Shown piece by piece: positions 1 to 64,000 of a stretch of 64,000 nt of DNA. The stretch is from Halobacteriales archaeon YIM A00010. Its GTDB lineage: Archaea > Halobacteriota > Halobacteria > Halobacteriales > Haloarculaceae. Where the stretch lies: contig JAKCFJ010000003.1 of NCBI GenBank assembly GCA_025041175.1, forward strand, positions 558,001 through 622,000, given 5' to 3'. Position 1 is the stretch's first letter. Every line of letters begins with the position of its first letter. A model generated the notes under the pieces. The model had not been told where the DNA came from. It made no database searches and saw only the letters and a list, made by a program, of their open reading frames with translations. A program made the position numbers and the translations under genes.

Positions 1-177
1 GCGGCGAGCATCGCCATCGGCGGATTCGTTCTGGGCGGCTTTTCGACGGCAACGTTCTTCGTCGTTCTCGCCGCGTTCGCGTTTATCGGAATGTCACTCT
101 CGGCAGGGCTGGTGGTCGCGCTCGACCGGACCGGCTGGTGGCAAACGGATCTCACGGAGACAAACTCGGGCGACTAA
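1..177 (+). CDS. C-terminal end of a membrane transporter (partial)
   Basis: An open frame enters from the left edge and ends at TAA 175-177, giving 58 residues. Most of them form two hydrophobic stretches rich in Gly, Ala, Phe and Val, followed by a short polar tail ending NSGD. This looks like the last membrane helices of a multi-pass transporter. A major facilitator is my guess, but no family motif lies in the visible part. The next 750 bases hold no other gene on this strand. Confidence 0.6.
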   Translation, partial: AASIAIGGFVLGGFSTATFFVVLAAFAFIGMSLSAGLVVALDRTGWWQTDLTETNSGD

Positions 178-729
178 GACCTGTCATGGCGTCATCGAAC
201 GTTCGAGTGGAGGACTGCCATAGTATAGAAAATAGAACACAAACACTCGATCAATCACCTCAATACTGGTAAGACATCCATCCATTTCTGTATGATCTGA
301 TGATGATTACTGGGAGGGTTCAGCGAGGAAGGCGGCCGGCAGATAGAGGCGCACGGTCCACGAGCCAGTCCAAGTGATCAGCGCCCAGCACGCGATGTGT
401 TCGTTGTTACCGGATGGCAGTCACCACTGGCTCGCCACCCACAGAAGAGTCATGCACGCGACAGCAGTAGGATGTTACTCGTGATCCGTTGAGCGAGGAT
501 ACGGCGAGTGATCGAACACGCTATGCTCGAAGAGAGATTGACCTCAGTCTATGTGACATTATCGGACGGGATGAGATAGCGCTCAGAGACGCTACTTCCG
601 TGCGACAGCGAACGATTGGGACCACTCGTCAACAACTGCGTCGGTGTTGCTGGAGCAGTTTGAGAACAGAGTGTTTGCCGTTGTACCTCTATGAACCACC
701 CCGCACTGCCACGGTGCTCGTCCGGTGCT
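178..729. other. Intergenic region left of hairpin array 1
   Basis: About 550 bases without a convincing gene. Short open frames here have arginine-rich or cysteine-rich compositions unlike the acidic proteins around them. The hairpin array begins at 730. Confidence 0.5.
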
Positions 730-892
730 ACCGGACTCCGTCCGGTTGCTAACCGAGCTTTGCTCGGCAATGTCACCAGAAGCCTCGGCTTCTGGTTGCT
801 AACCGGAACTCGAAGAGTTCCGGTAATGTCGTCGGACTCCGTCCGACTGCTTGAGGCGCGTAGCGCCTCTCTGTTACCGGACTTCGTCCGGT
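730..892. repeat. Hairpin array 1: seven short palindromes in series
   Basis: Seven perfect inverted repeats follow one another: 730-746, 753-767, 776-795, 802-824, 831-847, 853-869 and 876-892. Stems are 6-10 bp and loops 2-3 bases, often TCC or TTC. The stem sequences differ, but the 3-8 base linkers are much alike: TGCTAA after one hairpin and AATGTC after another, more or less alternating. A longer array of the same design lies at 51719-52009. The stems at 776-795 and 802-824 recur there as neighbours with the same linker. Confidence 0.85.
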
Positions 893-931
893 TGCCCGAG
901 GAACGTTGTATTGTTTCAGTGAATGGAGGGC

Positions 932-1413
932 CTACGATTCACCGAGGTGATCGAGTTCGAACGCGTACTCGCCAGCGGAGAGTTCGACCACGATCCGATC
1001 GTCGTCGCGGGAGACGGACTCGATCCCCGCGTGGTTCGGCCGCGTTCGATTGCCGTTGGTCCAGATGTTTGTGCCGTTCTCTCGGACCCGTACTTCGTCA
1101 CCGCCGAGCGCCGGAATTTCGACGGTAGCGGTGGAATTGCCGGGGATAGTTACCTCGAGTGAGATTCCGTCTTTGTCCACTGCGCCGCACGAAGATCGGC
1201 GGGAACCGGTACCGCTCGCTCCCCCGATCCGGTCGCTGCGCTTTGCCCACTGTTACCCTGTACGCCCCGTGTGACGATCGGAATGCCAGCAACCGCGCCG
1301 GTGTACTTCAGATACTCCCGACGGTCGATCGCTGTCACCCGATCACGTGTTCGTCGAGCGTCGTCCAACTGTGATGTCTGTTCGTTCCGCTCGGCATCGC
1401 TTTCGTTTACCAT
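932..1413 (-). pseudogene. Relic of a secreted alpha-L-rhamnosidase-like gene
   Basis: Two overlapping minus-strand frames look like the two ends of one gene. The upstream frame (1413 to 1150) has a twin-arginine signal (DRREYLKYTGAVAG) and then stops. The downstream frame (1180 to 932) encodes 82 residues, including a TIPGNSTATVEIP stretch and an end reading GEYAFELDHLGES. It resembles the C-terminal domain of the GH78 enzyme at 3057-6389, which has TIPWNTSATIRLP and GTYEFEVG at the matching places. The catalytic middle, expected to exceed 700 residues, is missing and the two parts are out of frame. I read it as an exported rhamnosidase reduced by internal deletion. Confidence 0.65.
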
Positions 1414-1636
1414 TTGCTAACACCGCGTGGTGTAGTAACGATACACTGTCGATAAACATAAAATTACTGCCCCACCAGTCGTTCAGAGGGGGACAGCGCG
1501 ATAGCCACAGCGCGCCGTTCGGAACGCGGGCGACGTGACAGCAACCAGTGGTTCGACGCGGCAGAAGTTCGAGCGGCGCTACGCCGATGGACAACTTTCG
1601 AAAGGTACTTGAAAAAGATGGTAATGGTTATCGACT

Positions 1637-2962
1637 ATGGTAGGAACCACCCTACTAGCCGCAAACATAGGCATTGCCGTCGCACTCACGCTCCTGTTGA
1701 TAATTTATCTCGACCTCGATCCGGCCGTCTCACTCATCATCGGGTCCCTCTACATGGGCATCGCGTCCGGCTTGGGGATGAACGACACCGTCTCCGCCAT
1801 TGGCAGCGGATTCGGGGGGCTGATGGGGGACATCGGTATTCCGATCATCTTCGGCATCATGATCGGTATGCTACTCGCCCAGTGTGGCGGCGCGCGCAAG
1901 ATCGCCGTCACCCTGACGAACGCCGTCCCCAAACGCTACATTCCATACGCGCTCGCGCTCTCCGGCGCCATCGTTGCCATTCCCGTATTCTTCGACGTTG
2001 CGTTTCTCGTGCTCGCCCCGATGGTTATCGCGCTCTGGCGCGAGACCGACTTCGAGTTCCCCGTCGTTATCGGATCGCTCGTTATCGGCGCTGCGGGCGC
2101 ACACACGTTCGTCCCACCGACGCCCAACCCGCTCGCTGCCCCCGAAATCATTGGCTTTCCGCTGGGCCAGATGATGATTGCCGGTCTCGCCGTCGGTATC
2201 CCCGCAGTCGTCGTCGCCACTGCTGTCTTTATCCGCGTCGTCCGCTGGCTGTGGGACGCCGACGAGGATATCGATGAGATACCGTTCGAGGAGGCCGAGG
2301 ACGAACTCGCGCGTAGCCCGTCCTTTCTCGCTTCCCTGTTGCCCATCCTCGCTCCCATCGCGTTGATCCTCCTGACCACTGCGTCGGAGGCGATAACCGG
2401 CACTCCGAGCGCACTCGTGCAGTTCCTCGGCAGCCGCATCGTCGCGATGCTCACCGGACTCCTCATCGCCATCGGGGTGTTCCTATCCACAGCGAGCCGC
2501 GAGGAACTCTCCGATACGCTCTCGGAAGCGACGCGTCCCGCTGGTCTCGTGCTTGCTATCACCGGCGCGGGGGGCGCGTTCGGCTACGTCATTCAGGAAA
2601 CCGAGGCTGCAATGGCTCTCGTCGACACCATCGGTGTCAGCGCTGATGGTCTCGTTATCGTCTTTCTCGCGTTTTTCATCGGCATGGTCATGCGGGTCGC
2701 CCAAGGCTCCGGGACGGTTGCAGGCATTACCGCAATGACCATCGTAGCGGGCATCGAGACGTCCGTCACCGGCTCTGCGATCGCGCTCGCTGCGCTCTCC
2801 GGCGGCATGAGCATCGGCCACATCAACGATAGCGGCTTCTGGGTCGTTACGGAACTGGCCGGCCTGAACGTCACCGGCGGTCTCAAGACGTACACGCTCG
2901 GTGAAGCCATCCTCTCCGCGTTCGGTCTCGTCGGCGCTGTCATCATCGCGATCGTTGTTTGA
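1637..2962 (+). CDS. GntP-family gluconate/organic acid permease
   Basis: A 441-residue, very hydrophobic protein with about 12-14 membrane segments. Near residues 40-80 it reads SLYMGIASGLGMNDTVSAIG and then GIPIIFGIMIGMLLAQ. Near 150-170 it has GAHTFVPPTPNPLAAPEI. These match the GntP family of proton-linked permeases for gluconate and related sugar acids. The length is normal for the family. It lies before the GH78 gene in the same direction, so it could import a sugar acid released by the locus. The exact substrate cannot be read from sequence. Confidence 0.88.
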   Translation: MVGTTLLAANIGIAVALTLLLIIYLDLDPAVSLIIGSLYMGIASGLGMNDTVSAIGSGFGGLMGDIGIPIIFGIMIGMLLAQCGGARKIAVTLTNAVPKRYIPYALALSGAIVAIPVFFDVAFLVLAPMVIALWRETDFEFPVVIGSLVIGAAGAHTFVPPTPNPLAAPEIIGFPLGQMMIAGLAVGIPAVVVATAVFIRVVRWLWDADEDIDEIPFEEAEDELARSPSFLASLLPILAPIALILLTTASEAITGTPSALVQFLGSRIVAMLTGLLIAIGVFLSTASREELSDTLSEATRPAGLVLAITGAGGAFGYVIQETEAAMALVDTIGVSADGLVIVFLAFFIGMVMRVAQGSGTVAGITAMTIVAGIETSVTGSAIALAALSGGMSIGHINDSGFWVVTELAGLNVTGGLKTYTLGEAILSAFGLVGAVIIAIVV

Positions 2963-3026
2963 GCCGGTTACGATCGATACGACCCCTTTCAAACTACGAC
3001 CCACTCCCCGTGGAGTCGCCCGAAGA

Positions 3027-3035
3027 CTTATGTTT
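3027..3035 (+). promoter_or_regulatory. TATA-like box of the GH78 gene
   Basis: CTTATGTTT is centred about 26 bases before ATG 3057. This is the spacing of a leaderless archaeal promoter and supports that start over the longer open frame from 2901. Confidence 0.45.
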
Positions 3036-3056
3036 CTAGTACTGAGATTTCATTCC

Positions 3057-6000
3057 ATGTCCGCATCCTCTGGGGAGCAGTTGCACCGACCGACAGACCT
3101 TCGTGTGGACTACGAAACAGCACCGATCAACGTTGACCCGACATCGTCGCCGCGGTTCTCCTGGCGGGTTGAAACGGATCGACGCGGTGTTCGACAGACC
3201 GCGTATCGCGTCGTCGTCGGACGGGCGGCGGATACCGTGGCAGGAGGCGACGGCGACCTCTGGGACTCCGGTCGCGTCGAATCATCAACGGCGACGAATG
3301 TGCGCTACGGGGGGCCGGCCCTCGCGTCGGACGAGACGTACCACTGGTCGGTTAAGGTCTGGACCGACAGGGGCGAGTCAGAATGGGCAGCACCGGCCCC
3401 GTTTTCGACGGCGCTCGAACCCGGGGATTGGCAGGGCGAGTGGATTGCCTACCAGCCCGGGGCGGGCGATGTCGACGGCTGGCGCAGCCAGTGGCAAGAT
3501 CCGGAATCGGCGAGCGAAGAGTGGGTACAGGTCGATCTGGGCGGCGTGCGGGACGTTTCCGAGATCACGCTCCACCCGGCCAATCCCATCTCTATCGTCC
3601 GGACACCAGACACCGCTCCCGTCACACTGTCGTGGTTCGACAACCCTCTCGCGGAGTTTGGATTCCCGGACGCCTACCGCGTCGAAGTGGCGGACGATCC
3701 CGATTTCGTGGACGCAACCGTCGTCGCTGAGTACACGGCCGACCCCGAGGAGGAAGCGGACGATTCCGAGGGCCAGCCCGATAATAGCGTCACTCCGCGA
3801 ATCCACGACGGTCTCGACGCACGCGGACGGTACGTCCGAGTCACTGCGACCGATCTCTTCTCGGTGCGACCAGCCACGGGGTCCACGTCGAGCTTCCGCG
3901 ACGTCGACCGACGCGTCGAATCGATCGACGAGTACGCGTGTTTTGCCCTCGCTGCGCTCACTGTTCGGGCCGACGATGGGACGGACCTCGCCCACGGTGA
4001 CGTCGCAACGTCGTCGACGGTCGAGACGGACACGTGGGGTTGCGACCGCCTGATAGATGGCGTCACCGAGTCTCGGATGGCGTCCTCGTCACCGCTGCTC
4101 AGGAATGAGTTCTCGATCGAGAAGCCCGTCCGGTCGGCGCGGATCCACGTCGCTGCGGTGGGATACGGGGAGCTGTACGTCAACGGCGAGCGCATCGGCG
4201 ACCGACAGCTTGACCCCGCGTGGACGGAGTACGAGCGCCGTGTCCTGTACGCGACCCACGACATCTCCGACCGGCTCGAGGAAGGCTCGAACGCGCTCGG
4301 ACTGTGGCTCGGTCGCGGGTGGTTCGCCAAACGCAGTTCCTACTGGCTCGCCGACGGCTCCCCGCGGGGTCGCGTGACCCTCAACCTCGAATTCGAGGAC
4401 GGGACGACCCGAACCCTCTCGACACACGACAACTGGCAGGCGACTGCGAGCCCGCTGCTCGAAAACGACATCTACGATGGCGAGTGCTACGACGCCCGGC
4501 AAGAAGCGGATGGATGGAGCGAGCCGGGGTTCGACGACAGCGACTGGGACCCCGCGAGCGTCGTCGACGGCCCAGGCGGAACGCTCCGGCCCGAGCGGAT
4601 CCAGCCGATGCGGGTGGTCGACACGTTCGACGTTGCGGAGGTACACGACCACGAAGACGAATCCGAGCGCGAGGGAATCGACCACGAAGACGAATCCGAG
4701 CGCGAGGGAATCGACCGCGAGGACGGTCCGATCGTCGACTTCGGACAGAATCTCACCGGATGGCTGGAGATCGAGATCGATGGTGCGGACGCAGGAGATG
4801 AGATACGGATTCACCACGCGGAGGCGCTCACGGATGCGGGAAATCTCTCCACCACGGACTTGCGGAGTGCTGACGCAACCGACACGTACGTCGCCCGAGG
4901 CGGAGGAACCGAGACGTACGAACCCCGATTCACGTATCACGGCTTCCGGTATGCCCAGATATCGGGCTATCCGGGCGAGTTCGATCCCGAGGCAGTGACA
5001 GCGAAGGTCGTCCACACGGCCATGGAGCCACGGGGCGAATTCGCCTGTTCCGACGACGATCTGAACCAGGTCCAGCACAACGCTTTCTGGGGACTCCGGA
5101 GCAACACTCACTCGATTCCGGAAGACTGCCCCCAACGCGACGAACGCTTTGGCTGGACCGGAGACGCCCACATCTCGACCCGGGCGCTGCTGTTCAACTT
5201 CGATGCGGTCCGGTTCGACGAGAAGTGGGCGCGCGACCACGACGACGCCGCTTCGGAGATGGGCTATGTACCGGACGTTATCCCGAACAAGGCCGCCGAG
5301 GATCCCGCCGATCCGACGTGGTCGATTACGCGCGTGATGGTGCCGTGGTATCTGTACAAACACGACGGTGACACCAGTCTCCTCCGGGAGCAGTACGAGG
5401 GGATGCGCGCCTACGTCGATTACTGGCACTCGGTCACGGACGACGGCATCCTCCCCGATGAGTACGGAAAATTCGGCGACTGGCTCGCGTTCGAGAACAC
5501 GGACGGACGGCGCGGGCTTCCCCACGATCTCTACAACACGGCGTTCCTCTACCAAGTCACCGACACGTTCTCGAAAATCGCCAACGTTCTCGGGAACGCG
5601 GACGCCGACGCCTACCGCCACCGGGCCGACGCGATCGCCGACGCGTTTACCGACCGTTTCTTTGATGCTGAGGCGGGCGTTTACGGCCCGGGAACGCAGT
5701 CGTCGTACGCCGTCCCGCTGTTCCTCGGGATGGTTCCTGACGGGAACGTCGAACTCGTCGCCGAGAACCTCGCCGAGACGGTGCGGGCCGAGGGCGGCAA
5801 GCTCCGGACCGGCTTCCTCGGCACCCGGCCGCTCATCCACACACTCGCAGCACACGGCTACGAGGAGCTCGCCTACGAGGTCGTGAGCCAGCCCGACCGG
5901 CCCGGCTGGGTGTACATGGCCCGTAACGGCGCTACGACCATGTGGGAGCGCTGGAACTCCGATGAGAGCGTCGGCTCCGGGATGAACTCGCTCAATCACT

Positions 6001-6389
6001 CGCCGTTCACCCACGTCTCCGAATTCTTCTATGAGGTGTTAGCAGGCATCCAGTTGGAGGATGCACCCGTGACCGAACGTGTCACGATCGCTCCTGCGCT
6101 GGTCGACGATCTCGACTGGGTGGACGCGAGCGTCGAGACGCCGAACGGGGAACTCGCAGTCTCGTGGAAACGTGATGGAGAAAGATACCGACTCAGCACG
6201 ACGATCCCGTGGAACACGTCCGCTACGATTCGACTGCCGGACGCCACCGATGCAACCGTCACCGAATCCGGAACGACGCTCGACGGGAGCACCGACGAAC
6301 CCCGCTCGGGCGTTCGTACGATCGACCGAGACAACGGTGATGTGATCCTCGAAGTGGGATCGGGCACCTACGAGTTCGAGGTCGGATAG
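3057..6389 (+). CDS. GH78 alpha-L-rhamnosidase, cytoplasmic
   Basis: A 1110-residue protein that should release terminal alpha-L-rhamnose from oligosaccharides. The order is an N-terminal beta-sandwich, an inserted discoidin-like region (about 150-250, WVQVDLGGVRDVSEITLHPA), the rhamnosidase N domain (about 340-500, GELYVNGERIG), a concanavalin-like domain (about 570-640), and the alpha/alpha barrel. The barrel carries the acidic GH78 motif EDCPQRDERFGWTGD at about 689-703. A C-terminal beta domain ends GTYEFEVG. There is no signal peptide, so it should act on imported oligomers. The frame is open back to 2901, but ATG 3057 gives the usual family N-terminus and has a TATA-like box. A 33-bp tandem duplication sits inside (4647-4712). 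Confidence 0.93.
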   Translation: MSASSGEQLHRPTDLRVDYETAPINVDPTSSPRFSWRVETDRRGVRQTAYRVVVGRAADTVAGGDGDLWDSGRVESSTATNVRYGGPALASDETYHWSVKVWTDRGESEWAAPAPFSTALEPGDWQGEWIAYQPGAGDVDGWRSQWQDPESASEEWVQVDLGGVRDVSEITLHPANPISIVRTPDTAPVTLSWFDNPLAEFGFPDAYRVEVADDPDFVDATVVAEYTADPEEEADDSEGQPDNSVTPRIHDGLDARGRYVRVTATDLFSVRPATGSTSSFRDVDRRVESIDEYACFALAALTVRADDGTDLAHGDVATSSTVETDTWGCDRLIDGVTESRMASSSPLLRNEFSIEKPVRSARIHVAAVGYGELYVNGERIGDRQLDPAWTEYERRVLYATHDISDRLEEGSNALGLWLGRGWFAKRSSYWLADGSPRGRVTLNLEFEDGTTRTLSTHDNWQATASPLLENDIYDGECYDARQEADGWSEPGFDDSDWDPASVVDGPGGTLRPERIQPMRVVDTFDVAEVHDHEDESEREGIDHEDESEREGIDREDGPIVDFGQNLTGWLEIEIDGADAGDEIRIHHAEALTDAGNLSTTDLRSADATDTYVARGGGTETYEPRFTYHGFRYAQISGYPGEFDPEAVTAKVVHTAMEPRGEFACSDDDLNQVQHNAFWGLRSNTHSIPEDCPQRDERFGWTGDAHISTRALLFNFDAVRFDEKWARDHDDAASEMGYVPDVIPNKAAEDPADPTWSITRVMVPWYLYKHDGDTSLLREQYEGMRAYVDYWHSVTDDGILPDEYGKFGDWLAFENTDGRRGLPHDLYNTAFLYQVTDTFSKIANVLGNADADAYRHRADAIADAFTDRFFDAEAGVYGPGTQSSYAVPLFLGMVPDGNVELVAENLAETVRAEGGKLRTGFLGTRPLIHTLAAHGYEELAYEVVSQPDRPGWVYMARNGATTMWERWNSDESVGSGMNSLNHSPFTHVSEFFYEVLAGIQLEDAPVTERVTIAPALVDDLDWVDASVETPNGELAVSWKRDGERYRLSTTIPWNTSATIRLPDATDATVTESGTTLDGSTDEPRSGVRTIDRDNGDVILEVGSGTYEFEVG
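4647..4712 (+). repeat. 33-bp perfect tandem duplication inside the GH78 gene
   Basis: Units 4647-4679 and 4680-4712 are identical and in frame. Each encodes DHEDESEREGI, and a partial third unit (DREDGP) follows. They lie in an acidic linker before the concanavalin-like domain. Confidence 0.95.
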
Positions 6390-6450
6390 CCGGGCTCTCC
6401 CTCGCTGCTCGATTCGATCGGTGGGACCACCCCTTACAGGTGGTCTCCGA

Positions 6451-6720
6451 TCAACGGACGTATCCCGCCCGCCGAATGAAGTAGGCTCCCACAAGTACGT
6501 ATATCCCTCCACTGAGTCCGTTGATGAGAACCGGGTCCCAGGGCACATCGGCTGGCATGTCTGCGATCAGCGGCGTCACCAGAACGAGCACCCCCATGAT
6601 GAGGATGACCGAGCCGGCAAACAGTTCGACCGGGAGGTCGTATTCGCCGTGGTCGGACGCGTCGTTCGTCCGATCGTCGTTGGCCGACACATCTGCGGTC
6701 GTTGTCTTATTGTTGTCCAT
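6451..6720 (-). CDS. Small membrane protein paired with a sodium:solute symporter
   Basis: An 89-residue protein with a polar, acidic N-terminus and two hydrophobic segments (ELFAGSVILIMGVLVLV and a second ending YVLVGAYFIRR). ATG 6720 is preferred over 6729 because GGTGAT (6724-6729 on this strand) lies just upstream as a ribosome binding site, inside the end of the symporter gene. The symporter stop codon is only nine bases away, so the two are probably co-transcribed and coupled. A small accessory subunit is my inference. I recognise no named family. Confidence 0.7.
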   Translation of the reverse strand: MDNNKTTTADVSANDDRTNDASDHGEYDLPVELFAGSVILIMGVLVLVTPLIADMPADVPWDPVLINGLSGGIYVLVGAYFIRRAGYVR

Positions 6721-6729
6721 TGGTATCAC

Positions 6730-8322
6730 CTAGAAGATAATGATCGCACCGACGAACGTTAGCACGGCGAGCGCCGTCGTCACCAGGGAGGCACGTTTCA
6801 CCGTCGGTGAAATGGTCGTCACGTTTTCGTTCCGGACAGATACGAGGAATTCCGTCGGGGTTTCGCCATCGTTCGGCGTCGTGAACGCGCTCACGACGCA
6901 CACGACCACCATGATCGCGGTGAGCGAGTACAGCGACCTGATGTAGGTCGCATCGTGACCGAGTTCGAATCCGAGATACACGCTAAAGACGAGTCCGAAC
7001 ACCACACCGGCCAGGGCACCGGCGGTCGTCGCCCTGTCCCATAGTCCACCGACGATCGCGACCGCGGCGAACGTGGGCATGATCGTCACCAACAGCGACT
7101 GCGCAACCAAGTACATGGAATCTTGCAGCGAGAAGTAATACGCCATGCTGATAGATATCAGTACGAATAGAACGCCCGCAACGCGACTCACCGCGAGATA
7201 ATGGTCGGCCGCCCGATCGGGAGCGACGTGTTGTCGGTAAACCCGCTCTGTGAGCAGCGTCTGGAAGTTGTTGAGTTGTGAGTCGACGCTGGACAGAACG
7301 CCAGCAAGCAACCCGACGATTACCACCCCGTAGAGACCGGGCGGCATGATGTCACGAATCAGCATCGGCATTGCTTCGTCAGACACCGCTAGATCCGGGT
7401 AGAGCGCGGCTGCGGCAACGCCTGGAATCAAGATGAACAAGGGCACCAGCACCGCGTACCAGATGCCTGTGTACAGAAAACCCAGCTGTGCAGATTCCGA
7501 ACTCTCGGCTGCGAGCGGTCGTTGCAGGATCTGTGATTCTGCGCCCCAATAGGCGATCGATTGCGCGATGAATCCCATATACAGAATTGCCACGGCGACC
7601 GGGCCACCGAACGGAAAGTCGGCTATGAGTGGATGGTCGGACGGCGTCATCGTTCCCTGATACGATTCGATCCCAGCTGTGAGTCCCGATATGCCCCCGA
7701 CCATATCCAGCGTCATCGGCAGGACCAGAGCGAGTGGGACGAACATCAGGACGAACTGAATCGTGTCTGATCCAGCGACGGCACCGAAGCCACCGAGTAG
7801 CGTGTAGGTCGTTCCGATGATCACCACGATGCCGATCGAGAGCCACAGATCCCACCCGAGTAGCGTGTTCAATACGAGGGATCCAGCATAGATGTACAAC
7901 CCCATGTTGATGAACATCCAGACGAACGTCCAGATGAAGTCGTACGCTTCACCGACCGGACTCCCAAACCGTTCGTTGAGCCACTCACCGAGCGAGAAGG
8001 CCTGAATTTCGCGGATGAAGGGGATGATCGCGATCGTCCCAACGACGATACCGATCGCGGTCGAAATCGGTGTCATGAGAGCGATGATACCGAACGAGTA
8101 GGCGAATCCGGCCAGTCCAATGAAATCGTTTGCGTTCAAATTCGTTGCCACTGTGGAAAACGCTTGTATCCACGGTGGCAGAGACCGATCGGCGAGAAAC
8201 GTACTCGCAGAATCGACCGTGCTTTGTCGCATGTATGCGCCGAACGCGACGATTGACAGTACGAACGTCGAAAGTGCTAGCCACTCCGTTACGACGAGTG
8301 TTGGCGGACCTGCTGCTTCCAT
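6730..8322 (-). CDS. Sodium:solute symporter (SSS family)
   Basis: A 530-residue protein with about 13 membrane segments. SSS features include ANDFIGLAGFAYSFGI near the N-terminus, the stretch GLLAGVLSSVDSQLNNFQTL, and LGGFGAVAGSDTIQF in the middle. ATG 8322 is chosen over 8343 because a TATA-like box lies about 35 bases before it. The gene points away from the GH78 gene and towards it from the right, with its small partner immediately downstream. In this locus a sugar or sugar acid is a likely substrate, but that is inference. Confidence 0.87.
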   Translation of the reverse strand: MEAAGPPTLVVTEWLALSTFVLSIVAFGAYMRQSTVDSASTFLADRSLPPWIQAFSTVATNLNANDFIGLAGFAYSFGIIALMTPISTAIGIVVGTIAIIPFIREIQAFSLGEWLNERFGSPVGEAYDFIWTFVWMFINMGLYIYAGSLVLNTLLGWDLWLSIGIVVIIGTTYTLLGGFGAVAGSDTIQFVLMFVPLALVLPMTLDMVGGISGLTAGIESYQGTMTPSDHPLIADFPFGGPVAVAILYMGFIAQSIAYWGAESQILQRPLAAESSESAQLGFLYTGIWYAVLVPLFILIPGVAAAALYPDLAVSDEAMPMLIRDIMPPGLYGVVIVGLLAGVLSSVDSQLNNFQTLLTERVYRQHVAPDRAADHYLAVSRVAGVLFVLISISMAYYFSLQDSMYLVAQSLLVTIMPTFAAVAIVGGLWDRATTAGALAGVVFGLVFSVYLGFELGHDATYIRSLYSLTAIMVVVCVVSAFTTPNDGETPTEFLVSVRNENVTTISPTVKRASLVTTALAVLTFVGAIIIF

Positions 8323-8352
8323 GTTACAGCGAAACAATTGCACATGATTCCC

Positions 8353-8361
8353 TTATAGTTT
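8353..8361 (-). promoter_or_regulatory. TATA-like box of the sodium:solute symporter
   Basis: On the minus strand AAACTATAA is centred about 35 bases before ATG 8322, which predicts a very short leader. Confidence 0.4.
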
Positions 8362-8505
8362 ATCATTCACATATGAATTGTGTATAGAACGAGCTCGCAA
8401 AAATATAGTATAGAATACATAATCTTCGAAAATATCCGTGTCAGATGAACCGTGATATCGTCCGTCGGCGAACGATGTTATGTCGGGTTGGCGTTCGTGA
8501 AAGCT

Positions 8506-9537
8506 TCACTCTGCGAACTGGAACACGGGTTTACAGGTTTCGGAGTTGAGAAACGCCTCGAAGGCCGCTGAAGGGGCCTCCGCACTGAAGGACGTATCGA
8601 GGATTTCGTCGACAGCGATCTCTTCCCGTTCCATGAGGCGGAGCGCCTGCTCGAAGTTCGTCCACGTCGATCCGTAGGAGGCGTTGACGTCGACCTCGCC
8701 GCGGACGACCGGCGTGAGTGTGACCTCGCTAGCGTCGTTTGGAATGCCGACGACGACGACCTGACCGCCCTTACGGACGTGATCGACAGCCGTCCCGATA
8801 CCGGTGTTGTGGCCGGTCGCGTCGAACACGACATCGAATCCGATACCCCCTGTGAATCCCTCGGTGCGTTCGTCGAGGGCTTCTGACTGGGCGTTCACCG
8901 TCTCGATGCCGAGGTCATCGAGCAACGGAAGCCGGTACTGGGCGTCCTGGTCGAGCCCGGAGACGATGACGTTCGCACCCAGCGAGTCGGCGACGGCAGC
9001 GACGAGCACGCCGATCGGTCCCGGGCCTTCGACGAGAACGGTGTCCCCTGGCGTCGTCACCGACTGCTCGAGCACAGCCCGGGTAGCGATGCTCGTCGGT
9101 TCCGTGATCGCCGCGTGTTGTAACGGGACGCCCTCCGGAACGGCGTGGAGGTGCTCCGGTTTGACGGCGACGTACTCCGCGTACGCGCCGTCGCGGTGCA
9201 TCCCCGTGATTGAGAAGTTCTGACAGACGTTGGGCTGTCCGTTCTTGCACTGGAAGCAGTGCCCGCAGTCGTGAATCGGTTCCTCGATCACCGCGTCGCC
9301 CGGGGAGAATCCACTGACATCGGCACCGGTTTCCACGACTTCGCCCGAATACTCGTGGCCCATGATGCGCGGAATCGGGATCCACTCGTAACCGCCGTCG
9401 TACTTGTATGCGTGAGCGTCGCTTCCACACAGACCGGCTGTGTGAACCTTCACGAGCGCTTCGTCGGGTTCTGGCGTTGGCCTGTCTCGCTTTCGTGGCT
9501 CTACGGAGCGGGGCCCCGTTTGAACGATTGCTTTCAT
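8506..9537 (-). CDS. Zinc-dependent medium-chain dehydrogenase
   Basis: A 343-residue dehydrogenase of the threonine/sorbitol dehydrogenase type. The catalytic zinc ligands are seen in AGLCGSDAH (about 35-43) and the GHE of IMGHEYSGEVV (about 60). Four structural-zinc cysteines are in DCGHCFQCKNGQPNVC (about 90-105). The nucleotide site is VEGPGPIGVLVAAVA (about 170). It probably oxidises a polyol or sugar hydroxyl with NAD(P). It sits between the symporter and an IclR regulator, so catabolism of the imported sugar is a reasonable inference. The substrate is unknown. Confidence 0.88.
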   Translation of the reverse strand: MKAIVQTGPRSVEPRKRDRPTPEPDEALVKVHTAGLCGSDAHAYKYDGGYEWIPIPRIMGHEYSGEVVETGADVSGFSPGDAVIEEPIHDCGHCFQCKNGQPNVCQNFSITGMHRDGAYAEYVAVKPEHLHAVPEGVPLQHAAITEPTSIATRAVLEQSVTTPGDTVLVEGPGPIGVLVAAVADSLGANVIVSGLDQDAQYRLPLLDDLGIETVNAQSEALDERTEGFTGGIGFDVVFDATGHNTGIGTAVDHVRKGGQVVVVGIPNDASEVTLTPVVRGEVDVNASYGSTWTNFEQALRLMEREEIAVDEILDTSFSAEAPSAAFEAFLNSETCKPVFQFAE

Positions 9538-10173
9538 AGGTATTGATAGATGACTGTCTACGCGACTCGTTTAGAGCGTACTGGTACTCGCCTTATTAAT
9601 TTTGGGTGCGCGACCGCCCTTGGACCGAGAGGCGGACGGCGCTACTGGTCCCTAGTTTGAGGCGATGTGATCCGCCGATGCGCGTCGGTGACAGCCGCAT
9701 TTCTGTCGTTCGAACCTCGACCGGGGGGACTGATGTACTGTGATGTCCGGTATTACCGAACTAACTCTCGATTTATTCACGAAATCTATCAGGATAGCAG
9801 GCACCCCTTCGAACCGACGAGCATCACATCGGTCGGCGAAGTCCTTTGCGTGTCCAGGAGACGATCGTTCGAACGATAACTGCGCCAGACCGTTCGGTGA
9901 TGTCGGACGTACCCGAACAGAATGTTTGTTAGCCCCGGTGGCAGGGACTCGCCATCATTACACATATACGACTGTAACGCCCTATGCTGTTGACGCGCTC
10001 GGAACGGAGAGCCGGGTAGTACTGAGCGTTCGTCGGCTGTCGGTTCGTTGCGTTCTATGTCGTTGCTCCCGTGTGAGATACAGGGCTGCTTCGACGTTTT
10101 TGAGATCGGTGAATCGATGAGTCGTCAGTAAATATACAAAGGTGACATAACTGTTCGCTACCAACCGGCGTTC
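9538..10173. other. Intergenic region between dehydrogenase and IclR gene
   Basis: About 640 bases between two genes that diverge. The minus strand has an AT-rich AATTAATAAG box near 9592-9602, a plausible promoter for the dehydrogenase. I see no protein with real family features here; the short frames are arginine-rich. Confidence 0.5.
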
Positions 10174-10938
10174 GTGCGAGAGACACCGCCCAAATCGATT
10201 CAGTCGGTCATGAAATCGTATGATATTATCACGGCTCTCTTGGGTGCTGGCGGCGCGGGGGTCAGCGAGTTGGCCGACGAGGTCGGTCTCCATCCGAGTA
10301 CTGTTCACGCCCATCTTGCTTCGTTGTGTGAATGCGGTCTCGTTGTCAAGGACGGAACGGAATACAGGATGTCGCTACGGTTTCTGGAATTCGGGGACAG
10401 ACTCAGGAACGCGATTCCGATGTACCAGGAGGGACGAACGGAGACCACAGCCGTTGCGAGAGAGACCGGCGAGATGACGAACATGGCCGTGAGAGAAGGA
10501 AACGAACTGGTCGTCATCCATATGTCGGAGGGAGACAACGCGATCGAAAAACAGACGCCTGTCGGGAAGCGCAACTACCTCCACTGCACGGGGATGGGCA
10601 AGGCAATACTGGCTGAGCTCTCCGAAGAGCGGGTCCACAGGATCGTCGACAGCGTTGGTCTCCCGGCATCGACCTTGAACACGATCACCGCTAAAGACGA
10701 ATTATTTGATGCTCTCAAAACCATACGGCAGCAGGGGTACGCGCTGGACGCAGAGGAGCTGTACGAGGGGGTCTACTGCGTTGCGACGTCGGTCAAGAGG
10801 GGTGACGATCTCGCCGGCGCAATCAGCGTGACTGGACCGGCGCGCCGGTTCAGTAACGAACAGTACCAGGCGGATCTCAGGCGCTCGCTGCTCGAAGCGG
10901 CGAACGTCATCGAGCTGAATCTGAAATTCCACAGCTAG
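10174..10938 (+). CDS. IclR-family transcriptional regulator
   Basis: A 254-residue regulator starting at GTG 10174. Residues about 15-70 form a winged helix (GVSELADEVGLHPSTVHAHLASL). The rest is the IclR effector domain, with typical stretches YLHCTGMGKAILAELSEERV (about 130) and a C-terminal AISVTGPARRFSNEQY. IclR proteins usually bind a small carbon compound and control nearby catabolic genes, so this one probably controls the surrounding sugar genes. A paralogue is at 25576-26343. Confidence 0.9.
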   Translation: MRETPPKSIQSVMKSYDIITALLGAGGAGVSELADEVGLHPSTVHAHLASLCECGLVVKDGTEYRMSLRFLEFGDRLRNAIPMYQEGRTETTAVARETGEMTNMAVREGNELVVIHMSEGDNAIEKQTPVGKRNYLHCTGMGKAILAELSEERVHRIVDSVGLPASTLNTITAKDELFDALKTIRQQGYALDAEELYEGVYCVATSVKRGDDLAGAISVTGPARRFSNEQYQADLRRSLLEAANVIELNLKFHS

Positions 10939-11087
10939 GTTGCCCGTTCCACCGCCGATTACAATAGCACGATCGTAGTTCTCGATGCGGCAGCGTTTCA
11001 TCTACGCCCGATCGAATTCACTATGCTCAAAAACCCGACCGTCGGCGTTCGGTCCGACCAGAAACGCGGTGGGGAAAAGAGCTGGCC

Positions 11088-11486
11088 TCAGATGTCGTTG
11101 CGAATCGCCAGTTCGAGCGTTGTAGCGGTGACTCGGGCGTTGGAGACACAAAGCCGGGCAGTTCCACCGTTACAATCAGCAGGGACTTTCGTCCACCCGG
11201 TCGTGCGGATACCGGTTCCCTCCTCGACAGTCGCGCTGTCGCTGTGCTGGATCGTATCGCCCGGCGCATCCGAGAGAGCGATCCGTACCGCGCCGTCTCT
11301 GGCATCGCTCGCGGGTTCCAGCCGCGCAGTGACCCTGACGTACAGCGGCGTTGCCGGCGTCGCGCGCGTGATTTCGAGCGCGGTCGGCGTGGGGGTGAAG
11401 TCGTCGCTCTCGCGTATCACTGGTGGGACCTCTTGGAGTCCGGTGGCATCGACGGTAACCGTGTGGGCGAGCGGTTCGTCCGTCAT
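11088..11486 (-). CDS. Stand-alone copy of the upstream protein's C-terminal domain
   Basis: A 132-residue beta-rich protein whose ATG overlaps the stop of the preceding gene (ATGA), so translation is probably coupled. It resembles the last ~130 residues of that protein: PATPLYVRVTARLEP against PATPVYARATATVEA, GWTKV against EWTKV, and a run of alternating hydrophobic residues at the end. It has no signal peptide or catalytic motif. I infer a duplicated accessory beta-sandwich module. With no export signal of its own, it either stays in the cell or leaves with the partner's Tat complex. Open frame upstream of 11486 lies inside the neighbouring gene and was not used. Confidence 0.65.
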   Translation of the reverse strand: MTDEPLAHTVTVDATGLQEVPPVIRESDDFTPTPTALEITRATPATPLYVRVTARLEPASDARDGAVRIALSDAPGDTIQHSDSATVEEGTGIRTTGWTKVPADCNGGTARLCVSNARVTATTLELAIRNDI

Positions 11487-13369
11487 TCCGACGCACCTCG
11501 TGTGGGAGCGACCGTATTCTCGTACGGCGTTGGATCGTGATAGCCAAGCTGTAGGTTCACAGCAGACACCTGTACCGACGACTCGTTCGAACTCGCCACT
11601 TGTGCGGTGACAACTCCCGCTCGGAAAGCCTGTGTTACTTTCGTCCACTCTGTCGTACCGGTTTGGCGTTCCCCGGAGACCTCCGTGGACTCGCCGTACG
11701 TCGTGCCGTGTTTCCCGTCGAGTTTCACCCGCACAACAGCCAATCCGTCCGCAGCCTCGACAGTAGCGGTCGCCCTCGCGTAAACCGGGGTCGCTGGAAC
11801 GGTCGTCTCAGTGATCGCAAGCGCGGCACTCGTATCCTCGAACGACGTGCCAGCCGCGATTACCGGGCCATCAGCCAGGCCAGTCGAGGCGTACGTGGTC
11901 GGTTCGTCCGGTTTCTCGCTCGAAAGGGAGATCGATCGGTGCGTACGATCGAGGGTATCGACGTCGACGTCAGTGATTCCGATCAGAGAGTGCGTACTCC
12001 ACGGGACGTTTCCGACGTTCTGTTGGTGGTCGACGAAGCTCAGGACGCGATCCTCCCGCCAGCGGTGTGGATCAATGTGGACATCGCTCCACGCCACATT
12101 GCGCTTGTAGAGAATGGACGTCTGCCACTCGCCGTCGAGTTTCTCGACCAGTAGCGGCCAACTTCCGTTCTCGAAATCCCGCGTGAGGATGTGCACGTCG
12201 CCGTCGTCGGCGACGACGATTCCCATTCGACCGATCGGTGAGGCGACCACGCCAGGCCCGCCGAGGTGGACGTTGGTCGTCCGGTCCGTCGCGGCTTCGG
12301 TGACCCACTCACCGTCGTCCAGGGAGGCGTGAAACACCTGAGTAACGTCGTCCTCGTCGTCACGGTAGTACGCGACGTGTGGCGCGTCGTTTCGCGGATC
12401 GTAGCTCGCCCACCCCTGATTGATGAGGTTGCTGTTTTCAGGGATCGGATCGACGGTTTCAGCCGAACCGTACGTGATCGGGAGGTCGTACGGCGACCCG
12501 TCGCTTTTCTCCCACGTCTCACCACCGTCGGTGCTGCGTGCGTACGATAGGTCCCCGTTCGTCTGGACATCCCACGTCTCCCGCCAACAGAAGAAGTAGT
12601 GGAGCGTCCCGTCGTCGGACTGAACGAGGTTCCACATGTAGGAGTTGTACTCGTTCCCGTTCCACGCGCCGTCGATCAGTGGGTGTTGCACCGGTTCCCA
12701 CGCCTCTGCGCGAGGATTCCACCGGTTCAACATCCAGTTCCCAGCGCCGGATTGGCCATCGCGGTAGCCCGCGAGAAGGGTTCCGTCGAGCAGCCGCGTG
12801 AACTCGAGGTAGGTGGCGCTCGACTCGTTCTGTCCGGTCATCCCAACCCGTTCGGCGCCGAACGAACTGATGTCTTCGGAATGCGTGCTCCGCCGCCAGC
12901 GGATCGCCGAATCACGGGTGTTGTAGTTGAGGAAGACGTGCCCGTCGGGACCGATTCCAACGCCCGGCGTCCAGTGACCGTTGCGCGCGTCGATCTCGAT
13001 GCCAGTGCGGTTCTGTTCCCACCCCCCGTCAGGAAGATCGCGTGCGGTGACGACCAGTTCGCCAGCGTGCGTCCAGTACGCGTAGTACTGTCGCCCATTG
13101 TACGTTTTCAGCCGTGGCATGAACGGGGGCGTGTCGGTCTGGGCGTTCCCCAAACCACGGTCAGTGAGATCGTATCTGGTGAGTGCGCCCGCGGAACCGG
13201 CGTTCGTCCCGTCCCCAGTTGCACTCGCCATCACGCTGCCAGTGCCGACCAGCCCCGACACTCCAAGTGCTCCGATCGCCGTGAGGTACTCGCGCCGATC
13301 GACGGGGCGGAGTCCCCGGCGCGGTTCGTCTTCGCTGCTGTGTACGTCTAGGTTCGAGTTAGCTGTCAT
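11483..13369 (-). CDS. Tat-exported BNR_4-type beta-propeller, possible polysaccharide lyase
   Basis: A 628-residue secreted protein. Residues about 20-50 are a twin-arginine signal (DRREYLTAIGALGVSGLVG). Residues about 80-420 form a repeat-rich propeller of the BNR_4 type: IGPDGHVFLNYNTRDSAIRW, a following run with STHSEDIS, LLDGTLLAGYRDGQSG and SYARSTDGGETWEKS. The last ~150 residues are a beta-sandwich duplicated in the next gene. Some seven-bladed lyases that cut rhamnose-glucuronate polymers have similar folds. With a GH88 hydrolase, rhamnosidase and glucuronidase nearby, a lyase is the best inference, but a sialidase-like hydrolase is not excluded. ATG 13369 is chosen because the Tat signal follows it. 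Confidence 0.75.
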   Translation of the reverse strand: MTANSNLDVHSSEDEPRRGLRPVDRREYLTAIGALGVSGLVGTGSVMASATGDGTNAGSAGALTRYDLTDRGLGNAQTDTPPFMPRLKTYNGRQYYAYWTHAGELVVTARDLPDGGWEQNRTGIEIDARNGHWTPGVGIGPDGHVFLNYNTRDSAIRWRRSTHSEDISSFGAERVGMTGQNESSATYLEFTRLLDGTLLAGYRDGQSGAGNWMLNRWNPRAEAWEPVQHPLIDGAWNGNEYNSYMWNLVQSDDGTLHYFFCWRETWDVQTNGDLSYARSTDGGETWEKSDGSPYDLPITYGSAETVDPIPENSNLINQGWASYDPRNDAPHVAYYRDDEDDVTQVFHASLDDGEWVTEAATDRTTNVHLGGPGVVASPIGRMGIVVADDGDVHILTRDFENGSWPLLVEKLDGEWQTSILYKRNVAWSDVHIDPHRWREDRVLSFVDHQQNVGNVPWSTHSLIGITDVDVDTLDRTHRSISLSSEKPDEPTTYASTGLADGPVIAAGTSFEDTSAALAITETTVPATPVYARATATVEAADGLAVVRVKLDGKHGTTYGESTEVSGERQTGTTEWTKVTQAFRAGVVTAQVASSNESSVQVSAVNLQLGYHDPTPYENTVAPTRGASE

Positions 13370-13377
13370 CGTGCCAT

Positions 13378-13395
13378 ATGGTAGGTGACTACCAT
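13378..13395. promoter_or_regulatory. Inverted repeat upstream of the BNR_4 gene
   Basis: ATGGTAG and CTACCAT are separated by four bases, nine bases before the start codon at 13369. Its position between promoter and start suits an operator, but no second copy was recognised with confidence. Confidence 0.35.
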
Positions 13396-13516
13396 CATCT
13401 GATTTCGAATCGTCTGCATTAACGCTATTGATTATTACCACCAAGCATATTTGAAACGATAGCCGACTCTTCCGACTGGTATCGTTCCCGACAATCACCA
13501 TCCCTGCTGACGGGCG

Positions 13517-13990
13517 TCAGAGGGGGTTGAATCGCCACCCCTGGTGGTCGCCGGACATCGGCTCGGTCTGGACGACGCTGGCACCGTTTTCCGTCGATCC
13601 ATCGTTCACGGCGAGAACGTGGCCGCTGTTGACGTTCTCGATCCAGTACGTTTCCTCCTGGATCGGGCCTGATTCACCGCCCGGGTGGTCCCGAGAACGG
13701 CAAACCGCGCTTGCTCAACTGGAGCGGATCCTCGCTCGCGTCGAACGGCCGGAACGCGTAGACGAACGCGTGCTCGGCCGGATCGATGCGGTATGGGGGC
13801 GCGTGCCGTTCGGGATTCCACCGACGCCGCTGACGGCGTAATCGACGTTGAAGACGACGCCGCTGTCGTCCGTGAGGGCGGCGTACCGAGTGTCACACTT
13901 GTTGCCGTAGACGCCGGGCGGTAGGTACGGCTCGAACTGGTCAGCGACGGACCCGGTTGCCTTCTCCGGCTCTCTGGGGGGACAACTCCG
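13517..13990 (-). pseudogene. Relic of a LacZ-type GH2 gene with a ricin-type lectin end
   Basis: Three minus-strand frames carry pieces of one lost protein. Near 13840-13975 is YGNKCDTRYAALTDDSGVVF, like the beta-galactosidase small-chain domain. A +1 frame continues with PYRIDPAEHAFVYAFRPFD (about 13745-13810). A third frame ends at 13517 with NSGHVLAVNDGSTENGASVV and then GWRFNPL, typical of a ricin-type beta-trefoil with its QxW-like end. Two frameshifts and the lack of an N-terminal part make it a pseudogene. It directly follows the intact GH2 glucuronidase, so a former GH2 neighbour or gene fusion is likely. Confidence 0.6.
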
Positions 13991-14005
13991 AATCGACGGC
14001 GGGGT

Positions 14006-15691
14006 TCAGTCCGCCGGTTCTCCGTCCAGTAGTTCCTGGACGCGCCAGTAGGCGTCCTTCGGGCGCCGGAACTCGCTGACGATCCCCTTGTTGTTCTTCG
14101 TTTTTGGGCGCGCCATCGATTTTCTCGGGTCGGTTCGCGTGTCGCAGTACTGCCAAACGGTCCAGCCCGTGACGTACTCGACGTCACGGAATGTAGCGAT
14201 GGCCTCCGCGAGGAGATCCGCTTGATACCTCTCGCTCCACTTTTGGGCGTTCCAGGTTCGTTCGCCTTCGATCGCACCGGCTCCGAACTCCGAGACGAGA
14301 ATCGGTTTGTCCGGGTGTCGGTCCCGGACGTCAGCGAGAAACTCCCGCCAGCCGCGGTCGTCGGCGTACCAGCCCCAGTAGGCGTTGAGGCACACGAAGT
14401 CGACGTACGGGAGACAGCGGTCGTCGTGACCGCGCCAGTTCGTGTTCGAGGCCAGCGTCACTGGTCGGGAATCGTCGCGTTCGCGTGCGATCTCGGCGAG
14501 ACGCCGCGTGGCGTCCACGACGCCGTCCTGGTGGTTGTAACACTCGTTGTGGAGGCTCCAAGCCACGACCGCCGGATGGTGACGGTCGCGCTCGATCATC
14601 TCACTGAGCATCCGCTCGCCCCGTTCGAGGACTGGATCGCGGGCGAACGCCTCGTCGTCGTACTGCCAGTACGGAATCTCCTCGATGACGAGGACGCCGC
14701 GCTCGTCACAGTAATCGAGAAACCGGGGATGGTTCGGGTAGTGTGCGGTCCGGACAGCGTTGCATCCAGCCCGTTCGATGAGATCGAGGTCCGTTTCCAT
14801 CACTGTCGGCGGGACGGCGTGTCCCCAGTCTGGATGGTCCTCGTGTCGGTTGACGCCCGCCACGTCGACCGGTTCACCGTTGCACAGGATCGAGGTTTCG
14901 GTAACCGAGACGGTACGGAACCCGATGCGGTCCCTGCGGTCGTCCTCGCTGTCCTCGTCGGTGAGCGTCACCGCCACGTCGTAGAGCTTCGGACGGTCGA
15001 GCGTCCAGCGCTCGACGTCTAACTCCAGCTGGAGAGTGTGGACCGACTCGCCGACCGGCACGACGGCGGTCGCCTCGGCCCTCGCGTCTCCCACGCACAC
15101 CGACAGGTCGACATCCGACTCGGTTTCGCTGTTCCGGACAGCAACGGCCACCGAGACGCTCGCTTCGGTGCCGTCGAGATCGTACCGGATCGTCACGTCG
15201 TCGACGGAGACGGTGGGGATCGTTTCGAGGAACGCCTCACGAATTATCCCGCCGTAGGGGAACCAATCCGCCCCAGGGAGCGGGATGCTGGTCGCCGTGC
15301 GCGAGTTGTCGACGCGCACGACGATCTCGTGTTCGCCAGCGGCTACGTCCGCGAGGTGTGTCTCGAACGGCGTGTACCCGCCGTAGTGGGCGGCGACCCT
15401 GTCCCCATCCACCCAGACGGTCGCCTCGTGGGCGACGCCGGCGAAGTGGAGGCGGATGTCAGCGTCGTCTGGGAGGCGGAACGTTCGTCGATACCACGCG
15501 GGGCCCTCGTAATCGTAGTATTCGGGCGTCGTGTTCCACGTGCCGGGCACCTGCTGGGTGTCGGCGTCGTCCGGAAACGCCTCGAAATACGCTCGCTGCT
15601 CGCCCACATCGTTCGGGTCGGTCACGAACTCCCAGCGGCCATCCAACGACTGTTGTCGACGGTTGACGGAGGTTTCAAACGCTCGGTGCAT
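14006..15691 (-). CDS. GH2 beta-glucuronidase
   Basis: A 561-residue GH2 enzyme with sugar-binding domain (about 15-150), immunoglobulin-like domain (about 160-255) and TIM barrel (about 260-560). The acid/base Glu is in SLHNECYNH (about 382) and the nucleophile Glu in VSEFGAG (about 467). Near 533, NNKG supplies the Asn-x-Lys pair that recognises the glucuronate carboxylate, which favours glucuronidase over galactosidase. There is no signal peptide, so it should act on imported glucuronides. It starts two bases before the ABC ATPase stop codon and should be part of that operon. Confidence 0.88.
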   Translation of the reverse strand: MHRAFETSVNRRQQSLDGRWEFVTDPNDVGEQRAYFEAFPDDADTQQVPGTWNTTPEYYDYEGPAWYRRTFRLPDDADIRLHFAGVAHEATVWVDGDRVAAHYGGYTPFETHLADVAAGEHEIVVRVDNSRTATSIPLPGADWFPYGGIIREAFLETIPTVSVDDVTIRYDLDGTEASVSVAVAVRNSETESDVDLSVCVGDARAEATAVVPVGESVHTLQLELDVERWTLDRPKLYDVAVTLTDEDSEDDRRDRIGFRTVSVTETSILCNGEPVDVAGVNRHEDHPDWGHAVPPTVMETDLDLIERAGCNAVRTAHYPNHPRFLDYCDERGVLVIEEIPYWQYDDEAFARDPVLERGERMLSEMIERDRHHPAVVAWSLHNECYNHQDGVVDATRRLAEIARERDDSRPVTLASNTNWRGHDDRCLPYVDFVCLNAYWGWYADDRGWREFLADVRDRHPDKPILVSEFGAGAIEGERTWNAQKWSERYQADLLAEAIATFRDVEYVTGWTVWQYCDTRTDPRKSMARPKTKNNKGIVSEFRRPKDAYWRVQELLDGEPAD

Positions 15692-15693
15692 GG

Positions 15694-16815
15694 CTAGAAC
15701 TGCGTTTGGGTCGCGCTGACGTTGTCGGTTTTCGTCTCGAGAGACCGACCGGACTGGGCGTCGAAGAGGTACAGGGCCTCGTTCGTAAAGCTCAGTCCGA
15801 CCGTGTCGCCGGGGTCGGGACGGACGGACGCGTCCGTCCGGGCGACGATCTCCCTGTCCCCGAGGTGGCCGTAGATGAAGTTCTCGTTACCCATCTTCTC
15901 GACGACGGACACGGTCAGCTCGTCGCCGCGCTCGTCGATAGCGAGGTCCTCCGGGCGGATGCCCAACCGCACGCGCGAGCGGTCACCGACCTCGTGGCCG
16001 GTGTATTCGTGCGTGAACCCACCCGGGCCAGTGAGCCGCTTCCCGTCAACAGCCACGTCGAGGAGGTTGATGCTCGGACTCCCGATGAAGTCCGCGACGA
16101 ACTCGTTGACCGGATTCCGGTAGAGCTGCTCCGGAACGTCGACCTGCTGGAGCACGCCGCCGTCGAGCACCGCGATGCGATCGCCCATGGCCATGGCTTC
16201 GGTCTGGTCGTGGGTGACGTAGATCGTCGTGACGCCGAGATCGTTCTGGAGTGCCTGGATCTCGGTCCGCATCTCGGCTCGCAGCTTGGCGTCGAGGTTC
16301 GACAGCGGTTCGTCCATGAGGAACACCCCCGGCTCGCGGACGATCGATCGTCCGAGAGCGACGCGTTGTTGCTGGCCGCCGGAAAGCTCTCCGGGCTTTT
16401 TCGTGAGAAGGCCGTCGATGCCCATCGTTTCCGCCGCCTCGGTCACGCGGGCGTCGATTTCGGCGCTCGACAGCGTCGATGAGAGTTTGAGACCAAAGCC
16501 CATGTTCCCTTCGACGGTCATGTGTGGGTACAGCGCGTAGTTCTGGAACACCATCGCCACGTCACGGTCACGGGGCCGGCTGTCGTTGACGATCTCGCCA
16601 TCGAACCGTATCTCCCCCTGCGTCGCGTTGTCGAGGCCGGCGATGCACCGCAGCGTGGTCGACTTCCCACACCCCGACGGGCCGACCAAGACGATGAATT
16701 CACCGTCGGCTATCTCCAAATCGATGTCGTCGACCGCGACTATCTCTCCATCGGCGTCGCGTTGATCGCTCGCTTCGAACGTTTTTACGAGATTGTTGAT
16801 GCTTATTTTTGTCAT
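15694..16815 (-). CDS. Sugar ABC transporter ATPase (MalK/UgpC type)
   Basis: A 373-residue ATPase. Walker A GPSGCGKSTT (about 40-49), signature LSGGQQQRVALGRS (about 140), Walker B VFLMDEPLSNLD (about 160) and the switch His in YVTHDQTEAMAMGD (about 195) are all intact. The extra C-terminal ~130 residues (GIRPEDLAI, TOBE-type) are typical of carbohydrate importers whose ATPase also takes regulatory signals. It drives the two permeases encoded just upstream in the same operon. Confidence 0.94.
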   Translation of the reverse strand: MTKISINNLVKTFEASDQRDADGEIVAVDDIDLEIADGEFIVLVGPSGCGKSTTLRCIAGLDNATQGEIRFDGEIVNDSRPRDRDVAMVFQNYALYPHMTVEGNMGFGLKLSSTLSSAEIDARVTEAAETMGIDGLLTKKPGELSGGQQQRVALGRSIVREPGVFLMDEPLSNLDAKLRAEMRTEIQALQNDLGVTTIYVTHDQTEAMAMGDRIAVLDGGVLQQVDVPEQLYRNPVNEFVADFIGSPSINLLDVAVDGKRLTGPGGFTHEYTGHEVGDRSRVRLGIRPEDLAIDERGDELTVSVVEKMGNENFIYGHLGDREIVARTDASVRPDPGDTVGLSFTNEALYLFDAQSGRSLETKTDNVSATQTQF

Positions 16816-16821
16816 AGCGTC

Positions 16822-17673
16822 TCACTCCTTGACTGCGCCTGCTAAGATGCCTCGTACGAAATGTCGCTGTAGTACGAGGAAGACCACGAACATCGGGACG
16901 ATCGCAAGCACTGCGGCGATCAGCAGCTGGTCGTAGGCGATCTGTTCCTGGCCCATGATCTTCGTGATGGCGACGGGGATCGTGAACTTCTCCTGTTGGA
17001 GCACGACGAGGGGCCAGAGGAACAGGTTCCACTGGAAGAGAAACAGGATGACCGCGAGCGCGGCCATCGAGGACTTCATCGTCGGGAGCGCGACCCGGTA
17101 GTACAGCTGAAACTCCGACGCGCCGTCCATCCGGGCCGCCTCGAGCAGCGAGTCGGGGATCGACTGCATCGACTGGCGCATGAAGAAGATCCCGATCGGG
17201 TACGCGGCCCACGGCAGGATTACAGCCCAGTAACTGTTCGCTAGCCCGATGTTCGACACCAGCAGGAACAGCGGAACGACGAGCAGGTTGATGGGGATGA
17301 TGAGCGTCGCCAGAATCCCCAGAAACAGCGGCTCCTTGAACCGGAAGTCGTATTTGGCGAACGCGAAGCCTGCCATCGAGCAGAAGATCAGCGCCAGCCC
17401 CGTGTACACGACCGCGATGAGGACGCTGTTGAGGATGCTCAAATAGAAGTCCACGTCCGGACGGGCCGCAAGCGCCCTCGCGTTCTCAAGGAGGTGCGTC
17501 CCGGGGATGAGACGCGGGAGACCGCTGCCCGCGCTGGCGATGATCGCGGACTCGGGCAGTGTCGACGCCACTAACAGCCAGTAGATCGGTATCAGCATGA
17601 ACATCGTCACGAGGAGCAAGAAGCCATACCCCGCGAACCGCCAGATCGCTTCGGTTTCGAGTTCGTCGTGCAT
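16822..17673 (-). CDS. Sugar ABC transporter permease (MalG type)
   Basis: A 283-residue permease with six predicted membrane segments. The cytoplasmic loop that contacts the ATPase reads EAARMDGASEFQLYYRVALP (about 180-200), the EAA motif of carbohydrate permeases. It begins one base before the stop of the second permease and ends six bases before the ATPase, which shows a tight operon. Confidence 0.93.
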   Translation of the reverse strand: MHDELETEAIWRFAGYGFLLLVTMFMLIPIYWLLVASTLPESAIIASAGSGLPRLIPGTHLLENARALAARPDVDFYLSILNSVLIAVVYTGLALIFCSMAGFAFAKYDFRFKEPLFLGILATLIIPINLLVVPLFLLVSNIGLANSYWAVILPWAAYPIGIFFMRQSMQSIPDSLLEAARMDGASEFQLYYRVALPTMKSSMAALAVILFLFQWNLFLWPLVVLQQEKFTIPVAITKIMGQEQIAYDQLLIAAVLAIVPMFVVFLVLQRHFVRGILAGAVKE

Positions 17674-17674
17674 C

Positions 17675-18652
17675 TCAGCTCACCTTGAACTGGAGGAGGG
17701 AAAGGGACATGATGATCACGACGAGCGCGACCGTGAGGGCGCTTCCGTAGCCGAGTTCCAGGTTCTGGAACGCGACCTGATAGATGTAGTACGCGATCGT
17801 CCGGGTTTCGGTGATCGGCGCCCCGGACTGGATGACGATGGTCGGCTCTGCGAACTTCTTGAACCCTCCGATCGTGGAGGTCACGAACACGAACAGCATG
17901 ATCGGCTTGAGCTGGGGGAGCGTCACGTATCTGAATTTTTGTATCTTCGTCGCGCCATCGATCTCGGCCGCCTCGTAGAGCGAGTCGGAGATGGTCTGAA
18001 GCCCTGCCAGGATGATAATCATGTTGTATCCGGTCCAGCGCCAGACCGACATGAACGCGATGAGGTTTCGTGACCAGAATCCGTTCGAAAGCCACGCTAT
18101 CGGATCGAGACCGACGGCTCGGAACATCGCATCGGCCAGTCCGCCTTCGGTAACGAGCACGATGAAGATGACCGAGTAGGCGACAGTGTTCGCCGACACC
18201 GGGAGCAGGAGGACGCTCCGAAACACGTTCTTGAACCGGGTGAAGCCCGCGTTCAGTACGAGCGCGAGACCGAGCGCGAGCGACACCATGATCGGCACCT
18301 GAACCACGAAGATGACGACGGTGTTGATGATCGCCTGGTGGAAGACCTGGTCGGTCAGCATCCGCTCGTAGTGTTCTAACCCGACGAACCTCAGATTCGC
18401 CATCTCCGGAACGACGAGCTGGTACGCCCCGAGATCGAGCACGAAGATCGGTTCCATCGACACGCCCTGAAACGCGAAAAACGACAGGTAGATCGTATAG
18501 AACACAGGAATAGCCAGAAACACGCCGAAAAGGATGAAAAAAGGACTCAGGAAGACGAACGGCGTGCCAGGGATCGGCGGCAGTAGATCCTTCAGTCGTT
18601 CGCGCTTGTACCGAACCCGGTCGATGAACTCGACTGTGAGATCCGAACGCAT
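17675..18652 (-). CDS. Sugar ABC transporter permease (MalF type)
   Basis: A 325-residue permease with about six membrane segments and the EAA loop EAAEIDGATKIQKFRYVTLP (about 220-240). ATG 18652 follows the binding-protein stop codon by one base and is preferred over TTG 18661, which would overlap that gene. The N-terminus before the first membrane segment is long and basic (RYKRERLKDLLPP). Confidence 0.93.
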   Translation of the reverse strand: MRSDLTVEFIDRVRYKRERLKDLLPPIPGTPFVFLSPFFILFGVFLAIPVFYTIYLSFFAFQGVSMEPIFVLDLGAYQLVVPEMANLRFVGLEHYERMLTDQVFHQAIINTVVIFVVQVPIMVSLALGLALVLNAGFTRFKNVFRSVLLLPVSANTVAYSVIFIVLVTEGGLADAMFRAVGLDPIAWLSNGFWSRNLIAFMSVWRWTGYNMIIILAGLQTISDSLYEAAEIDGATKIQKFRYVTLPQLKPIMLFVFVTSTIGGFKKFAEPTIVIQSGAPITETRTIAYYIYQVAFQNLELGYGSALTVALVVIIMSLSLLQFKVS

Positions 18653-18653
18653 C

Positions 18654-19949
18654 TCAGGCAACCTCGCGTCCGGTCCGGGATGACACGGTGGTCACCACGT
18701 TTTCGAGCGCGCTCTGTGGGTCTTTGTCCCCGTTCACGACGGTTCTGAGCTCCGGGTTGAGAACATTCATGAACGCAGGGGAGTCGATGGTGTACCGGTA
18801 CGGTGGGATGTTCGTCGCCTGCTCCATCCACAGCTCACCGAGCTTCTGGCCGCCGAAAAATTCGTTTGGCTGGCCGAACACCGGCCGCTCCCACGCCGGC
18901 TCGTACGCGCCGAAGTTACCCTGGCTCTCGTACAGATCGACGAGTTCGTCGGTGTCGGCCACCGTGTTGTTCGCGAAGTGAAACGCCCGCCTCGCTTTCG
19001 CCTCGCTGACCTGTTTCGAGATCACGAGTCCGGAGCCACCGCGGTTGCTCGCTCGAGGGCCGCCCGTCTCGAACGCCGGCAGCCGCATCACCCGCCAGTT
19101 CCCGGCCGTCTCCGAGAGCGAGGACTTCAGCGTGCTCGTGAACCACGCGCCGGTACAGTAGCCGGTGATGCTGCCGTTTTTGAACCCGGCGAACCACTGC
19201 TGGCTCCAGTTCGCGGTACTGTTCGTGAGTCCGGCTTCGCCGAGGCGGTCGAGGAGACGAATGACCCGCAACGCTTTCTCGTTGTCGAAGGCGATCCGGC
19301 CCTCCTCGTCGAACTCCATCCCACCGAGCTGACGGTACAACATCCGCCAGTAGAGATCGATAGCGGCTCCTGGCAGCGAGAGCAGGGCGATGTCATCGGG
19401 AAGCTTCTTCCCCTCCTCGATGAGCTGGTCCCACGTCTCGATGTCGTCGTTCAGACCGTGCTCGTCCCAAACGTCCTTCCGATAGAAGAGGTTCGCTGGA
19501 CCGATGTCGTAGGGGATCTCGTAGATGTTGTCGTCGGTGCTGACGACCTCCCAGATCCACGACGGATACTTCTCCCGGAGACCGGTCTCCTCGATCCAAT
19601 CCGAAAGATCGCGTAACCCACCCGTGTCGGCGACCTGCTTCAGCGAGGCGTACTCGATCAGCGATAGCGCCGGCGCGCCGGTCCCCGAGAGAAGGCGCGT
19701 CTGGAGCGTGTTGATGACCTCCTCGTAGCCCATGTTGGTGTGCTGAATGGAGACGCCCGTCTCCGCCTCGTACCGCTTCATGTGGCCCTGCCAGCTGTCA
19801 CTCATCTCCCAGAAAGCGAACGAGTCGGCCATCGAGTCGGAGTCGTCAGTCGCTGGATCCGAACGGATACAGCCAGCGATGCTCACAACCCCGAGACTAC
19901 TGAGAGCTTTCAGTACGTTCCGTCGTCTACGATACCGTGGCTCATCCAT
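18654..19949 (-). CDS. Sugar ABC transporter substrate-binding lipoprotein
   Basis: A 431-residue family 1 binding protein. The N-terminus has a run of arginines (YRRRRNVLKALSSLG) and a lipobox SIAGC at about 23-27, so it is likely Tat-exported and lipid-anchored on the outer face. The mature part has the usual pattern of MalE-like proteins (YEEVINTLQTRLLSGTGAPA, then IPYDIGPANLFYRKDVWDE). It should catch oligosaccharides made outside the cell. It is the first gene of the operon SBP - permease - permease - ATPase - glucuronidase. Confidence 0.93.
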   Translation of the reverse strand: MDEPRYRRRRNVLKALSSLGVVSIAGCIRSDPATDDSDSMADSFAFWEMSDSWQGHMKRYEAETGVSIQHTNMGYEEVINTLQTRLLSGTGAPALSLIEYASLKQVADTGGLRDLSDWIEETGLREKYPSWIWEVVSTDDNIYEIPYDIGPANLFYRKDVWDEHGLNDDIETWDQLIEEGKKLPDDIALLSLPGAAIDLYWRMLYRQLGGMEFDEEGRIAFDNEKALRVIRLLDRLGEAGLTNSTANWSQQWFAGFKNGSITGYCTGAWFTSTLKSSLSETAGNWRVMRLPAFETGGPRASNRGGSGLVISKQVSEAKARRAFHFANNTVADTDELVDLYESQGNFGAYEPAWERPVFGQPNEFFGGQKLGELWMEQATNIPPYRYTIDSPAFMNVLNPELRTVVNGDKDPQSALENVVTTVSSRTGREVA

Positions 19950-19971
19950 GTGTGTTGTGAACTTACGATAT

Positions 19972-19982
19972 AGCTATAAATA
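19972..19982 (-). promoter_or_regulatory. TATA-like box of the sugar ABC operon
   Basis: The minus strand reads TTTATAGC about 28 bases before ATG 19949, the spacing of a leaderless haloarchaeal promoter. Confidence 0.5.
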
Positions 19983-20005
19983 ACTTTCGTCGAGTTGGGT
20001 GGATT

Positions 20006-20023
20006 CAGTTCGAAACGGAACTG
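20006..20023. promoter_or_regulatory. Inverted repeat in the shared promoter region
   Basis: CAGTTC and GAACTG flank six bases, midway between the divergent starts of the ABC operon (19949) and the GH88 gene (20093). It is a candidate operator serving both, perhaps for one of the IclR proteins. Confidence 0.35.
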
Positions 20024-20060
20024 GGACGAGTCCAACACTGTTGACGGATTCAACGATGGC

Positions 20061-20067
20061 TTTATGC
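20061..20067 (+). promoter_or_regulatory. TATA-like box of the GH88 gene
   Basis: TTTATGC is centred 29 bases before ATG 20093, a leaderless spacing. Confidence 0.4.
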
Positions 20068-20092
20068 GCTTCGGTGGAAGACTCGGGTTCAC

Positions 20093-21301
20093 ATGGCACG
20101 CACGCCAACCGCGGTAGTGACGGAGATCGCCGACCAGGGACAGCCGAACCGATACTCCGAGCGATCCCCCGTCGAACGGGACGAACTCGACCGCGCGCTT
20201 GCGAACGCGATCGATAGGATCGATGCCAACCTCGATGCGTTCTACGACCGGTTCCCCGAGGCGTCGAGCGACGATCTCGTTTACGCGGCAACGGACAACA
20301 TGGACGGGTGGACGACCTCCTTCTGGACGGGGCTGTGCTGGCTCGCCTACGAGGTGACGGGGGCACACCGGTTCCGGGACGCGGCCGAGGCTCAGCTGGA
20401 AACGTTCGAGCGCCGGCTGGACGCGGGTAAGATCAAAACCCACGATCTGGGATTTCTCTACACGCTTTCTTCGGTCGCCGGCCACCGGCTCACTGGCAAC
20501 GGACGCTACCGGTCGCTCGCTCTCACCGCCGCGGATCGTCTGGTCGACCGGTTCTGGGAGTCACCCGGCCTCATCCAGGCGTGGGGCGACCACGAGACCA
20601 CCGCGGACGCGTGGAATCGGGGCCGGATGATAGTGGATACGATGATGAACCTCCCGCTGCTGTTCTGGGCCACGGAAGCCACGGGCGATCCACAGTACGC
20701 CTCCCTTGCGGCAACGCACGCGCGCACGAACGCAGAGCACGTCGTCCGTCCCGACGGCTCGACCTACCACACCTTCAAGTGCGACGTAGAGAGCGGGGAC
20801 CCGATCGGCGGAGAGACGGCCCAGGGCTATGAGGCCAGTTCCTGCTGGTCTCGCGGCCAGACGTGGGCGATCTACGGGTACGCGCTCGCTGCGGACTACA
20901 CCGATGAGGGAGCCTACGCCGAACTGTCAGCGAGGCTTGCTAACTACTACCTCAGTCGCATCGAAGACGACCACGTCCCGTTGTGGGACTTCGACGCCCC
21001 GGACGAACGGGACGCACGGGACTCGTCGGCGGCGGCCATCGCGGCCTGCGGTCTCGACGAGCTGGCCTGTCAACTCCCGCTCGCGGACGACCGGGTGCGT
21101 GGCTACGAGAACGCCGCCCTCGAGACCCTCGGAAGCCTCGCGGAGAGCTACACGACGGACGGGCGTGACTCGAACGGGCTACTGACCGATGGGGCCTACG
21201 ATCCCTCGGACGGCGACTACGACGAGTGTTGTATCTGGGGTGATTATTTCTACGTGGAAGGACTCGTTCGGGCGACCGAACACTGGTCTCGCTACTGGTG
21301 A
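20093..21301 (+). CDS. GH88-type unsaturated glucuronyl hydrolase
   Basis: A 402-residue alpha/alpha-barrel enzyme that removes the unsaturated uronic acid left by polysaccharide lyases. The two family Asp residues are seen in HDLGFLYTLS (about 121-130) and RMIVDTMMNLPLLFWA (about 180). ASSCWSRGQTWAIYGYALA (about 245) is also typical. No signal peptide is present, so it works in the cytoplasm. Its presence implies that a lyase makes its substrate; the BNR_4 protein is the only local candidate. It is divergent from the importer operon. Confidence 0.92.
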   Translation: MARTPTAVVTEIADQGQPNRYSERSPVERDELDRALANAIDRIDANLDAFYDRFPEASSDDLVYAATDNMDGWTTSFWTGLCWLAYEVTGAHRFRDAAEAQLETFERRLDAGKIKTHDLGFLYTLSSVAGHRLTGNGRYRSLALTAADRLVDRFWESPGLIQAWGDHETTADAWNRGRMIVDTMMNLPLLFWATEATGDPQYASLAATHARTNAEHVVRPDGSTYHTFKCDVESGDPIGGETAQGYEASSCWSRGQTWAIYGYALAADYTDEGAYAELSARLANYYLSRIEDDHVPLWDFDAPDERDARDSSAAAIAACGLDELACQLPLADDRVRGYENAALETLGSLAESYTTDGRDSNGLLTDGAYDPSDGDYDECCIWGDYFYVEGLVRATEHWSRYW

Positions 21302-21381
21302 GCAGGGACGCCCCGACAGTCGCGTGGGTACTGTGTCCCGGATCGGCGGGACACCGCGGCACTTTTTTGCCGAAATGACAA

Positions 21382-21391
21382 TATATTTATT
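21382..21391 (+). promoter_or_regulatory. TATA-like box of the DUF2264 gene
   Basis: TATATTTATT is centred 29 bases before ATG 21415, so the DUF2264 gene probably has its own leaderless promoter. Confidence 0.5.
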
Positions 21392-21414
21392 TCTCGATTC
21401 AGCATACGTAGTGT

Positions 21415-23265
21415 ATGAATCCGGTAGCGGACAATCCGCTCCAGACGCGCGAGGATTTCGAACTGGCCGTCGAACAGCTGTTCGAGCCGCTCGTCACTCA
21501 CTTCAGTTCGGGGAAGGCGAGGGTCAGGCCGACCGCGTCCGGTGCCCACTTTCCGGACGTTTCGGCCGAGTTGGAGGGGTTCGCGCGGCCGCTGTGGGGG
21601 ATCGTCCCGCTGGGCGTCCACAGCGACTTCGACCGCTGGTCGCTGTTCCGGCGGGGCCTCATCAACGGCACCGACCCGTCCCACGAGGAGTACTGGGGAG
21701 AGGCAAACGACTACTCACAAAAGCACGTCGAGATGGCCGCCATTGGCGTCGGACTCACGATGACGCCGGAACACCTCTGGGAGCCGCTGTCCGACGCCGA
21801 GCAGGAACGGTTGGTCACGTGGTTGAACGGGATCAACGACGCCCAGCTCCACGACTGTAACTGGCTGTTCTTCCGGGTCATGGTGAATATGGGGCTTCGA
21901 TCGGTCGGTGCGCGCCACGACCAGAAGTTCACACAGTCGTCGCTCGACAGGCTCGAGTCATTCTATCAGGGTAACGGCTGGTACACCGACGGACCGGAGG
22001 GAGATGGGAGTCCAATCGACTACTATCTGCCGTGGGCCATGCATTTCTACGGGCTCGTCTACGCGACGTGCACCGATGCGGACCCGGACAGGGCGGAACG
22101 GTTCCGAAACCGGGCTGAAGCGTTCGCGACCAGTCACGTCCATTGGTTCGACGGCGACGGACGCGCGCTTCCGTACGGGCGAAGCCTGACCTACCGCTTC
22201 GCGCAGGCCGCGTTCTGGGGTGGGCTGGCGTTCGCCGGTCTAAATCCGCTCCCGTGGGGCGTCATCAGGGGCGTCTGGGCGCGCAACGTCAGGTGGTGGC
22301 TGAACCAGCCGATCTTCACCGATGGGGGACTCCTGTCGGTCGGCTACCAGTATCCCACGTTGAAGCCGTCGGAATCGTACAACTCGCCCAACTCCCCGTA
22401 CTGGGCGATGAAGGCGTTTCTTCCGCTCGCACTCGAACCGGACCACCCGTTCTGGCGGGCCGAGGAGCGACCGCTGCCGGATCTCCCCGAACGGACCGTT
22501 CAGCCCCGAGCAGGGAAAGTGATCTGTCGGAACGACCACCTCGTCGCCCTCTCGCTCCCCCAAGACAGCGTCCACGGGCGCGAGAAATACACGAAGTTCG
22601 CGTATTCGACGGAGTTCGGCTTCTCCGTCGCTGGTCGGACGCCCGGTCCTGGGCGAGCGGGACACGACAGCTCCCTGGCTCTCAGTCTCGACGGCGAACA
22701 GTTCAAGATCCCTGCATCGAGCACGGGGACAGCGGTGGATGGGTCGACGCTCACGTCGCGGTGGGAACCGTGGGACGACGTGAGCGTCGAGACGTGGCTG
22801 ACACCAGCACCATCGGGGCACGTGCGCGTTCACCGCCTCGAGACCGCCCGGACCGTCCACGCCGAGGAAGGGGGGTTCGCACTCGATCGGACGGGCGACG
22901 ACGACGCGTCGGCGTTCTCCCACGATACCCACGGAACGACGGCGCTCGCAACGTATCCCAACGGCGTGAGCGGTATCTCCGGTCTGTTTGCCGAGCGCAC
23001 GCCGGCAGTCGTGTCGGAGGAGCCGAACACGAATCTCGCTCACCCGCGAACGGTCGTACCGACGCTGCGAGAAACGTACGAACCCGGCGAACAGTGGATC
23101 GCGTCGGCCGTCATGGCCAGTCCAGACCGCACGACCGATTGGGAACCGCTCCCGAAGCTCGTCGCTACTGAAGAGGGCGTCACGATCGAAACCCACACCG
23201 GCGATCGAATCCTCGACTGTACGGCGGGCGATCGGCGTGGCGGCGGAGCATCCAAAGAGATATGA
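21415..23265 (+). CDS. DUF2264 protein, probable glycan-active enzyme
   Basis: A 616-residue soluble protein of the DUF2264 family. Typical stretches include NDYSQKHVEMAAIGVGLTM (about 100), a NWLFFRVMVNMGLRSVG run (about 145) and YGRSLTYRFAQAAFWGGLAF (about 260). Members are found in bacterial loci for rhamnose- and uronate-containing polysaccharides, and the alpha/alpha-barrel-like first half with beta-rich second half recalls uronate lyases or hydrolases. The exact reaction is not established to my knowledge. It overlaps the next gene by four bases. Confidence 0.88.
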   Translation: MNPVADNPLQTREDFELAVEQLFEPLVTHFSSGKARVRPTASGAHFPDVSAELEGFARPLWGIVPLGVHSDFDRWSLFRRGLINGTDPSHEEYWGEANDYSQKHVEMAAIGVGLTMTPEHLWEPLSDAEQERLVTWLNGINDAQLHDCNWLFFRVMVNMGLRSVGARHDQKFTQSSLDRLESFYQGNGWYTDGPEGDGSPIDYYLPWAMHFYGLVYATCTDADPDRAERFRNRAEAFATSHVHWFDGDGRALPYGRSLTYRFAQAAFWGGLAFAGLNPLPWGVIRGVWARNVRWWLNQPIFTDGGLLSVGYQYPTLKPSESYNSPNSPYWAMKAFLPLALEPDHPFWRAEERPLPDLPERTVQPRAGKVICRNDHLVALSLPQDSVHGREKYTKFAYSTEFGFSVAGRTPGPGRAGHDSSLALSLDGEQFKIPASSTGTAVDGSTLTSRWEPWDDVSVETWLTPAPSGHVRVHRLETARTVHAEEGGFALDRTGDDDASAFSHDTHGTTALATYPNGVSGISGLFAERTPAVVSEEPNTNLAHPRTVVPTLRETYEPGEQWIASAVMASPDRTTDWEPLPKLVATEEGVTIETHTGDRILDCTAGDRRGGGASKEI

Positions 23266-24098
23266 GGTGTGATCATGACTTCCAATCCATGCGTGGGTTA
23301 CCAACCATTGGACTTGGGACGTGGCAGAACACCGATCGGGAGACCTGTATCGACAGCGTTAGCACCGCTCTCGAAGCGGGCTATCGCCATGTCGACACCG
23401 CTCAGTACTACGGTAACGAGGAAGTGGTCGGTGAGGGGATCGCCCGAGCGGACGTTCCTCGCGACGAGATCGTCGTTGCGACCAAGGTTCACGCCGAAAA
23501 GTTCGGTCTCGCCTACGACGAAGTAATCGAGGGGCTGGAGGTCAGTCTCGACCGACTCGGACTCGATTCCCTCGACCTGCTGTACGTTCATTGGCCCGTG
23601 GGAAACTACGACGCCGCAGAGACGATGCCGGCGCTCGACGAACTCCTCGACCGTGGGCTCATCGACCACGTTGGTGTCTGTAACTTTAGCATCGAACTGC
23701 TCGAGGAAGCCCGCGATCACCTCGAGTCGCCGCTGTTCGCCCATCAGGCAGAAACACACCCGCTTCTTCCACGGGACGGTCTCGTCGCACACGCCCAGAA
23801 ACACGACTACCACTACGTCGCGTACTCTCCACTCGCCCGCGGGAGCGTCTTCGATGTCCCCGAAATACGGGACATTGCCGAGCGGCACGGCGTCAGTCCG
23901 GCACGGGTCAGCCTCGCGTGGCTCCTCCGGAAGGACAACGTCGCTGCCATCCCCAAATCGTCGAGCGAAGGACACATCCGGGACAACCTCCGAGCGCTGG
24001 ACCTCGAACTCACGGCTGACGACGTCGATCGGATCGACGACATCGATCGAACCAAGCGCTTCGTCGAACGCCAGGGTGCCCCCTGGTTGGACGAGTAA
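23262..24098 (+). CDS. Aldo/keto reductase
   Basis: A 278-residue NADPH-type barrel. The catalytic tetrad is visible as Asp and Tyr in DTAQYYGNEE (about 47-56), Lys in VVATKVHAEKF (about 75) and His in LLYVHWPVGN (about 105). AIPKSSSEGHIRDNL near 230 is the cofactor phosphate site. The start ATG 23262 overlaps the DUF2264 stop; ATG 23289 would give the more usual short N-terminus (MRGLPTIGLGTW) and may be the true one. It probably reduces an aldehyde sugar or uronate released by the pathway. Confidence 0.9.
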   Translation: MRCDHDFQSMRGLPTIGLGTWQNTDRETCIDSVSTALEAGYRHVDTAQYYGNEEVVGEGIARADVPRDEIVVATKVHAEKFGLAYDEVIEGLEVSLDRLGLDSLDLLYVHWPVGNYDAAETMPALDELLDRGLIDHVGVCNFSIELLEEARDHLESPLFAHQAETHPLLPRDGLVAHAQKHDYHYVAYSPLARGSVFDVPEIRDIAERHGVSPARVSLAWLLRKDNVAAIPKSSSEGHIRDNLRALDLELTADDVDRIDDIDRTKRFVERQGAPWLDE

Positions 24099-24361
24099 TC
24101 GCGGCGCCGGAGGAATCCTCACCAATCGCGTTCACCGACGGCCGGTTCTCGGTGCCGTCGCTGGAGTGACGCGCTGGGGAACGACGTCCACTCGTCCGGT
24201 CTCGGAACAGCAACCAAAACTGACAGCATACTCGAAGATTTATTAGGATCGGTGCTGATGGGCTAGTCACGGACATCGACCGACGGGGACACTGCCGATA
24301 GTGGTGGGCTGTGTCCCCGAGTGAACGGCGGTTCACTGCCAGCCGACGGAGACAACCAACT

Positions 24362-25456
24362 ATGACATACAGAGCAGGTATCATCGGAACGGGAGGGATC
24401 GCGGGCATGGGTATTCTCGGAATGCACGACGAGGAGGCCATCGGCACGGAAAAAATCGACGCGAGCCACGCCGGCGGGTACGCCAGCACCGACGAGATAG
24501 ATCTCGTTGCCGTTGCAGACATCGACGAGGAGACCCTCGCCACGTTCGGCGACGCGTGGGAAATTCCCTCCGACCGCCAGTATCTCGGTCACGAGTCGAT
24601 GCTTGCCGAGGAGGATCTCGACGTCGTCTCCGTCTGTACGCCGTCGTTTCTCCACCACCGACACGCGGTCGACGCCGCACAGTCCGCTGCTGCCCCCGAC
24701 GTCATCTGGTGTGAGAAACCCATCGCCTCCCGCGTCAGCGCCGCCGAGGAGATGGTCGCGGTCTGTGAGGAAACGAAGACCGAACTGGTAGTCAATCACT
24801 CGTTTCGGTTCACCGACAAGCTCCAGCGCCTCCACGACCTCATCGGCCAGAATCTACTGGGTGACGTCGTCTCCGTGAGCACCCAGTACCGGATGGAGTT
24901 GATGCGCAACGCTACCCACGTTCTGGACACGCTCGTGTATCTCCTCGACGCGCGCCCAAAGCAGGTCGACGGCTACATCACCGGTGAGAACGAGGCCGTC
25001 GAGTCGCTCGACGTCGGCCAGAACGTCGTCGACGCCGCTGGCGGGGGCCACATCGTTATGGACGATGGCTCGTTCGTCACCGTCGACTGTACGATTCCAC
25101 GGGACATCTCCTCGATGACGCTGAACTTCATCGGGACCGAGGGCAAACTGTACATGAACAACGACGACGGTGAGTGGCGGTACTGGTCGCTCGAAGACGG
25201 CGACCACGTCGAGCAGTCACTGCCCGGCATCGATGGCGCGTGGACGTGGGACGACGATTACAAACGGTCGTTTGCGAACGCGGCGGCCCACGTCCGGGAC
25301 CTGCTGAACGGCGAGGACGAGAACTACTCGCCAGGCATCGAAGCAACCCGGTCGCTCGAAATCATCGTCGGGTTCTACCTCTCTCACTACACCGGTTCGA
25401 CGGTGGACGTTCCCCTGGCACAGCCGCTCCGGGAGATATCCATCACATCGTGGTGA
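24362..25456 (+). CDS. Gfo/Idh/MocA-family oxidoreductase
   Basis: A 364-residue dehydrogenase with an N-terminal Rossmann fold (AGIIGTGGIAGMGILG, residues 4-19) and the family motif WCEKPIAS (about 119-126), whose Lys is catalytic. The C-terminal half is the mixed beta-sheet substrate domain (NFIGTEGKLYMNNDDGEW, about 258-275). Such enzymes oxidise or reduce sugars or their acids with NAD(P). ATG 24362 is preferred because the nucleotide motif follows at once; the frame is open further upstream. Confidence 0.92.
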   Translation: MTYRAGIIGTGGIAGMGILGMHDEEAIGTEKIDASHAGGYASTDEIDLVAVADIDEETLATFGDAWEIPSDRQYLGHESMLAEEDLDVVSVCTPSFLHHRHAVDAAQSAAAPDVIWCEKPIASRVSAAEEMVAVCEETKTELVVNHSFRFTDKLQRLHDLIGQNLLGDVVSVSTQYRMELMRNATHVLDTLVYLLDARPKQVDGYITGENEAVESLDVGQNVVDAAGGGHIVMDDGSFVTVDCTIPRDISSMTLNFIGTEGKLYMNNDDGEWRYWSLEDGDHVEQSLPGIDGAWTWDDDYKRSFANAAAHVRDLLNGEDENYSPGIEATRSLEIIVGFYLSHYTGSTVDVPLAQPLREISITSW

Positions 25457-25545
25457 TCCCTGTAGGAGTGGGTAACCGGACGATCGTGAGCGGTTCGCAA
25501 TCGCTCCAGTGGAACTGAACAGTACGCTGGATATCCTGGAATAGA

Positions 25546-25552
25546 TTTATTA
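25546..25552 (+). promoter_or_regulatory. TATA-like box of the second IclR gene
   Basis: TTTATTA is centred 27 bases before ATG 25576, which supports that start and a leaderless mRNA. Confidence 0.5.
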
Positions 25553-25575
25553 TCCTTGAACATGTGCCATCGTCC

Positions 25576-26343
25576 ATGTCCGATCAGCAGAACTCCAACG
25601 CCGTCAAGACAGCCCAGACTACCTTCGCAATACTCGAAGAGCTGAAACAGCGCAACGAAGCGACGGTGACGGAGCTAACCGACGCCTTCGACCTCTCGAA
25701 GAGCAGTATCCACAACTACCTCAGCACGCTCGAACGGGAAGGGTACGTCGTGAAAGAGGACAACACCTATCGGGTGGGGTTGGGGCTGCTCGATCTCGGG
25801 GGGCACGCACTCCATACGGAACGCATATACGACATCGCAAAGGACGAAGTGACTGCGCTGGCCGAGGAGACGGGTGAACTGGCGAACCTCCTCGTGGAGG
25901 AACACGGACGGGGTACATATCTTCACCGCGCGCACGGCGACGACGCTGTCAAGACAGATTCGTACATCGGCCAGCGGGTCTATCTGCACAACACCGCGCT
26001 CGGGAACGCTATTCTCGCGCATCTCCCCCGCGACCGTGTGATCGAGATCATCGACCGGCATGGGCTGCCAGCGACGACGGAGAACACTATTACCGACAGG
26101 GACGAACTCTTTGCGCGTCTCGACCGCATCCGGGAGGAGAAGGTCGCCTTCGACGACGAAGCGCGCGTGAAAGGTCTCCGCTGCGTTGCGGTCCCCGTCG
26201 TCAACAACAACGACACTGTCGAGGGAGCGATCAGCGTCTCCGGCCCGACCAGTCGCTTCCAAGGACAACGGTTCCGGGAAGACCTCCCTGCCACTCTCAA
26301 GAGCGTGGCCAACGTCATCGAGTTGAATATCACCTACACGTGA
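25576..26343 (+). CDS. IclR-family transcriptional regulator
   Basis: A 255-residue regulator with a winged helix (TVTELTDAFDLSKSSIHNYL, about 27-46) and the IclR effector domain (VYLHNTALGNAILAHLPRDRV, whose first 20 residues lie near 135-154, and AISVSGPTSRFQGQRF near the end). It is a paralogue of 10174-10938 and closes the sugar locus. GTG 25564 could also serve as start, but the TATA spacing favours ATG 25576. Confidence 0.92.
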   Translation: MSDQQNSNAVKTAQTTFAILEELKQRNEATVTELTDAFDLSKSSIHNYLSTLEREGYVVKEDNTYRVGLGLLDLGGHALHTERIYDIAKDEVTALAEETGELANLLVEEHGRGTYLHRAHGDDAVKTDSYIGQRVYLHNTALGNAILAHLPRDRVIEIIDRHGLPATTENTITDRDELFARLDRIREEKVAFDDEARVKGLRCVAVPVVNNNDTVEGAISVSGPTSRFQGQRFREDLPATLKSVANVIELNITYT

Positions 26344-27432
26344 ATCGTCATATCCAACGCTGTCCGGCTTTCCGAGACTGTATATAGTAATTCTACGAAG
26401 TGATTCAGTTTGACGATATCACCGGCGATAGTACGTACCTTCACACCATCTATGCGACGATATTCTGTGATACTGGAGATATTTTAGTATAATCGAATAA
26501 GAGACAGTATGATCATCAGCCGTGCATTGATCCGATCCATCACTGTCCGATCGGGTGCCGCGTAGTTCCGATGGCGAATACACTGTCGGACAGGGGTGAT
26601 CGCGTATCGCCTGCTGGTGAATCACCCGACAGCAGAGAGATATTCCGTCGCACTCCGTCGCTGGCTCTGTCCAACAGTATAGTACTCTTCGGTCTCCCCT
26701 ACTCCGTGGGGCTGCGTCTTTTCGTTACGTATGTACTGTTGTAATGGCCATGTAGTTCGGTCCGCGAGAATCACCGATCAGTAATGACGGATTGTACGAA
26801 CTGCAGATGATTCACACGGCACTCTGAGACCACGGATACGGATCCGATCAAAGCCATCGATGCCGGGTGGATTGCCACGCTCAGTACGCCGGGGGACCCG
26901 TCCCGCGAACGCACTGCTTCCCGAAGACGCACGGCGCTTGCTGAAAGTACCAATATATCTAAATATATGTTTTATCATACAGCTAGCTTGCTCTGATACG
27001 TTCCCTGTCTACCGAACGGTCACGCCAGCAATGCTGACCGAGAGGACCATGAACGCGGACAGCACGCCGACAGCGATCTGGAAGTCGGTGGTCCCTCGCA
27101 CCGAGGTCAACGTGGTCCATCTCTTCCAGAATGTACGTAATCGGCATCGTGCTCTGGGAGTTCGAGATACAGCGGCAGATCCGCAACGGAGGCGAACGCT
27201 CTCCCAAGAACTATTTATAATAAAATGATGAGAACACATAATTAAAATATTTCATTTATTTTTATCAAAGATAAAAAGAAGGTGCCGATCGAGGACGAGC
27301 ACGGGCTGAAGAGTACCACGAAAACCGTCCCGCTCAGATCGATACCTTGAAGACGGTTCTAGAGGACGCAGCGACCGAACGATAACGCCGTGGGCAACGA
27401 AAGTTCAAGCCGAAAAAGAACAGTTTAGCCGG
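26344..27432. other. AT-richer intergenic stretch with possible gene remnant
   Basis: About 1.1 kb without a convincing intact gene. Near 27020-27190 on the minus strand two frames join to give MPITYILEEMDHVDLGAR and then DFQIAVGVLSAFMVLSVSIA, a short start plus a membrane helix interrupted by a frameshift. I read this as a fragment of a lost membrane protein of unknown family. The remainder (26344-27000 and 27240-27420) shows nothing I can name. Confidence 0.35.
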
Positions 27433-27681
27433 TCAGTCGTCAGTTGCGCTCGGCGCGATCGGCGTCTCCTCCGTCTCGTCCGGTTCATCAGGTTCGGACT
27501 CCTCGTTCGCCCAGTCGGGGAGTTCTTCGTGTTCTCGAGCGGCCTCGTACAGTCGTTCGTCTGCGAGATCCCAGTGGTGACACATGGTCGAACAGCCCAG
27601 GATAGCCCAACGTTCGAACGCACTTAGCTGTGTTCCTGGATGTGTCGTTGGACGAGGACAGCAGGCGACCGTTTCGGTCAC
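27433..27681 (-). CDS. Small cysteine-containing protein, unknown
   Basis: An 82-residue protein starting at GTG 27681, which overlaps the stop of the preceding gene (GTGA). The first half has two Cys (ACCPRP) and a second group (GCSTMCHHWD) that together could bind a metal. The tail is very acidic (EESEPDEPDETEETP). I do not recognise a family. The overlap points to joint expression with the 305-residue protein. Confidence 0.5.
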   Translation of the reverse strand: MTETVACCPRPTTHPGTQLSAFERWAILGCSTMCHHWDLADERLYEAAREHEELPDWANEESEPDEPDETEETPIAPSATDD

Positions 27682-28595
27682 CCAGCCGAGAGCGCCTCGT
27701 CGATGCGTCGTTCGAGATCGTCGAGGTCGTTGCGAAGGTCCTCACCTCCTTCAACCTCCTCGAGCCGGTCTGCCAGACCCTGTAGCCGCGAGAACTTCGC
27801 ACTCTCATCGACGTCCGTCTTCTGAACGTACACCTGCTCGTCGGTGTCGTACACCTCCGCTTCGGACAGATCCGTCACCGCGAGCACAACGTCTAGCTTC
27901 TCGGGATCGACGCCGAGCACCCACTCACGGGGGATGTCCCGCTGGTCGAGCACGTCCAATACCGTCTCGTCGTCCTTCGCACGACGCCGTTCGCGCGTGG
28001 TCCGCCGAACCGTTCCGAACCGACCATGCAGCTGCTGGTCAGCCCCGAGCCGGTCGAGCAGTGGCTCCCTAACGCTCTTCCTGATCCGATCGGTGCCACG
28101 CTGAACGTCCGACAAGAGGACGTACAGATCGGTGAGCGCTTCGGTGTCGAGCGAGGCCGGATCGTTTGCGTCCAGTCGATTGAGCAAATCGGCGCACAGC
28201 ACGGCGTCATCGTGAATCCGTTCGGGACGCGTTCGTGCCTCTTCGGGTGGAATGAGGTGAGGAGACTCTCCACCGACCGCTTCGCCGGGTGATTGTGAGA
28301 GCATCCCTCCCTTGGAGATATGCTCGGAGGAAAGGCTCAGGACGGCCGCGTACGGCTCGACGCCGGGTGGTACGTTCCTGAGCGAGATTGGGTCATCTTC
28401 GAGCGAGTCCGCGAGTACGGTGAACTGCTCGCGGCGGAGCGAGCGTTCCTCGCCGCTGTCCCGGAACTGAACGACGATCCGGTCCTCGAAGGTGGCTTCG
28501 ATCTTGAACTGTCGCTCCGAGACGGGAGTCACCAGTTCAGTTCCTAGAGCAAGGCGCTCGCACTCCTCGCGCAGGCGGTGCCAGAATTCGTTCAT
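27678..28595 (-). CDS. Uncharacterised 305-residue protein
   Basis: A soluble, charged protein with three visible parts: an N-terminal ~60-residue beta-rich section (RQFKIEATFEDRIVVQFRDS), a helical middle (about 120-190), and a C-terminal ~70 residues with coiled-coil character (LADRLEEVEGGEDLRNDLDD). No catalytic motif was seen and no family is recognised. It overlaps the small cysteine-containing gene by four bases. Confidence 0.55.
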   Translation of the reverse strand: MNEFWHRLREECERLALGTELVTPVSERQFKIEATFEDRIVVQFRDSGEERSLRREQFTVLADSLEDDPISLRNVPPGVEPYAAVLSLSSEHISKGGMLSQSPGEAVGGESPHLIPPEEARTRPERIHDDAVLCADLLNRLDANDPASLDTEALTDLYVLLSDVQRGTDRIRKSVREPLLDRLGADQQLHGRFGTVRRTTRERRRAKDDETVLDVLDQRDIPREWVLGVDPEKLDVVLAVTDLSEAEVYDTDEQVYVQKTDVDESAKFSRLQGLADRLEEVEGGEDLRNDLDDLERRIDEALSAG

Positions 28596-28965
28596 GGACT
28601 ATCATTCGTCACGGATCCGGAAAAGTACCAGCCATGTGACCGCCTGTAGCCGGTTAATCAGCATACAGTGACGAAGCCACTCTCGAATGTATGAGAGCGG
28701 CCCAAGCTATCCCCCGTCTATATCTTCACCTTATCGCCAGAACCACTTAAAGGATCAGCGCCATCCTCCCGGCGCCATCGGGCAGGGGTCACCGTGGTCT
28801 CCATCCGGACAACCGCTACAGACCCACCAGTCGAACACGATTAGGAGTCGGTTACGGTTAGGAGTCGGTTTAGGTCCACCGCCACGCGCTGGAGAATCAG
28901 CGTATCCGAACCCGAACGTGGTCCCTGTGCAAAGCTTAATCATCCGGCTTGGACAACTGTTTTCC
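28596..28965. other. Intergenic region before the aldehyde dehydrogenase
   Basis: The frame of the aldehyde dehydrogenase stays open back to 28687, but that part is Pro/Ser-rich and unlike the family. A 14-base direct repeat, TTAGGAGTCGGTTA/T, occurs twice near 28842-28873. Nothing else was recognised. Confidence 0.4.
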
Positions 28966-30411
28966 ATGGCAACTGAGACCATCGATCAATATGAGTTGCT
29001 GATCGACGGTGAGTTGGTGCCGGCGGCGTCTAACGACACGCTGAAAACGCTCAATCCGGCGACGGAAGACCCGATCGGGGATGTTGCGGCAGGGGACGCG
29101 GAAGACATCGACCGTGCCGTCGAAAGCGCCAGTGACGCGTTTCCAGCGTGGCGCGATACGCCACCCCAAGAGCGTGGTCGAGTACTCACCGCTATCGCTG
29201 ACGCCATCCGCAAAAACGCAGATCGACTCGCACGAATCGAGACGCAGGACAACGGGAAACCGCTTTCGCAGGCTACCACAGACGTGGAGGACTGCGCCCG
29301 GTATTTCGAGTACTACGCCGGGATTGCCGACAAGATTCACGGAGACAGCATTCCACTCACTACGGAGTACGTAGACTACACGCTCCGCGAGCCGTTGGGC
29401 GTGACCGGCCAGATCATTCCATGGAATTTCCCGATCAGCCTCGTTGGCCGGACGATCGCTCCGGCGCTCGCCGCCGGAAACGTCGCGGTGGCGAAGCCAG
29501 CCGAGCAGACGCCGCTCACGGCACTGGAAGTCGGAAAGCTCGCCCTCGACGCCGGTCTCCCACCAGGGGTGCTGAACGTCGTTCCTGGATTCGGTGCCGA
29601 GGCCGGTGCGGCGCTCGCAAGTCATCCTGCTGTCAACGGCGTGAGCTTCACCGGCTCGGTTGTGACAGGCCAACAGGTCGCAAAGATGGCAGTCGACAAC
29701 GTGACGCCGGTGCACCTCGAGCTGGGTGGGAAAAGCCCGAACGTCGTCTTTCCCGACGCCGACTTCGAGACTGCCATCGATAATACCATCACCGCGATCT
29801 TCGGCACGGCTGCCGGACAGGTGTGCTCTGCTGGCTCCCGGCTCCTCGTCCACGAGGAGATCCATTCCGAGTTCGTCGACGCTCTTACGACGCGAGCCAC
29901 GGAACTCTCAGTCGGCCCGGGCATGGAGGACCACGACGTCGGACCGCTGGTTTCGGCGGATCAATACGACAAGGTGAGGAAATACCTCGATATCGGACGC
30001 GATGAAGCCGGCGAACCGGTCGCTGGCGGCGAGGCCCCCGAGCGCTCCGGCTACTTCATCGAACCGACGATCTTCGACCACGTCGACAACGACATGCGGA
30101 TCGCTCAGGAGGAGATCTTTGGTCCCGTTTTGAGCGTGATCGAGTTTAGCGACGAACAGGAAGCACTGGAGCTAGCGAACGACGTCGATTACGGACTCGT
30201 CGCTGGAATCTTCACGTCGGATGTCGGGCGCGCCCATCGCTTCGCCCGCGACGTTCGGGCTGGACAGGTCTACATCAACGAATGGTTCGCTGGGGGGGTC
30301 GAAACCCCCTTCGGTGGCTACAAACAGAGCGGTTTCGGTCGGGAAAAGGGGTTGGAAGCGATCCGGAGCTACACGCAGCTGAAAAACGTTTGTGCTAACA
30401 TTGACGTGTAA
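28966..30411 (+). CDS. NAD(P)-dependent aldehyde dehydrogenase
   Basis: A 481-residue enzyme with the full family signature. The cofactor region is GQIIPWNFPI (about 144), the catalytic Glu lies in LELGGKSPNVVF (about 247), the catalytic Cys in GQVCSAGSRL (about 284), and EEIFGPVLSV is near 383. It oxidises an aldehyde to the acid. ATG 28966 gives the usual N-terminus. The DUF779 gene follows after two bases, as often seen for acetaldehyde-type dehydrogenases. Confidence 0.94.
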   Translation: MATETIDQYELLIDGELVPAASNDTLKTLNPATEDPIGDVAAGDAEDIDRAVESASDAFPAWRDTPPQERGRVLTAIADAIRKNADRLARIETQDNGKPLSQATTDVEDCARYFEYYAGIADKIHGDSIPLTTEYVDYTLREPLGVTGQIIPWNFPISLVGRTIAPALAAGNVAVAKPAEQTPLTALEVGKLALDAGLPPGVLNVVPGFGAEAGAALASHPAVNGVSFTGSVVTGQQVAKMAVDNVTPVHLELGGKSPNVVFPDADFETAIDNTITAIFGTAAGQVCSAGSRLLVHEEIHSEFVDALTTRATELSVGPGMEDHDVGPLVSADQYDKVRKYLDIGRDEAGEPVAGGEAPERSGYFIEPTIFDHVDNDMRIAQEEIFGPVLSVIEFSDEQEALELANDVDYGLVAGIFTSDVGRAHRFARDVRAGQVYINEWFAGGVETPFGGYKQSGFGREKGLEAIRSYTQLKNVCANIDV

Positions 30412-30413
30412 CC

Positions 30414-30773
30414 ATGTCCGAAATCGACCTGACTGCATCCCTTACGATCACCGACCGCGCGCAGTCGGTCCTGCGATCGCTCGAAGACGACCGGGATGAA
30501 CCGGTAGCGATCGTGCTCAACGACGGCTGCTGTGACGGCATGGGACCAGTTGCACTGGACGCGTCGATGGTGGGCGCAAATGACGTCCGCATCGGCTCCG
30601 ATGGCGGTATCGGCGTGTATGCGCCGCGAACGAAAGCCTCGCTGCGCGAGGGGTACAACGTGATCATCGATGTTACCGAAGCCACGGGCGTCGGCTCGTT
30701 CTCTCTCGAAGTCCCGCTCGGCTACCGGTTCACCGCGGACGAATTCAAAGACGAAAGAGGAAAAGAAGCATGA
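30414..30773 (+). CDS. DUF779 protein linked to aldehyde dehydrogenase
   Basis: A 119-residue protein with the DUF779 core: VLNDGCCDGMGPVA (about 36-49) with its paired Cys, and LGYRFTADEF near the end. The family is commonly encoded beside aldehyde dehydrogenases, as here (two bases apart). Its role is unknown; a metal- or thiol-based helper function is only a guess from the Cys pair. Confidence 0.85.
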   Translation: MSEIDLTASLTITDRAQSVLRSLEDDRDEPVAIVLNDGCCDGMGPVALDASMVGANDVRIGSDGGIGVYAPRTKASLREGYNVIIDVTEATGVGSFSLEVPLGYRFTADEFKDERGKEA

Positions 30774-30809
30774 CTGATCCTGGTTTCGCTGATGGGTAGT
30801 CACAACTGG

Positions 30810-31904
30810 CTATCGGTTTGGCAACAGCGTTGCTCGGGTCACGTCCCGGCTATCCGATTTGGCGAGTGCCTCTTCGACATCGGTTAACGCGAATTCGGCG
30901 TCGATCAAGTCGGCGTACGGGTACTTTTCGCTGTTGTCAGCGAGGAAATCGAGTGCCTTACGAAGATACCACGGATCGTACCTGACAACGGCAGTAATAT
31001 CGATCGCTTTTCGAGTCAGCGTCCCGGGATCGAAGTCAGCCGAGTGGCCGGGGTTGACGTTTCCCATTTCGAGATAGCGCCCACCGTCGCGCAGCAGATG
31101 GATCCCCTCGGCGAACGCCTCGGGAACGCCCGCGACCTCCACTCCGACATCCGCTCCGACCCCATCAGTCAGTTCGTGAACGCGCTCTGCGCGTGCTTCA
31201 GGGGTGTCGTACTCGCGAAAATCAATGGTGTGGTCGACACCGAATTCCTCCGCCCGCTGAATCCGTCCATCAACGCCCTCAATGATGATCGTCTCTGCAC
31301 CCCGCTCGGTCGCCACAGCGATCGCATTGAGTCCTAGGCCCCCCGCGCCCTGGATGACGACCGTGTCACCGTACTCGATGCCCGTCTCGTCCAGGCCGAA
31401 CATGACCTGTGAGAGCGCACAGTTGGCGCCCGCCGCGATGCCTGGATCGACTTCCTCTGGCACTTTGTAGAAGTACTGGTCCGGATGGACGTAGTAGTGG
31501 GTTGCGAATGTCCCATGGAAGTGCGGCGGTTCTTCCGGTGATTTCGCCCAATACCGGTAGGCGTTCTGGCAGAGATGAAAGTCACCGACGAGGCACGATG
31601 AGCACTTCTGGCACGTGATATAGTACACCGGAGCGATGAGATCACCCTCTTCGATCGGCTCGTCCGCGTAGTCGGTCTCCACGCCCTCGCCTAGTTCACT
31701 GACGCGACAGAGCACTTCGTGACCGAGCACTCCCTCTTTCACTTCAGGATGGTGGCCGCGCCAGATGTGCAGTTCTGACCCGCAGACGTTCGCACGCTCG
31801 ACTTCCGTAACAAGCGCTCCAGGTTCGGGGGACGGCACCTCGTACTCCCGAGTCTGTACCGTTTCGGGCTCATCGAGATAAATCAGTGTACCGGTTGACG
31901 CCAT
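30810..31904 (-). CDS. Zinc-dependent medium-chain dehydrogenase
   Basis: A 364-residue zinc dehydrogenase. Catalytic zinc ligands appear in ANVCGSELHIW (about 40) and LGHEVLC (about 60). The structural zinc site is TCQKCSSCLVGDFHLC (about 97-112) with four Cys. The cofactor site is VVIQGAGGLGLNAIAVA (about 182). It is convergent with the aldehyde dehydrogenase/DUF779 pair, and an alcohol-to-aldehyde-to-acid route is a reasonable inference. The substrate is unknown. Confidence 0.88.
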   Translation of the reverse strand: MASTGTLIYLDEPETVQTREYEVPSPEPGALVTEVERANVCGSELHIWRGHHPEVKEGVLGHEVLCRVSELGEGVETDYADEPIEEGDLIAPVYYITCQKCSSCLVGDFHLCQNAYRYWAKSPEEPPHFHGTFATHYYVHPDQYFYKVPEEVDPGIAAGANCALSQVMFGLDETGIEYGDTVVIQGAGGLGLNAIAVATERGAETIIIEGVDGRIQRAEEFGVDHTIDFREYDTPEARAERVHELTDGVGADVGVEVAGVPEAFAEGIHLLRDGGRYLEMGNVNPGHSADFDPGTLTRKAIDITAVVRYDPWYLRKALDFLADNSEKYPYADLIDAEFALTDVEEALAKSDSRDVTRATLLPNR

Positions 31905-31978
31905 GACATTGTGTGAGAATGGCTATCAATATAAACCCACTGTCCTACTGACCCAGGACAAGGGTAGCGCGTCGATCG

Positions 31979-33358
31979 TTACGTATCGACACTCCCGTCC
32001 CCACCTTCGTCCTCTGCGCTCTTTGATGCCTTCAGGACGATCGGATTGATCGGGGCCCCGCTCGCTCGTTCGACGTTAAGCGGCGCAGCCGTAAACAGAA
32101 AGTCGTAGATGCCATCCTCGGCGCAGGCCGCGCCGAGGTCCTCGAGCCAGAGAATTTCGTTGAGATAGACGCCGAGATTGCGGGTCAGTGCTCCGTGTAA
32201 CGGGATGAAAAACGTCTCACCGTCGATCTCCTGCGAGACTTTTTCGACTGCGAGATTGTCCGCGCCAATGTACGGGATGTCCATATCGTGGATCCACTCG
32301 ACTAACTCTTCGCTAAAACGTAGTCCCGGCTCGATCAGCGGACCCCATTCAGCGTTCGAGTCCCGGGTCCGCGCGATTGCCCCCGTCCGAATCAAGAGGA
32401 TATCGCGCTCCTCGATTTCGGTGTCCTGTGCATCAGCGGTTGTCATGAGGTCGTCGAACGTGACACATTCCTCGAGATCGAGGCGGCCGTTTTCCCCTCC
32501 GAACTGTCGACCCACGTCGAGAAGCACGCCTCGACCGCTGACGCCCTTGCTGGCCGGCTTCGAGACTGCGGCCTTCTCAAGACCTCTCGTCTCAGAGACT
32601 GACTCGAGTGGCTCCTCGTTACTGTCTGGAACTGCGTCGGTGCCGGTTGTGCCGAGCAGCGGCGTTTCGAATTCCTTTGTTGCCTCGGTAGTGCTAGCAG
32701 GAAACCCGTTATAGAGTTTCCCGCCGTACCACGGGTGGCCAAGTGCGTCGAGGTGGGTGGTCCCTTGCAGAAACACATCAGTAACGAACTTATCATCAAC
32801 GTATTTTATTCCACCAGTTACCTCCGTACCGCCGGTCGGTGTCGTATTATCCCGACGGGCAGGAGTCCGGGGTGGGAACGCCGGATCGCCGGTATCCGTG
32901 CTTGGAAACGTGGGGCTGGAGCCGTCCTCGGGTGGAAAGACGACATCCGGCTGAGTAGAGTCCGGATTGATGACGTCGCCGGTCACCGAGAGCTGGAGTG
33001 TGAACCGCTCTATTTGGTTCTTTCCACCCTTCATTGCCGCCTGCATTCCCGCGAACATCTGTTCGCTATCAATCAGGTTAAGCGCCCCCATCTCGTCGTC
33101 GTCGCCCCACCGACCCCAGTTCGTCGGTAGATCGTTGAGCAGTTCAGCGATGTCGCCAGACTGCGTCTGGCTGCTAGCCAGAACGCTTTGCATTCTGGTG
33201 GTGTCGCCAGCACTTCCCTGTGCCCTGACTGTTTCGATACTCGTCCCGGCAGCGGCGAATGCTAGCATCGCACCACAGCCCTGGACGAACAGCCGTCGGC
33301 CGAATCCTGCTTCCGATTCACGATCGTGTTTATGATTATTTGATATGTTATTGTTCAT
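31979..33358 (-). CDS. Tat-exported cyclase-family (kynurenine formamidase-like) protein
   Basis: A 459-residue protein of the cyclase/formamidase fold. The N-terminus has a twin-arginine-like signal (GRRLFVQGCGAMLAFAAAG, about 20-38). The metal motif is QGTTHLDALGHPWYGGKLYN (about 195-215): it keeps HxDxxxH but has Gln where many members have the first His, a variant also seen in larger relatives. About 40 extra residues (VVFPPEDGSSPTFPSTDTGD and beyond) interrupt the N-terminal half. Export is unusual for this family, so the substrate may be extracellular. The reaction is a hydrolysis by family, otherwise unknown. Confidence 0.8.
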   Translation of the reverse strand: MNNNISNNHKHDRESEAGFGRRLFVQGCGAMLAFAAAGTSIETVRAQGSAGDTTRMQSVLASSQTQSGDIAELLNDLPTNWGRWGDDDEMGALNLIDSEQMFAGMQAAMKGGKNQIERFTLQLSVTGDVINPDSTQPDVVFPPEDGSSPTFPSTDTGDPAFPPRTPARRDNTTPTGGTEVTGGIKYVDDKFVTDVFLQGTTHLDALGHPWYGGKLYNGFPASTTEATKEFETPLLGTTGTDAVPDSNEEPLESVSETRGLEKAAVSKPASKGVSGRGVLLDVGRQFGGENGRLDLEECVTFDDLMTTADAQDTEIEERDILLIRTGAIARTRDSNAEWGPLIEPGLRFSEELVEWIHDMDIPYIGADNLAVEKVSQEIDGETFFIPLHGALTRNLGVYLNEILWLEDLGAACAEDGIYDFLFTAAPLNVERASGAPINPIVLKASKSAEDEGGDGSVDT

Positions 33359-33845
33359 GTATTTAATCCGAATTGATCATTGGTTATCAATGGGATGCGT
33401 TATCTTCCCACATTATCTCCAACGGATCTTCGTCTACCTGCTATAAAACATTAATTTATAACGATAATAATTTATATCTGATGAACATTTATGTGGTAGA
33501 TTTATTCGTAGTAGATATATATGATTTTTTACTGCAGTATGCCTCGTGTAACGCCACGAGCCGCCATCGTCACTCATACAGCATACAATTCCGAATATGA
33601 CACGGTTCGGATTCGAAGTCAGTTACGCGGTCACTCCCAACACTCATCGAGGTATGCGGTTTAGCTCGCTTGGGATCGCTCACCGTTGTGCTGTCTCACC
33701 GGACGAAGAATATTATTTGAATGATATTTGAGTACGCACCAATAATATGCATGGAAATCAATAACGGATCAATACATTAACACACAAAAAGAAAACGGAG
33801 GTTTCTTATCTATTAATCCTTATATCGATTCACGGGTATTCGCTT
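33359..33845. other. AT-rich intergenic region
   Basis: About 490 bases, markedly AT-rich, between the divergent cyclase-family gene and the symporter operon. It probably holds both promoters. The small frames are short and biased by the AT content. No gene was recognised. Confidence 0.5.
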
Positions 33846-33986
33846 GTGAATGTCTTACAGGTGTTGGCGATAACGACGACGGCATACCTCCTGTTCGTTG
33901 CGTTCTGGATCCTAAAGATGGAGGATTACCTCGAAACGCAGGAAGAAGACGGGGGCGAAATCAGAAATGATAGAACAGAAACATGA
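33846..33986 (+). CDS. 46-residue membrane partner of the sodium:solute symporter
   Basis: A short gene starting at GTG 33846 and ending at TGA 33984-33986, which overlaps the symporter ATG (ATGA). The product has one membrane helix (VLAITTTAYLLFVAFWIL, residues about 5-23) and an acidic tail (EDYLETQEEDGG). The coupled position just before a symporter gene resembles the small subunits that accompany some SSS transporters. The family is not recognised; the role is inferred from position. Confidence 0.7.
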   Translation: MNVLQVLAITTTAYLLFVAFWILKMEDYLETQEEDGGEIRNDRTET

Positions 33987-35542
33987 TATTACAGATTGAT
34001 AGCACAGTAGTCACGTGGGGGTGGGGCTTTCTCGTCGCGTATATCGCGATGATCCTCGGACTCGGCTACCTCGGATACAAGCGTACCGAGACACAGGATG
34101 ACTACGCAACTGCCCGTGGAGGTTTTGGTTTTCTCGTCTTGGCGCTTGCGTATGCGGCGACGGTCGCAAGCGGCTCGACGTTCATGGGGATCCCCGGCCT
34201 GGCCTACGGGATGGGCTTTAAGGCCGGCTACTACGCTATGATCTACCCCATTGGCATCTACATCGGTGTGTTGTTCGTTGCTCGGATCACCAAGAAGGTC
34301 GGCGACCGATTCGGTTCCCAGTCGATACCGGATTTCCTCGGCGATCGATACCAGAGTCCGCTCTTGCGAGTATTGGCGGCGTTAATCGGGCTGTTCTTGC
34401 TATTTTATATCATGGCTCAGGTCACCGCCGCCGGCTGGATGTTCGAGACGATCCTTGGACTGGAGTACGGAACCGGCATCTGGATCGCCGGCGCATTGCT
34501 CTTGGTATACCTGACCGCCGGCGGATCCCACGCGGACATACTCACTGACGCGGTCCAAGGGGCGATCATGATCGGCGTAACTATCTTGATCGTTGTTATG
34601 TTCACCACTGGGTGGGGAATCGACGGTGGAATCAGTGCCGTCAACGCTGCACTGCCGAGCGACATGGGCTGGAACTCCCACACCGACCCTGAGAACCCAA
34701 CGTTCGCGAACTGGTGGGTGATCTTCCTGTTGTTTATCGCCCATATCGGGTTTACAGCTCAGCCGCATCTGGGTAACAAGTTCTTTGCGATCAAAGGTAG
34801 CCAGTATATGAAGAAGTTCATGACGGCCGCCGCAATCGTGGGGATCGCGCTGCCGCTGATGTTTCTTGGCGGCGTACTCGGGCGCGCACAGGGTATCCAG
34901 ATCAGTAATCCCGACGCGATCATTCCAATGCTGTTTGTCGAGAACCTGCCAGCAGTGCTCGCGGCGTTTCTCGGTGTTGCGATCCTGAGCGCGATTATCT
35001 CGACGGCCGACGGACTGATCATCGCTATCTCACAGATCTTCGCCAACGATCTCTACCGCAAGACATACGTTCCCTGGTCAGGTGGTGATCCCACCAGTGA
35101 TCGGGTGAACCAGCGAGCGTTGTGGATCTCGCGCATCTCGACGGTTGTCGTGACGATTGTTGCCGTCGCAGCAGTGAGGACACCACCACAGTACTTATCA
35201 ATACTATTGTGGGTTGGTATCGGTGGCATCATCTCGGCGTACAGCGGTCCATATCTGGTCGGGACGTTTCGTGAAGAAACCTCGAAGACGGCTGCCATAA
35301 TCGCGTTCGTCGTCGCTTTCGGGGTCTACTTCGTAATTCATCTCGGACCTCAGTTCGGCCTCTACGAGGGTTGGTATCCCTACAATCAAAATCCGTTTGC
35401 TTCCACCGGCATTGGTCTTATTATCTCCTGTATGGTGACCTACATAGTCAGTCAGTTCACCGAACCGCTCCCCACCAGTCATCTGGATGAGGTATTCCGT
35501 CCCGAGCGACAAGCATCAGCAGATAAGAGCAGTGACGATTGA
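33983..35542 (+). CDS. Sodium:solute symporter (SSS family), organic acid type
   Basis: A 519-residue protein with about 13 membrane segments. Family features are DYATARGGFGFLVLALAYAA (about 36-55), a SGSTFMGIPGLAYGMGF stretch (about 60), GGSHADILTDAVQGAIM (about 178) and ILSAIISTADGLIIAISQIF (about 333). The sequence is closest in style to the pantothenate/monocarboxylate branch. It forms an operon with the 46-residue gene before it and possibly the unknown gene after it. Confidence 0.9.
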   Translation: MILQIDSTVVTWGWGFLVAYIAMILGLGYLGYKRTETQDDYATARGGFGFLVLALAYAATVASGSTFMGIPGLAYGMGFKAGYYAMIYPIGIYIGVLFVARITKKVGDRFGSQSIPDFLGDRYQSPLLRVLAALIGLFLLFYIMAQVTAAGWMFETILGLEYGTGIWIAGALLLVYLTAGGSHADILTDAVQGAIMIGVTILIVVMFTTGWGIDGGISAVNAALPSDMGWNSHTDPENPTFANWWVIFLLFIAHIGFTAQPHLGNKFFAIKGSQYMKKFMTAAAIVGIALPLMFLGGVLGRAQGIQISNPDAIIPMLFVENLPAVLAAFLGVAILSAIISTADGLIIAISQIFANDLYRKTYVPWSGGDPTSDRVNQRALWISRISTVVVTIVAVAAVRTPPQYLSILLWVGIGGIISAYSGPYLVGTFREETSKTAAIIAFVVAFGVYFVIHLGPQFGLYEGWYPYNQNPFASTGIGLIISCMVTYIVSQFTEPLPTSHLDEVFRPERQASADKSSDD

Positions 35543-35585
35543 TCGGGGGAACCCATAAGTAATCGCCAGCATCTTTCTGCGACCG

Positions 35586-36161
35586 ATGAGGATTCAGACG
35601 TTTGACCCGAAACTCGACGCTGAATCGGCGGTCGTTCGCAGTGATCGGATTACGATCGATACGTTTCTACGGGCGAAACTGTCCACGCTATTGAACGCCG
35701 ATAAAGAGCCGGATGAGGTGTCACTCGTTTACTACCCGGACTACATCGCATACACGACCGTCGAATTACATCGTTATTTCCGAGGTGATCGAACAGTGAA
35801 ATTCCTCGTCGGTATCGATGCTGTAACGGGCCGTGTCGGTGAGGTTGACGTCGAACTACCACCGCGCAAATCCGTTGATTCCAGCTCTGACGCTATCGAC
35901 GCAGAACTAACTCCGACCGATGCTAAAGACGAGTGGGACGACTGGATCTTTCCGTACATCGATCGACGATTCCGACCGTTCAAACGTCCCGATTTCTCGC
36001 TTGACGAGCTCGAGCTCGTCCACGTCCCGTATTGGCTGATCGATTACGGAACCCTAGCTGACAGCTACGTCGTTAGTGGGCTGACCAAGCAGGTTGAAGA
36101 GGTCGTCTCGCTCAACCCCATCGAAAGATACTATGAGCGCATCTGTAGTGGGCAACAATGA
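35586..36161 (+). CDS. Uncharacterised 191-residue protein
   Basis: A soluble protein of mixed alpha/beta character. No membrane segment or signal is present. Notable parts are FRGDRTVKFLVGIDAVTGRV (about 62-81), an acidic linker (SSSDAIDAELTPTDAKDEWD), and aromatic-rich segments (WIFPYIDRRFRPFKRPDF, VPYWLIDYG). It starts 44 bases after the symporter and may share its transcript. I recognise no family. Confidence 0.6.
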   Translation: MRIQTFDPKLDAESAVVRSDRITIDTFLRAKLSTLLNADKEPDEVSLVYYPDYIAYTTVELHRYFRGDRTVKFLVGIDAVTGRVGEVDVELPPRKSVDSSSDAIDAELTPTDAKDEWDDWIFPYIDRRFRPFKRPDFSLDELELVHVPYWLIDYGTLADSYVVSGLTKQVEEVVSLNPIERYYERICSGQQ

Positions 36162-36517
36162 CCAGACCTATGATAAATCAGAATCAAACATCAGACCCAT
36201 AATAAATCGGAGTCGAGCTCGAGTGATGGACAGTTCGTCTCATCCAAAACGAAGTGCTGGTGCTTCTAACCTATCTTCAGTGCACCACAAATCTGGTTAG
36301 TTGAGGTTCCTACTTGTCGAATATATTTATGATATGGTGCGATTCTCCGTCCGTGGCCAACGCGCGTCAATATCCATGTGAGTGCGGCGCCGATTTTCCA
36401 ACCACTTATATGATGAATTTGCTCGACGACTCAAACGCCACCCGCAGGAGAACGAACCCAGTGTGAGTATCGATCACAGTCACAACTCCTACCATCCCGT
36501 TTGCTGTATCTAGCATT
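36162..36517. other. Intergenic region before the flippase gene
   Basis: About 350 bases with mixed AT content. Two similar stretches, AGACCTATGATAAATC and AGACCCATAATAAATC, occur near 36165-36210. No gene was recognised. Confidence 0.4.
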
Positions 36518-38050
36518 ATGGGTGAGGAGTCCGACTCGTTCTTCCAGACGCTGTTCGCAGGCGGCGTCGTCGTTTTCGTCGGGAAGCTCATCGGCCTCGG
36601 TGTGTCGTTCGTTTCTGTGGTTGTCATCGGTCGGCTGCTCGGGCCCAACGGCTACGGCGTCATCGCACTCGGAGCGACCATCATGACCACAACCTCGACG
36701 CTCGTCCTACTGGGGATGCACAACGGTATCGGGCGCTACCTTCCGCGATACGACGACGTTTCCCGCCGCCGTGGCGTGCTAGTGTCGGCGTTCCAGCTCG
36801 TCGTTCCTACCGCCGTCGTCGCGGGCGCGGCCGTAGCAGTGTTCGCCGAACCCATCGCGATATGGTTTTTCGACGATCCGCGTCTCACGCCAGTGCTACC
36901 GATCTTCGGGATGGCGATTCCCGTTGCAGCCATAGTAAAACTCTCCGTCGGCGGGATACAGGGGTTACAACTGTCCACACCGAAAGTGTACGTCGAGAAC
37001 CTCACTGCTCACGGCGCTCGGTTACTGCTCGCCGTCGCGGTGCTCCTGGCGGGGTATCGAACCATCGGTATCGCATGGGCGTACCTGTTCGGACACGTGG
37101 CTGCCGCCGTTCTCGGCGTCTATTACCTCAAGCGGCACACGCCGCTGTTCTCGCGGGTCGAGGCCATCCTGATGCGCCGAGAGTTGCTCGCGTTTTCCGC
37201 GCCGCTGGTCATCTCCTCGGTCATGGCGAATGTGCTTGCGGACATCGACACGTTCCTACTGGGATATTTCACCACAACGACCGATGTCGGCGTCTACAAC
37301 GTGGTCTATCCGCTCGCAACGATGCTCACCGCGGTGCTCACCTCGTTTGGATTCATCCTTATGCCGGTTATCTCCGAACTCCACGCAAACGATCAGCGAA
37401 CGGCCATGAAGCGGATGTATCAGGTTGTTACAAAGTGGATCTTCGCCGTTTCGTTCCCTTTGTTCGTACTGCTGCTTATCTTTCCTGATATCGCAATCCG
37501 ATTCACGTTCGGCCAGAACTACTTGGTCGGGGCGTCTGCACTACCCATCCTGGCGACTGGGTTTTTCACACACGCGATCGCCGGTCCCAATTACAAGGCG
37601 CTCACCTCGATCGGCGAGACGAAACTGCTCATGTACGACAACGTCGCCTCCGCCGTTGGAAACATTGCGCTCAATCTCGTGCTCATTCCTCGCTACTCGT
37701 TCGTCGGCGCTGCCGTCGCCACTACTGTCTCGTACGCCGGCCTCAACCTCACGTACTCGATCCAACTATACCGCCGGACCGGCATTCATCCGGTCAGTGC
37801 CGGACTCGTGCGACCAGCGCTGGCAATGACACCGATCGTCAGTGGACTGGGTCTCGTCGTCGCGACGGTCCCCAGCGTTACGCTCCCGCTGTTTGCCGTC
37901 CTTATCGGTGGATTTCTCGCCTGCTACGGCGTCGTCTTTCTCCGATTCGGCGGCATCGAGCGCGAGGAGGTCATGCTCGTCTCACACGCCGAATCACGAT
38001 TAGACGTCGACCTTGGCCGGCTCAGGACGGTCGTTCGGCGGTTCAGGTGA
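36518..38050 (+). CDS. Polysaccharide flippase (MATE/Wzx-type)
   Basis: A 510-residue membrane protein with about 14 helices. FVGKLIGLGVSFVSVVVIGR and then LLGPNGYGVIALGATIM (first ~60 residues) are the typical start of Wzx-like exporters, and TDVGVYNVVYPLATMLTAVL is near 260. It should flip lipid-linked sugars across the membrane for surface polymers or glycoproteins. No glycosyltransferases are next to it, so its partners must be elsewhere. Confidence 0.87.
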   Translation: MGEESDSFFQTLFAGGVVVFVGKLIGLGVSFVSVVVIGRLLGPNGYGVIALGATIMTTTSTLVLLGMHNGIGRYLPRYDDVSRRRGVLVSAFQLVVPTAVVAGAAVAVFAEPIAIWFFDDPRLTPVLPIFGMAIPVAAIVKLSVGGIQGLQLSTPKVYVENLTAHGARLLLAVAVLLAGYRTIGIAWAYLFGHVAAAVLGVYYLKRHTPLFSRVEAILMRRELLAFSAPLVISSVMANVLADIDTFLLGYFTTTTDVGVYNVVYPLATMLTAVLTSFGFILMPVISELHANDQRTAMKRMYQVVTKWIFAVSFPLFVLLLIFPDIAIRFTFGQNYLVGASALPILATGFFTHAIAGPNYKALTSIGETKLLMYDNVASAVGNIALNLVLIPRYSFVGAAVATTVSYAGLNLTYSIQLYRRTGIHPVSAGLVRPALAMTPIVSGLGLVVATVPSVTLPLFAVLIGGFLACYGVVFLRFGGIEREEVMLVSHAESRLDVDLGRLRTVVRRFR

Positions 38051-38105
38051 TCCACTGGACCGACAGCTGGGATTTAATAGCCAGCTTCAGAAAGCATACA
38101 CCTGT

Positions 38106-39398
38106 ATGTCAGGTCCCACCCATCTCAAGGAAGCCGACGGATCCTCGATAGAGGTCGGCCAAGAGGTCTCGAATTCGGTTTGAGATATCTTGGCCGAGGT
38201 GCGCGAACGCGGCGACGCAGCCGTCCACGAATTTACCCAGAAGTTCGACGATGTCACACGGGATGATCTCCGCGTCACTGAGTCCGAGATAGAGGCTGCC
38301 ACTGGAGAACTTGGCGACGAGGAGCGGGAGGTCATCGATGCTACCATCGCGAACGTCAGGGCGTTCCACGAAGAACAGTTCGAGCATGTTGAGGGATTCG
38401 AGAAGGAGTTCAAGCCCGGTGTTGCGATGGGAACGCGGATCATCCCTATCGAGAGCGTTGGCGTTTACATCCCCGGCGGACGCCATCCTCTGGTCGCGAC
38501 GCCAGCGATGACCATCGTGCCCGCGGTCGTCGCGGGGGTCGATAAGGTGATCGCCTGCGCTCCGCCGCAGGCTGATGGGACGATCCAGCCGGCCCAGTTG
38601 TACGCAATGGTCCAGGCGGGCGTCGACGAGGTGTATTGCACCGGTGGGGCCCAGGCTATCGGCGCGATGGCCTACGGAACGGAGTCGGTTCCCGAGGTTG
38701 ACACGGTCGGTGGACCAGGGAACGTCTTCACGACCGAGGCCAAGCGACAGGTGTTCGGCAGCGTCGGCGTTGACTTCCTCGCTGGACCGACAGAGGTGCT
38801 CATCATCGCTGACGAGACGGCCGATCCGAAGACGGTCGCGACAGACTTGCTCGCACAGGCCGAGCACGATCCCAACTCCCGGCCGGCCCTGATTTCGCTC
38901 GACCGAGACCTCGCCGAGGAGACGATGGCGGAGCTCGAAGCACAACTGCCGAATCTCCGGACCGAGGAAACCGCCCGCGAGTGCTGGAAAACCAATGGTG
39001 AAGTTATCGTCGTCGATACCAAGGAGACTGCAATCGACTTAGCCAACGACTACGCCATGGAGCATCTCCAGGTGATGACTGACGACGCCCGCTCGTACAT
39101 GGACGGCCTACGAAACTACGGATCACTGTTCCTCGGTCACCATGCGCCAGTCGTCTTCGGCGACAAGGCTGTCGGCACGAACCACTGTCTGCCGACCCTG
39201 CGGGTCGCGCGCTACTCGAGCGGCATCTGGGTCGGTACCTACCTCAAGACGCCGACTCACCAGGAGCTCACCCCCGAAGGAGCCGCTCGGATCGCTCCCC
39301 ACGCCGCAAAAATTTGTGAGATAGAGGGCACCCATGCTCACCAGATATCGGCCGAAACGCGCGAACTCGAAGATATTGACGGCACTGACGAAGCGTGA
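38106..39398 (+). pseudogene. HisD/HpsN-like dehydrogenase with in-frame TGA at codon 26
   Basis: The frame from ATG 38106 encodes a normal family N-terminus (GPTHLKEADGSS), meets TGA at 38181-38183, and continues in the same frame with DILAEVRERGDAAVHEFTQK to 39398. A CGA-to-TGA change would explain it, since family members often have Arg there. The 402 codons after the stop are intact: VYIPGGRHPLVATPAM, TVGGPGNVFTTEAKRQVFG and the catalytic Glu-His pair in YAMEHLQVM. The family oxidises an alcohol in two NAD steps (histidinol, or dihydroxypropane sulfonate for HpsN). The variant looks more like the catabolic HpsN branch. Reinitiation at TTG 38190 could give a nearly full-length protein. Confidence 0.75.
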
Positions 39399-39473
39399 GA
39401 TCACGAGACGGCTTGCCGTCTCGAACGACTCCGTGAGGAAAGGGGATTAGCGCCTGCAATCAGCTAAACACAC

Positions 39474-39499
39474 AATTTCATCGGAAACGTGGTGTCTCC
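39474..39499 (+). repeat. ORB-like origin repeat (1)
   Basis: AATTTCATCGGAAACGTGGT followed by GTCTCC matches the haloarchaeal origin box core, with T for C in the CACCGG part. It lies downstream of the orc1/cdc6 gene. Confidence 0.65.
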
Positions 39500-39504
39500 T
39501 TCGG

Positions 39505-39534
39505 GGAGGCAGACACCGGATTTCCGGTGAAAAT
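39505..39534 (-). repeat. ORB-like origin repeat (2), inverted
   Basis: ACACCGGATTTCCGGTGAAA in the opposite direction to repeat 1. The two form an inverted pair around GTCTCCTTCGGGGAGGC. Confidence 0.6.
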
Positions 39535-39549
39535 CACGCCACAGGAAGG

Positions 39550-40755
39550 CTACTCCATCTCGAACGTTTCAGTGAGGGCTTCTCGAACGACCTCCGGGTC
39601 TTCCTGGAGCCGATGAATGGTGTAGTTCCCTTCAGCACTACCACCACTAACCCGATTGCGCTCGATGATGTCCAAAAAAGCGTGTTCCTTCAGGAGATCC
39701 CTAACTCGCCGCAACGAAAGTGGTTCAGATCCTTCCTGCTGACATATCGTCTCGTAAACCCCGAAAAGGCGGGTCGTCCGGAACCCTTTCTCGTTCAGGT
39801 CATCGTCGATTGTGAGCACAGTGAGAGCATGCAAAGCGTATCGGGAATGCGGGGTTAGCCCACGGATGAGTTCATTAAATCGGTCCGTTTCCGCGTGCTC
39901 ATACGCTTGATCCGAAAATTCCTCTCGAACAGATGAGGAGTTTTTCGACTGAGCAATCTCCCCAGCGTATCGAAGAATATCAATAGCCTTCCGCGCATCT
40001 CCGTGCTCTCGTGCGGCAAGGGCTGCTGTGCGTGGGATGACTGACGGCTCGAGCACTTCCTCACGAAATGCATCGCGCCGCGCTTCCATGATGTCAGCAA
40101 GCTGTTCCGCATCGTACGGTGGAAACACAAACTTCCGCTCGCACAAACTGCTTTTCACTCTTTCGTCCATATCTTCACCGTACTTGATTTTATTGCTGAT
40201 CCCAATCACTCCAACTTTAGAATCGGACAATTTCCCGGATTCCCTGGCTCGGGACAGTTGCATGAGGATGGAGTCGTCCCCGAGCTTATCGATTTCATCG
40301 AGGATGACGACAACGACATCATACTCCTGGTTGAGGATCGCCCACAAGCGATTGTAGTACGAGGATGTGCTGATTCCTTTTTCGGGGATGGACACATCAA
40401 CCGTCGGCTCGTTCAGGGCAGTCGCAACTGTTTGGATGGCTTGTGTTTCAGTCGTCTCCTGTGCACAATCGACGTACGCATACGCTGCTTTGACATCTTC
40501 CTCGGCAGCTGTTTCAACCAACCGTTCCGAGACGTATTTCGAACAGAGTGACTTTCCAGTCCCGGTTTTGCCATAGATGAGGACGTTACTCGGACTTTGA
40601 CCGAAGATTGCGGGATTAAGCGCGTTTGCGAGTTCGTGGATTTCTTCGTCCCGACCGACGATCCGTTCTTCCTCTGGAAGACGACCAACTTCGAGAAGCT
40701 CCTTATTCGCAAAAATTGGACTCTCTCGAACGAACAAATCCTCAGATTCGGCCAT
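39550..40755 (-). CDS. Orc1/Cdc6-type replication initiator
   Basis: A 401-residue AAA+ protein. Walker A is GKTGTGKS (about 62-69), Walker B is VVILDEIDKL (about 145-154), and sensor-1 lies in IGISNKIKYGEDM (about 180). The C-terminal ~90 residues form the DNA-binding winged helix (LSLRRVRDLLKEHAFLDIIE). It should bind the ORB repeats on both sides and load the helicase. ATG 40755 is preferred; the frame is open 81 bases further upstream but runs into an ORB. Confidence 0.94.
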   Translation of the reverse strand: MAESEDLFVRESPIFANKELLEVGRLPEEERIVGRDEEIHELANALNPAIFGQSPSNVLIYGKTGTGKSLCSKYVSERLVETAAEEDVKAAYAYVDCAQETTETQAIQTVATALNEPTVDVSIPEKGISTSSYYNRLWAILNQEYDVVVVILDEIDKLGDDSILMQLSRARESGKLSDSKVGVIGISNKIKYGEDMDERVKSSLCERKFVFPPYDAEQLADIMEARRDAFREEVLEPSVIPRTAALAAREHGDARKAIDILRYAGEIAQSKNSSSVREEFSDQAYEHAETDRFNELIRGLTPHSRYALHALTVLTIDDDLNEKGFRTTRLFGVYETICQQEGSEPLSLRRVRDLLKEHAFLDIIERNRVSGGSAEGNYTIHRLQEDPEVVREALTETFEME

Positions 40756-40760
40756 AGGTG

Positions 40761-40784
40761 ACACCACTACGTTTCTGGTGAAAT
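40761..40784 (-). repeat. ORB-like origin repeat (3), inverted
   Basis: ACACCACTACGTTTCTGGTG with AAAT after it; one base differs from the core TTTCCGGTGAAA. It lies just before the initiator start. Confidence 0.6.
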
Positions 40785-40801
40785 ATCTTACCAATATCGC
40801 C

Positions 40802-40831
40802 GAGACACACACACCACGTTTCCGGTGAAAC
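40802..40831 (-). repeat. ORB origin repeat (4), inverted
   Basis: ACACACCACGTTTCCGGTGA, preceded by GAGACAC. This is a near-perfect match in reverse of repeats 6 and 7. Confidence 0.8.
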
Positions 40832-41105
40832 ACCATTTAGAGGAGTGCTACTCCAAAAGAAATGGAGGAGGATTTCATAGCAAACGCTGATTAGGAGCGT
40901 AATACGTGGTATTGGAGTGGCTAGATGGCTGTTAATCGGTATACAACAACCAGTGTTTCGAGTTACTGAATACTCGAACTATAGTTCTCGTTAGTAAGTG
41001 TTAACTAACTCAGTGGACTATTCACAACTACTATTTAAATAGCTTTTTGTTTCTCTTCTCAACACCCAATTACCATATTAGTTGTCACATTTGGTTGTCG
41101 AAGAG

Positions 41106-41218
41106 ATCTAGAACTAGATTAGAACTAGATTACACCTAGAGAACTATACTAGCAACTTAAAACTAGATCGTGACTAGATCATATCGTGACTGATCGTGAC
41201 TAGATCATAACTATATCG
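41106..41218. repeat. CTAGAT-rich short repeats in the unwinding region
   Basis: AACTAGAT or GACTAGATC occurs at least six times in about 110 bases, with GATCGTGACTAGATCAT partly repeated. The palindromic CTAG core is usually rare in haloarchaeal genomes. The repeats sit between the two groups of ORBs. Confidence 0.8.
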
Positions 41219-41269
41219 TGGTAACGAAAAGCGCAAAAAAGCATTACCTAGGCTGTTTCATTATGAACG

Positions 41270-41297
41270 GTTTTACCGGAAATGTGGTGTGTGTCCC
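41270..41297 (+). repeat. ORB-like origin repeat (5)
   Basis: GTTTTACCGGAAATGTGGTG and GTGTCCC after it. Two positions differ from repeats 6 and 7. Confidence 0.65.
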
Positions 41298-41303
41298 TTA
41301 CTA

Positions 41304-41343
41304 GTTTCATTAGTAGGAGTTAGGTTTCATTAGTAGGAGTTAG
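41304..41343 (+). repeat. 20-bp tandem direct repeat in the origin
   Basis: GTTTCATTAGTAGGAGTTAG occurs twice without a gap (41304-41323 and 41324-41343), between ORBs 5 and 6. Confidence 0.9.
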
Positions 41344-41363
41344 CCTCCAGGTGTATCCGGATA

Positions 41364-41394
41364 ATTTCACCGGAAACGCGGTGTGTGTGTCTCC
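41364..41394 (+). repeat. ORB origin repeat (6)
   Basis: AATTTCACCGGAAACGCGGT followed by a GT run and CTCC; a full-length origin recognition box. Confidence 0.85.
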
Positions 41395-41397
41395 CTA

Positions 41398-41420
41398 ATT
41401 TCACCGGAAACGTGGTGTTC
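41398..41420 (+). repeat. ORB origin repeat (7)
   Basis: ATTTCACCGGAAACGTGGTG, only three bases after repeat 6 and in the same direction; it lacks the GT-rich tail. Confidence 0.85.
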
Positions 41421-41511
41421 GCAGCGTCAACATTCGCGGTGGAGAAACGCTGGTTCAGACGCGCGAGAAGGAGCAGACACCACCCGTATAATCATTGACA
41501 AGCTGTACCGA

Positions 41512-41650
41512 TCACCGCGGCACCGATCGAAGATCGATTCCGTAGTCGTGGAACAGAGAGACGACAGCCGGGTGATTGAGGACGACTTCACCGAGGGTTG
41601 CGTAGAGGTGAGATTCACACTGACCGCACTCGTAGAGCGCGTCAAGCTCC
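41512..41650 (-). pseudogene. Fragment of an ArsR-like regulator (C-terminal zinc-ribbon part)
   Basis: The minus strand encodes LDALYECGQCESHLYATLGE and then VVLNHPAVVSLFHDYGIDLR. This matches the C-terminal section of a haloarchaeal group of winged-helix regulators that ends with a Cys-x-x-Cys segment. The DNA-binding part is absent and a stop follows soon after, so only a fragment remains. Confidence 0.5.
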
Positions 41651-41656
41651 ATTCGG

Positions 41657-42289
41657 GTTGGCGCGCAAGTCGTTGGTCTCACCAGTCCCGTCGTCACGTT
41701 CGTCATTGCCACCTACGGGTGGCGCACGGTGCCCGTACTCAGCGGACTCGTGGTGCTCCTTGTCATCGTGGGATTCGGGCAGTTTGCCGATACGGCGACG
41801 TTCTCGTTCTTACCGTACGTCCTCCGGGAGTATCAGTGACTTTCACCGGAACTCGCGAGAATTCTGTTCATCCTGTACTTCGTCGTCGTTGCCGTTGCAC
41901 AGCCGGCCGCAGGATGGCTTTCCGATCGTCTCGGACGCGACTCCGTGACAGTTGCGACCCTTCTCGTCGGTGTCACTCGCTATCTCGCTCTCCTTTCGCG
42001 CGACGCACTTGTGACAGTCGTGGCTGCGGTCGTACTCGTCGGTCTCGGAATGGGATGGAGTCCACCGGTGCAGTCGCGGGCGGTCGATCAGCTAACGGAT
42101 ACCGAACACGGCACCGGTTTTGGACTGATCCGGACCGTGTACATCGCGTTTGCGGACCTCTGTGGCGTCGTCATCGGTGGAGCGGTCACCATCAGCGGCT
42201 GGGCGAGCGCGATCGTGACTCTCGCCGTCGTGCTGGCCGTGCCAGCCGTCGCCCTCGGCGCGAATGTTGTTTTCCGCATCGGCCTGTAG
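41657..42289 (+). pseudogene. Decayed MFS transporter
   Basis: One frame carries MFS-like helices: VVTFVIATYGWRTVPVLSGL near the start, LFILYFVVVAVAQPAAGWLS, and SDRLGRDS, the loop motif between helices. The first helices are absent, a stretch between VIVGFG and the following helix looks shortened, and TGA at 41837-41839 interrupts the frame. The final ~115 codons (41945-42289) are intact and keep helices 9-12. I read it as a truncated, interrupted transporter gene beside the origin. Confidence 0.65.
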
Positions 42290-42614
42290 CTGTGCCGTGC
42301 GTATCGTCCGAATCGTCGATCGGAACGTCGCTCTCGAAACGGTCAATCTCTCGAAACGGTCAATCATGAAACCAAAAAAGACGCGAGGTGCCCTCTCTCA
42401 CTCATCATAATTTTGATATAGGAGGACTTGCTTTTCGAGGACTCATCACCGATGCGCTGGATCAAGTCTGCGTACCCGTGCTTGCACAGAGCGTCGTACT
42501 TGTCTCTACGAGCATTATTTTCTCTTCATCCGAGTTGTGGAACAAATTCTGTGGAGCCCTATAACTGAATATTCGTTCACAAGATGGAAGAGCTTTCACA
42601 TCTTCGGATACAGC
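42290..42614. other. Intergenic region before the ABC exporter
   Basis: About 325 bases. AATCTCTCGAAACGGTCAAT is nearly repeated near 42337-42367 (GAAACGGTCAATC twice). The frame of the ABC ATPase is open upstream, but without family features. No gene was recognised. Confidence 0.4.
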
Positions 42615-43622
42615 ATGACTGCAATCGACGCGAGACACATCGAACTGACCTATTCGGACGGGACACAAGCCGTCGAGGACGTGACGATCGACATTCCGGA
42701 GGGGGAGTTCTTCGGTTTTTTAGGACCGAACGGTGCGGGCAAGACCACGACGATAAAGACGCTCGTGACGCTGTTGCAACCGACCGGGGGTGACATTACG
42801 GTCAACGGGTACGACGTCGAGGCACAGCCCCAGGCAGTTCGTGAGTCCATCGGCTATATGGCCCAAGAGACGAGTATCGACGAGGAACTCACCGCCCGTG
42901 AGAACGTCCAGTTCGCGTGCGAGGCGTACGGCGTGCCGAAAGCAGAGCGCACGGAGCGCATCGACGAGTTGCTCGAGCTCGTCGATCTGGCGGGCGTCGC
43001 CGACAAGGTGGCAAAGGAGTTCTCGGGGGGGATGAAAAAGCGCCTCGACGTGGCGACGGCACTCGTACACAGTCCACCGCTCGTCTTTCTCGACGAACCG
43101 ACCACGGGACTCGATCCGAAGGCGCGGATTCGTCTCTGGGAGTATTTTCGCAACATCAACGAACAGGGCACGACAGTGTTTCTCACGACGCAGTACTTAG
43201 AAGAAGCAGACGAACTCTGCGATCGGCTGTCGGTGATTCAGGACGGCACGATCGTCGCGACCGACTCGCCGGACGCGCTCAAATCCCAGGTCGGCGGTGA
43301 CGTACTGGAGATCGCTCTCGTGGACCCGACCGACGAGACGACGACGCGAGCACGCCGGGTCGCGCGGGACGCAGGGCTGTTCGAGGAGGGGACGGTAGAG
43401 ACGACCGACCAGGGTATCAGTGTCGCATCAGAGCGCGCGCGCCAGGCTGGCCCCGATCTGCTCGTCGCGCTGCGCGATGCAGACATCACCGTGACGGGAT
43501 TCGACGTTCGCTCGCCGACGCTCGACGACGTGTTCCTAGCTATTACCGGTCACCCGGCGGGCGAGCAAGCGGACGACGAAGCGACAGAACGCTCCGCCGA
43601 GCTGGAGGGGGAGGTTCAATGA
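42615..43622 (+). CDS. ABC-2 type exporter ATPase (DrrA-like)
   Basis: A 335-residue ATPase with Walker A GPNGAGKTTT (about 40), signature EFSGGMKKRLDVA (about 136), Walker B VFLDEPTTGLDP (about 158) and the switch region FLTTQYLEEADELCD (about 190). The C-terminal ~100 residues are those of the drug-exporter (daunorubicin-type) group. ATG 42615 is chosen over 42537. It overlaps the permease gene by four bases. Confidence 0.92.
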   Translation: MTAIDARHIELTYSDGTQAVEDVTIDIPEGEFFGFLGPNGAGKTTTIKTLVTLLQPTGGDITVNGYDVEAQPQAVRESIGYMAQETSIDEELTARENVQFACEAYGVPKAERTERIDELLELVDLAGVADKVAKEFSGGMKKRLDVATALVHSPPLVFLDEPTTGLDPKARIRLWEYFRNINEQGTTVFLTTQYLEEADELCDRLSVIQDGTIVATDSPDALKSQVGGDVLEIALVDPTDETTTRARRVARDAGLFEEGTVETTDQGISVASERARQAGPDLLVALRDADITVTGFDVRSPTLDDVFLAITGHPAGEQADDEATERSAELEGEVQ

Positions 43623-44524
43623 GCACGATCAGTGGGTCGGACTCCAGTGCCGGAGCACAATCCTCCGGAAACGGCTTCGTGGTCGATGTGTGGATCAACC
43701 TGAAGCGCTGGATCGTAAAGACCACCCGCAACCCGTTCGTGGTGGTCTCCTCGCTCGTCCAGCCGATCATCTTTCTCGTGTTGTTCACCGAGGTGTTCGG
43801 CGGGGTCGTCGGGGGAGCACTCAGCGAAGCGCTGGGACCGGGGGTCACCTACGTCACGTATCTCACTCCGGCAATTATCATCCAGTCGGCACTCGTCGCG
43901 GCTGCTGGCTCCGGAATCGGGTTGGTCGACGACATGGAAAGCGGAATGTTCGAAAAGGTACTCGTCTCACCGATCAATCGCGTTGCGATGTTTCTCGGAA
44001 AGGCGCTTTCGGAAGTGGTGCGAATCGTCGTCCAAACGCTCATCATCCTCGCGTTGGGGTACGTGCTGGTTTGGCTCGATACCGGGGGCAACGTTGGGAC
44101 GTACATCGAGACGGGGATCGTGGGTGCCATCGGGATCATCGGCGTCGCTATCGTCTTTGCGATCTGGTTCACGGCGTTCTCGAACATCGTTGCGCTCGCG
44201 ACCCGCGACCAGGAGTCGACCATTATCGGTGCGAATCTGCTTCAGTTCCCGCTGCTGTTCGTGTCGAGCGCCTTCATTCCGATCCGTAACCTTCCCGAAT
44301 GGGTACAGGTGGTAGCGACGTACAATCCGATCACGTACGGCGTAGACGCAGTCCGCGCGTTGATGCTCGGACAGGACGTGCTGTCAGTGATCGAAATAAC
44401 CACCTTCAGTGGCATCTGGAACACGCTCGTGCCAGCGCTCACGGTCCTGATCGCCCTCGATTTCCTCCTCGGTGGGATCGCGGTCTACTACCTCAACCGC
44501 GCATCGAGTTCGGGAGTTCGATGA
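43619..44524 (+). CDS. ABC-2 type exporter permease
   Basis: A 301-residue permease with six membrane helices. NPFVVVSSLVQPIIFLVLFT (about 38) and a later stretch with FIPIRNLPEWVQVVATYNPI (about 219) are typical of the ABC-2 group. It starts in the ATPase stop (ATGA), so the two form one exporter. The substrate is unknown; lipophilic drugs or lipids are usual for the family. Confidence 0.92.
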   Translation: MSTISGSDSSAGAQSSGNGFVVDVWINLKRWIVKTTRNPFVVVSSLVQPIIFLVLFTEVFGGVVGGALSEALGPGVTYVTYLTPAIIIQSALVAAAGSGIGLVDDMESGMFEKVLVSPINRVAMFLGKALSEVVRIVVQTLIILALGYVLVWLDTGGNVGTYIETGIVGAIGIIGVAIVFAIWFTAFSNIVALATRDQESTIIGANLLQFPLLFVSSAFIPIRNLPEWVQVVATYNPITYGVDAVRALMLGQDVLSVIEITTFSGIWNTLVPALTVLIALDFLLGGIAVYYLNRASSSGVR

Positions 44525-44587
44525 CGTACGTGGATCGTAACGATCACACGCGTCTGTGAGGCGTTCCCCATTTTACCGTTCGGGATC

Positions 44588-44722
44588 TCCCGTTCGAGAA
44601 ACGAACCGCGCGGCCGGTCGGTCACGAGTTCGCCGTCGTTGGCGACGAGTTGGCCACGGACGAACGTCTTCGTTACGCAGCCAGTCACCTCGCGGCCGTC
44701 ATAGATCGTGAACGGCGAACGA
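44588..44722 (-). pseudogene. C-terminal fragment of an amidohydrolase
   Basis: The minus strand encodes SPFTIYDGREVTG, TKTFVRGQLVANDGELV and GSFLERE, which is the typical end of hydantoinase/dihydroorotase-type amidohydrolases. Only about 45 codons remain; the metal-binding barrel is missing. It sits immediately downstream of the DUF3267 gene. Confidence 0.5.
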
Positions 44723-45358
44723 CTACGAGGTCTCGGGATAGAAGACGTAGGAGCTGTGGATGTCGCTGTCGTAGAGGAGGGTTCCTGCAGGCATCCGTCG
44801 CAGGCGTGCGATGAGATAGAGATCTCCGGCCGCACCCATCGTGTTGAACAGTAGTGCAACGGACGCCACAAACGCAACGAGCGGGCTCGGAACGAACAGT
44901 AACGGCACGAGGAGAGTAGTGAGAACGACGAGCGGCGCGACAGCGACCAGGAGGCAGTCCTCGCGGGTGTAGAACTGCTCGAAGGCAGCGGCGTAGACCG
45001 CTCCGAGATGCGGTGCGAGCCCGTAGGAGACGTGGTAGCCACGTGCACGAAGGACCAGCCCGTGAACGAACTCGTGGAGGATTGTTACTGCGACGATCGC
45101 CAACACGGTGACGAGGATGGTTCCGAGTGGGATCGAAAACGAAAATCCAGCTGCGGATTGCTGAAACCCGAAGAGCGTCTCGAGTAACCCAGGGCCGTGA
45201 CCGTTCCACAGAAGATAGCCGTACAGGAGTGCCGCCGGAGGTCCTATGACGATGACGATCCCGGTCAAACGGAGGTGTGGATACTGGAATCTAGCGGAAT
45301 CTGCGTATCCGTCAGGGGCCGCCGGGACCTGTGTCGTCTCGTCTGCGTTCTCGATCAT
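44723..45358 (-). CDS. DUF3267 membrane protein with HExxH-like motif
   Basis: A 211-residue protein with four or five membrane segments. HEFVHGLVLRARGYHVSYGL (about 95-114) resembles the zinc site of site-2-type metalloproteases and is the hallmark of DUF3267. Whether it is an active protease is not known. It stands alone. Confidence 0.82.
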   Translation of the reverse strand: MIENADETTQVPAAPDGYADSARFQYPHLRLTGIVIVIGPPAALLYGYLLWNGHGPGLLETLFGFQQSAAGFSFSIPLGTILVTVLAIVAVTILHEFVHGLVLRARGYHVSYGLAPHLGAVYAAAFEQFYTREDCLLVAVAPLVVLTTLLVPLLFVPSPLVAFVASVALLFNTMGAAGDLYLIARLRRMPAGTLLYDSDIHSSYVFYPETS

Positions 45359-45398
45359 ACAGTGCTTTCAAGAATACCGTCGCTCGTCATGACGTCTG

Positions 45399-46067
45399 TC
45401 ATTGATTCTCGTTTTTGGTTGTTCCCTGTTTCTTCACGACGTCGAACCGAAGATGTGTGACGCCGGTGGACTCGATTACTCTGGTGCGTTCCAGTTCGAT
45501 CGGTGCTGCACCGAGCGACTCGAACAATCGGACCCCGCTGCCGAGTAAGACTGGCACGAGGTGAACTTGTATCTCATCGACCAGTCTCGCCTCGAGGTAC
45601 TGCTGGGCGACGTTCGCAGCGCCCACTTGGACATTGTTGCCACCAGCCGTCTTCCTTGCCTGCTCGAGTGCGCGTTCGATGCCGTCAGTGACGAAGGTAA
45701 ACGTCGTCGCTCCCTCCGGCACCGTTTCGGGTGCCTCGTGCGTGAGGACGAACACCGGTACGCCCAACGGATGGGTCCCGTCCCACCCATCGACGATGTC
45801 GAAGGTGCGTCTGCCGATCACGATCGCTCCGAGGTCGTCGAACCATTCGTCGACGACCTCTCGGCTGGCTTCTGCTGGTTTGAAGAACTCGTTGTGACTG
45901 CTCGGAGTCGTGCCGCTGAACAGCCAGTGATGGAGGCGTTCCCCACCGTCACCCAAGGGGTTCCCGGGGCCGTCGTTCAGCCCGGCGATGAACCCATCCA
46001 GCGACATCGACAGATCAACGACGACACGTGATTGCTGTTGATCTCGTGTCGTCGTATTCCCGGTCAT
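45399..46067 (-). CDS. Dihydrofolate reductase-like (RibD C-terminal) protein
   Basis: A 222-residue reductase fold. Typical parts are DLSMSLDGFIAG (about 20-31), GAIVIGRRTFDIVDGWDG (about 85) and VQVGAANVAQQYLEARLVDE (about 150) with VPVLLGSGVRLFE (about 175). The family reduces pteridine- or pyrimidine-like rings with NADPH, but the substrate of this branch is unknown. ATG 46067 is chosen because the open part before it has no family match. Confidence 0.88.
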   Translation of the reverse strand: MTGNTTTRDQQQSRVVVDLSMSLDGFIAGLNDGPGNPLGDGGERLHHWLFSGTTPSSHNEFFKPAEASREVVDEWFDDLGAIVIGRRTFDIVDGWDGTHPLGVPVFVLTHEAPETVPEGATTFTFVTDGIERALEQARKTAGGNNVQVGAANVAQQYLEARLVDEIQVHLVPVLLGSGVRLFESLGAAPIELERTRVIESTGVTHLRFDVVKKQGTTKNENQ

Positions 46068-46140
46068 AGTGGTCTCTCCTGCTGATGCCGTGGATTTCGG
46101 CGTGATCGTCGGACGATTCGTTCTAGCCCTCCAAAACACC

Positions 46141-46890
46141 CTACTCTAGCAGCGCGCCACACGAGATGTTCACCTCCGTTCCGGTGATGGTGCGCGCTCG
46201 ATCCGAGGCCACGAAGGAAGCGACGTCGCCCACGTCGGCCAGCGTCGCCGTCCGGTTCAGCAGGGCGTCTTCTTCCGTTTTGGCGACGATCTCGTCACGC
46301 CCGGGGACGTCGTCGGGGATCGATTCGGGGACACCGCCCGTCTTGAGCGTGACTACGCGGATGCCATGGGACCCGAGTTCGACTGCCCACTGCCGGCGAA
46401 GGCTTTCGAGGGCGTCGAGCGAGACTTTGAAGCCCCCAAGTCCGGGTGGCGTCTGGGGGCCACCGCCGCCGAACGTCAGGATTACCCCCGCTTCCTGTTC
46501 GATCATGTGGCGGGTGGCAGCCCTGGTCGTCAGGAACTGCGTCCGCGTCGCGGTCGTGATTGGATGCGTGAAGTTCTCGACCGATATCTCGGTTAGCGGC
46601 TTCTGAACGTCCCCGTAGGAAATGAGGTTGAACGAGACATCGATTCGCCCCGTCTCCTCGACCACCCTATCGACGAACTCGTCGACGTCATGCTCGTCTG
46701 TGGCATCGACGACGGCCGTGTCCGCTTCGCCATCCTCCGAGTGGATGTCCTCGGCGACCGCTTCGAGCGTCGCCTCGGTGCGACCCGCGAGGAAGACCGT
46801 TGCTCCCTCGCGAGCGAAGGCGCGGGCAACGGCACCACCGATCGACCCGCCTGCGCCGTAGATGACGGCGACTTTACCCTCCAACATCAC
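46141..46890 (-). CDS. Short-chain dehydrogenase-like protein lacking the catalytic pair
   Basis: A 249-residue SDR fold. The cofactor motif is VIYGAGGSIGGAVARAFARE (about 9-28) and the NAD-site Asp lies in VVDATDEHD. Where SDRs have Tyr-x-x-x-Lys, this one reads GGFKVSLDALE, so both Tyr and Lys are replaced, and the usual Ser region is GGGGPQT. It may bind a nucleotide without normal dehydrogenase activity. A start at 46887 is equally possible. Confidence 0.82.
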   Translation of the reverse strand: MMLEGKVAVIYGAGGSIGGAVARAFAREGATVFLAGRTEATLEAVAEDIHSEDGEADTAVVDATDEHDVDEFVDRVVEETGRIDVSFNLISYGDVQKPLTEISVENFTHPITTATRTQFLTTRAATRHMIEQEAGVILTFGGGGPQTPPGLGGFKVSLDALESLRRQWAVELGSHGIRVVTLKTGGVPESIPDDVPGRDEIVAKTEEDALLNRTATLADVGDVASFVASDRARTITGTEVNISCGALLE

Positions 46891-46986
46891 GTCGATCTCT
46901 CCTGGTGGCTGGGGAGCACTCCGATGACGCCTCGATCGTTTGCCGGATCATCACGTCGTACTCGGTCGGGTTGGTTTCGATCACCG

Positions 46987-47901
46987 CTACGCCTCCTCGA
47001 CGATATCCGCAAGATTCTCGAGAGAGTCGGTCCAGCCTTCGTTGGCGTTTTCCGGCGGAATGGCTTCGGGGATCCCCGCCTGGCGAACGGTGACCTCGGT
47101 TCCGCCAGGGGCTTGCTCGAAGGTGACTGTGGTTGTCATGTCGCCGGCCATGCCCGGATCGTCGCTCTCGAACGCCTCCGTGTAGACGATCCGCTCGCCC
47201 GGGACCAGTTCCTCGTACGTCCCGTGGAACGTGCTGGCGTACGGTTCCAACTCTTCGCTGTCGGCGTTGAACGACATGCGGAAGGTGCCGCCCTCCGTGG
47301 CGTGGAACTCGTGGATCTCGCCGGAGAAGCCCTCCGGCGGGAGCCACGCCGCGAGTTCGTCGGGATCGACGAACGCTTCGTAGACCCGCTTGGGTGGTGC
47401 TTCGATCACGTGGTTCACGGACATGCTCCGTTCCTCGTCCGGTGTACCCGTCATTGGCTCGTTGAGTACCTCAGCCAGGTTTTCGAGCATGCCCGTCCAA
47501 CCCTCGGCGGCGCCGTCAGGCACCTGCTCGGGGAATTCCTGGGTGATCACCACTTCCGTGCCATCCTCGGCGTCCCGAAATTCGTAGGTGAGACGAAGCT
47601 CCCCCGCTTCGGTCTCCTCAGCCGAGACGAGGCGTTCGTTCTCGACCACCTCGACGTAGGTTCCCTCGTTGTCGATGCGATTCTCCCCGTCAGTCCAGGT
47701 GATGGACATCTCGCCACCGGGCTCGAGTTCGTGGGCGCGAACCTCTGCCGTCATGCCCTCCGGCACGAACCACTGTTCCAACTCCTCGGGGTCCGTAAAC
47801 GCCCGCCACACGCGTTCGCGCGAGGCGTCGAACGTCCGGCGGAGGGTGAGGGTCGTGTCCGTCGTTTCGATCTCGGTTTCGTCGATTGTGTTGTCTGTCA
47901 T
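46987..47901 (-). CDS. Double SRPBCC/AHSA1-domain protein
   Basis: A 304-residue protein made of two AHSA1-type domains. Domain 1 (about 15-145) has FDASRERVWRAFTDPEELEQ and then WFVPEG; domain 2 (about 160-300) has IEAPPKRVYEAFVDPDELAA and WLPPEG. Each ends with the same EGWT-x-x-LENLA stretch. It overlaps the ArsR gene by four bases. This ArsR-plus-SRPBCC pairing is common, but the second domain is usually a separate gene. The ligand is unknown. Confidence 0.9.
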   Translation of the reverse strand: MTDNTIDETEIETTDTTLTLRRTFDASRERVWRAFTDPEELEQWFVPEGMTAEVRAHELEPGGEMSITWTDGENRIDNEGTYVEVVENERLVSAEETEAGELRLTYEFRDAEDGTEVVITQEFPEQVPDGAAEGWTGMLENLAEVLNEPMTGTPDEERSMSVNHVIEAPPKRVYEAFVDPDELAAWLPPEGFSGEIHEFHATEGGTFRMSFNADSEELEPYASTFHGTYEELVPGERIVYTEAFESDDPGMAGDMTTTVTFEQAPGGTEVTVRQAGIPEAIPPENANEGWTDSLENLADIVEEA

Positions 47902-48236
47902 TGGTCTTCAGTCTCCAGATGGTCGGCCAACGCGTCGAAGCGGTCCTCCCAGAGCACGCGGTACCGGGTCAGCCACCCGAACGCTTCGCTCAGGGGCGCA
48001 GCATCGAGGTGACAGCGGCGAACCCGGCCGTCCGCCTCGACATTGAGCAGGCCCGCATCCTCCAACACGCGCAGATGCTTGGAGACCGCTGCCAGCGAGA
48101 CGTCGTGGGGCTCGGCAAGCTCGCCGACGCTTTCGGGACCGTCGGCCAGCTGTTCGAGGATGTCTCGGCGAATCGGATGGGCCAGCGCCGTGAAGATCGC
48201 GTCGAGATCCAGGTCGTCCGGCTGTTGTTCAACCAT
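47898..48236 (-). CDS. ArsR-family transcriptional regulator
   Basis: A 112-residue winged-helix regulator. The DNA-binding helix-turn-helix is in SVGELAEPHDVSLAAVSKHL (about 36-55). No metal-binding Cys pair is present, so this is the metal-free group that often controls SRPBCC genes. It is the first gene of the operon and may regulate itself. Confidence 0.92.
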   Translation of the reverse strand: MVEQQPDDLDLDAIFTALAHPIRRDILEQLADGPESVGELAEPHDVSLAAVSKHLRVLEDAGLLNVEADGRVRRCHLDAAPLSEAFGWLTRYRVLWEDRFDALADHLETEDQ

Positions 48237-48517
48237 CTAGTTAAGTGTGCATCGGACAAAGTATTAAACCTATGGGTTAAACTAATCGTTGTCGATTCGA
48301 ACCACATTCGGACAGTGTGCCGATAGACGGTGTGTCTGTTTTGACGACCGAAAGAGCGTCTCTGCGTACAGTTCTAGCGGATCGAAGGGAACTCTGTCGA
48401 CGGATATCGTCGTTTCATCGATAGGCGGTCACGCCGACTCGAGACCGATGCGCTCGCCGTGTGTGGATTCCACAAGGTTTGTCTGTACAATTCCCGATAT
48501 TAAAATACCGTTCGCTC

Positions 48518-49228
48518 ATGAATCAGTCCCACGTCGCAACTGTCCTCATCACAGTGTTCGCTCTCGCAAGCCTCGGGATTGCTGCAAGCACGTTACACAC
48601 TGCACATTCGGATACCACCATGGGAGGGTCCGCGGATACTCCGGGAAGTTTCCACACGGGACAGACGAGCGAGCATCAGTCACAATCGGGTGGGCAGGCA
48701 GTACACCCCTTCGCGTTCCCCGGGGTCAACGTGGGAGAGGGGCTCGATGATACCCCAATGCAGTCCGACCACCCGATCAGACGGCTCGCAATCGGGCTTG
48801 CTCTCCTACTCTTCGGGGCACTGCTCGTCGTCCGTCATCTCACCAGCAATGATGCACACGGTGAACCACCGGCCGACGAGACGACAGACACGACAGTCAA
48901 CGAGCACGCGTCGGAAACACCCTCGAACCCAGCCAGCGATCCACCACCAACGAACGGCGTGTATCGCGCGTGGCAGGCCATGATCACGGACCTCGACGTT
49001 CCCGTGGAGAACCAAGAAACACCCACAGAGCTCGCACAAAAAGCAGTTCGATCTGGGGGTCCTGAAACGCCGATAACGGACCTTACTGCGCTGTTCTGCA
49101 CGGTTCGCTACGGTGGCAACCCGCCGACCGACGAGCGCGAACAGGGCGCACGGCACGCGCTCGACCAGATCCAGCAAACCGATCGATCAAGCGACGCTGA
49201 GTCCGTCACCCTCGGGTCTGAGCGATGA
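48518..49228 (+). CDS. DUF4129-type membrane protein
   Basis: A 236-residue protein with an N-terminal helix or signal (VATVLITVFALASLGIAAST), a long polar stretch outside the membrane, a second membrane helix (LAIGLALLLFGALLVV, about 90) and a cytoplasmic C-terminal domain (TPTELAQKAVRSGGPETPI and LFCTVRYGG) of DUF4129 type. It overlaps the DUF58 gene (ATGA). Confidence 0.8.
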   Translation: MNQSHVATVLITVFALASLGIAASTLHTAHSDTTMGGSADTPGSFHTGQTSEHQSQSGGQAVHPFAFPGVNVGEGLDDTPMQSDHPIRRLAIGLALLLFGALLVVRHLTSNDAHGEPPADETTDTTVNEHASETPSNPASDPPPTNGVYRAWQAMITDLDVPVENQETPTELAQKAVRSGGPETPITDLTALFCTVRYGGNPPTDEREQGARHALDQIQQTDRSSDAESVTLGSER

Positions 49229-51180
49229 ATTACATTCGCCGCTCTCTTCTGGTCATCGGGGTCGTCTCGTGCCTCATCGGACTCCTCCTCATTACGTCGC
49301 CGACGCTCGCAACTGTCGTCGAACTCACAGGCACTGTCCGTGCACTACCGTTCGTTCTGATCGGCCTGGTCGCCCTCATTCTCGGTGCAAGATACGCACT
49401 CACAGGCGTACCGTCACACGCCACGGAGACGGTCCAAGAGAGAGCCACCGACTACCCCTCTCCTGCAGACCGTCCCCCGTACGCCCGCCCTGGCACACGA
49501 TTCACGCGACAGCTTGCGGAGATTACGTGGACCGACCGCCGGGAGGAGAAACCAGAATCTCGCCTCGCGCTTCGATCCGAAATACATGAGATTGCAATCA
49601 CAGTCCTGTCGCAGACGGACAACTGGACACGGGCAGAATGCGAAACACGGCTGAACGACGGGAGCTGGACCGACGACCCACAGGCAGCAGCGTTTTTCAC
49701 TGACGATGTCGTCCCGTCGCTCTCGATTCGACACCACCTCCGATCGCTCCGGACCACCGAACCCCCGTTTGCCCGTCGAGCACGACACGCGATCGCCGAA
49801 CTTGCGAGCCGATACAACGGGACTGACGCCTCACCGGCGCTATTCGAGTCGACAAGGGGAGATCCCATACCGATCGTAACGACGCGACGATACTGGGCAC
49901 CGTACGAGCCGGAGACGACGCGAGTGTCCCGGTCAGAGCGAACACAGTGGGTAACGGCTGCTGCCCTCATTGCGGGTGGTCTCGGTATTGTAACCCTACA
50001 ACCGTCTCTCCTCCTGCTCGCGCTGCTCGGCATCACTGTCGCCGGGTATGCGCGTGTTGCTACGCCACCGTCGAGAGCTGTCGAGGTGACGCGAACACTC
50101 AGCACCTCGGAGCCCGATCCAGGACAGCACATCGACGTAACTGTTTCCGTCCGGAATTCGAGCGAGACCACGATCACGGATCTCCGTGTGATCGATGGGG
50201 TTCCAGCAGGCCTCACCGTGAGTGAGGGCTCGCCGCGATTCACTACCGCACTCCGCCCCGGGACGGAAGCCACGTTCACGTACTCCGTCCGAGCTGTGTC
50301 CGGGTCGCACGAGTTTGACCCACTTCTCTGTATCACGCGGGACGTGACCGGTGTTCACAAGCGGGAAACGCTCGTTGACGGCGGATCGAGTGCAGTCACC
50401 TGTCTCCCAACAGAGACCCCCGAGTTGAAGCGACAGCGCAGACCCCAAACCATAGTTCATCCGGGACAGACGCCATCGACAGTCGAAGGATCTGGTATCG
50501 AATTCCACTCGGTTCGTGACTACCGCCCCGGTGATCCACGCTCCCGGATCAACTGGAAACGAACCGCGAAGACGGGCGAGCTTACCACCATCGATTTTCA
50601 GGAGTCTCGGCTCGCAACAGTGATGGTCGTTATCGACGCTCGTGCAGACGCCTATCTGACGCCGCTCGACAGTGACAGACCAATCGTTCGGCAGAGTCTC
50701 AGTGCGGCACGATACCTGACGGCTCAGCTCGTATCGGAGCGCGTTCCGGTCGGTCTCGCGGCGTTGTCACCCCGGTCGTGTTGGCTACCGCCCAACACCG
50801 GTGCTTCCCATCGAATCCGCGTCCAGAACGTCCTTGCCACCGATCCAGCGTTCTCGTGGGACAGACCCGAAGCCGACGTCGAGGCATCTGTGGCGGTCAA
50901 AGAATTCTGTCAGCGGATGCGATACGATACGCAGATCTTGTTCGTCTCCCCCCTCTGTGACGACGGCGCGAAATGCGTCGCGCAACGATTCGATGCCTAT
51001 GGGAACGCTGTCACCGTTATCAGTCCGGATCCGACAGCAGCATCGACGCCGGATTGTGCGCTCGGCTACGCGTCCCTTACGCGCCGATTCCGGCTCGGTG
51101 ACCTCCGCAGCGCAGACATTCCCGTCCTCGATTGGCACCCAAAGCAGCCGTTTGAGGAGGTGTTCAACCGTGAGCCGTAG
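49225..51180 (+). CDS. DUF58-domain membrane protein
   Basis: A 651-residue protein. Two membrane helices near the start (about 5-55) and one pair near 235-275 are followed by a beta-rich CARDB/DUF11-like domain (about 285-370, TVSVRNSSETTITDLRVIDG). The DUF58 core is YRPGDPRSRINWKRTAKTGE (about 432-451). DUF58 genes usually stand beside a MoxR ATPase and act in assembly or repair at the membrane. Here only DUF4129 and a third membrane gene accompany it. Confidence 0.88.
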   Translation: MNYIRRSLLVIGVVSCLIGLLLITSPTLATVVELTGTVRALPFVLIGLVALILGARYALTGVPSHATETVQERATDYPSPADRPPYARPGTRFTRQLAEITWTDRREEKPESRLALRSEIHEIAITVLSQTDNWTRAECETRLNDGSWTDDPQAAAFFTDDVVPSLSIRHHLRSLRTTEPPFARRARHAIAELASRYNGTDASPALFESTRGDPIPIVTTRRYWAPYEPETTRVSRSERTQWVTAAALIAGGLGIVTLQPSLLLLALLGITVAGYARVATPPSRAVEVTRTLSTSEPDPGQHIDVTVSVRNSSETTITDLRVIDGVPAGLTVSEGSPRFTTALRPGTEATFTYSVRAVSGSHEFDPLLCITRDVTGVHKRETLVDGGSSAVTCLPTETPELKRQRRPQTIVHPGQTPSTVEGSGIEFHSVRDYRPGDPRSRINWKRTAKTGELTTIDFQESRLATVMVVIDARADAYLTPLDSDRPIVRQSLSAARYLTAQLVSERVPVGLAALSPRSCWLPPNTGASHRIRVQNVLATDPAFSWDRPEADVEASVAVKEFCQRMRYDTQILFVSPLCDDGAKCVAQRFDAYGNAVTVISPDPTAASTPDCALGYASLTRRFRLGDLRSADIPVLDWHPKQPFEEVFNREP

Positions 51181-51676
51181 CAAGCGGCATCTCCCTGACG
51201 GGATGCCGCTGCTAAGTAGCGCCGTCGTTCTGGTGGCTGCTGGGGGCGTTGTCCTCATTACCGCTGTCTCCGCGTACACGCTTGTGGCCGGTGCTCTCGG
51301 CATTGTCTTGCTCGTCACCGGCGTCGCCCGCGGGTCATCGAGGATGTTCACTCTCGGGACAGCGATGCTTTTCGTTGGGATTGTCATCGCTGGGATGCTG
51401 GGGATGGCTCCGGTGTTCATCTTACTAGCCGCGTTTCTCGCGGCGATCGCGTGGGAGGTTGGACAGAACGGGTTCAGTATCGCAGAAGAAGTCGGACACG
51501 AGGCACCAACCCTCCGCATCGAGCTGGTTCACGTAGTCTGCAGTATTGTTGTGCTTGTGGCTGGAGTGAGCGTTGGATACGCGGTATTTCTCGCTGCCAC
51601 GGGGGGGCAACCAGTCCTCGCCCTCGTCGCGCTCCTCGTAGGAGCGGTCGTATTACTGGTTGCGTTGCAGGGGTGA
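51170..51676 (+). CDS. Membrane protein of the DUF58 operon
   Basis: A 168-residue protein starting at GTG 51170, overlapping the DUF58 gene by 11 bases. It has about five hydrophobic helices, in two blocks separated by an amphipathic stretch (WEVGQNGFSIAEEVGHEAPT). Similar small membrane proteins end haloarchaeal DUF58 operons. The function is unknown. Confidence 0.78.
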   Translation: MSRSKRHLPDGMPLLSSAVVLVAAGGVVLITAVSAYTLVAGALGIVLLVTGVARGSSRMFTLGTAMLFVGIVIAGMLGMAPVFILLAAFLAAIAWEVGQNGFSIAEEVGHEAPTLRIELVHVVCSIVVLVAGVSVGYAVFLAATGGQPVLALVALLVGAVVLLVALQG

Positions 51677-51718
51677 CGCTGGAGTTCTGTGAGACAGTGA
51701 CTTTTTCCCCACCCTACT

Positions 51719-52009
51719 CGCCGCTAACGGCGGCTCCTTGAGGGTGTCACCAGAACGCTTCGCGTTCTGGTTGACTCACAAGAGCTGTGCTCTCGTGAAT
51801 GTCGCCAGATTCCATCGGAATCTGGCTGCTAACCAGAATCTTCGATTCTGGTGATGTCGCCAGAAATCAGAGATTTCTGGCTGCTAACCGAGCTTCGCTC
51901 GGTGATGTTGCCGGGCTACGCCCGGCTGCTAGCCAAAACCTTCGGTTTTGGCGATGTCACCAGAAGCCGAGGCTTCTGGTTGCTAACCGGAACTCAGGGA
52001 GTTCCGGTG
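51719..52009. repeat. Hairpin array 2: eleven palindromes with alternating linkers
   Basis: Eleven inverted repeats follow each other, beginning near 51719, 51749, 51777, 51804, 51832, 51859, 51886, 51909, 51932, 51959 and 51985. Stems are 5-10 bp and loops mostly 2-4 bases, often TTC. Linkers alternate strictly over most of the array: TGATGTC after one hairpin, TGCTAA after the next. Stem sequences differ widely, for example CCAGATTCC, GCCGGGC and GCCAAAACC. The last two units match units 3-4 of array 1 in stem, order and linker, but differ in the loop. Confidence 0.9.
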
Positions 52010-52282
52010 ATGATGGATCGACGACGGACACCGCCTTTCTTGTCGGACTCGAGGATGACGACATGAGTATCACACGCCAACAGTGATCTGCTACGACGCC
52101 CACACCAACCAGAGGATTCACGTTCATCTCGGACGAGTGAATGACTTGATCGTCAACGTGGGAATTAAATCTCAATGGAATGTAATATTTCGTGGACGTA
52201 ACAGTGGGAGGCTTGTAAAAGACTGCGAGAGTGTGAGAGGGTAGCAATTAACGAATCAAGATAGATGTTCTGGAATGAGCTT
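52010..52282. other. Intergenic region between hairpin array 2 and the toxin gene
   Basis: About 270 bases. The final part of an open frame here ends LVGLEDDDMSITRQQ and could be a remnant of something larger, but nothing is recognisable. Confidence 0.35.
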
Positions 52283-52648
52283 CTACCAAATAGAAAGGTG
52301 ACTAGAAATTGCAGCTTCTAATTCGTCCATCTTAACGGGACTGATTTCGCCCATCTTCCACTCCTCTTCATTCATGATTCGGTCTTGTATAGAAACGCTC
52401 GCGATGAGATTGACCTTTGCTACGCTCTGTCGTTCGACTCCGTCATTATCCGGGAAGAGTTGAATTTCGTGGCCTTTCCCACGATACTCGTTTGTTGTGA
52501 TGGGAACGACTGTTACTGTAGCTAGCTCGTGATTTGCGCTGTTATTTTGAACGATGACGGCTGGATGTGGACTATCGAACTCGCAATCAGGTATTTCGTC
52601 TTCTTCTGGGAAATCGATTCGGACAATATCTCCCCTAGCCACGGTCAT
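52283..52648 (-). CDS. MazF/PemK-type toxin
   Basis: A 121-residue endoribonuclease-like protein. The N-terminus ARGDIVRIDFPEEDEI, HPAVIVQNNSAN (about 28-39), ATVTVVPITTNEYRGKGHEI (about 43-62) and VAKVNLIASVSIQDRI (about 76) fit the MazF barrel. It should cut mRNA when free. Its ATG lies 14 bases before the stop of the preceding gene in another frame, so it depends on translation of that gene; GTG 52642 is a possible second start. Confidence 0.88.
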   Translation of the reverse strand: MTVARGDIVRIDFPEEDEIPDCEFDSPHPAVIVQNNSANHELATVTVVPITTNEYRGKGHEIQLFPDNDGVERQSVAKVNLIASVSIQDRIMNEEEWKMGEISPVKMDELEAAISSHLSIW

Positions 52649-53651
52649 TCGGCATATTATCCTTTTTGGAACTCTTACCTAGTGCCTCTGCACTGGCGCG
52701 TGACCATAGCTCTGCGTGTTCTCGGTCAGATGGTTCATTACTGCTGCTATCCGAGGACGAAACAGACCGATCATTAGATACTTTCTTGACAAGATTTAGA
52801 CTGATCGCTCGCTCTTTAAACGCGTTCAAATCGTCTTGATAGTCACTACGCATCTCCTGACGATCGTTTTCGATTGACGTTAGAAGTTTCTCCTTGTTGT
52901 GACCTGGAGAGAGAGGTACTGTGTTCTCGGAGATATTCAGTGCCACATACTTCCACGCACCACCGTAATAGTAGTCCACAATTCGTTTCATAAACCGCTG
53001 CTGTGGCGCAGATAGTGAGTCCTGAGTAGAAGCATTGGCAATCAGCCGCTTCAGGAACCTTGCATAGAGTCGGAATGGGGCGTGGGCCTCCCGCAGAGCC
53101 TCGATTTTCATCACTTCACGGGTGAGCTCTCCAATACGTTGACTCACTTCGCGGTAGTACATGTCAACATCATCGTGCCACGTAGCATCCGACTTGATTT
53201 CGTCTAGTACTTGTTGGAGTTGTGCGTTCTTGACGTACAGATCGCCATATGGTTTTGGCGCCTCTCGTTCGTAAAACGAGATGAGAAATTCCTTCGTACG
53301 CGCTCGAAGAATATCATCAAATTCGTCCAACGTATCCTGGAAAAAGTAGGCGTATTCCATCGGGCTGTAGTAATCCCTTTCAGGTAACCGTGAGTCATTG
53401 GGAGCATCCAGATCATCCTGAGACGTGGCAGTAACGGCGGTTTCTGAATACTGTAGGTCTACAGGAGCAGGACCGTATTTATACCATCCAAAGGTGAGTG
53501 GGATTTCTAACCGCTGGACAGCAAGATATACGAGCTTGTTCAGCTTGATGGAATCTATCGATGTTGCTGACGCACCTCCCCATTCGAGAGCCATTCCGAT
53601 TCCTTCTTTAATATCGTCAATTAAGTCGCTCTCCTCCGCGCGTGTCAGCAT
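52635..53651 (-). CDS. Panacea-like protein, probable antitoxin of the MazF gene
   Basis: A 338-residue protein. Residues about 33-69 read SIKLNKLVYLAVQRLE, then GWYKYGPAPVDLQ. This KL-x-KL-x-YLA and YGP pattern recalls the Panacea (SocA/DUF4065-like) domain, which neutralises unrelated toxins. The remaining ~230 residues are helical and polar, with no enzyme motif seen. It overlaps the MazF gene by 14 bases, the arrangement of antitoxin-toxin operons. Usual MazF antitoxins are under 100 residues, so this partner is unusual. Antitoxin role: inference. Confidence 0.6.
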   Translation of the reverse strand: MLTRAEESDLIDDIKEGIGMALEWGGASATSIDSIKLNKLVYLAVQRLEIPLTFGWYKYGPAPVDLQYSETAVTATSQDDLDAPNDSRLPERDYYSPMEYAYFFQDTLDEFDDILRARTKEFLISFYEREAPKPYGDLYVKNAQLQQVLDEIKSDATWHDDVDMYYREVSQRIGELTREVMKIEALREAHAPFRLYARFLKRLIANASTQDSLSAPQQRFMKRIVDYYYGGAWKYVALNISENTVPLSPGHNKEKLLTSIENDRQEMRSDYQDDLNAFKERAISLNLVKKVSNDRSVSSSDSSSNEPSDREHAELWSRASAEALGKSSKKDNMPNDRG

Positions 53652-53829
53652 TGGTTAATAGTCTCTATGACGGTCATGGGTTTAATCTTTCTGTCTGCTC
53701 TTAGAAGTGGACAAACTTCCTATCACAGAGTTATTCGAGTGTAACTGTGACTTTGAGGGCCTACATCCAGTCACACTACTGGATTAATCTGTGATCCTCC
53801 GATGATTTCAGCAGAGCCAGTCTGTACGA

Positions 53830-54474
53830 TCAGTCCCGACGACCGATCGCTTTCTCGACAGGAATATCGCCGCCGAAGAGTCTGATCGTTTCGCCGATCG
53901 TCTCCTCGTGTGCGAGACAGGCAACGACCGTCTGGGCGACATCAGCGCGCGGAATCTCTGTTCCACCCTCACCGGAGTATTCGAAGGTCGCCGAAACGTG
54001 TCCCGTTCCCGCGTCGTCGGTGAGCGACGTCGGCCGAAGAATCGTGGCATCGAGCGAGGACCGTTCGAGATAGTCGTCAGCACACCGCTTAGCGATCCGA
54101 TACGGGCGAATGGCCTCCGGTTCGGCCATCGGCTCGCTTGCCCCGTACGCACTTACCATAACGAACCGGTCGATGCCGCGCTCGGCGCACGCGTCGATAC
54201 TCCGTCGTGCTCCCCAGAGGTCGACCAGAAGCGTCTTGTCCCAGCCGGTTCCTCCGCCGGAGCCGGCTGTGAAAACGACGGCGTCGGCTCCCTGAAGTGC
54301 CGGTGCGAACTCCCCTTCGAGGTCACCCAACCGTGGTTTGCCGCTGCGTTCGCGGACAGCGTCAAACTGTGATTCGTCTCGTATGACCCCGATCGGGTCG
54401 TGCCCAGCATCCGCAAGTCGGGGGAGTAACTCGCGGCCGATCCCACCGTTCGCACCGATGACTGCGACGTCCAT
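53830..54474 (-). CDS. NAD(P)-binding epimerase-like protein (atypical SDR)
   Basis: A 214-residue Rossmann protein. MDVAVIGANGGIGRELLPRL at the start is the nucleotide motif; ADAVVFTAGSGGGTGWDKTL (about 65) and VMVSAYGASEPMAEPEAIRP (about 105) are typical of the atypical SDR group to which NmrA-like and flavin reductase-like proteins belong. The start at 54474 is set by this motif. Open frame continues upstream to 54879, without family likeness. Confidence 0.88.
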   Translation of the reverse strand: MDVAVIGANGGIGRELLPRLADAGHDPIGVIRDESQFDAVRERSGKPRLGDLEGEFAPALQGADAVVFTAGSGGGTGWDKTLLVDLWGARRSIDACAERGIDRFVMVSAYGASEPMAEPEAIRPYRIAKRCADDYLERSSLDATILRPTSLTDDAGTGHVSATFEYSGEGGTEIPRADVAQTVVACLAHEETIGETIRLFGGDIPVEKAIGRRD

Positions 54475-54954
54475 CGTGTACCGTCTCACCACGGACGGGC
54501 AGCAAATAGGTGCTGTGGTCGCCGAACCTCGGACCAGCGAATAGTCGTACGAGGCAAGAAGAGATGCGGTCTGTGGTGCAAGATCTCCGCTGCGTGTGAA
54601 GCCAGCGTGCCCTGCCTCCTGCTCTCCGGTTCGATAAAACGCCTCGATTTCTGGCGGATCTACGGATGGAGACCAGGAGCAACTCGTTGGAAGACACCGA
54701 ACCGTACCAAGACTCGCGACGATGAACGGGAGATACGGCAGGTGCTTCGCTACTGGGCGAACGTCGGCCGTGAGCGGCCAGCGCGGCACGAGATCCTCGA
54801 CGAGATCGAACGGAATCGAGAGATATCGCTGTACCCGTTCGGTGAGAGAATGAGTGTAGAGGGCGGTAAAATCGATCACGATCGAGTGTTGGTGGGTGTG
54901 CCGTCGGATGTGTATCGAGGCGGACGGCGTCGTTGAGTGCGGTGGTGCCCATCG
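54475..54954. other. Region between two minus-strand genes
   Basis: About 480 bases. A minus-strand frame in line with the SDR gene runs from 54879 and includes IPFDLVEDLVPRWPLTADV, and a plus-strand frame covers 54607-54936. Neither shows a known family, so I leave the stretch unassigned. Confidence 0.35.
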
Positions 54955-55674
54955 TCACAATTGGATCCAGCTGGTTGTCTCGCCCGTTTCAAGCAGGTGC
55001 CAGCGATGCTCGGGACCACATTCGGACTGTCGAAGCTCGATGTGGATGTCGATCAGTGGCCCCAACGCAGTGACCGTCTCGGAGTCGGGCGAGCCAGGGA
55101 GATGGAAATGGCCCATCCCGTGCGCAGCTACTATGTCGGCTCGGAGCGCGCGGACGAACGCTCGGGTTGCTGAGAATCCATCGGTGTCGATAAGAATGCG
55201 GAGCGTAGCAATACCGAGGCGAAGCTCGCCTGGATGCAGTGTGTCGGCTTGAAGGACGTCCTTGATCGGGTCGTATAGAAGTGCACCAAGCTCGCCCATC
55301 GAAGCTGCGTCGTCCGAGGTGGTGGCTACTGGCGCTGGTTGTGACGAGTGACCGTCGGTATCAGCGATAACACGCACCGTTTCCGTATAATCGAGCGTTG
55401 TTACGGTCGAGTGTGTCGGTGCGATGCCTTCCGGAAGATACCGAGCTGCGGACTTCGATGTTGCATCGGTGAGTGTCAGCACGCGCTGTCGGGGGGTGTC
55501 ACTCTGCCCGAACAGCCGACGGGATTGTGCAGCACGCGTCCGTTCGTTCACTTGTCCGGTCACAAGTACACAACACCCACGGCGTTTGAGGTCCATGAGT
55601 GCCCCACTGAACGTTTCCCGGTCTTGAAACGTCTCCTGATCCGAAGAGGCGGGGCGGCGCGTCGCCTCGTCCAT
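54955..55674 (-). CDS. DUF7504-like haloarchaeal regulator-associated protein
   Basis: A 239-residue soluble protein. The N-terminal part has the pattern FSGALMDLKRRGCCVLVTGQ followed by RAAQSRRLFGQ, like the degenerate nucleotide-binding (KaiC-like) domain of DUF7504 proteins. Later parts are LRILIDTDGFSATRAFVRAL and AAHGMGHFHLPG. Such proteins are widespread in haloarchaea and often near signalling genes. No Walker A is seen, so ATP use is doubtful. Confidence 0.7.
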   Translation of the reverse strand: MDEATRRPASSDQETFQDRETFSGALMDLKRRGCCVLVTGQVNERTRAAQSRRLFGQSDTPRQRVLTLTDATSKSAARYLPEGIAPTHSTVTTLDYTETVRVIADTDGHSSQPAPVATTSDDAASMGELGALLYDPIKDVLQADTLHPGELRLGIATLRILIDTDGFSATRAFVRALRADIVAAHGMGHFHLPGSPDSETVTALGPLIDIHIELRQSECGPEHRWHLLETGETTSWIQL

Positions 55675-55992
55675 TGTGTCCTACTATTATCACATCGAAA
55701 TATCAATCTGTCGGAGGATGGTTTTCTTTTCCTTTCATCTGAGAAGCGCAGAATACCCCCGGAAGGTGTGGGTTAGCAATCAAAAATCCACAGCAATCTC
55801 GTCCAAACATCCGGTGAGGCAGGCGTTTTTTGACATCAATCACAGGGAAACGAACCCCTTCGTCCTTCATCCGTATCTGAACACGCCGGTGATCGTCCCG
55901 CGTAGCCCTTGCTGGGTACGGACATCGCTGTCACCTGCTGCTCCGAGTGTTAGCTGAAATATAAACGGTTCCACCACAAAAGAGATGGTACA
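55675..55992. other. Intergenic region with dioxygenase promoter
   Basis: About 320 bases between divergent genes. GAAATATAAAC at 55956-55966 lies about 32 bases before ATG 55993 and is a probable TATA box. Nothing else was recognised. Confidence 0.45.
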
Positions 55993-56946
55993 ATGCCACC
56001 GACCACACCAGGACTTCATCACGTGACTGGAATCGCTGGCGATCCACAGCGCAATGCTGAGTTCTATGTGGAAACGCTCGGTCTGCGCTTCGTCAAACAA
56101 ACTGTAAATCACGACGACAAGTACACGTATCATTTCTACTTCGGCGATGGCGAGGGGACGCCGGGGACGAACATCACGTTCTTCCCGTGGGGTGATCGTG
56201 GCCGCCCAGGGGAGTTCGGTGCAGGACAGACGAGGGTCACAACGTACTTTATTCTTCCAGAGTCGCTCGACTACTGGCTCGACCGACTAGAATCGAACGA
56301 AATCGACGTTGCTGGTCCCACTGAACGATTCGGCGAGACTGTCATCGAGTTCGACGATCCGGACGGAATCACGCTCGCGCTCGTTGCATCCGCCGACGCT
56401 CCAGATGGCCAGCCATGGGAAGCGAGTTCCATTCCAGCCACCCACCAACTACGGGGCTTCCACAGCGTCACGCTCGCCGTGAATGAGATTGACCCGACCG
56501 CCAATGTGTTGACCGAGGGGCTCGGCTACGGGTTCGAAGCTGAGGAAGACGGACGGCATCGGTATCGATCCGCTGCTGGTGGACCGGGATCGATTGTCGA
56601 CCTGGTTAAAACCGAGCAGCCGCGTGGACAAATGGGAACCGGCACCGTTCACCACGTAGCGTACAAAGCCGAGGACACTGCCGAACAAGAGCAGTGGCGT
56701 GATCATCTGGCTTCCCAGAACCTTCGCGTCACCGAGATCATCGACCGAAAATACTTCCACTCGATATACTTCCGCGAGCCAGGTGGCGTCCTATTCGAGA
56801 TCGCGACAATGGGACCTGGATTCACCGTCGATCAGAACCACGACGAACTCGGGACGGAGCTTGCGCTTCCGGAATGGCTAGCGGATGAACGAAACGAGAT
56901 CGAATCTCGTCTCCCGTCGTTCGACAACCCAGTCGACGCCGACTAG
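55993..56946 (+). CDS. VOC-family ring-cleaving dioxygenase-like protein
   Basis: A 317-residue protein of two glyoxalase-like modules. Module 1 begins LHHVTGIAGDPQRNAEFYVE with metal-ligand His-His at about 8-9. Module 2 begins RGFHSVTLAV (about 152). A later His in GTVHHVAYKAEDTAEQEQW (about 217) and the Glu in REPGGVLFEIATMGPGF (about 258-274) complete the set. This matches the MhqO/LinE-like hydroquinone dioxygenase group. It is a single-gene unit. Confidence 0.88.
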   Translation: MPPTTPGLHHVTGIAGDPQRNAEFYVETLGLRFVKQTVNHDDKYTYHFYFGDGEGTPGTNITFFPWGDRGRPGEFGAGQTRVTTYFILPESLDYWLDRLESNEIDVAGPTERFGETVIEFDDPDGITLALVASADAPDGQPWEASSIPATHQLRGFHSVTLAVNEIDPTANVLTEGLGYGFEAEEDGRHRYRSAAGGPGSIVDLVKTEQPRGQMGTGTVHHVAYKAEDTAEQEQWRDHLASQNLRVTEIIDRKYFHSIYFREPGGVLFEIATMGPGFTVDQNHDELGTELALPEWLADERNEIESRLPSFDNPVDAD

Positions 56947-57002
56947 TGTCGAACTGGTGGCCACCGCCAAAAACTAGGGCAGTGGATGGAGAGGGTGGGG
57001 GG

Positions 57003-57229
57003 TGCGTCCAGCAAATCTAGGAAAAAGTCTGGTTGCCGGTCGAAAACCCCTAGTCTAGACTATCTCAGGGATCTACACCCCAATATTGCTTATTTAGACC
57101 GAATATAGTTATGATACATAATGTGGAATAAGATTTCACACTAGAACAAGCCTACTAGGTACCTTTCCTTTATCCATTGTGCTGGACGCACCTCTCTCTG
57201 TTATTGAATCAATAGCTTTGCTGGACGCA
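57003..57229. repeat. Inverted-repeat-bounded element, possible MITE
   Basis: TGCGTCCAGCAAA (57003-57015) is repeated in perfect inverse at 57217-57229. A third copy, TGCTGGACGCACC, is at 57180-57192, also inverse to the first. The enclosed ~160-200 bases are AT-rich and non-coding. This fits a miniature transposable element with terminal inverted repeats, perhaps with one end duplicated. No transposase is present. Confidence 0.6.
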
Positions 57230-57499
57230 GGGGGGTCCCTCCGCCACTTGATGTTCCGGTCCACATCGAAGTAGAACAAATCAATACGGAGATAGATACA
57301 GAAACGTTTTTATTCATCAGCCGATATTTCGAAGACAGAGCGATCGATGACCACCTCATTCACCTTCTAGTCGGGTCGCGCTCGGCCTGTCCACTGCTTC
57401 GGTAGCGCCGACGGTGTGTCCCGTTTTTTGAGTCCCTGAGCGCTCGGTGTGGACCGAGCCGCCGTATCGCCCACAGATCACACGCAGTCACAGCTACGA
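57230..57499. other. Intergenic region before hflX
   Basis: About 270 bases. The hflX frame stays open to 57449, but the family start is at 57500. An AT-rich TTTTTATTC near 57306 might be a promoter element. Nothing else was recognised. Confidence 0.35.
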
Positions 57500-58792
57500 A
57501 TGACAGATACAAATACAATCATTGCAAAGCGCATCGCCTCCGGCACGCCGGACACCGGTGAGATACGGGCACTCGCTGCGGCCGCTGGCTACACGGTCGT
57601 CGGAGAGGTCACACAGGTCCGCTCCGAAGACTCTACCACTCACTTTGGAGCGGGAAAGGTCACAGAACTCGCCGCTCGTGCTTGTGAAACCGGTGCAAAG
57701 ACGATCATCGTCGACGGTGAACTCACGCCGTCCCAAAGCCACCAGTTGCGTGAGTCGATGCCCGAAGGAACGCGGGTACACGACCGCTATCGGCTTATTC
57801 TCGACATTTTCGGCGACCAAGCCAGCACCCGTCGGGCACAGCTCCAAGTCGAATTGGCTCGGTTGCGCTACGAGCTGCCACGAATGCGGGAAGCAGCCGA
57901 CGAGGGCGGGTTGAATAAACGAGTCGAGAAGGGATCGCCCCTGTACGATGCGGAAGACAGAATCGATACGCTCGAACGGAAACTCGACGAACTTCCCGAT
58001 CCAGCGGAGGAATCCCGCGAGCGTCGCCGCACGCAGGGGTTCGATTTGGTAACCATCGCTGGCTACACCAATGCCGGCAAATCGGCGCTGTTGCACCGTC
58101 TCGGGGACGACCTGGATCTCACCGACACCACTCCCGATCACCCGGATCGGGACGCCACGGCTGCCGCCGAAGACCGACTGTTCGAGACCTTGGAGACGAC
58201 GACGCGACGAGCGACCCTCGATGGTAGACCCGTTCTGCTCACCGATACGGTCGGATTCGTCGCGGACCTCCCCCACTGGTTGGTCAAATCGTTCAGTGAG
58301 ACGCTTTCGGAGGCAGCGGCCGCCGACGCCGTGGTGTTGGTCGCCGATGCGAGCGACCCGACGGACGAACTCCGAGAGAAACTCCGCGTTTCACTCGACG
58401 TACTCGACGCACAGAACGTTCCCCGAGAGTCGATCATCCCGGTGCTCAATAAGATCGACTTGCTCGAGGAGGAAGAACGCGACCAGCGCCTCGCGGCTGC
58501 GGCCGAACTCACTTCTTCGCCCCTGGCGATGAGCATCGTCGAGGGCACGAACGTAGAAGAGCTACGCACGCGCATTCGAGACCACCTGCCGAGCGAGCGC
58601 GCCGAAGTGACGATGCCGAACGGGGACGAAGCCATGCGTCTCGTCTCGTGGCTCTACGATCGGACGAGCGTGGTGGACGTTGACTACGCGGGCGGAACGG
58701 TCACTGCCACCTTCGTGACGCGACCCGCTCTTGCCGAGCAGGTCCGGGCGAAAGCCGACGCCATCGACGCCGAATCCGAGGAGGAGACGTGA
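57500..58792 (+). CDS. hflX: HflX-type GTPase
   Basis: A 430-residue GTPase that binds the large ribosomal subunit. The N-terminal domain has the glycine-rich FGAGKVTEL (about 57) and HQLRESMPEGTRVHDRYRLI (about 93-112), then the coiled arm (TRRAQLQVELARLRYELPR). G1 is GYTNAGKSALL (about 190-200), G3 is DTVGFVADLP (about 253), and G4 is NKID (about 315). ATG 57500 is chosen, as the 17 codons before it have no family match. Confidence 0.94.
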   Translation: MTDTNTIIAKRIASGTPDTGEIRALAAAAGYTVVGEVTQVRSEDSTTHFGAGKVTELAARACETGAKTIIVDGELTPSQSHQLRESMPEGTRVHDRYRLILDIFGDQASTRRAQLQVELARLRYELPRMREAADEGGLNKRVEKGSPLYDAEDRIDTLERKLDELPDPAEESRERRRTQGFDLVTIAGYTNAGKSALLHRLGDDLDLTDTTPDHPDRDATAAAEDRLFETLETTTRRATLDGRPVLLTDTVGFVADLPHWLVKSFSETLSEAAAADAVVLVADASDPTDELREKLRVSLDVLDAQNVPRESIIPVLNKIDLLEEEERDQRLAAAAELTSSPLAMSIVEGTNVEELRTRIRDHLPSERAEVTMPNGDEAMRLVSWLYDRTSVVDVDYAGGTVTATFVTRPALAEQVRAKADAIDAESEEET

Positions 58793-59015
58793 ACGTCCAC
58801 GACCGTGTGTAGGTCACGACAGGATATCAATCTGTTTCCCATCATAAACTATTATTTATATGATTAAATTGTGATTCGGTAGATCGGATACCCAAAATCT
58901 GTGTACGAGCGGTGTGCGTTATCGAATCCTGTGAAACAGACGTGGTGTGCATCAACCGGTTTCATCGTCAGCGACAGCGCCCGATCACCACCGGCCATTC
59001 TGCTGGCGATACGGC

Positions 59016-60680
59016 TCACAGACGCTCCCTCATCCACTTACGTGCTCGCTGTGCTCCGGTCTCGAGTCGGGCTTCGATCTCGTTGCGTATCTGCGTCGTG
59101 CGGTCCGGCTTGAGGAGTCGCTGAGCGGCAAGATACCCGGAGGTCGCGTTGTTTCCCGCGCCGGGCCACGTTCCCGCTCCAACCATGTAGAGATCATCGA
59201 CCGGCATTTCATACCGCGAGTATCCGACGAACGGGCGAAAGAGAAACTGCTGTTTCAAGTGATGGCTTCCACCAATGCTGTCGCCGCCCACAAGGTTCGG
59301 GTTGTCCCGTTCGAGATCCGCTGGCGAGAGAACCGTCCGTTCACGAATCACGTCCGAAACGCCGGGTGCGTACCGTTCGAGCTTCTCGATCACACGATCC
59401 GCGACTGGTTCTTTCGCTTCGTCCCATTCAGTCGTCTCGATCTCGTCCATTGCGTCACTCCGGATCTCCGAGGGCAACGCACGCACCTGAATCCACAGAA
59501 TGTGCTCGTCGTTCGGCGTTCGGGAGGGATCGACGGCCGTGGTTTGACCAACGATCAACAACGGACTCTCCGGGATCGTTCCGTTCACCGCCTGCGTGTA
59601 CGTCGTCGCCAAGTCCTCGACGTACGGCGCAATATGGACGTACGCGAACTCGTCGAGATCAACAGCAGCCTCCCACTCGGGCAACTCATCGAGCGCGAGA
59701 TGAACCATCATCGTCCCTGGACCGTAGGTGTATGACTCCACTTTCCGCTCAGTGTCTTGAGACAGGTGGTGGTCGAGAAGATCGTCGAACAGTACCTTCG
59801 GCGTGAGATTGGCGATGACGGCCCGCCCGACAGGAACACGTTCACCCGAAGAGAGTTCGACACCAGTGGCCTGCCTCGAGTCGATCATCACGCGGGTGAC
59901 TTCCGCATCGGTTCGAATCTCACCACCATAGTCGCGCAGAATCCCGGCGAGTGCCCCAACGATGTTCGATGCCCCACCGGTCGTGACCGAGATGCCCTCC
60001 TCGAAATCGCTGAACGTTTCGATGAAGGGGAACATCGCCCCGCCGGAAACGTCCGGTCCGAGATCCAGGTGGAGCCCCCACGTGGCGAGGAGCGCCCGGG
60101 CTTCGCGGCTCGCAAAGTACGTCTCGCCGAGTTCCCGCGTGGAGTTCAACAACAACTGCCCGTCTTCCAAGAGTCCCTGAACGCCGAGTTCTCGGGCGGC
60201 ACCGCTGACCCGACGGCCTGCCTCGATCGAGGGGAGAGCAGTCGAGTACAGCGGCAGTAGCGTCCGCTGGAACCGCTGAAACCGATCGTGAAGCTCTGCC
60301 CAACCCTCAGCGTCTCTCGGGTCGTGCGCGCGTAACTCCCCGCGGGTTCGTTGCTCGTCCTGATACACGCGCAGGCACGTCCCATTCGGAAACACGTTGC
60401 AGTAGGGCTTGTCGGAGGTCGAAAACTCTAGCCCATGTTCCGCCAGTTCGTCACCGAATTCGTCGTAGACCGGCGAGCCGAGAAAGAGGTTCTGATTAGT
60501 TGAATAAACGTCGTGAACAAACCCCTCTTCGGTGATCTCAGCGCTTCTAACCGCCCCGCCGATGGTGGCGTTGCGCTCAACGACCAACGGGTCCCAACCA
60601 GCGCGAGCGAGATAGATCGCCGCGACAAGACCATTGTGACCGGCCCCGATGACGATGGCATCGTACGTTTCATCGCGCAT
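59016..60680 (-). CDS. Phytoene-dehydrogenase-like FAD oxidoreductase
   Basis: A 554-residue flavoprotein. The FAD site is DAIVIGAGHNGLVAAIYLAR (about 7-26) with VVERNATIGGAV after it, and the C-terminal FAD motif reads VDDLYMVGAGTWPGAGNNAT (about 505). The family includes carotenoid desaturases, isomerases and unrelated amine or alcohol oxidases. This one has no carotenoid genes nearby, so the substrate is open. The start GTG/ATG cluster at 60680 is directly before the FAD motif. Confidence 0.88.
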   Translation of the reverse strand: MRDETYDAIVIGAGHNGLVAAIYLARAGWDPLVVERNATIGGAVRSAEITEEGFVHDVYSTNQNLFLGSPVYDEFGDELAEHGLEFSTSDKPYCNVFPNGTCLRVYQDEQRTRGELRAHDPRDAEGWAELHDRFQRFQRTLLPLYSTALPSIEAGRRVSGAARELGVQGLLEDGQLLLNSTRELGETYFASREARALLATWGLHLDLGPDVSGGAMFPFIETFSDFEEGISVTTGGASNIVGALAGILRDYGGEIRTDAEVTRVMIDSRQATGVELSSGERVPVGRAVIANLTPKVLFDDLLDHHLSQDTERKVESYTYGPGTMMVHLALDELPEWEAAVDLDEFAYVHIAPYVEDLATTYTQAVNGTIPESPLLIVGQTTAVDPSRTPNDEHILWIQVRALPSEIRSDAMDEIETTEWDEAKEPVADRVIEKLERYAPGVSDVIRERTVLSPADLERDNPNLVGGDSIGGSHHLKQQFLFRPFVGYSRYEMPVDDLYMVGAGTWPGAGNNATSGYLAAQRLLKPDRTTQIRNEIEARLETGAQRARKWMRERL

Positions 60681-61001
60681 GGCGTTTCGCTCTTCGGTGG
60701 TCTAGCGGAATACGTTGGCGGCGATGAAGTCAATGAAACTGTGAATCTGTGTTCTAGTAAATTTGTCTGTCGCGGACAACCGAGCACACAACCACTACGT
60801 AGATAGGTTATATTTCCATTTACCCAGGTTGCATTATCTACGTCATCTACCGACAACACGTGCCTTCTCGGCCATTCTGAGCACACTCCACCACGTCTAA
60901 TAGCTCTTTGAATATCAAAATTATTATGGAAATAAATATATAGCTATCCATTAGTTCATGAATGAGTTCTATGGTTCCTCTCTGAGTTTCCGTAATGAAT
61001 C
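60681..61001. other. AT-rich intergenic region
   Basis: About 320 bases, AT-rich in its second half (60905-60955). It contains AAATATAACC on the minus strand near 60807-60819, a possible promoter for the flavoprotein. No gene was recognised. Confidence 0.45.
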
Positions 61002-61178
61002 CTATTCGGCGCTCATCTTCAACAATTGTGGAAGAATCACAGCTTCAACGACTGCCAGTCCCATTACGATCCATCGGATCGTCCCTTCAAGAAGAACAAA
61101 CGCGACGATCGCAAGTATCATGGCACTACTGAGACCCACTCCGTAGTAGACAACTGGATTTTCGTATGGTGAACCCAT
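61002..61178 (-). CDS. 58-residue membrane protein next to the HtpX gene
   Basis: A short protein with two hydrophobic helices (YYGVGLSSAMILAIVAFVLL and WIVMGLAVVEAVILPQLL). ATG 61178 is preferred to 61259 because an AATAATAAA box lies about 25 bases before it and the longer form would overlap the divergent protease gene. It is divergent from that protease; a link is possible but unproven. No family is recognised. Confidence 0.6.
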   Translation of the reverse strand: MGSPYENPVVYYGVGLSSAMILAIVAFVLLEGTIRWIVMGLAVVEAVILPQLLKMSAE

Positions 61179-61198
61179 GTAATAGCTAGGCAACGAAG

Positions 61199-61207
61199 AA
61201 TAATAAA
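61199..61207 (-). promoter_or_regulatory. TATA-like box of the 58-residue gene
   Basis: The minus strand reads TTTATTATT, centred about 25 bases before ATG 61178. It supports the shorter start. Confidence 0.45.
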
Positions 61208-61265
61208 GTACGAGGACAGTTCCATACCACCACCATTTTTGAATCAAGGCTCGAATCAAAACACA

Positions 61266-62228
61266 ATGTCTTCCAGGCAGATTGGTCTCCGGCTACGGAT
61301 GATTGGTGCCATCATTGGGCTAGGGGGAGTCACAGTCGGATTGCTTGCCGGTGTATGGACCGTGTTTTATTTCACACTTCAGTTTTTTGAGGTTGGATTC
61401 GCCATATACGTTTCATTTATGGCGGCGGCAGTAACGTTGTTGGTTATCGGACACCTTGAATACAGACATTTGGATACGATCGAACGGTTTGCAGACGCGC
61501 ATCCGGTAGACCGGGAGGCTGCACCGAAACTGTATCAAACGACAACGCGAGTTGCGACTCAGTTGGACATCCCGATCCCAACAATTGCTGTTTCGGAACG
61601 AGAGACACCAGAAGCATTAGCCGTTGGGTTTCGACCTAGTAACATTCATCTTGTGCTCTCGATCGGGACGATCGAGGCGCTCGATGACGATGAGTTGGAA
61701 ACGGTGATTGCACACGAACTCGCGCACGTTAAAAACCGTGATGCAATGATCATGACGGCCGTTTCGCTTCCCGTCGTTCTCGCTGATGGTCTCCGGTCCA
61801 GAACCGCGCAAGTGGACGAACCTGGGATACTCGGAATCATCATTGTTCCATTATCTTTTATATCGGATATCGTGTGGGTCGTTGGTCGGACAATAATGGC
61901 CCGCCTTTCCAGGGCCAGGGAACGGGCAGCGGATCGGGCTGCCGCAGAAATCACCGGCTCACCAGCTGTTCTCGGCAGTGCGCTTCAAAAACTCGACCAG
62001 AATATCGCCGATACTCCGAACCAAGATCTTCGTGAAGTGTCAGCTATTTCGTCGTTATCGATTCTCCCCCTCGAACCGCAAGAACTCGAAAAAGTCATGC
62101 TTGGACCAGAAGGCGAGACCGAACCGTCACACTGGTGGCTCCAAAAGCGACTCCACCGACTCGAACGGTGGTTATTTGATACACATCCATCGACGGACGA
62201 CCGGATCGAGTCGCTCATATCACGATGA
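61266..62228 (+). CDS. HtpX-type M48 membrane metalloprotease
   Basis: A 320-residue protease. Two N-terminal membrane helices (about 12-65) precede the zinc site HELAHVKNRDAM (about 157-168). Two more hydrophobic segments follow, and the third zinc-ligand Glu should lie in ARERAADRAAAEITGSPAVL (about 219-238). HtpX proteins degrade misfolded membrane proteins. ATG 61266 is preferred; 61239 is a second option. Confidence 0.88.
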   Translation: MSSRQIGLRLRMIGAIIGLGGVTVGLLAGVWTVFYFTLQFFEVGFAIYVSFMAAAVTLLVIGHLEYRHLDTIERFADAHPVDREAAPKLYQTTTRVATQLDIPIPTIAVSERETPEALAVGFRPSNIHLVLSIGTIEALDDDELETVIAHELAHVKNRDAMIMTAVSLPVVLADGLRSRTAQVDEPGILGIIIVPLSFISDIVWVVGRTIMARLSRARERAADRAAAEITGSPAVLGSALQKLDQNIADTPNQDLREVSAISSLSILPLEPQELEKVMLGPEGETEPSHWWLQKRLHRLERWLFDTHPSTDDRIESLISR

Positions 62229-62279
62229 TGTAGCAGGGTATCGGTGGCTGTGATCCGCTGGTATCGAGAGGAACGGAGC

Positions 62280-64000
62280 TTACCGGTCGCCGTGCTGCGT
62301 GAGACACGTATCGAGACCGATCACTTCGACCGCCTCGACGTCCGGCGCTTTCACTGCCGCCTGTCCCTTGCCGAATTTCGGGATGTCACTCGTGTACTCG
62401 CTCGGTACTGACGGGACTTTCTCGACGACTTCCTCTCGCAGCCCGAGAAAGACGTTGGTGTTCGTCTGTTTCAAGATGTCCCCATCGATGTCTTCGGGAT
62501 TTTGTGTTATCATCATCAGTCCGAGTTGGTCCTTCCGGCCCTGCTTGACTGCTTCGCGCGCCCGTTCGACGATAAACTGGCCTCGGAGATCGTTCCCGGA
62601 CGGCGAAGAGAGGTAGTTGTGTGCCTCGTCGATCCCCACGAGCAGCGGCGTCTCGCTCACGTTCGGATCGACGTTGTGGTTTTTCAGCTTGTTCTGGATG
62701 ACGTACGAGAGGATCGATAGCACGACTAAATCCTCGTTAGCCTGCGAGAGATGGCGCGTCGGGATGACCGTCACCTGCCCAGGCCGGAACATCTGGCTGG
62801 CCACCTCGTCGAGCCGGTTGGCGTCGCCATCGAAGACCGCCGCAAACTCGTCGCGTTTCACTCGGCGCATGATCGCGCTCCACGTTCCCGAGCCGATGTT
62901 TGCCTCCTGCCGGAGTGCACTCTCCTCGTCGGAGTTCCGTTCGAGGAATGCGATGAACTCCTTGTACGTTGGTGTGTGACCGTCTTCGTTGTGCTCCAGT
63001 AGCGGCCGTGTATCACCGTCGCTCGTCTCCACACGGTCGAACTCGTCGAAATACGCCGTGAGACAATCCTCCAGCGCGCCGCGCGTCACCGGCGTCGGCT
63101 TGTACGGCATGAGCAGCTGCGGTCGGTCGGCGACGACCGAGAACGGCACCGAGAATGGTGTCTTCTTGTCCGTTGCCGGGGGGTTCGTGTTCTCTACCTG
63201 TGGAACGAACACCCGGAGATCGTCGCCGAGCCCACCGACGTTGAGACCCAGCTCATTTTGATACTTCTTGGCGGTCTCATCGTCGAGCTTCGGGTTGTCG
63301 TGCATCATCTCCCAGTATTCGTTCGCCGGATCCAGGAGAACCGTCCCCAGTTCCTTGTGCTCGGTCTCGGTGACGGGATAGCGCTTCCCGCCGATGAACT
63401 GCCGCAGCAGGTTCTTCGTGAAATGAGTCTTGCCCTTCCCAGTCGTTCCAGCCACGAGCAGGTGTCGCCAGATCGCGGGCTCGCCGTCTTCGACATCGTA
63501 GCCACCCGAACCGTCCCTGATGCTGCCGTGATTGCTGAGATAGTAGGGGAGTGGATCACCGCCGACGGTCTTTTTCTCCCCGCCGACCGCGAGATGGCCA
63601 CAGAACACGCCCGAGTGGGGAATATTCAGTCCTTCCCGGAGGTAGGCTTCGTCCTCGGCGAGCGTCACGACGGCGTCGGGCTTTGGGATTCGGTTGACGA
63701 TCCCGCGGTCGTACTTTGTTCCCGATGCGGTGTCGTCGTCTGTGGCAGCCATCGTGGCGATCGGTTCGAGCTCGGCCACGAGGACGAACTCGCTTTCGTT
63801 GAAGCGCTGGCCTTTGACGATCCGGTTGTGGGTATCGGAGGTGTCGTCGAGATCGGTGTACGGTTCGTATCGGAGCGCGTCGATAGCCGCGAAGAGGCTC
63901 TGGTCGCTCGATGGATACGGCACCCGCACGTAGTCACCGACACGAACGTCCTCTCGCCGATCGGTCGTGATGTACGCCTCGACCGTGTACTCGGTTCGCC
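62280..64000 (-). CDS. HerA-like ATPase (5' part outside the window)
   Basis: At least 573 residues; the frame is open to the right edge (VEAYITTDRREDVRVGDYVR precedes the first internal start at 63929). The N-terminal part resembles the HAS-barrel domain. Walker A is AGTTGKGKTHF (about 165 residues after that start) and Walker B is LLVGIDEAHNYL (about 430 after it), followed by an arginine-finger region (ERAREAVKQGRKDQLGLMMI). These ATPases pump or translocate DNA, often with a NurA nuclease, which is not visible here. Confidence 0.88.
   Translation of the reverse strand, partial: RTEYTVEAYITTDRREDVRVGDYVRVPYPSSDQSLFAAIDALRYEPYTDLDDTSDTHNRIVKGQRFNESEFVLVAELEPIATMAATDDDTASGTKYDRGIVNRIPKPDAVVTLAEDEAYLREGLNIPHSGVFCGHLAVGGEKKTVGGDPLPYYLSNHGSIRDGSGGYDVEDGEPAIWRHLLVAGTTGKGKTHFTKNLLRQFIGGKRYPVTETEHKELGTVLLDPANEYWEMMHDNPKLDDETAKKYQNELGLNVGGLGDDLRVFVPQVENTNPPATDKKTPFSVPFSVVADRPQLLMPYKPTPVTRGALEDCLTAYFDEFDRVETSDGDTRPLLEHNEDGHTPTYKEFIAFLERNSDEESALRQEANIGSGTWSAIMRRVKRDEFAAVFDGDANRLDEVASQMFRPGQVTVIPTRHLSQANEDLVVLSILSYVIQNKLKNHNVDPNVSETPLLVGIDEAHNYLSSPSGNDLRGQFIVERAREAVKQGRKDQLGLMMITQNPEDIDGDILKQTNTNVFLGLREEVVEKVPSVPSEYTSDIPKFGKGQAAVKAPDVEAVEVIGLDTCLTQHGDR

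Follow-up and report, generated by a model that had tools for sequence, protein, structure and literature searches.

In the general model of archaeal replication initiation, Orc binds opposed boxes, the core opens and MCM is loaded; in E. coli, oriC carries GATC sites and works with the orphan methylase Dam and with SeqA. Among haloarchaeal origins, one oriCb type has its orc gene linked to the genes for 16S rRNA, Ala-tRNA and 23S rRNA, as in Haloferax volcanii (orc5), Halogeometricum borinquense and Halorubrum lacusprofundi, and a second oriCb type has been taken up by extrachromosomal replicons (Wu et al., 2012; PMC3528665). In H. volcanii, oriC2 adjoins orc5 (PMC6063281), and the orc5 homologue of Haloferax mediterranei lies at an origin that was active in plasmid and marker-frequency assays (PMC4595724). 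In Haloarcula hispanica, a region with 11 ORBs downstream of cdc6E could be deleted only along with oriC2 and acts negatively on that origin; a plasmid carrying two downstream ORBs was intermediate in concentration between plasmids with none and with the whole region, and titration of Cdc6E by the downstream ORBs was proposed (Wu et al., 2014; PMC3936714). Furthermore, motif clusters upstream of haloarchaeal orc1/cdc6 genes correlate with an orphan methylase, and a role in replication has been proposed for them (Blow et al., 2016; PMC4752239); that paper prints the motif as CATG in the text and as CTAG in a legend, the latter being the form cited by Ouellette et al. Raised CTAG, and even more GATC, was reported at H. 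volcanii oriC2 only, a strain without HVO_0794 and other genes had no growth defect, and the authors doubt that CTAG methylation controls replication in this organism (Ouellette et al., 2018; PMC5867850). Its role was described as still open by Fullmer et al. (2019; PMC6471742).

The window analyzed in this work is a stretch of 64,000 nucleotides (C3:558001-622000) from the genome of Halobacteriales archaeon YIM A00010, which comprises 5.97 Mb in 7 contigs; contig C3 has 930,865 bp. To judge from sequence, the window most probably holds an origin on a large replicon that is a divergent relative of oriCb and is read by the adjacent Orc1/Cdc6; this origin would limit itself and is possibly marked by CTAG methylation. 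The features of the locus are as follows.

39476..39495, plus strand: ORB box 1, 1 mismatch, downstream of orc
39513..39532, minus strand: ORB box 2, 3 mismatches, downstream of orc, convergent with box 1
39476..39532, no strand: palindrome of boxes 1 and 2 with the centre GTGTCTCC-TTCG-GGGAGGCAGACAC, a potential 24-bp cruciform
39550..40755, minus strand: orc1/cdc6 initiator gene, 401 amino acids, intact
40764..40783, minus strand: ORB box 3, 3 mismatches, 8 bp ahead of the orc start codon
40811..40830, minus strand: ORB box 4, exact match, 47 bp from box 3
40831..41270, no strand: AT-rich core, presumed unwinding region, 440 bp, 37.7% GC
41108..41251, no strand: CTAG array, 9 sites in 144 bp (41108, 41114, 41125, 41136, 41149, 41163, 41174, 41200 and 41248)
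41271..41290, plus strand: ORB box 5, 2 mismatches
41365..41384, plus strand: ORB box 6, 1 mismatch
41399..41418, plus strand: ORB box 7, exact match

The original prediction had placed seven ORB-like boxes beside orc1/cdc6, with two downstream of the gene, two inverted ones upstream and three forward ones past an AT-rich core, and all seven were found where it had put them. At up to 3 mismatches, TTTCACCGGAAACGTGGTGT had 7 copies in the window, all within 39476-41418, and none in 100 dinucleotide-preserving shuffles of the window; the whole genome contains 10 matches at this tolerance, 7 of them at the origin locus, and none to the reversed pattern. No box beyond the seven was detected in the window at up to 5 mismatches, and a further candidate near 41836, suggested by a partial repeat, was rejected as it did not fall within this limit. 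The description of boxes 4, 6 and 7 as near-perfect held, boxes 4 and 7 being exact and box 6 having a single mismatch. Boxes 1, 3 and 5 had been singled out as variants, which proved partly correct: they have 1, 3 and 2 mismatches, respectively, but box 1 thus deviates at one position only and box 2, which had not been named, has three. The further idea of the prediction, that such substitutions could tune initiator binding, is conjectural. Past the box, the sequence continues as GGTGTGTGT in boxes 4-6, as GTGGTGTC in box 3 and as GGTGT followed by CTCC, CTGC or TCGC in boxes 1, 2 and 7. The G-string found at the end of many haloarchaeal ORBs is absent from all seven boxes and likewise from the consensus of 608 boxes from 81 loci, in which column conservation is partly built in because the scan was run with the consensus itself, two positions being left free and up to 3 mismatches allowed. 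In IMG/VR, considered for a viral source, a single contig (L310) had one exact match of the degenerate box.

Boxes 3-4 on the minus strand and boxes 5-7 on the plus strand oppose each other across the 440-bp core, which has a GC content of 37.7% as compared with 58.9% for the window; GC was as low as in the core in 13 of 6356 overlapping 440-bp segments, the core's own neighbours included. Inverted ORB repeats hence flank an AT-rich region adjoining orc1/cdc6, the arrangement by which archaeal origins are recognized. Assignment of the locus as a haloarchaeal replication origin with ORB-like boxes is well supported by the comparison with relatives described below. Following the picture drawn for archaeal origins, Orc would bind boxes 3-4 on one side and boxes 5-7 on the other, the core would open and MCM would load. 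A GC-skew change point had been proposed as a check on the prediction and did not appear, as cumulative GC skew over C3:398001-802000 (404 kb of the 931-kb contig) took no turn at the origin.

The product of the orc1/cdc6 gene has AAA, Cdc6_lid and Cdc6_C winged-helix domains and matches TIGR02928 with 423.8 bits (cut-off 181.3). We set the start codon at 40755 because the relatives align there; the longest frame would begin at 40836. GKTGTGKS and LDEID, which we take to be Walker-type motifs, are present in the alignment with the relatives. Of the 13 above-cut-off Cdc6_C matches in the genome, one (G000:C4:36850-37410) probably represents a truncated orc gene, as its frame has just 220 codons and resembles Orc in the C-terminal half alone. 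Box 3 likely lies over the orc promoter. Since 8 bp separate this box from the start codon and box 4 is 47 bp further away, Orc would compete at these sites with transcription of its own gene and would probably be self-repressing.

We compared the window's genome with 38 related ones (39 genomes in all). Outside the own genome, the nearest six Orcs share 71-72% identity with that of the window. Box layout was studied at the best 80 of 133 relative loci (Orc identity 70-73%), of which 78 were evaluable; L087 and L092 were left out for their short upstream sequence. At least two boxes were present upstream of orc in 77 of these 78 relatives, which are not independent as many of them are closely related (Haloferax, Halorubrum); the sole failure was L131. 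The usual layout consists of facing boxes near the gene, a gap and then opposed boxes, with positions measured from the end of the tblastn match and not from an annotated start codon, and the proximal pair is spaced by 47 bp in 20 of 81 loci including the window. A tree of 111 Orcs unites the window and the 80 family loci in a clade with a support of 0.93 that contains none of the 30 other Orcs. Within it, the window Orc branches outside the other 80, at a weak support of 0.68. From the tree and the boxes in the relatives we conclude that boxes and initiator are a conserved pair and that the downstream site is recurrent.

The family was connected to oriCb by a scan of six relative loci for RNA genes. 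In Haloferax massiliensis (L093), a complete 16S rRNA gene, a tRNA gene and the start of a 23S rRNA gene follow from about 2.4 kb past orc, while the start of a 16S rRNA gene is found at the contig end 2.4 kb past orc in Halogeometricum limi (L101) and 1.6 kb past orc in Halorubrum salinum (L130). The other three loci had no rRNA within the 1.4-2.0 kb of downstream sequence available. Judged by this rRNA synteny, the family is the published oriCb, with an experimentally active member; the link between the window and H. volcanii orc5 runs through the synteny of the relatives and not through the orc5 sequence. The window Orc clusters with the oriCb Orcs in the clade described above, it shares its box with the rRNA-linked Haloferax, Halogeometricum and Halorubrum loci, where the comparison was with the related loci rather than with the printed oriCb logo, and in both cases opposed boxes surround an AT-rich core upstream of orc. 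However, its identity to family members does not exceed 73% among the matches listed, which is below the 80% limit set for an oriCb family (Wu et al., 2012), and no rRNA was found in the window, unlike at the rRNA-linked oriCb loci. The locus represents a divergent branch next to the oriCb origins. As sequence goes, it is a well-built oriCb-like origin with a divergent initiator and with accessory features of known kinds.

This Orc is also carried, at 60-80% identity, by 39 plasmid records. Because of these records and the active oriCb homologue, the Orc family likely drives replication, and by extension the locus in the window would do so as well. That the boxes chiefly regulate orc transcription and have little role in initiation is highly improbable. 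Such regulation would fit the presence of a box that, both in the window and in its relatives, precedes the gene by no more than a few tens of bases, but opposed box sets across an AT-rich core have the look of an archaeal origin, and 11 of the 30 plasmid records listed have no second Orc-like place, although another kind of Rep may be present there.

A dormant or relic origin, with a complete build on a replicon normally started at other orc sites of C3, is a real if minority possibility. It overlaps with the explanation we prefer in that the locus would be an origin by build and not in use. Contig C3 holds three full-length orc genes, and given the two further ones (C3:213490 and C3:850457) the origin could be dormant; dormant origins carrying inverted ORBs have been described in H. 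mediterranei (PMC4595724). Against dormancy, gene, boxes and layout have been kept through deep divergence and no other place in the 404 kb examined is as dense in CTAG, both of which speak to build and not to use.

Boxes 1 and 2 follow the 3' end of orc and sit in the 151-bp gap that separates it from a convergent gene for histidinol dehydrogenase. The palindrome that the prediction had placed within this inverted pair was confirmed. Folded as DNA, 39476-39532 gave a 24-bp stem of -18.3 kcal/mol (z -4.9, none of 200 shuffles as good), and its minus strand folded as RNA gave a z of -3.0 with 1 of 200 shuffles as good. With such a near-perfect palindrome, a role as cruciform or terminator is conceivable. 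Nevertheless, we regard it as distinctly improbable that it serves to terminate transcription of the two convergent genes and resembles ORBs only secondarily: the palindrome occupies the gap between them and makes a strong hairpin on the plus strand as DNA and on the minus strand as RNA, but both of its arms match the ORB box (1 and 3 mismatches), boxes downstream of orc recur in the relatives and, by eye, the stem has no trailing run of T.

The original prediction considered the downstream pair an unusual extra site. This view did not hold, as boxes downstream of orc occurred in 32 of the 78 relatives (two or more in 22) and were lacking in 46, and the arrangement, together with its negative effect, has been published (PMC3528665, PMC3936714). 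Boxes downstream of the initiator are thus common in the family; in the literature, as far as the available portions go, they have been deletion-tested in one species. The two ORB boxes downstream of the initiator gene, with the origin upstream, match the arrangement at H. hispanica oriC2-cdc6E/oriC2D (Wu et al., 2014). The window differs in having two downstream boxes as a palindrome, whereas oriC2D has 11 in 722 bp, and the likeness is one of arrangement, Cdc6E having been placed neither in nor outside the Orc family of the window. By analogy with oriC2D, boxes 1 and 2 probably soak up Orc and would damp initiation; as there are only two sites, a mild titration effect is suggested.

The original prediction had overlooked the array of CTAG sites in the core. 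Two further CTAG sites lie outside the array at 40921 and 41301, and GATCGTGACTAGATCATA occurs twice, 26 bp apart, inside it (41166-41209). Over the 404 kb examined, CTAG density peaks at the origin, with 10 sites in 200 bp (runner-up 6). Helical phasing of the sites is not claimed, since the 10.5-bp cosine score in 37 segments was reached by 14% of jittered sets. Using three CTAG with gaps of 1-14 bp as the cluster pattern, we found six clusters in the genome, five of which precede an orc match by about 350-1190 bp:

C2:45193, C2:872208, C3:212927, C3:599108 and C4:664102, no strand: triple-CTAG clusters upstream of orc

The Orcs beside the other four of these clusters are 35-52% identical to the window Orc. 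The only cluster of this genome with no orc within 4 kb (G000:C1:2512354, L169) has a local GC content of 41%. The pattern with reversed CTAG, i.e. GATC, had 1145 matches and is an unmatched control because GATC is common in this genome. The same-genus genomes G001, G003, G004, G005 and G006 have CTAG clusters upstream of orc too. In 25 other genomes, 32 of 59 triple-CTAG clusters were upstream of orc and 27 were not. In total, 62 places were assessed in this way, 3 in the own genome and 59 in others, with 34 of 62 upstream of orc (2 of 3 and 32 of 59, respectively); distances were measured up to the boundary of the stop-to-stop frame, one place scored negative (L187) is truncated where its contig ends, the count does not include the clusters of G023 (14 matches), and the other three clusters of the own genome were judged from the positions of cluster and orc.

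It is unlikely that the array merely reflects relaxed CTAG avoidance in AT-rich, non-coding DNA. Over the 404 kb, CTAG density does climb from 0.5 per kb at 60-65% GC to 2.3 per kb at 40-45% GC, falling again below 40% GC (30 segments), and the clusters of other genomes that are not upstream of orc would also agree with relaxed avoidance. However, the origin has 17.5 CTAG per kb as compared with 2.27 in 99 half-overlapping segments of 40-45% GC, five of the six own clusters are upstream of orc genes whose products, at the other four, are so unlike that of the window, and a correlation of such clusters with a methylase has been published (PMC4752239).

The gap between the boxes contains 10 CTAG in the window and at most 4 in any of the 80 relatives. 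The array appears to follow the lineage and not the Orc family, and the available portions of the CTAG literature hold no description of this pattern. It lies upstream of orc1/cdc6, the position that marks the origin clusters of Blow et al. (2016), and resembles these in dense CTAG upstream of orc, in occurring at several origins per genome and in the presence of a methylase homologue; only the site and its density are new here. A dense array is found only in the window among the 81 family loci, yet origins with unlike Orcs in this genome and genus have one too, for which reason the array could be a methylation-read switch laid into the unwinding regions of the lineage's origins whatever the Orc/ORB system. 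We consider this reading rather doubtful; if true, the array would amount to a system of origin sequestration in archaea that acts in trans through a reader protein. The combination of a conserved Orc/ORB layout with a lineage-bound CTAG array separates initiator-read from methylase-read signals, and the role of CTAG methylation is therefore testable at one compact locus.

A methylase homologue is encoded at C1:439.8-440.9 kb. The protein matches PF01555, carries a TSPPYP motif and is 52-81% identical to proteins at 21 of the other 29 loci returned; at one of these (L259), no proper frame was picked in the comparison. NCBIfam assigned it no specificity, and it is presumed to be CTAG-specific. 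The array is a likely target of this presumed CTAG methylase and, by analogy, may mark newly copied origins in a manner similar to Dam and SeqA. The comparison with E. coli is one of how the systems work, namely of sites for an orphan methylase clustered in the origin; motif, enzyme and domain of life differ. Among the 39 genomes, presence of the methylase did not cleanly explain presence of clusters: same-genus G002 had no triple-CTAG cluster despite a methylase homologue and, conversely, G015 (60% complete) had CTAG clusters without a PF01555 match.

A second origin-like spot is present in the window at 56974-57235, between genes for a glyoxalase-family protein and an HflX-type GTPase and without an orc gene. 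It holds the only three exact matches to TNTGCTGGACGCASS in the genome, one of them inverted, around an AT-rich stretch, and has 6 CTAG within 200 bp. With mismatches allowed, TNTGCTGGACGCASS was no commoner in the scan than a control pattern. The outer two copies extend into C6 or G6, and the spot could alternatively be a small mobile element whose terminal repeats form the ends. On other contigs, TTGC(T/C)GGACGCACCCCC was observed in single copies at L313:3442 (C4), L314:3300 (C7), L315:3404 (G001 C5) and L316:3103 (G005 C48). In L313, L314 and L316, TGCAATAG adjoins a run of C or G, and a frame near the copy in L313 is, by eye, ParA-like.

Follow-up and report, generated by a model that had tools for sequence, protein, structure and literature searches.

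The hairpin array at positions 51710–52012 of the window (the whole stretch analysed, 64,000 nt of Halobacteriales archaeon YIM A00010 DNA) most probably consists of five stacked copies of a small, gene-less mobile DNA element inserted at TG, a reading from sequence comparison to which we assign a probability of roughly 0.8. Direct reading together with scripts located ten strong hairpins between 51749 and 52008. All but one are perfect, with stems of 7–10 bp and loops of 2–3 nt; the exception (51776–51798) carries a single mismatch. In 500 dinucleotide shuffles, perfect hairpins of 7 bp or more averaged 0.05 and never exceeded 2, against the nine present in these 300 bases; folded as RNA, the array has z = -11.2. 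The initial annotation had described eleven palindromes in a head-to-tail repeat. Ten of these are the strong hairpins, but the first (51720–51734) has only a 5-bp stem and no family linker and is of other origin, being the core of a longer palindrome at 51710–51746; likewise the array is real, but its repeating unit is two hairpins rather than one. The near-constant, alternating linkers reported there were confirmed by direct reading and scripts, and the order of spacers along the array is TGAC / ATGTC / TGCTA / GATGTC / TGCTA / GATGTT / TGCTA / GATGTC / TGCTA. Its location between DUF58 genes and a toxin-like gene also held: plus-strand DUF58/DUF7519 genes lie to the left, with the DUF7519 gene ending at 51676, and a minus-strand PemK/MazF-like gene (52283–52648) lies to the right. 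The flanking genes are convergent, and 72 bases separate the end of the plus-strand gene from the first strong hairpin. The features are listed below, where R1 is a covariance model of the two-hairpin unit.

51710–51746, no strand: palindrome resembling the near-terminal palindrome of IS605/IS1341-type tnpB right ends, CACCCTACTC..GGCTCCTTGAGGGTG (shared motif and fold)
51745–51746, plus strand: first TG core, the insertion point of the stack (read directly; rule from empty sites)
51747–51799, plus strand: element 1, second subtype; TC, hairpin 51749–51771, spacer TGAC, hairpin 51776–51798 (one mismatch), A (model match 51743–51789)
51800–51801: TG core after element 1
51802–51854, plus strand: element 2; TC, hairpin 51804–51826, TGCTA, hairpin 51832–51852, GA (R1 match 51798–51858, 72.9 bits)
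51855–51856: TG core after element 2
51857–51905, plus strand: element 3; TC, hairpin 51859–51881, TGCTA, hairpin 51887–51903, GA (match G000:C3:609853-609909, 64.5 bits; perfect hairpins)
51906–51907: TG core after element 3
51908–51954, plus strand: element 4; TT, hairpin 51910–51926, TGCTA, hairpin 51932–51952, GA (match 51904–51952; G000:C3:609904-609958, 51.2 bits)
51955–51956: TG core after element 4
51957–52010, plus strand: element 5; TC, hairpin 51959–51980, TGCTA, hairpin 51986–52008, GA (R1 match 51953–52014, 73.1 bits)
52011–52012: last TG core, after element 5
741–892 (about), plus strand: second family array, at least six hairpins, spacers TGCTA/TGCTT, junctions AATGTC/TCTGTT (model match 769–830, 72.9 bits)
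33149–33205, plus strand: lone two-hairpin element of 51 nt without a stop, inside a minus-strand open frame (model match, 57.8 bits; translation)

The lone element sits after the predicted signal-peptide stretch of its host frame, and the protein fragment hosting it matches no Pfam family. Two further repeats in the window (41304–41343 and 42331–42365) have no relation to the array; they are short perfect tandem repeats whose units measure 20 bp and 17 bp.

The layout of the element is TC-hairpin A-TGCTA-hairpin B-GA, about 47–55 bp, with TG on either side. Linkers fall into two classes, spacers (TGCTA, TGCTT, TGCC) and junctions (GATGTC, CTGTC, AATGTC), which alternate 73 times and repeat 12 times. 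Their roles are apparent from single copies in genes and transposons, where the inserted piece is exactly this layout flanked by TG, and the alternation is thus explained by TGCTA being internal to each copy and GA-TG-TC being the junction between copies. Since this junction contains TG, the insertion site is restored and stacks can form. Relative to TG, all flanked copies are in one orientation (84 forward, 0 reversed). The feet of the element are inverted (TCRCC..GGYGA), and the junction is dyad-symmetric, GGTGA-TG-TCACC. Other stacks, of 3–9 hairpins, were read at the loci found by blastn; their linkers are the same and alternate likewise, and their stems draw on a common vocabulary. The proposal of a mobile repeat grown by unit duplication was therefore right about mobility but not about growth, which proceeds by adding different units: neighbouring units differ, a tandem-repeat search lists none at the array, and separate parts of the array match separate units elsewhere in the genome. 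Similarly, stems do differ in sequence as initially described, but not freely, as they draw on a recurring vocabulary and close the loop with a C-G pair. The inverse-of-CRISPR layout, with constant linkers and variable palindromes, was accurate anatomy and is accounted for by element spacer and junction; a constant part alternates with a variable part as in CRISPR, but there are no repeats of CRISPR length and no acquired spacers. CGTC-type feet (CCAGAACGC..TGGCTG..CACGAGAGC..AACGTC) mark a second subtype, which occurs in L011, L040, L071 and L072, and also as element 1 of the window array.

Comparison of filled with empty sites showed that the insert extends from one TG to the next. A GH3 gene in the same genome contains a 216-nt in-frame stack (72 codons) that is absent from the congeners L190/L191 at 77–81% nucleotide identity, where the empty site reads CTCGACGGCGACAG^CGAGGG. 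Empty tnpB right ends were found in Halorussus and Halobaculum (GGAGGG^TGGGGCTT and GCGGG^TGGGGCTT), and four other tnpB right-end loci are filled at exactly that base. The WCRPC gene family of Halocatena includes both intact paralogs and interrupted ones; an AMP-binding enzyme carries an in-frame element with its frame open, and a GNAT gene is interrupted by an element. An empty counterpart of the window stack itself was not found, the DUF58 homologs of congeners being only 34–42% identical, and no movement of the element was seen within a species.

With the array as query, blastn gave 17 matches in its own genome and matches in 29 of the 59 genomes searched. R1 gave 146 matches in its own genome, a tally that counts both strands because the unit is palindromic, and at E ≤ 1e-4 it matched 245 of 292 Halobacteria genomes and 74 of 76 genera. 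A lack of conservation in relatives, which the initial annotation had named as grounds for refuting it, was not observed. Outside Halobacteriales, R1 matched 5 of about 204 genomes of the phylum; one genus among these (G340, G349 and G356) has 10, 1 and 9 matches, respectively, which could reflect transfer or contamination. Copy counts are not counts of independent insertions, since some copies were duplicated along with host sequence. A viral origin was considered and dropped: a phage collection gave no match, and two viral contigs picked up by pattern showed no array when read. Class-wide presence, regular spacing and the dyad-symmetric junction would also suit a DNA scaffold that binds protein and is maintained by the host, such as the nucleoid or supercoiling site proposed for bacterial REP/BIME. 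We regard this as highly improbable, given that related genomes differ widely in how many copies they have and where these lie, and that no array lies downstream of the DUF58 homologs in six congeners.

Pairing within the stems is maintained with changes on both arms. In an alignment of 16 units, paired cells make up 97.5%; of the 20 pairs, 13 changed on both sides and none on one side only. Selection on RNA is expected to produce an excess of G-U on its strand. Among 98 distinct units, 1857 cells are Watson-Crick, 16 G-U, 14 A-C and 6 other, and this near-equality of G-U and A-C gives no sign of RNA selection. No Rfam family matched the array at gathering (curated) score; the hits in evalue mode to MIR8622, mir-3140, sR14 and TLS-PK1 were far below the cut-offs and were rejected as identities. 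The RNA scaffold suggested in the initial annotation is therefore not supported, G-U being not favoured over A-C, the loops fitting a DNA mini-hairpin motif, and units lying inside reading frames too. The same data bear on a transcription terminator or 3′-end mRNA structure selected by the host. The position between convergent genes, 72 bases past the end of the plus-strand gene, and a folding z of -11 speak for it, but the lack of a G-U excess on either strand, the absence of an Rfam family at curated score, the occurrence of units inside open reading frames and tnpB genes, and the observed insertion events make it very unlikely. We assign no selected function to the stack, which may incidentally stop transcription between the convergent genes. 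More generally, hairpins that covary in haloarchaeal DNA call for a comparison of G-U with A-C before they are taken for structured RNA.

Covariation alone is no proof of selection, because template switching between the arms yields it as well. Switching would perfect the palindromes without any function, in a manner compatible with mobility, and agrees with the lack of one-sided variation, the equal rarity of G-U and A-C, and the many different loops carried by copies with an identical stem. We consider wholly unselected stems a tentative possibility, of some weight but short of even odds, as the loops are not random. Among 237 distinct hairpins, the loops are TNC in 95 and GNA in 73 (71% together), as against 25 of 79 (32%) in isolated control hairpins, and the 5′ loop-closing base is C in 232. 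C(GNA)G is an exceptionally stable DNA mini-hairpin (PMC4686876). The stability claim for GNA rests on the literature, since loop energies calculated with DNA parameters did not distinguish between loop sequences. The loop bias suggests that a stable DNA hairpin is selected for as well.

Copies at tnpB 3′ ends prompted a search of 242 genomes for the element abutting TTGAGGGTG, which revealed 34 such places in 23 genomes and 12 genera, while the reversed-pattern control gave 0. The full palindrome CCCCACCCTAC..TTGAGGG was present in 17 of the 21 loci read. These results establish the IS605/tnpB right-end palindrome as a recurrent target used at one exact position. The window stack adjoins the left half of such a palindrome (51710–51746), whose motif also adjoins family elements in L124, L129 and L203–L223 and occurs in the empty tnpB right ends L233/L234. 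Because of this adjacency, the first "hairpin" of the array is probably what is left of an IS605-type right end, an attribution short of proof since the sequence following the stack on the right, past the TG, is TGATGGATCG and not the canonical TGGGGCTT. The right end of tnpB encodes the guide-RNA scaffold, so insertions there could affect TnpB function. One tnpB (OrfB_IS605; L093:1501-2534) has four copies of the element and is still an open frame of 379 codons.

The association with tnpB right ends raises the possibility that the element is itself a PATE reduced to its termini, that is, fused IS605-type ends moved by an IS200/IS605 (HUH, Y1) transposase. PATEs have no terminal inverted repeats and carry palindromes near both ends, related to IS605 ends (PMC3119063), and the present element resembles them in having palindromes near both ends with almost nothing between and no genes, as well as a fixed strand orientation; a terminal-only example of 52 bp, the minimal form, is known in Haloquadratum (PMC3119063). 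However, our elements are guests inserted into IS605 right ends at a fixed base, for which empty versions exist, and they have inverted TC..GA feet, which PATEs lack. Moreover, two congeners that carry elements (G001 and G002) have no match to the Y1 transposase PF01797, and none of the 17 Y1 loci examined is bracketed by family hairpins. We therefore consider this derivation unlikely.

As to how the mobile element moves, a trans-acting enzyme would recognise the TC/GA feet and the folded hairpin, probably single-stranded or extruded, irrespective of the stem sequence, and would act at an asymmetric TG. Each insertion recreates TG, so that the next copy can stack. Perfect stems could be kept because hairpin recognition demands them, because template switching between the arms restores them, or for both reasons. 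The either-orientation trait of MITE/DDE elements is absent, for TG lies on both sides yet 84 of 84 copies are in one orientation. A simple DDE transposase making a 2-bp duplication is disfavoured by this fixed orientation, which suits either a site-specific recombinase whose core is TG or a single-strand transposase with strand specificity. A Y1 transposase partner was rejected, no hairpin-flanked gene cassette having been found, as was an autonomous version with a gene between two hairpins, as the loci examined contain no solo facing hairpins enclosing a gene; no mobilising enzyme or autonomous element was found. An element apparently recognised by shape and not by sequence, present in most sampled Halobacteria, raises the question of which enzyme moves it.

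Among known systems, the SMR-A family of Haloquadratum walsbyi (HqIRS42, HqIRS43, HqIRS55) is about 110 bp long with >95% identity within a family and prominent terminal inverted repeats, its mobilisation is reported as enigmatic, and it reportedly prefers to insert within near-terminal palindromes of IS605-type transposons and PATEs (PMC3119063). The present family is likewise short, transposase-free, of high copy number and inverted at its ends, with equally enigmatic mobilisation, and the preference for IS605 near-terminal palindromes matches its hotspot of 34 places in 12 genera. By comparison with SMR-A as described, it differs in a unit of about 47–55 bp (two make about 110), in stems that differ between copies, and in the stacking of copies; R1 found no match on the Haloquadratum plasmid PL47. 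In one genus of Haloferacaceae, probably Halorubrum (L106–L128, for example L112:1481-1587), the unit is embedded in a cassette of about 105 bp comprising four hairpins, with GTCGTT..AACCACG as its boundaries; the stems of the cassette stay fixed, its loops change, and its size is near that of SMR-A.

CGTC-tagged REPs have no dedicated transposase, their CGTC is often changed to TGTC, and some lie inside genes (PMC3733652); in that paper the word archaea occurs twice, in the reference list only. The present family shares with REP/BIME the short hairpins and their pairs and clusters, and may share a conserved short tag beside the hairpin, in our case TGTC. REP hairpins have GTAG or CGTC at the foot; the TGTC and AACGTC feet seen here resemble CGTC, as do the CGTC-type feet of the second subtype. 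In contrast to REPs, whose stems are conserved within a family, its linkers are constant and its stems vary, and it forms a fixed two-hairpin, head-to-tail unit with TG-bounded insertion in archaea. The RAYT-REP arrangement, a Y1 gene flanked by hairpins, was not seen in the 17 loci. As it lacks at least one tested defining feature of each, we place the family with transposase-free small mobile repeats but not within SMR-A, PATE or RAYT-REP. The class-wide family is apparently undescribed, as we found no account of it in the open-access literature.

Units are commonly 51 or 57 nt long, both divisible by three, and a number of the frames containing copies are open; hence in-frame extra peptides from elements occur, and some extra peptides in haloarchaeal proteins are element insertions. 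Rickettsia palindromic elements (RPE), of about 150 bp with conserved peptides, are inserted in frame in protein genes and translated (PMC10969869). The likeness concerns behaviour only, as seen in the AMP-binding enzyme and the GH3 enzyme with its 72-codon stack, and the present copies differ in being 51–57-nt units or in-frame stacks that are also common between genes. Some in-gene copies carry stops. Three aldo/keto reductases from three genera, 42–51% identical, contain a 51-nt element between the catalytic Asp and Thr-Ala. These elements (L046:5226-5275, L049:4499-4548 and L059:2626-2672) have an in-frame TAG in frames that are otherwise intact, and share an unusual variant with a TT foot and an RGCTA spacer. 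The insertion is not a common feature of such genes, the pattern being found in only 2 of 391 genomes, and independent targeted insertions are the simplest reading. We give scarcely any credence to the idea that the cell might eliminate or skip in-gene copies, whether in the RNA or during translation, in the way of a mini-intron or a bypassing element. For the WCRPC gene, an intron or bypass is weakened by the many intact paralogs, since copies that are interrupted may no longer be functional. A multicopy gene family specific to Halocatena (..GLWCRPCQSTGCAHATQIEQILATAGLG..; L099–L102, L035, L036 and L134–L159) has no Pfam match, and several of its copies are interrupted by the element at the same codon.
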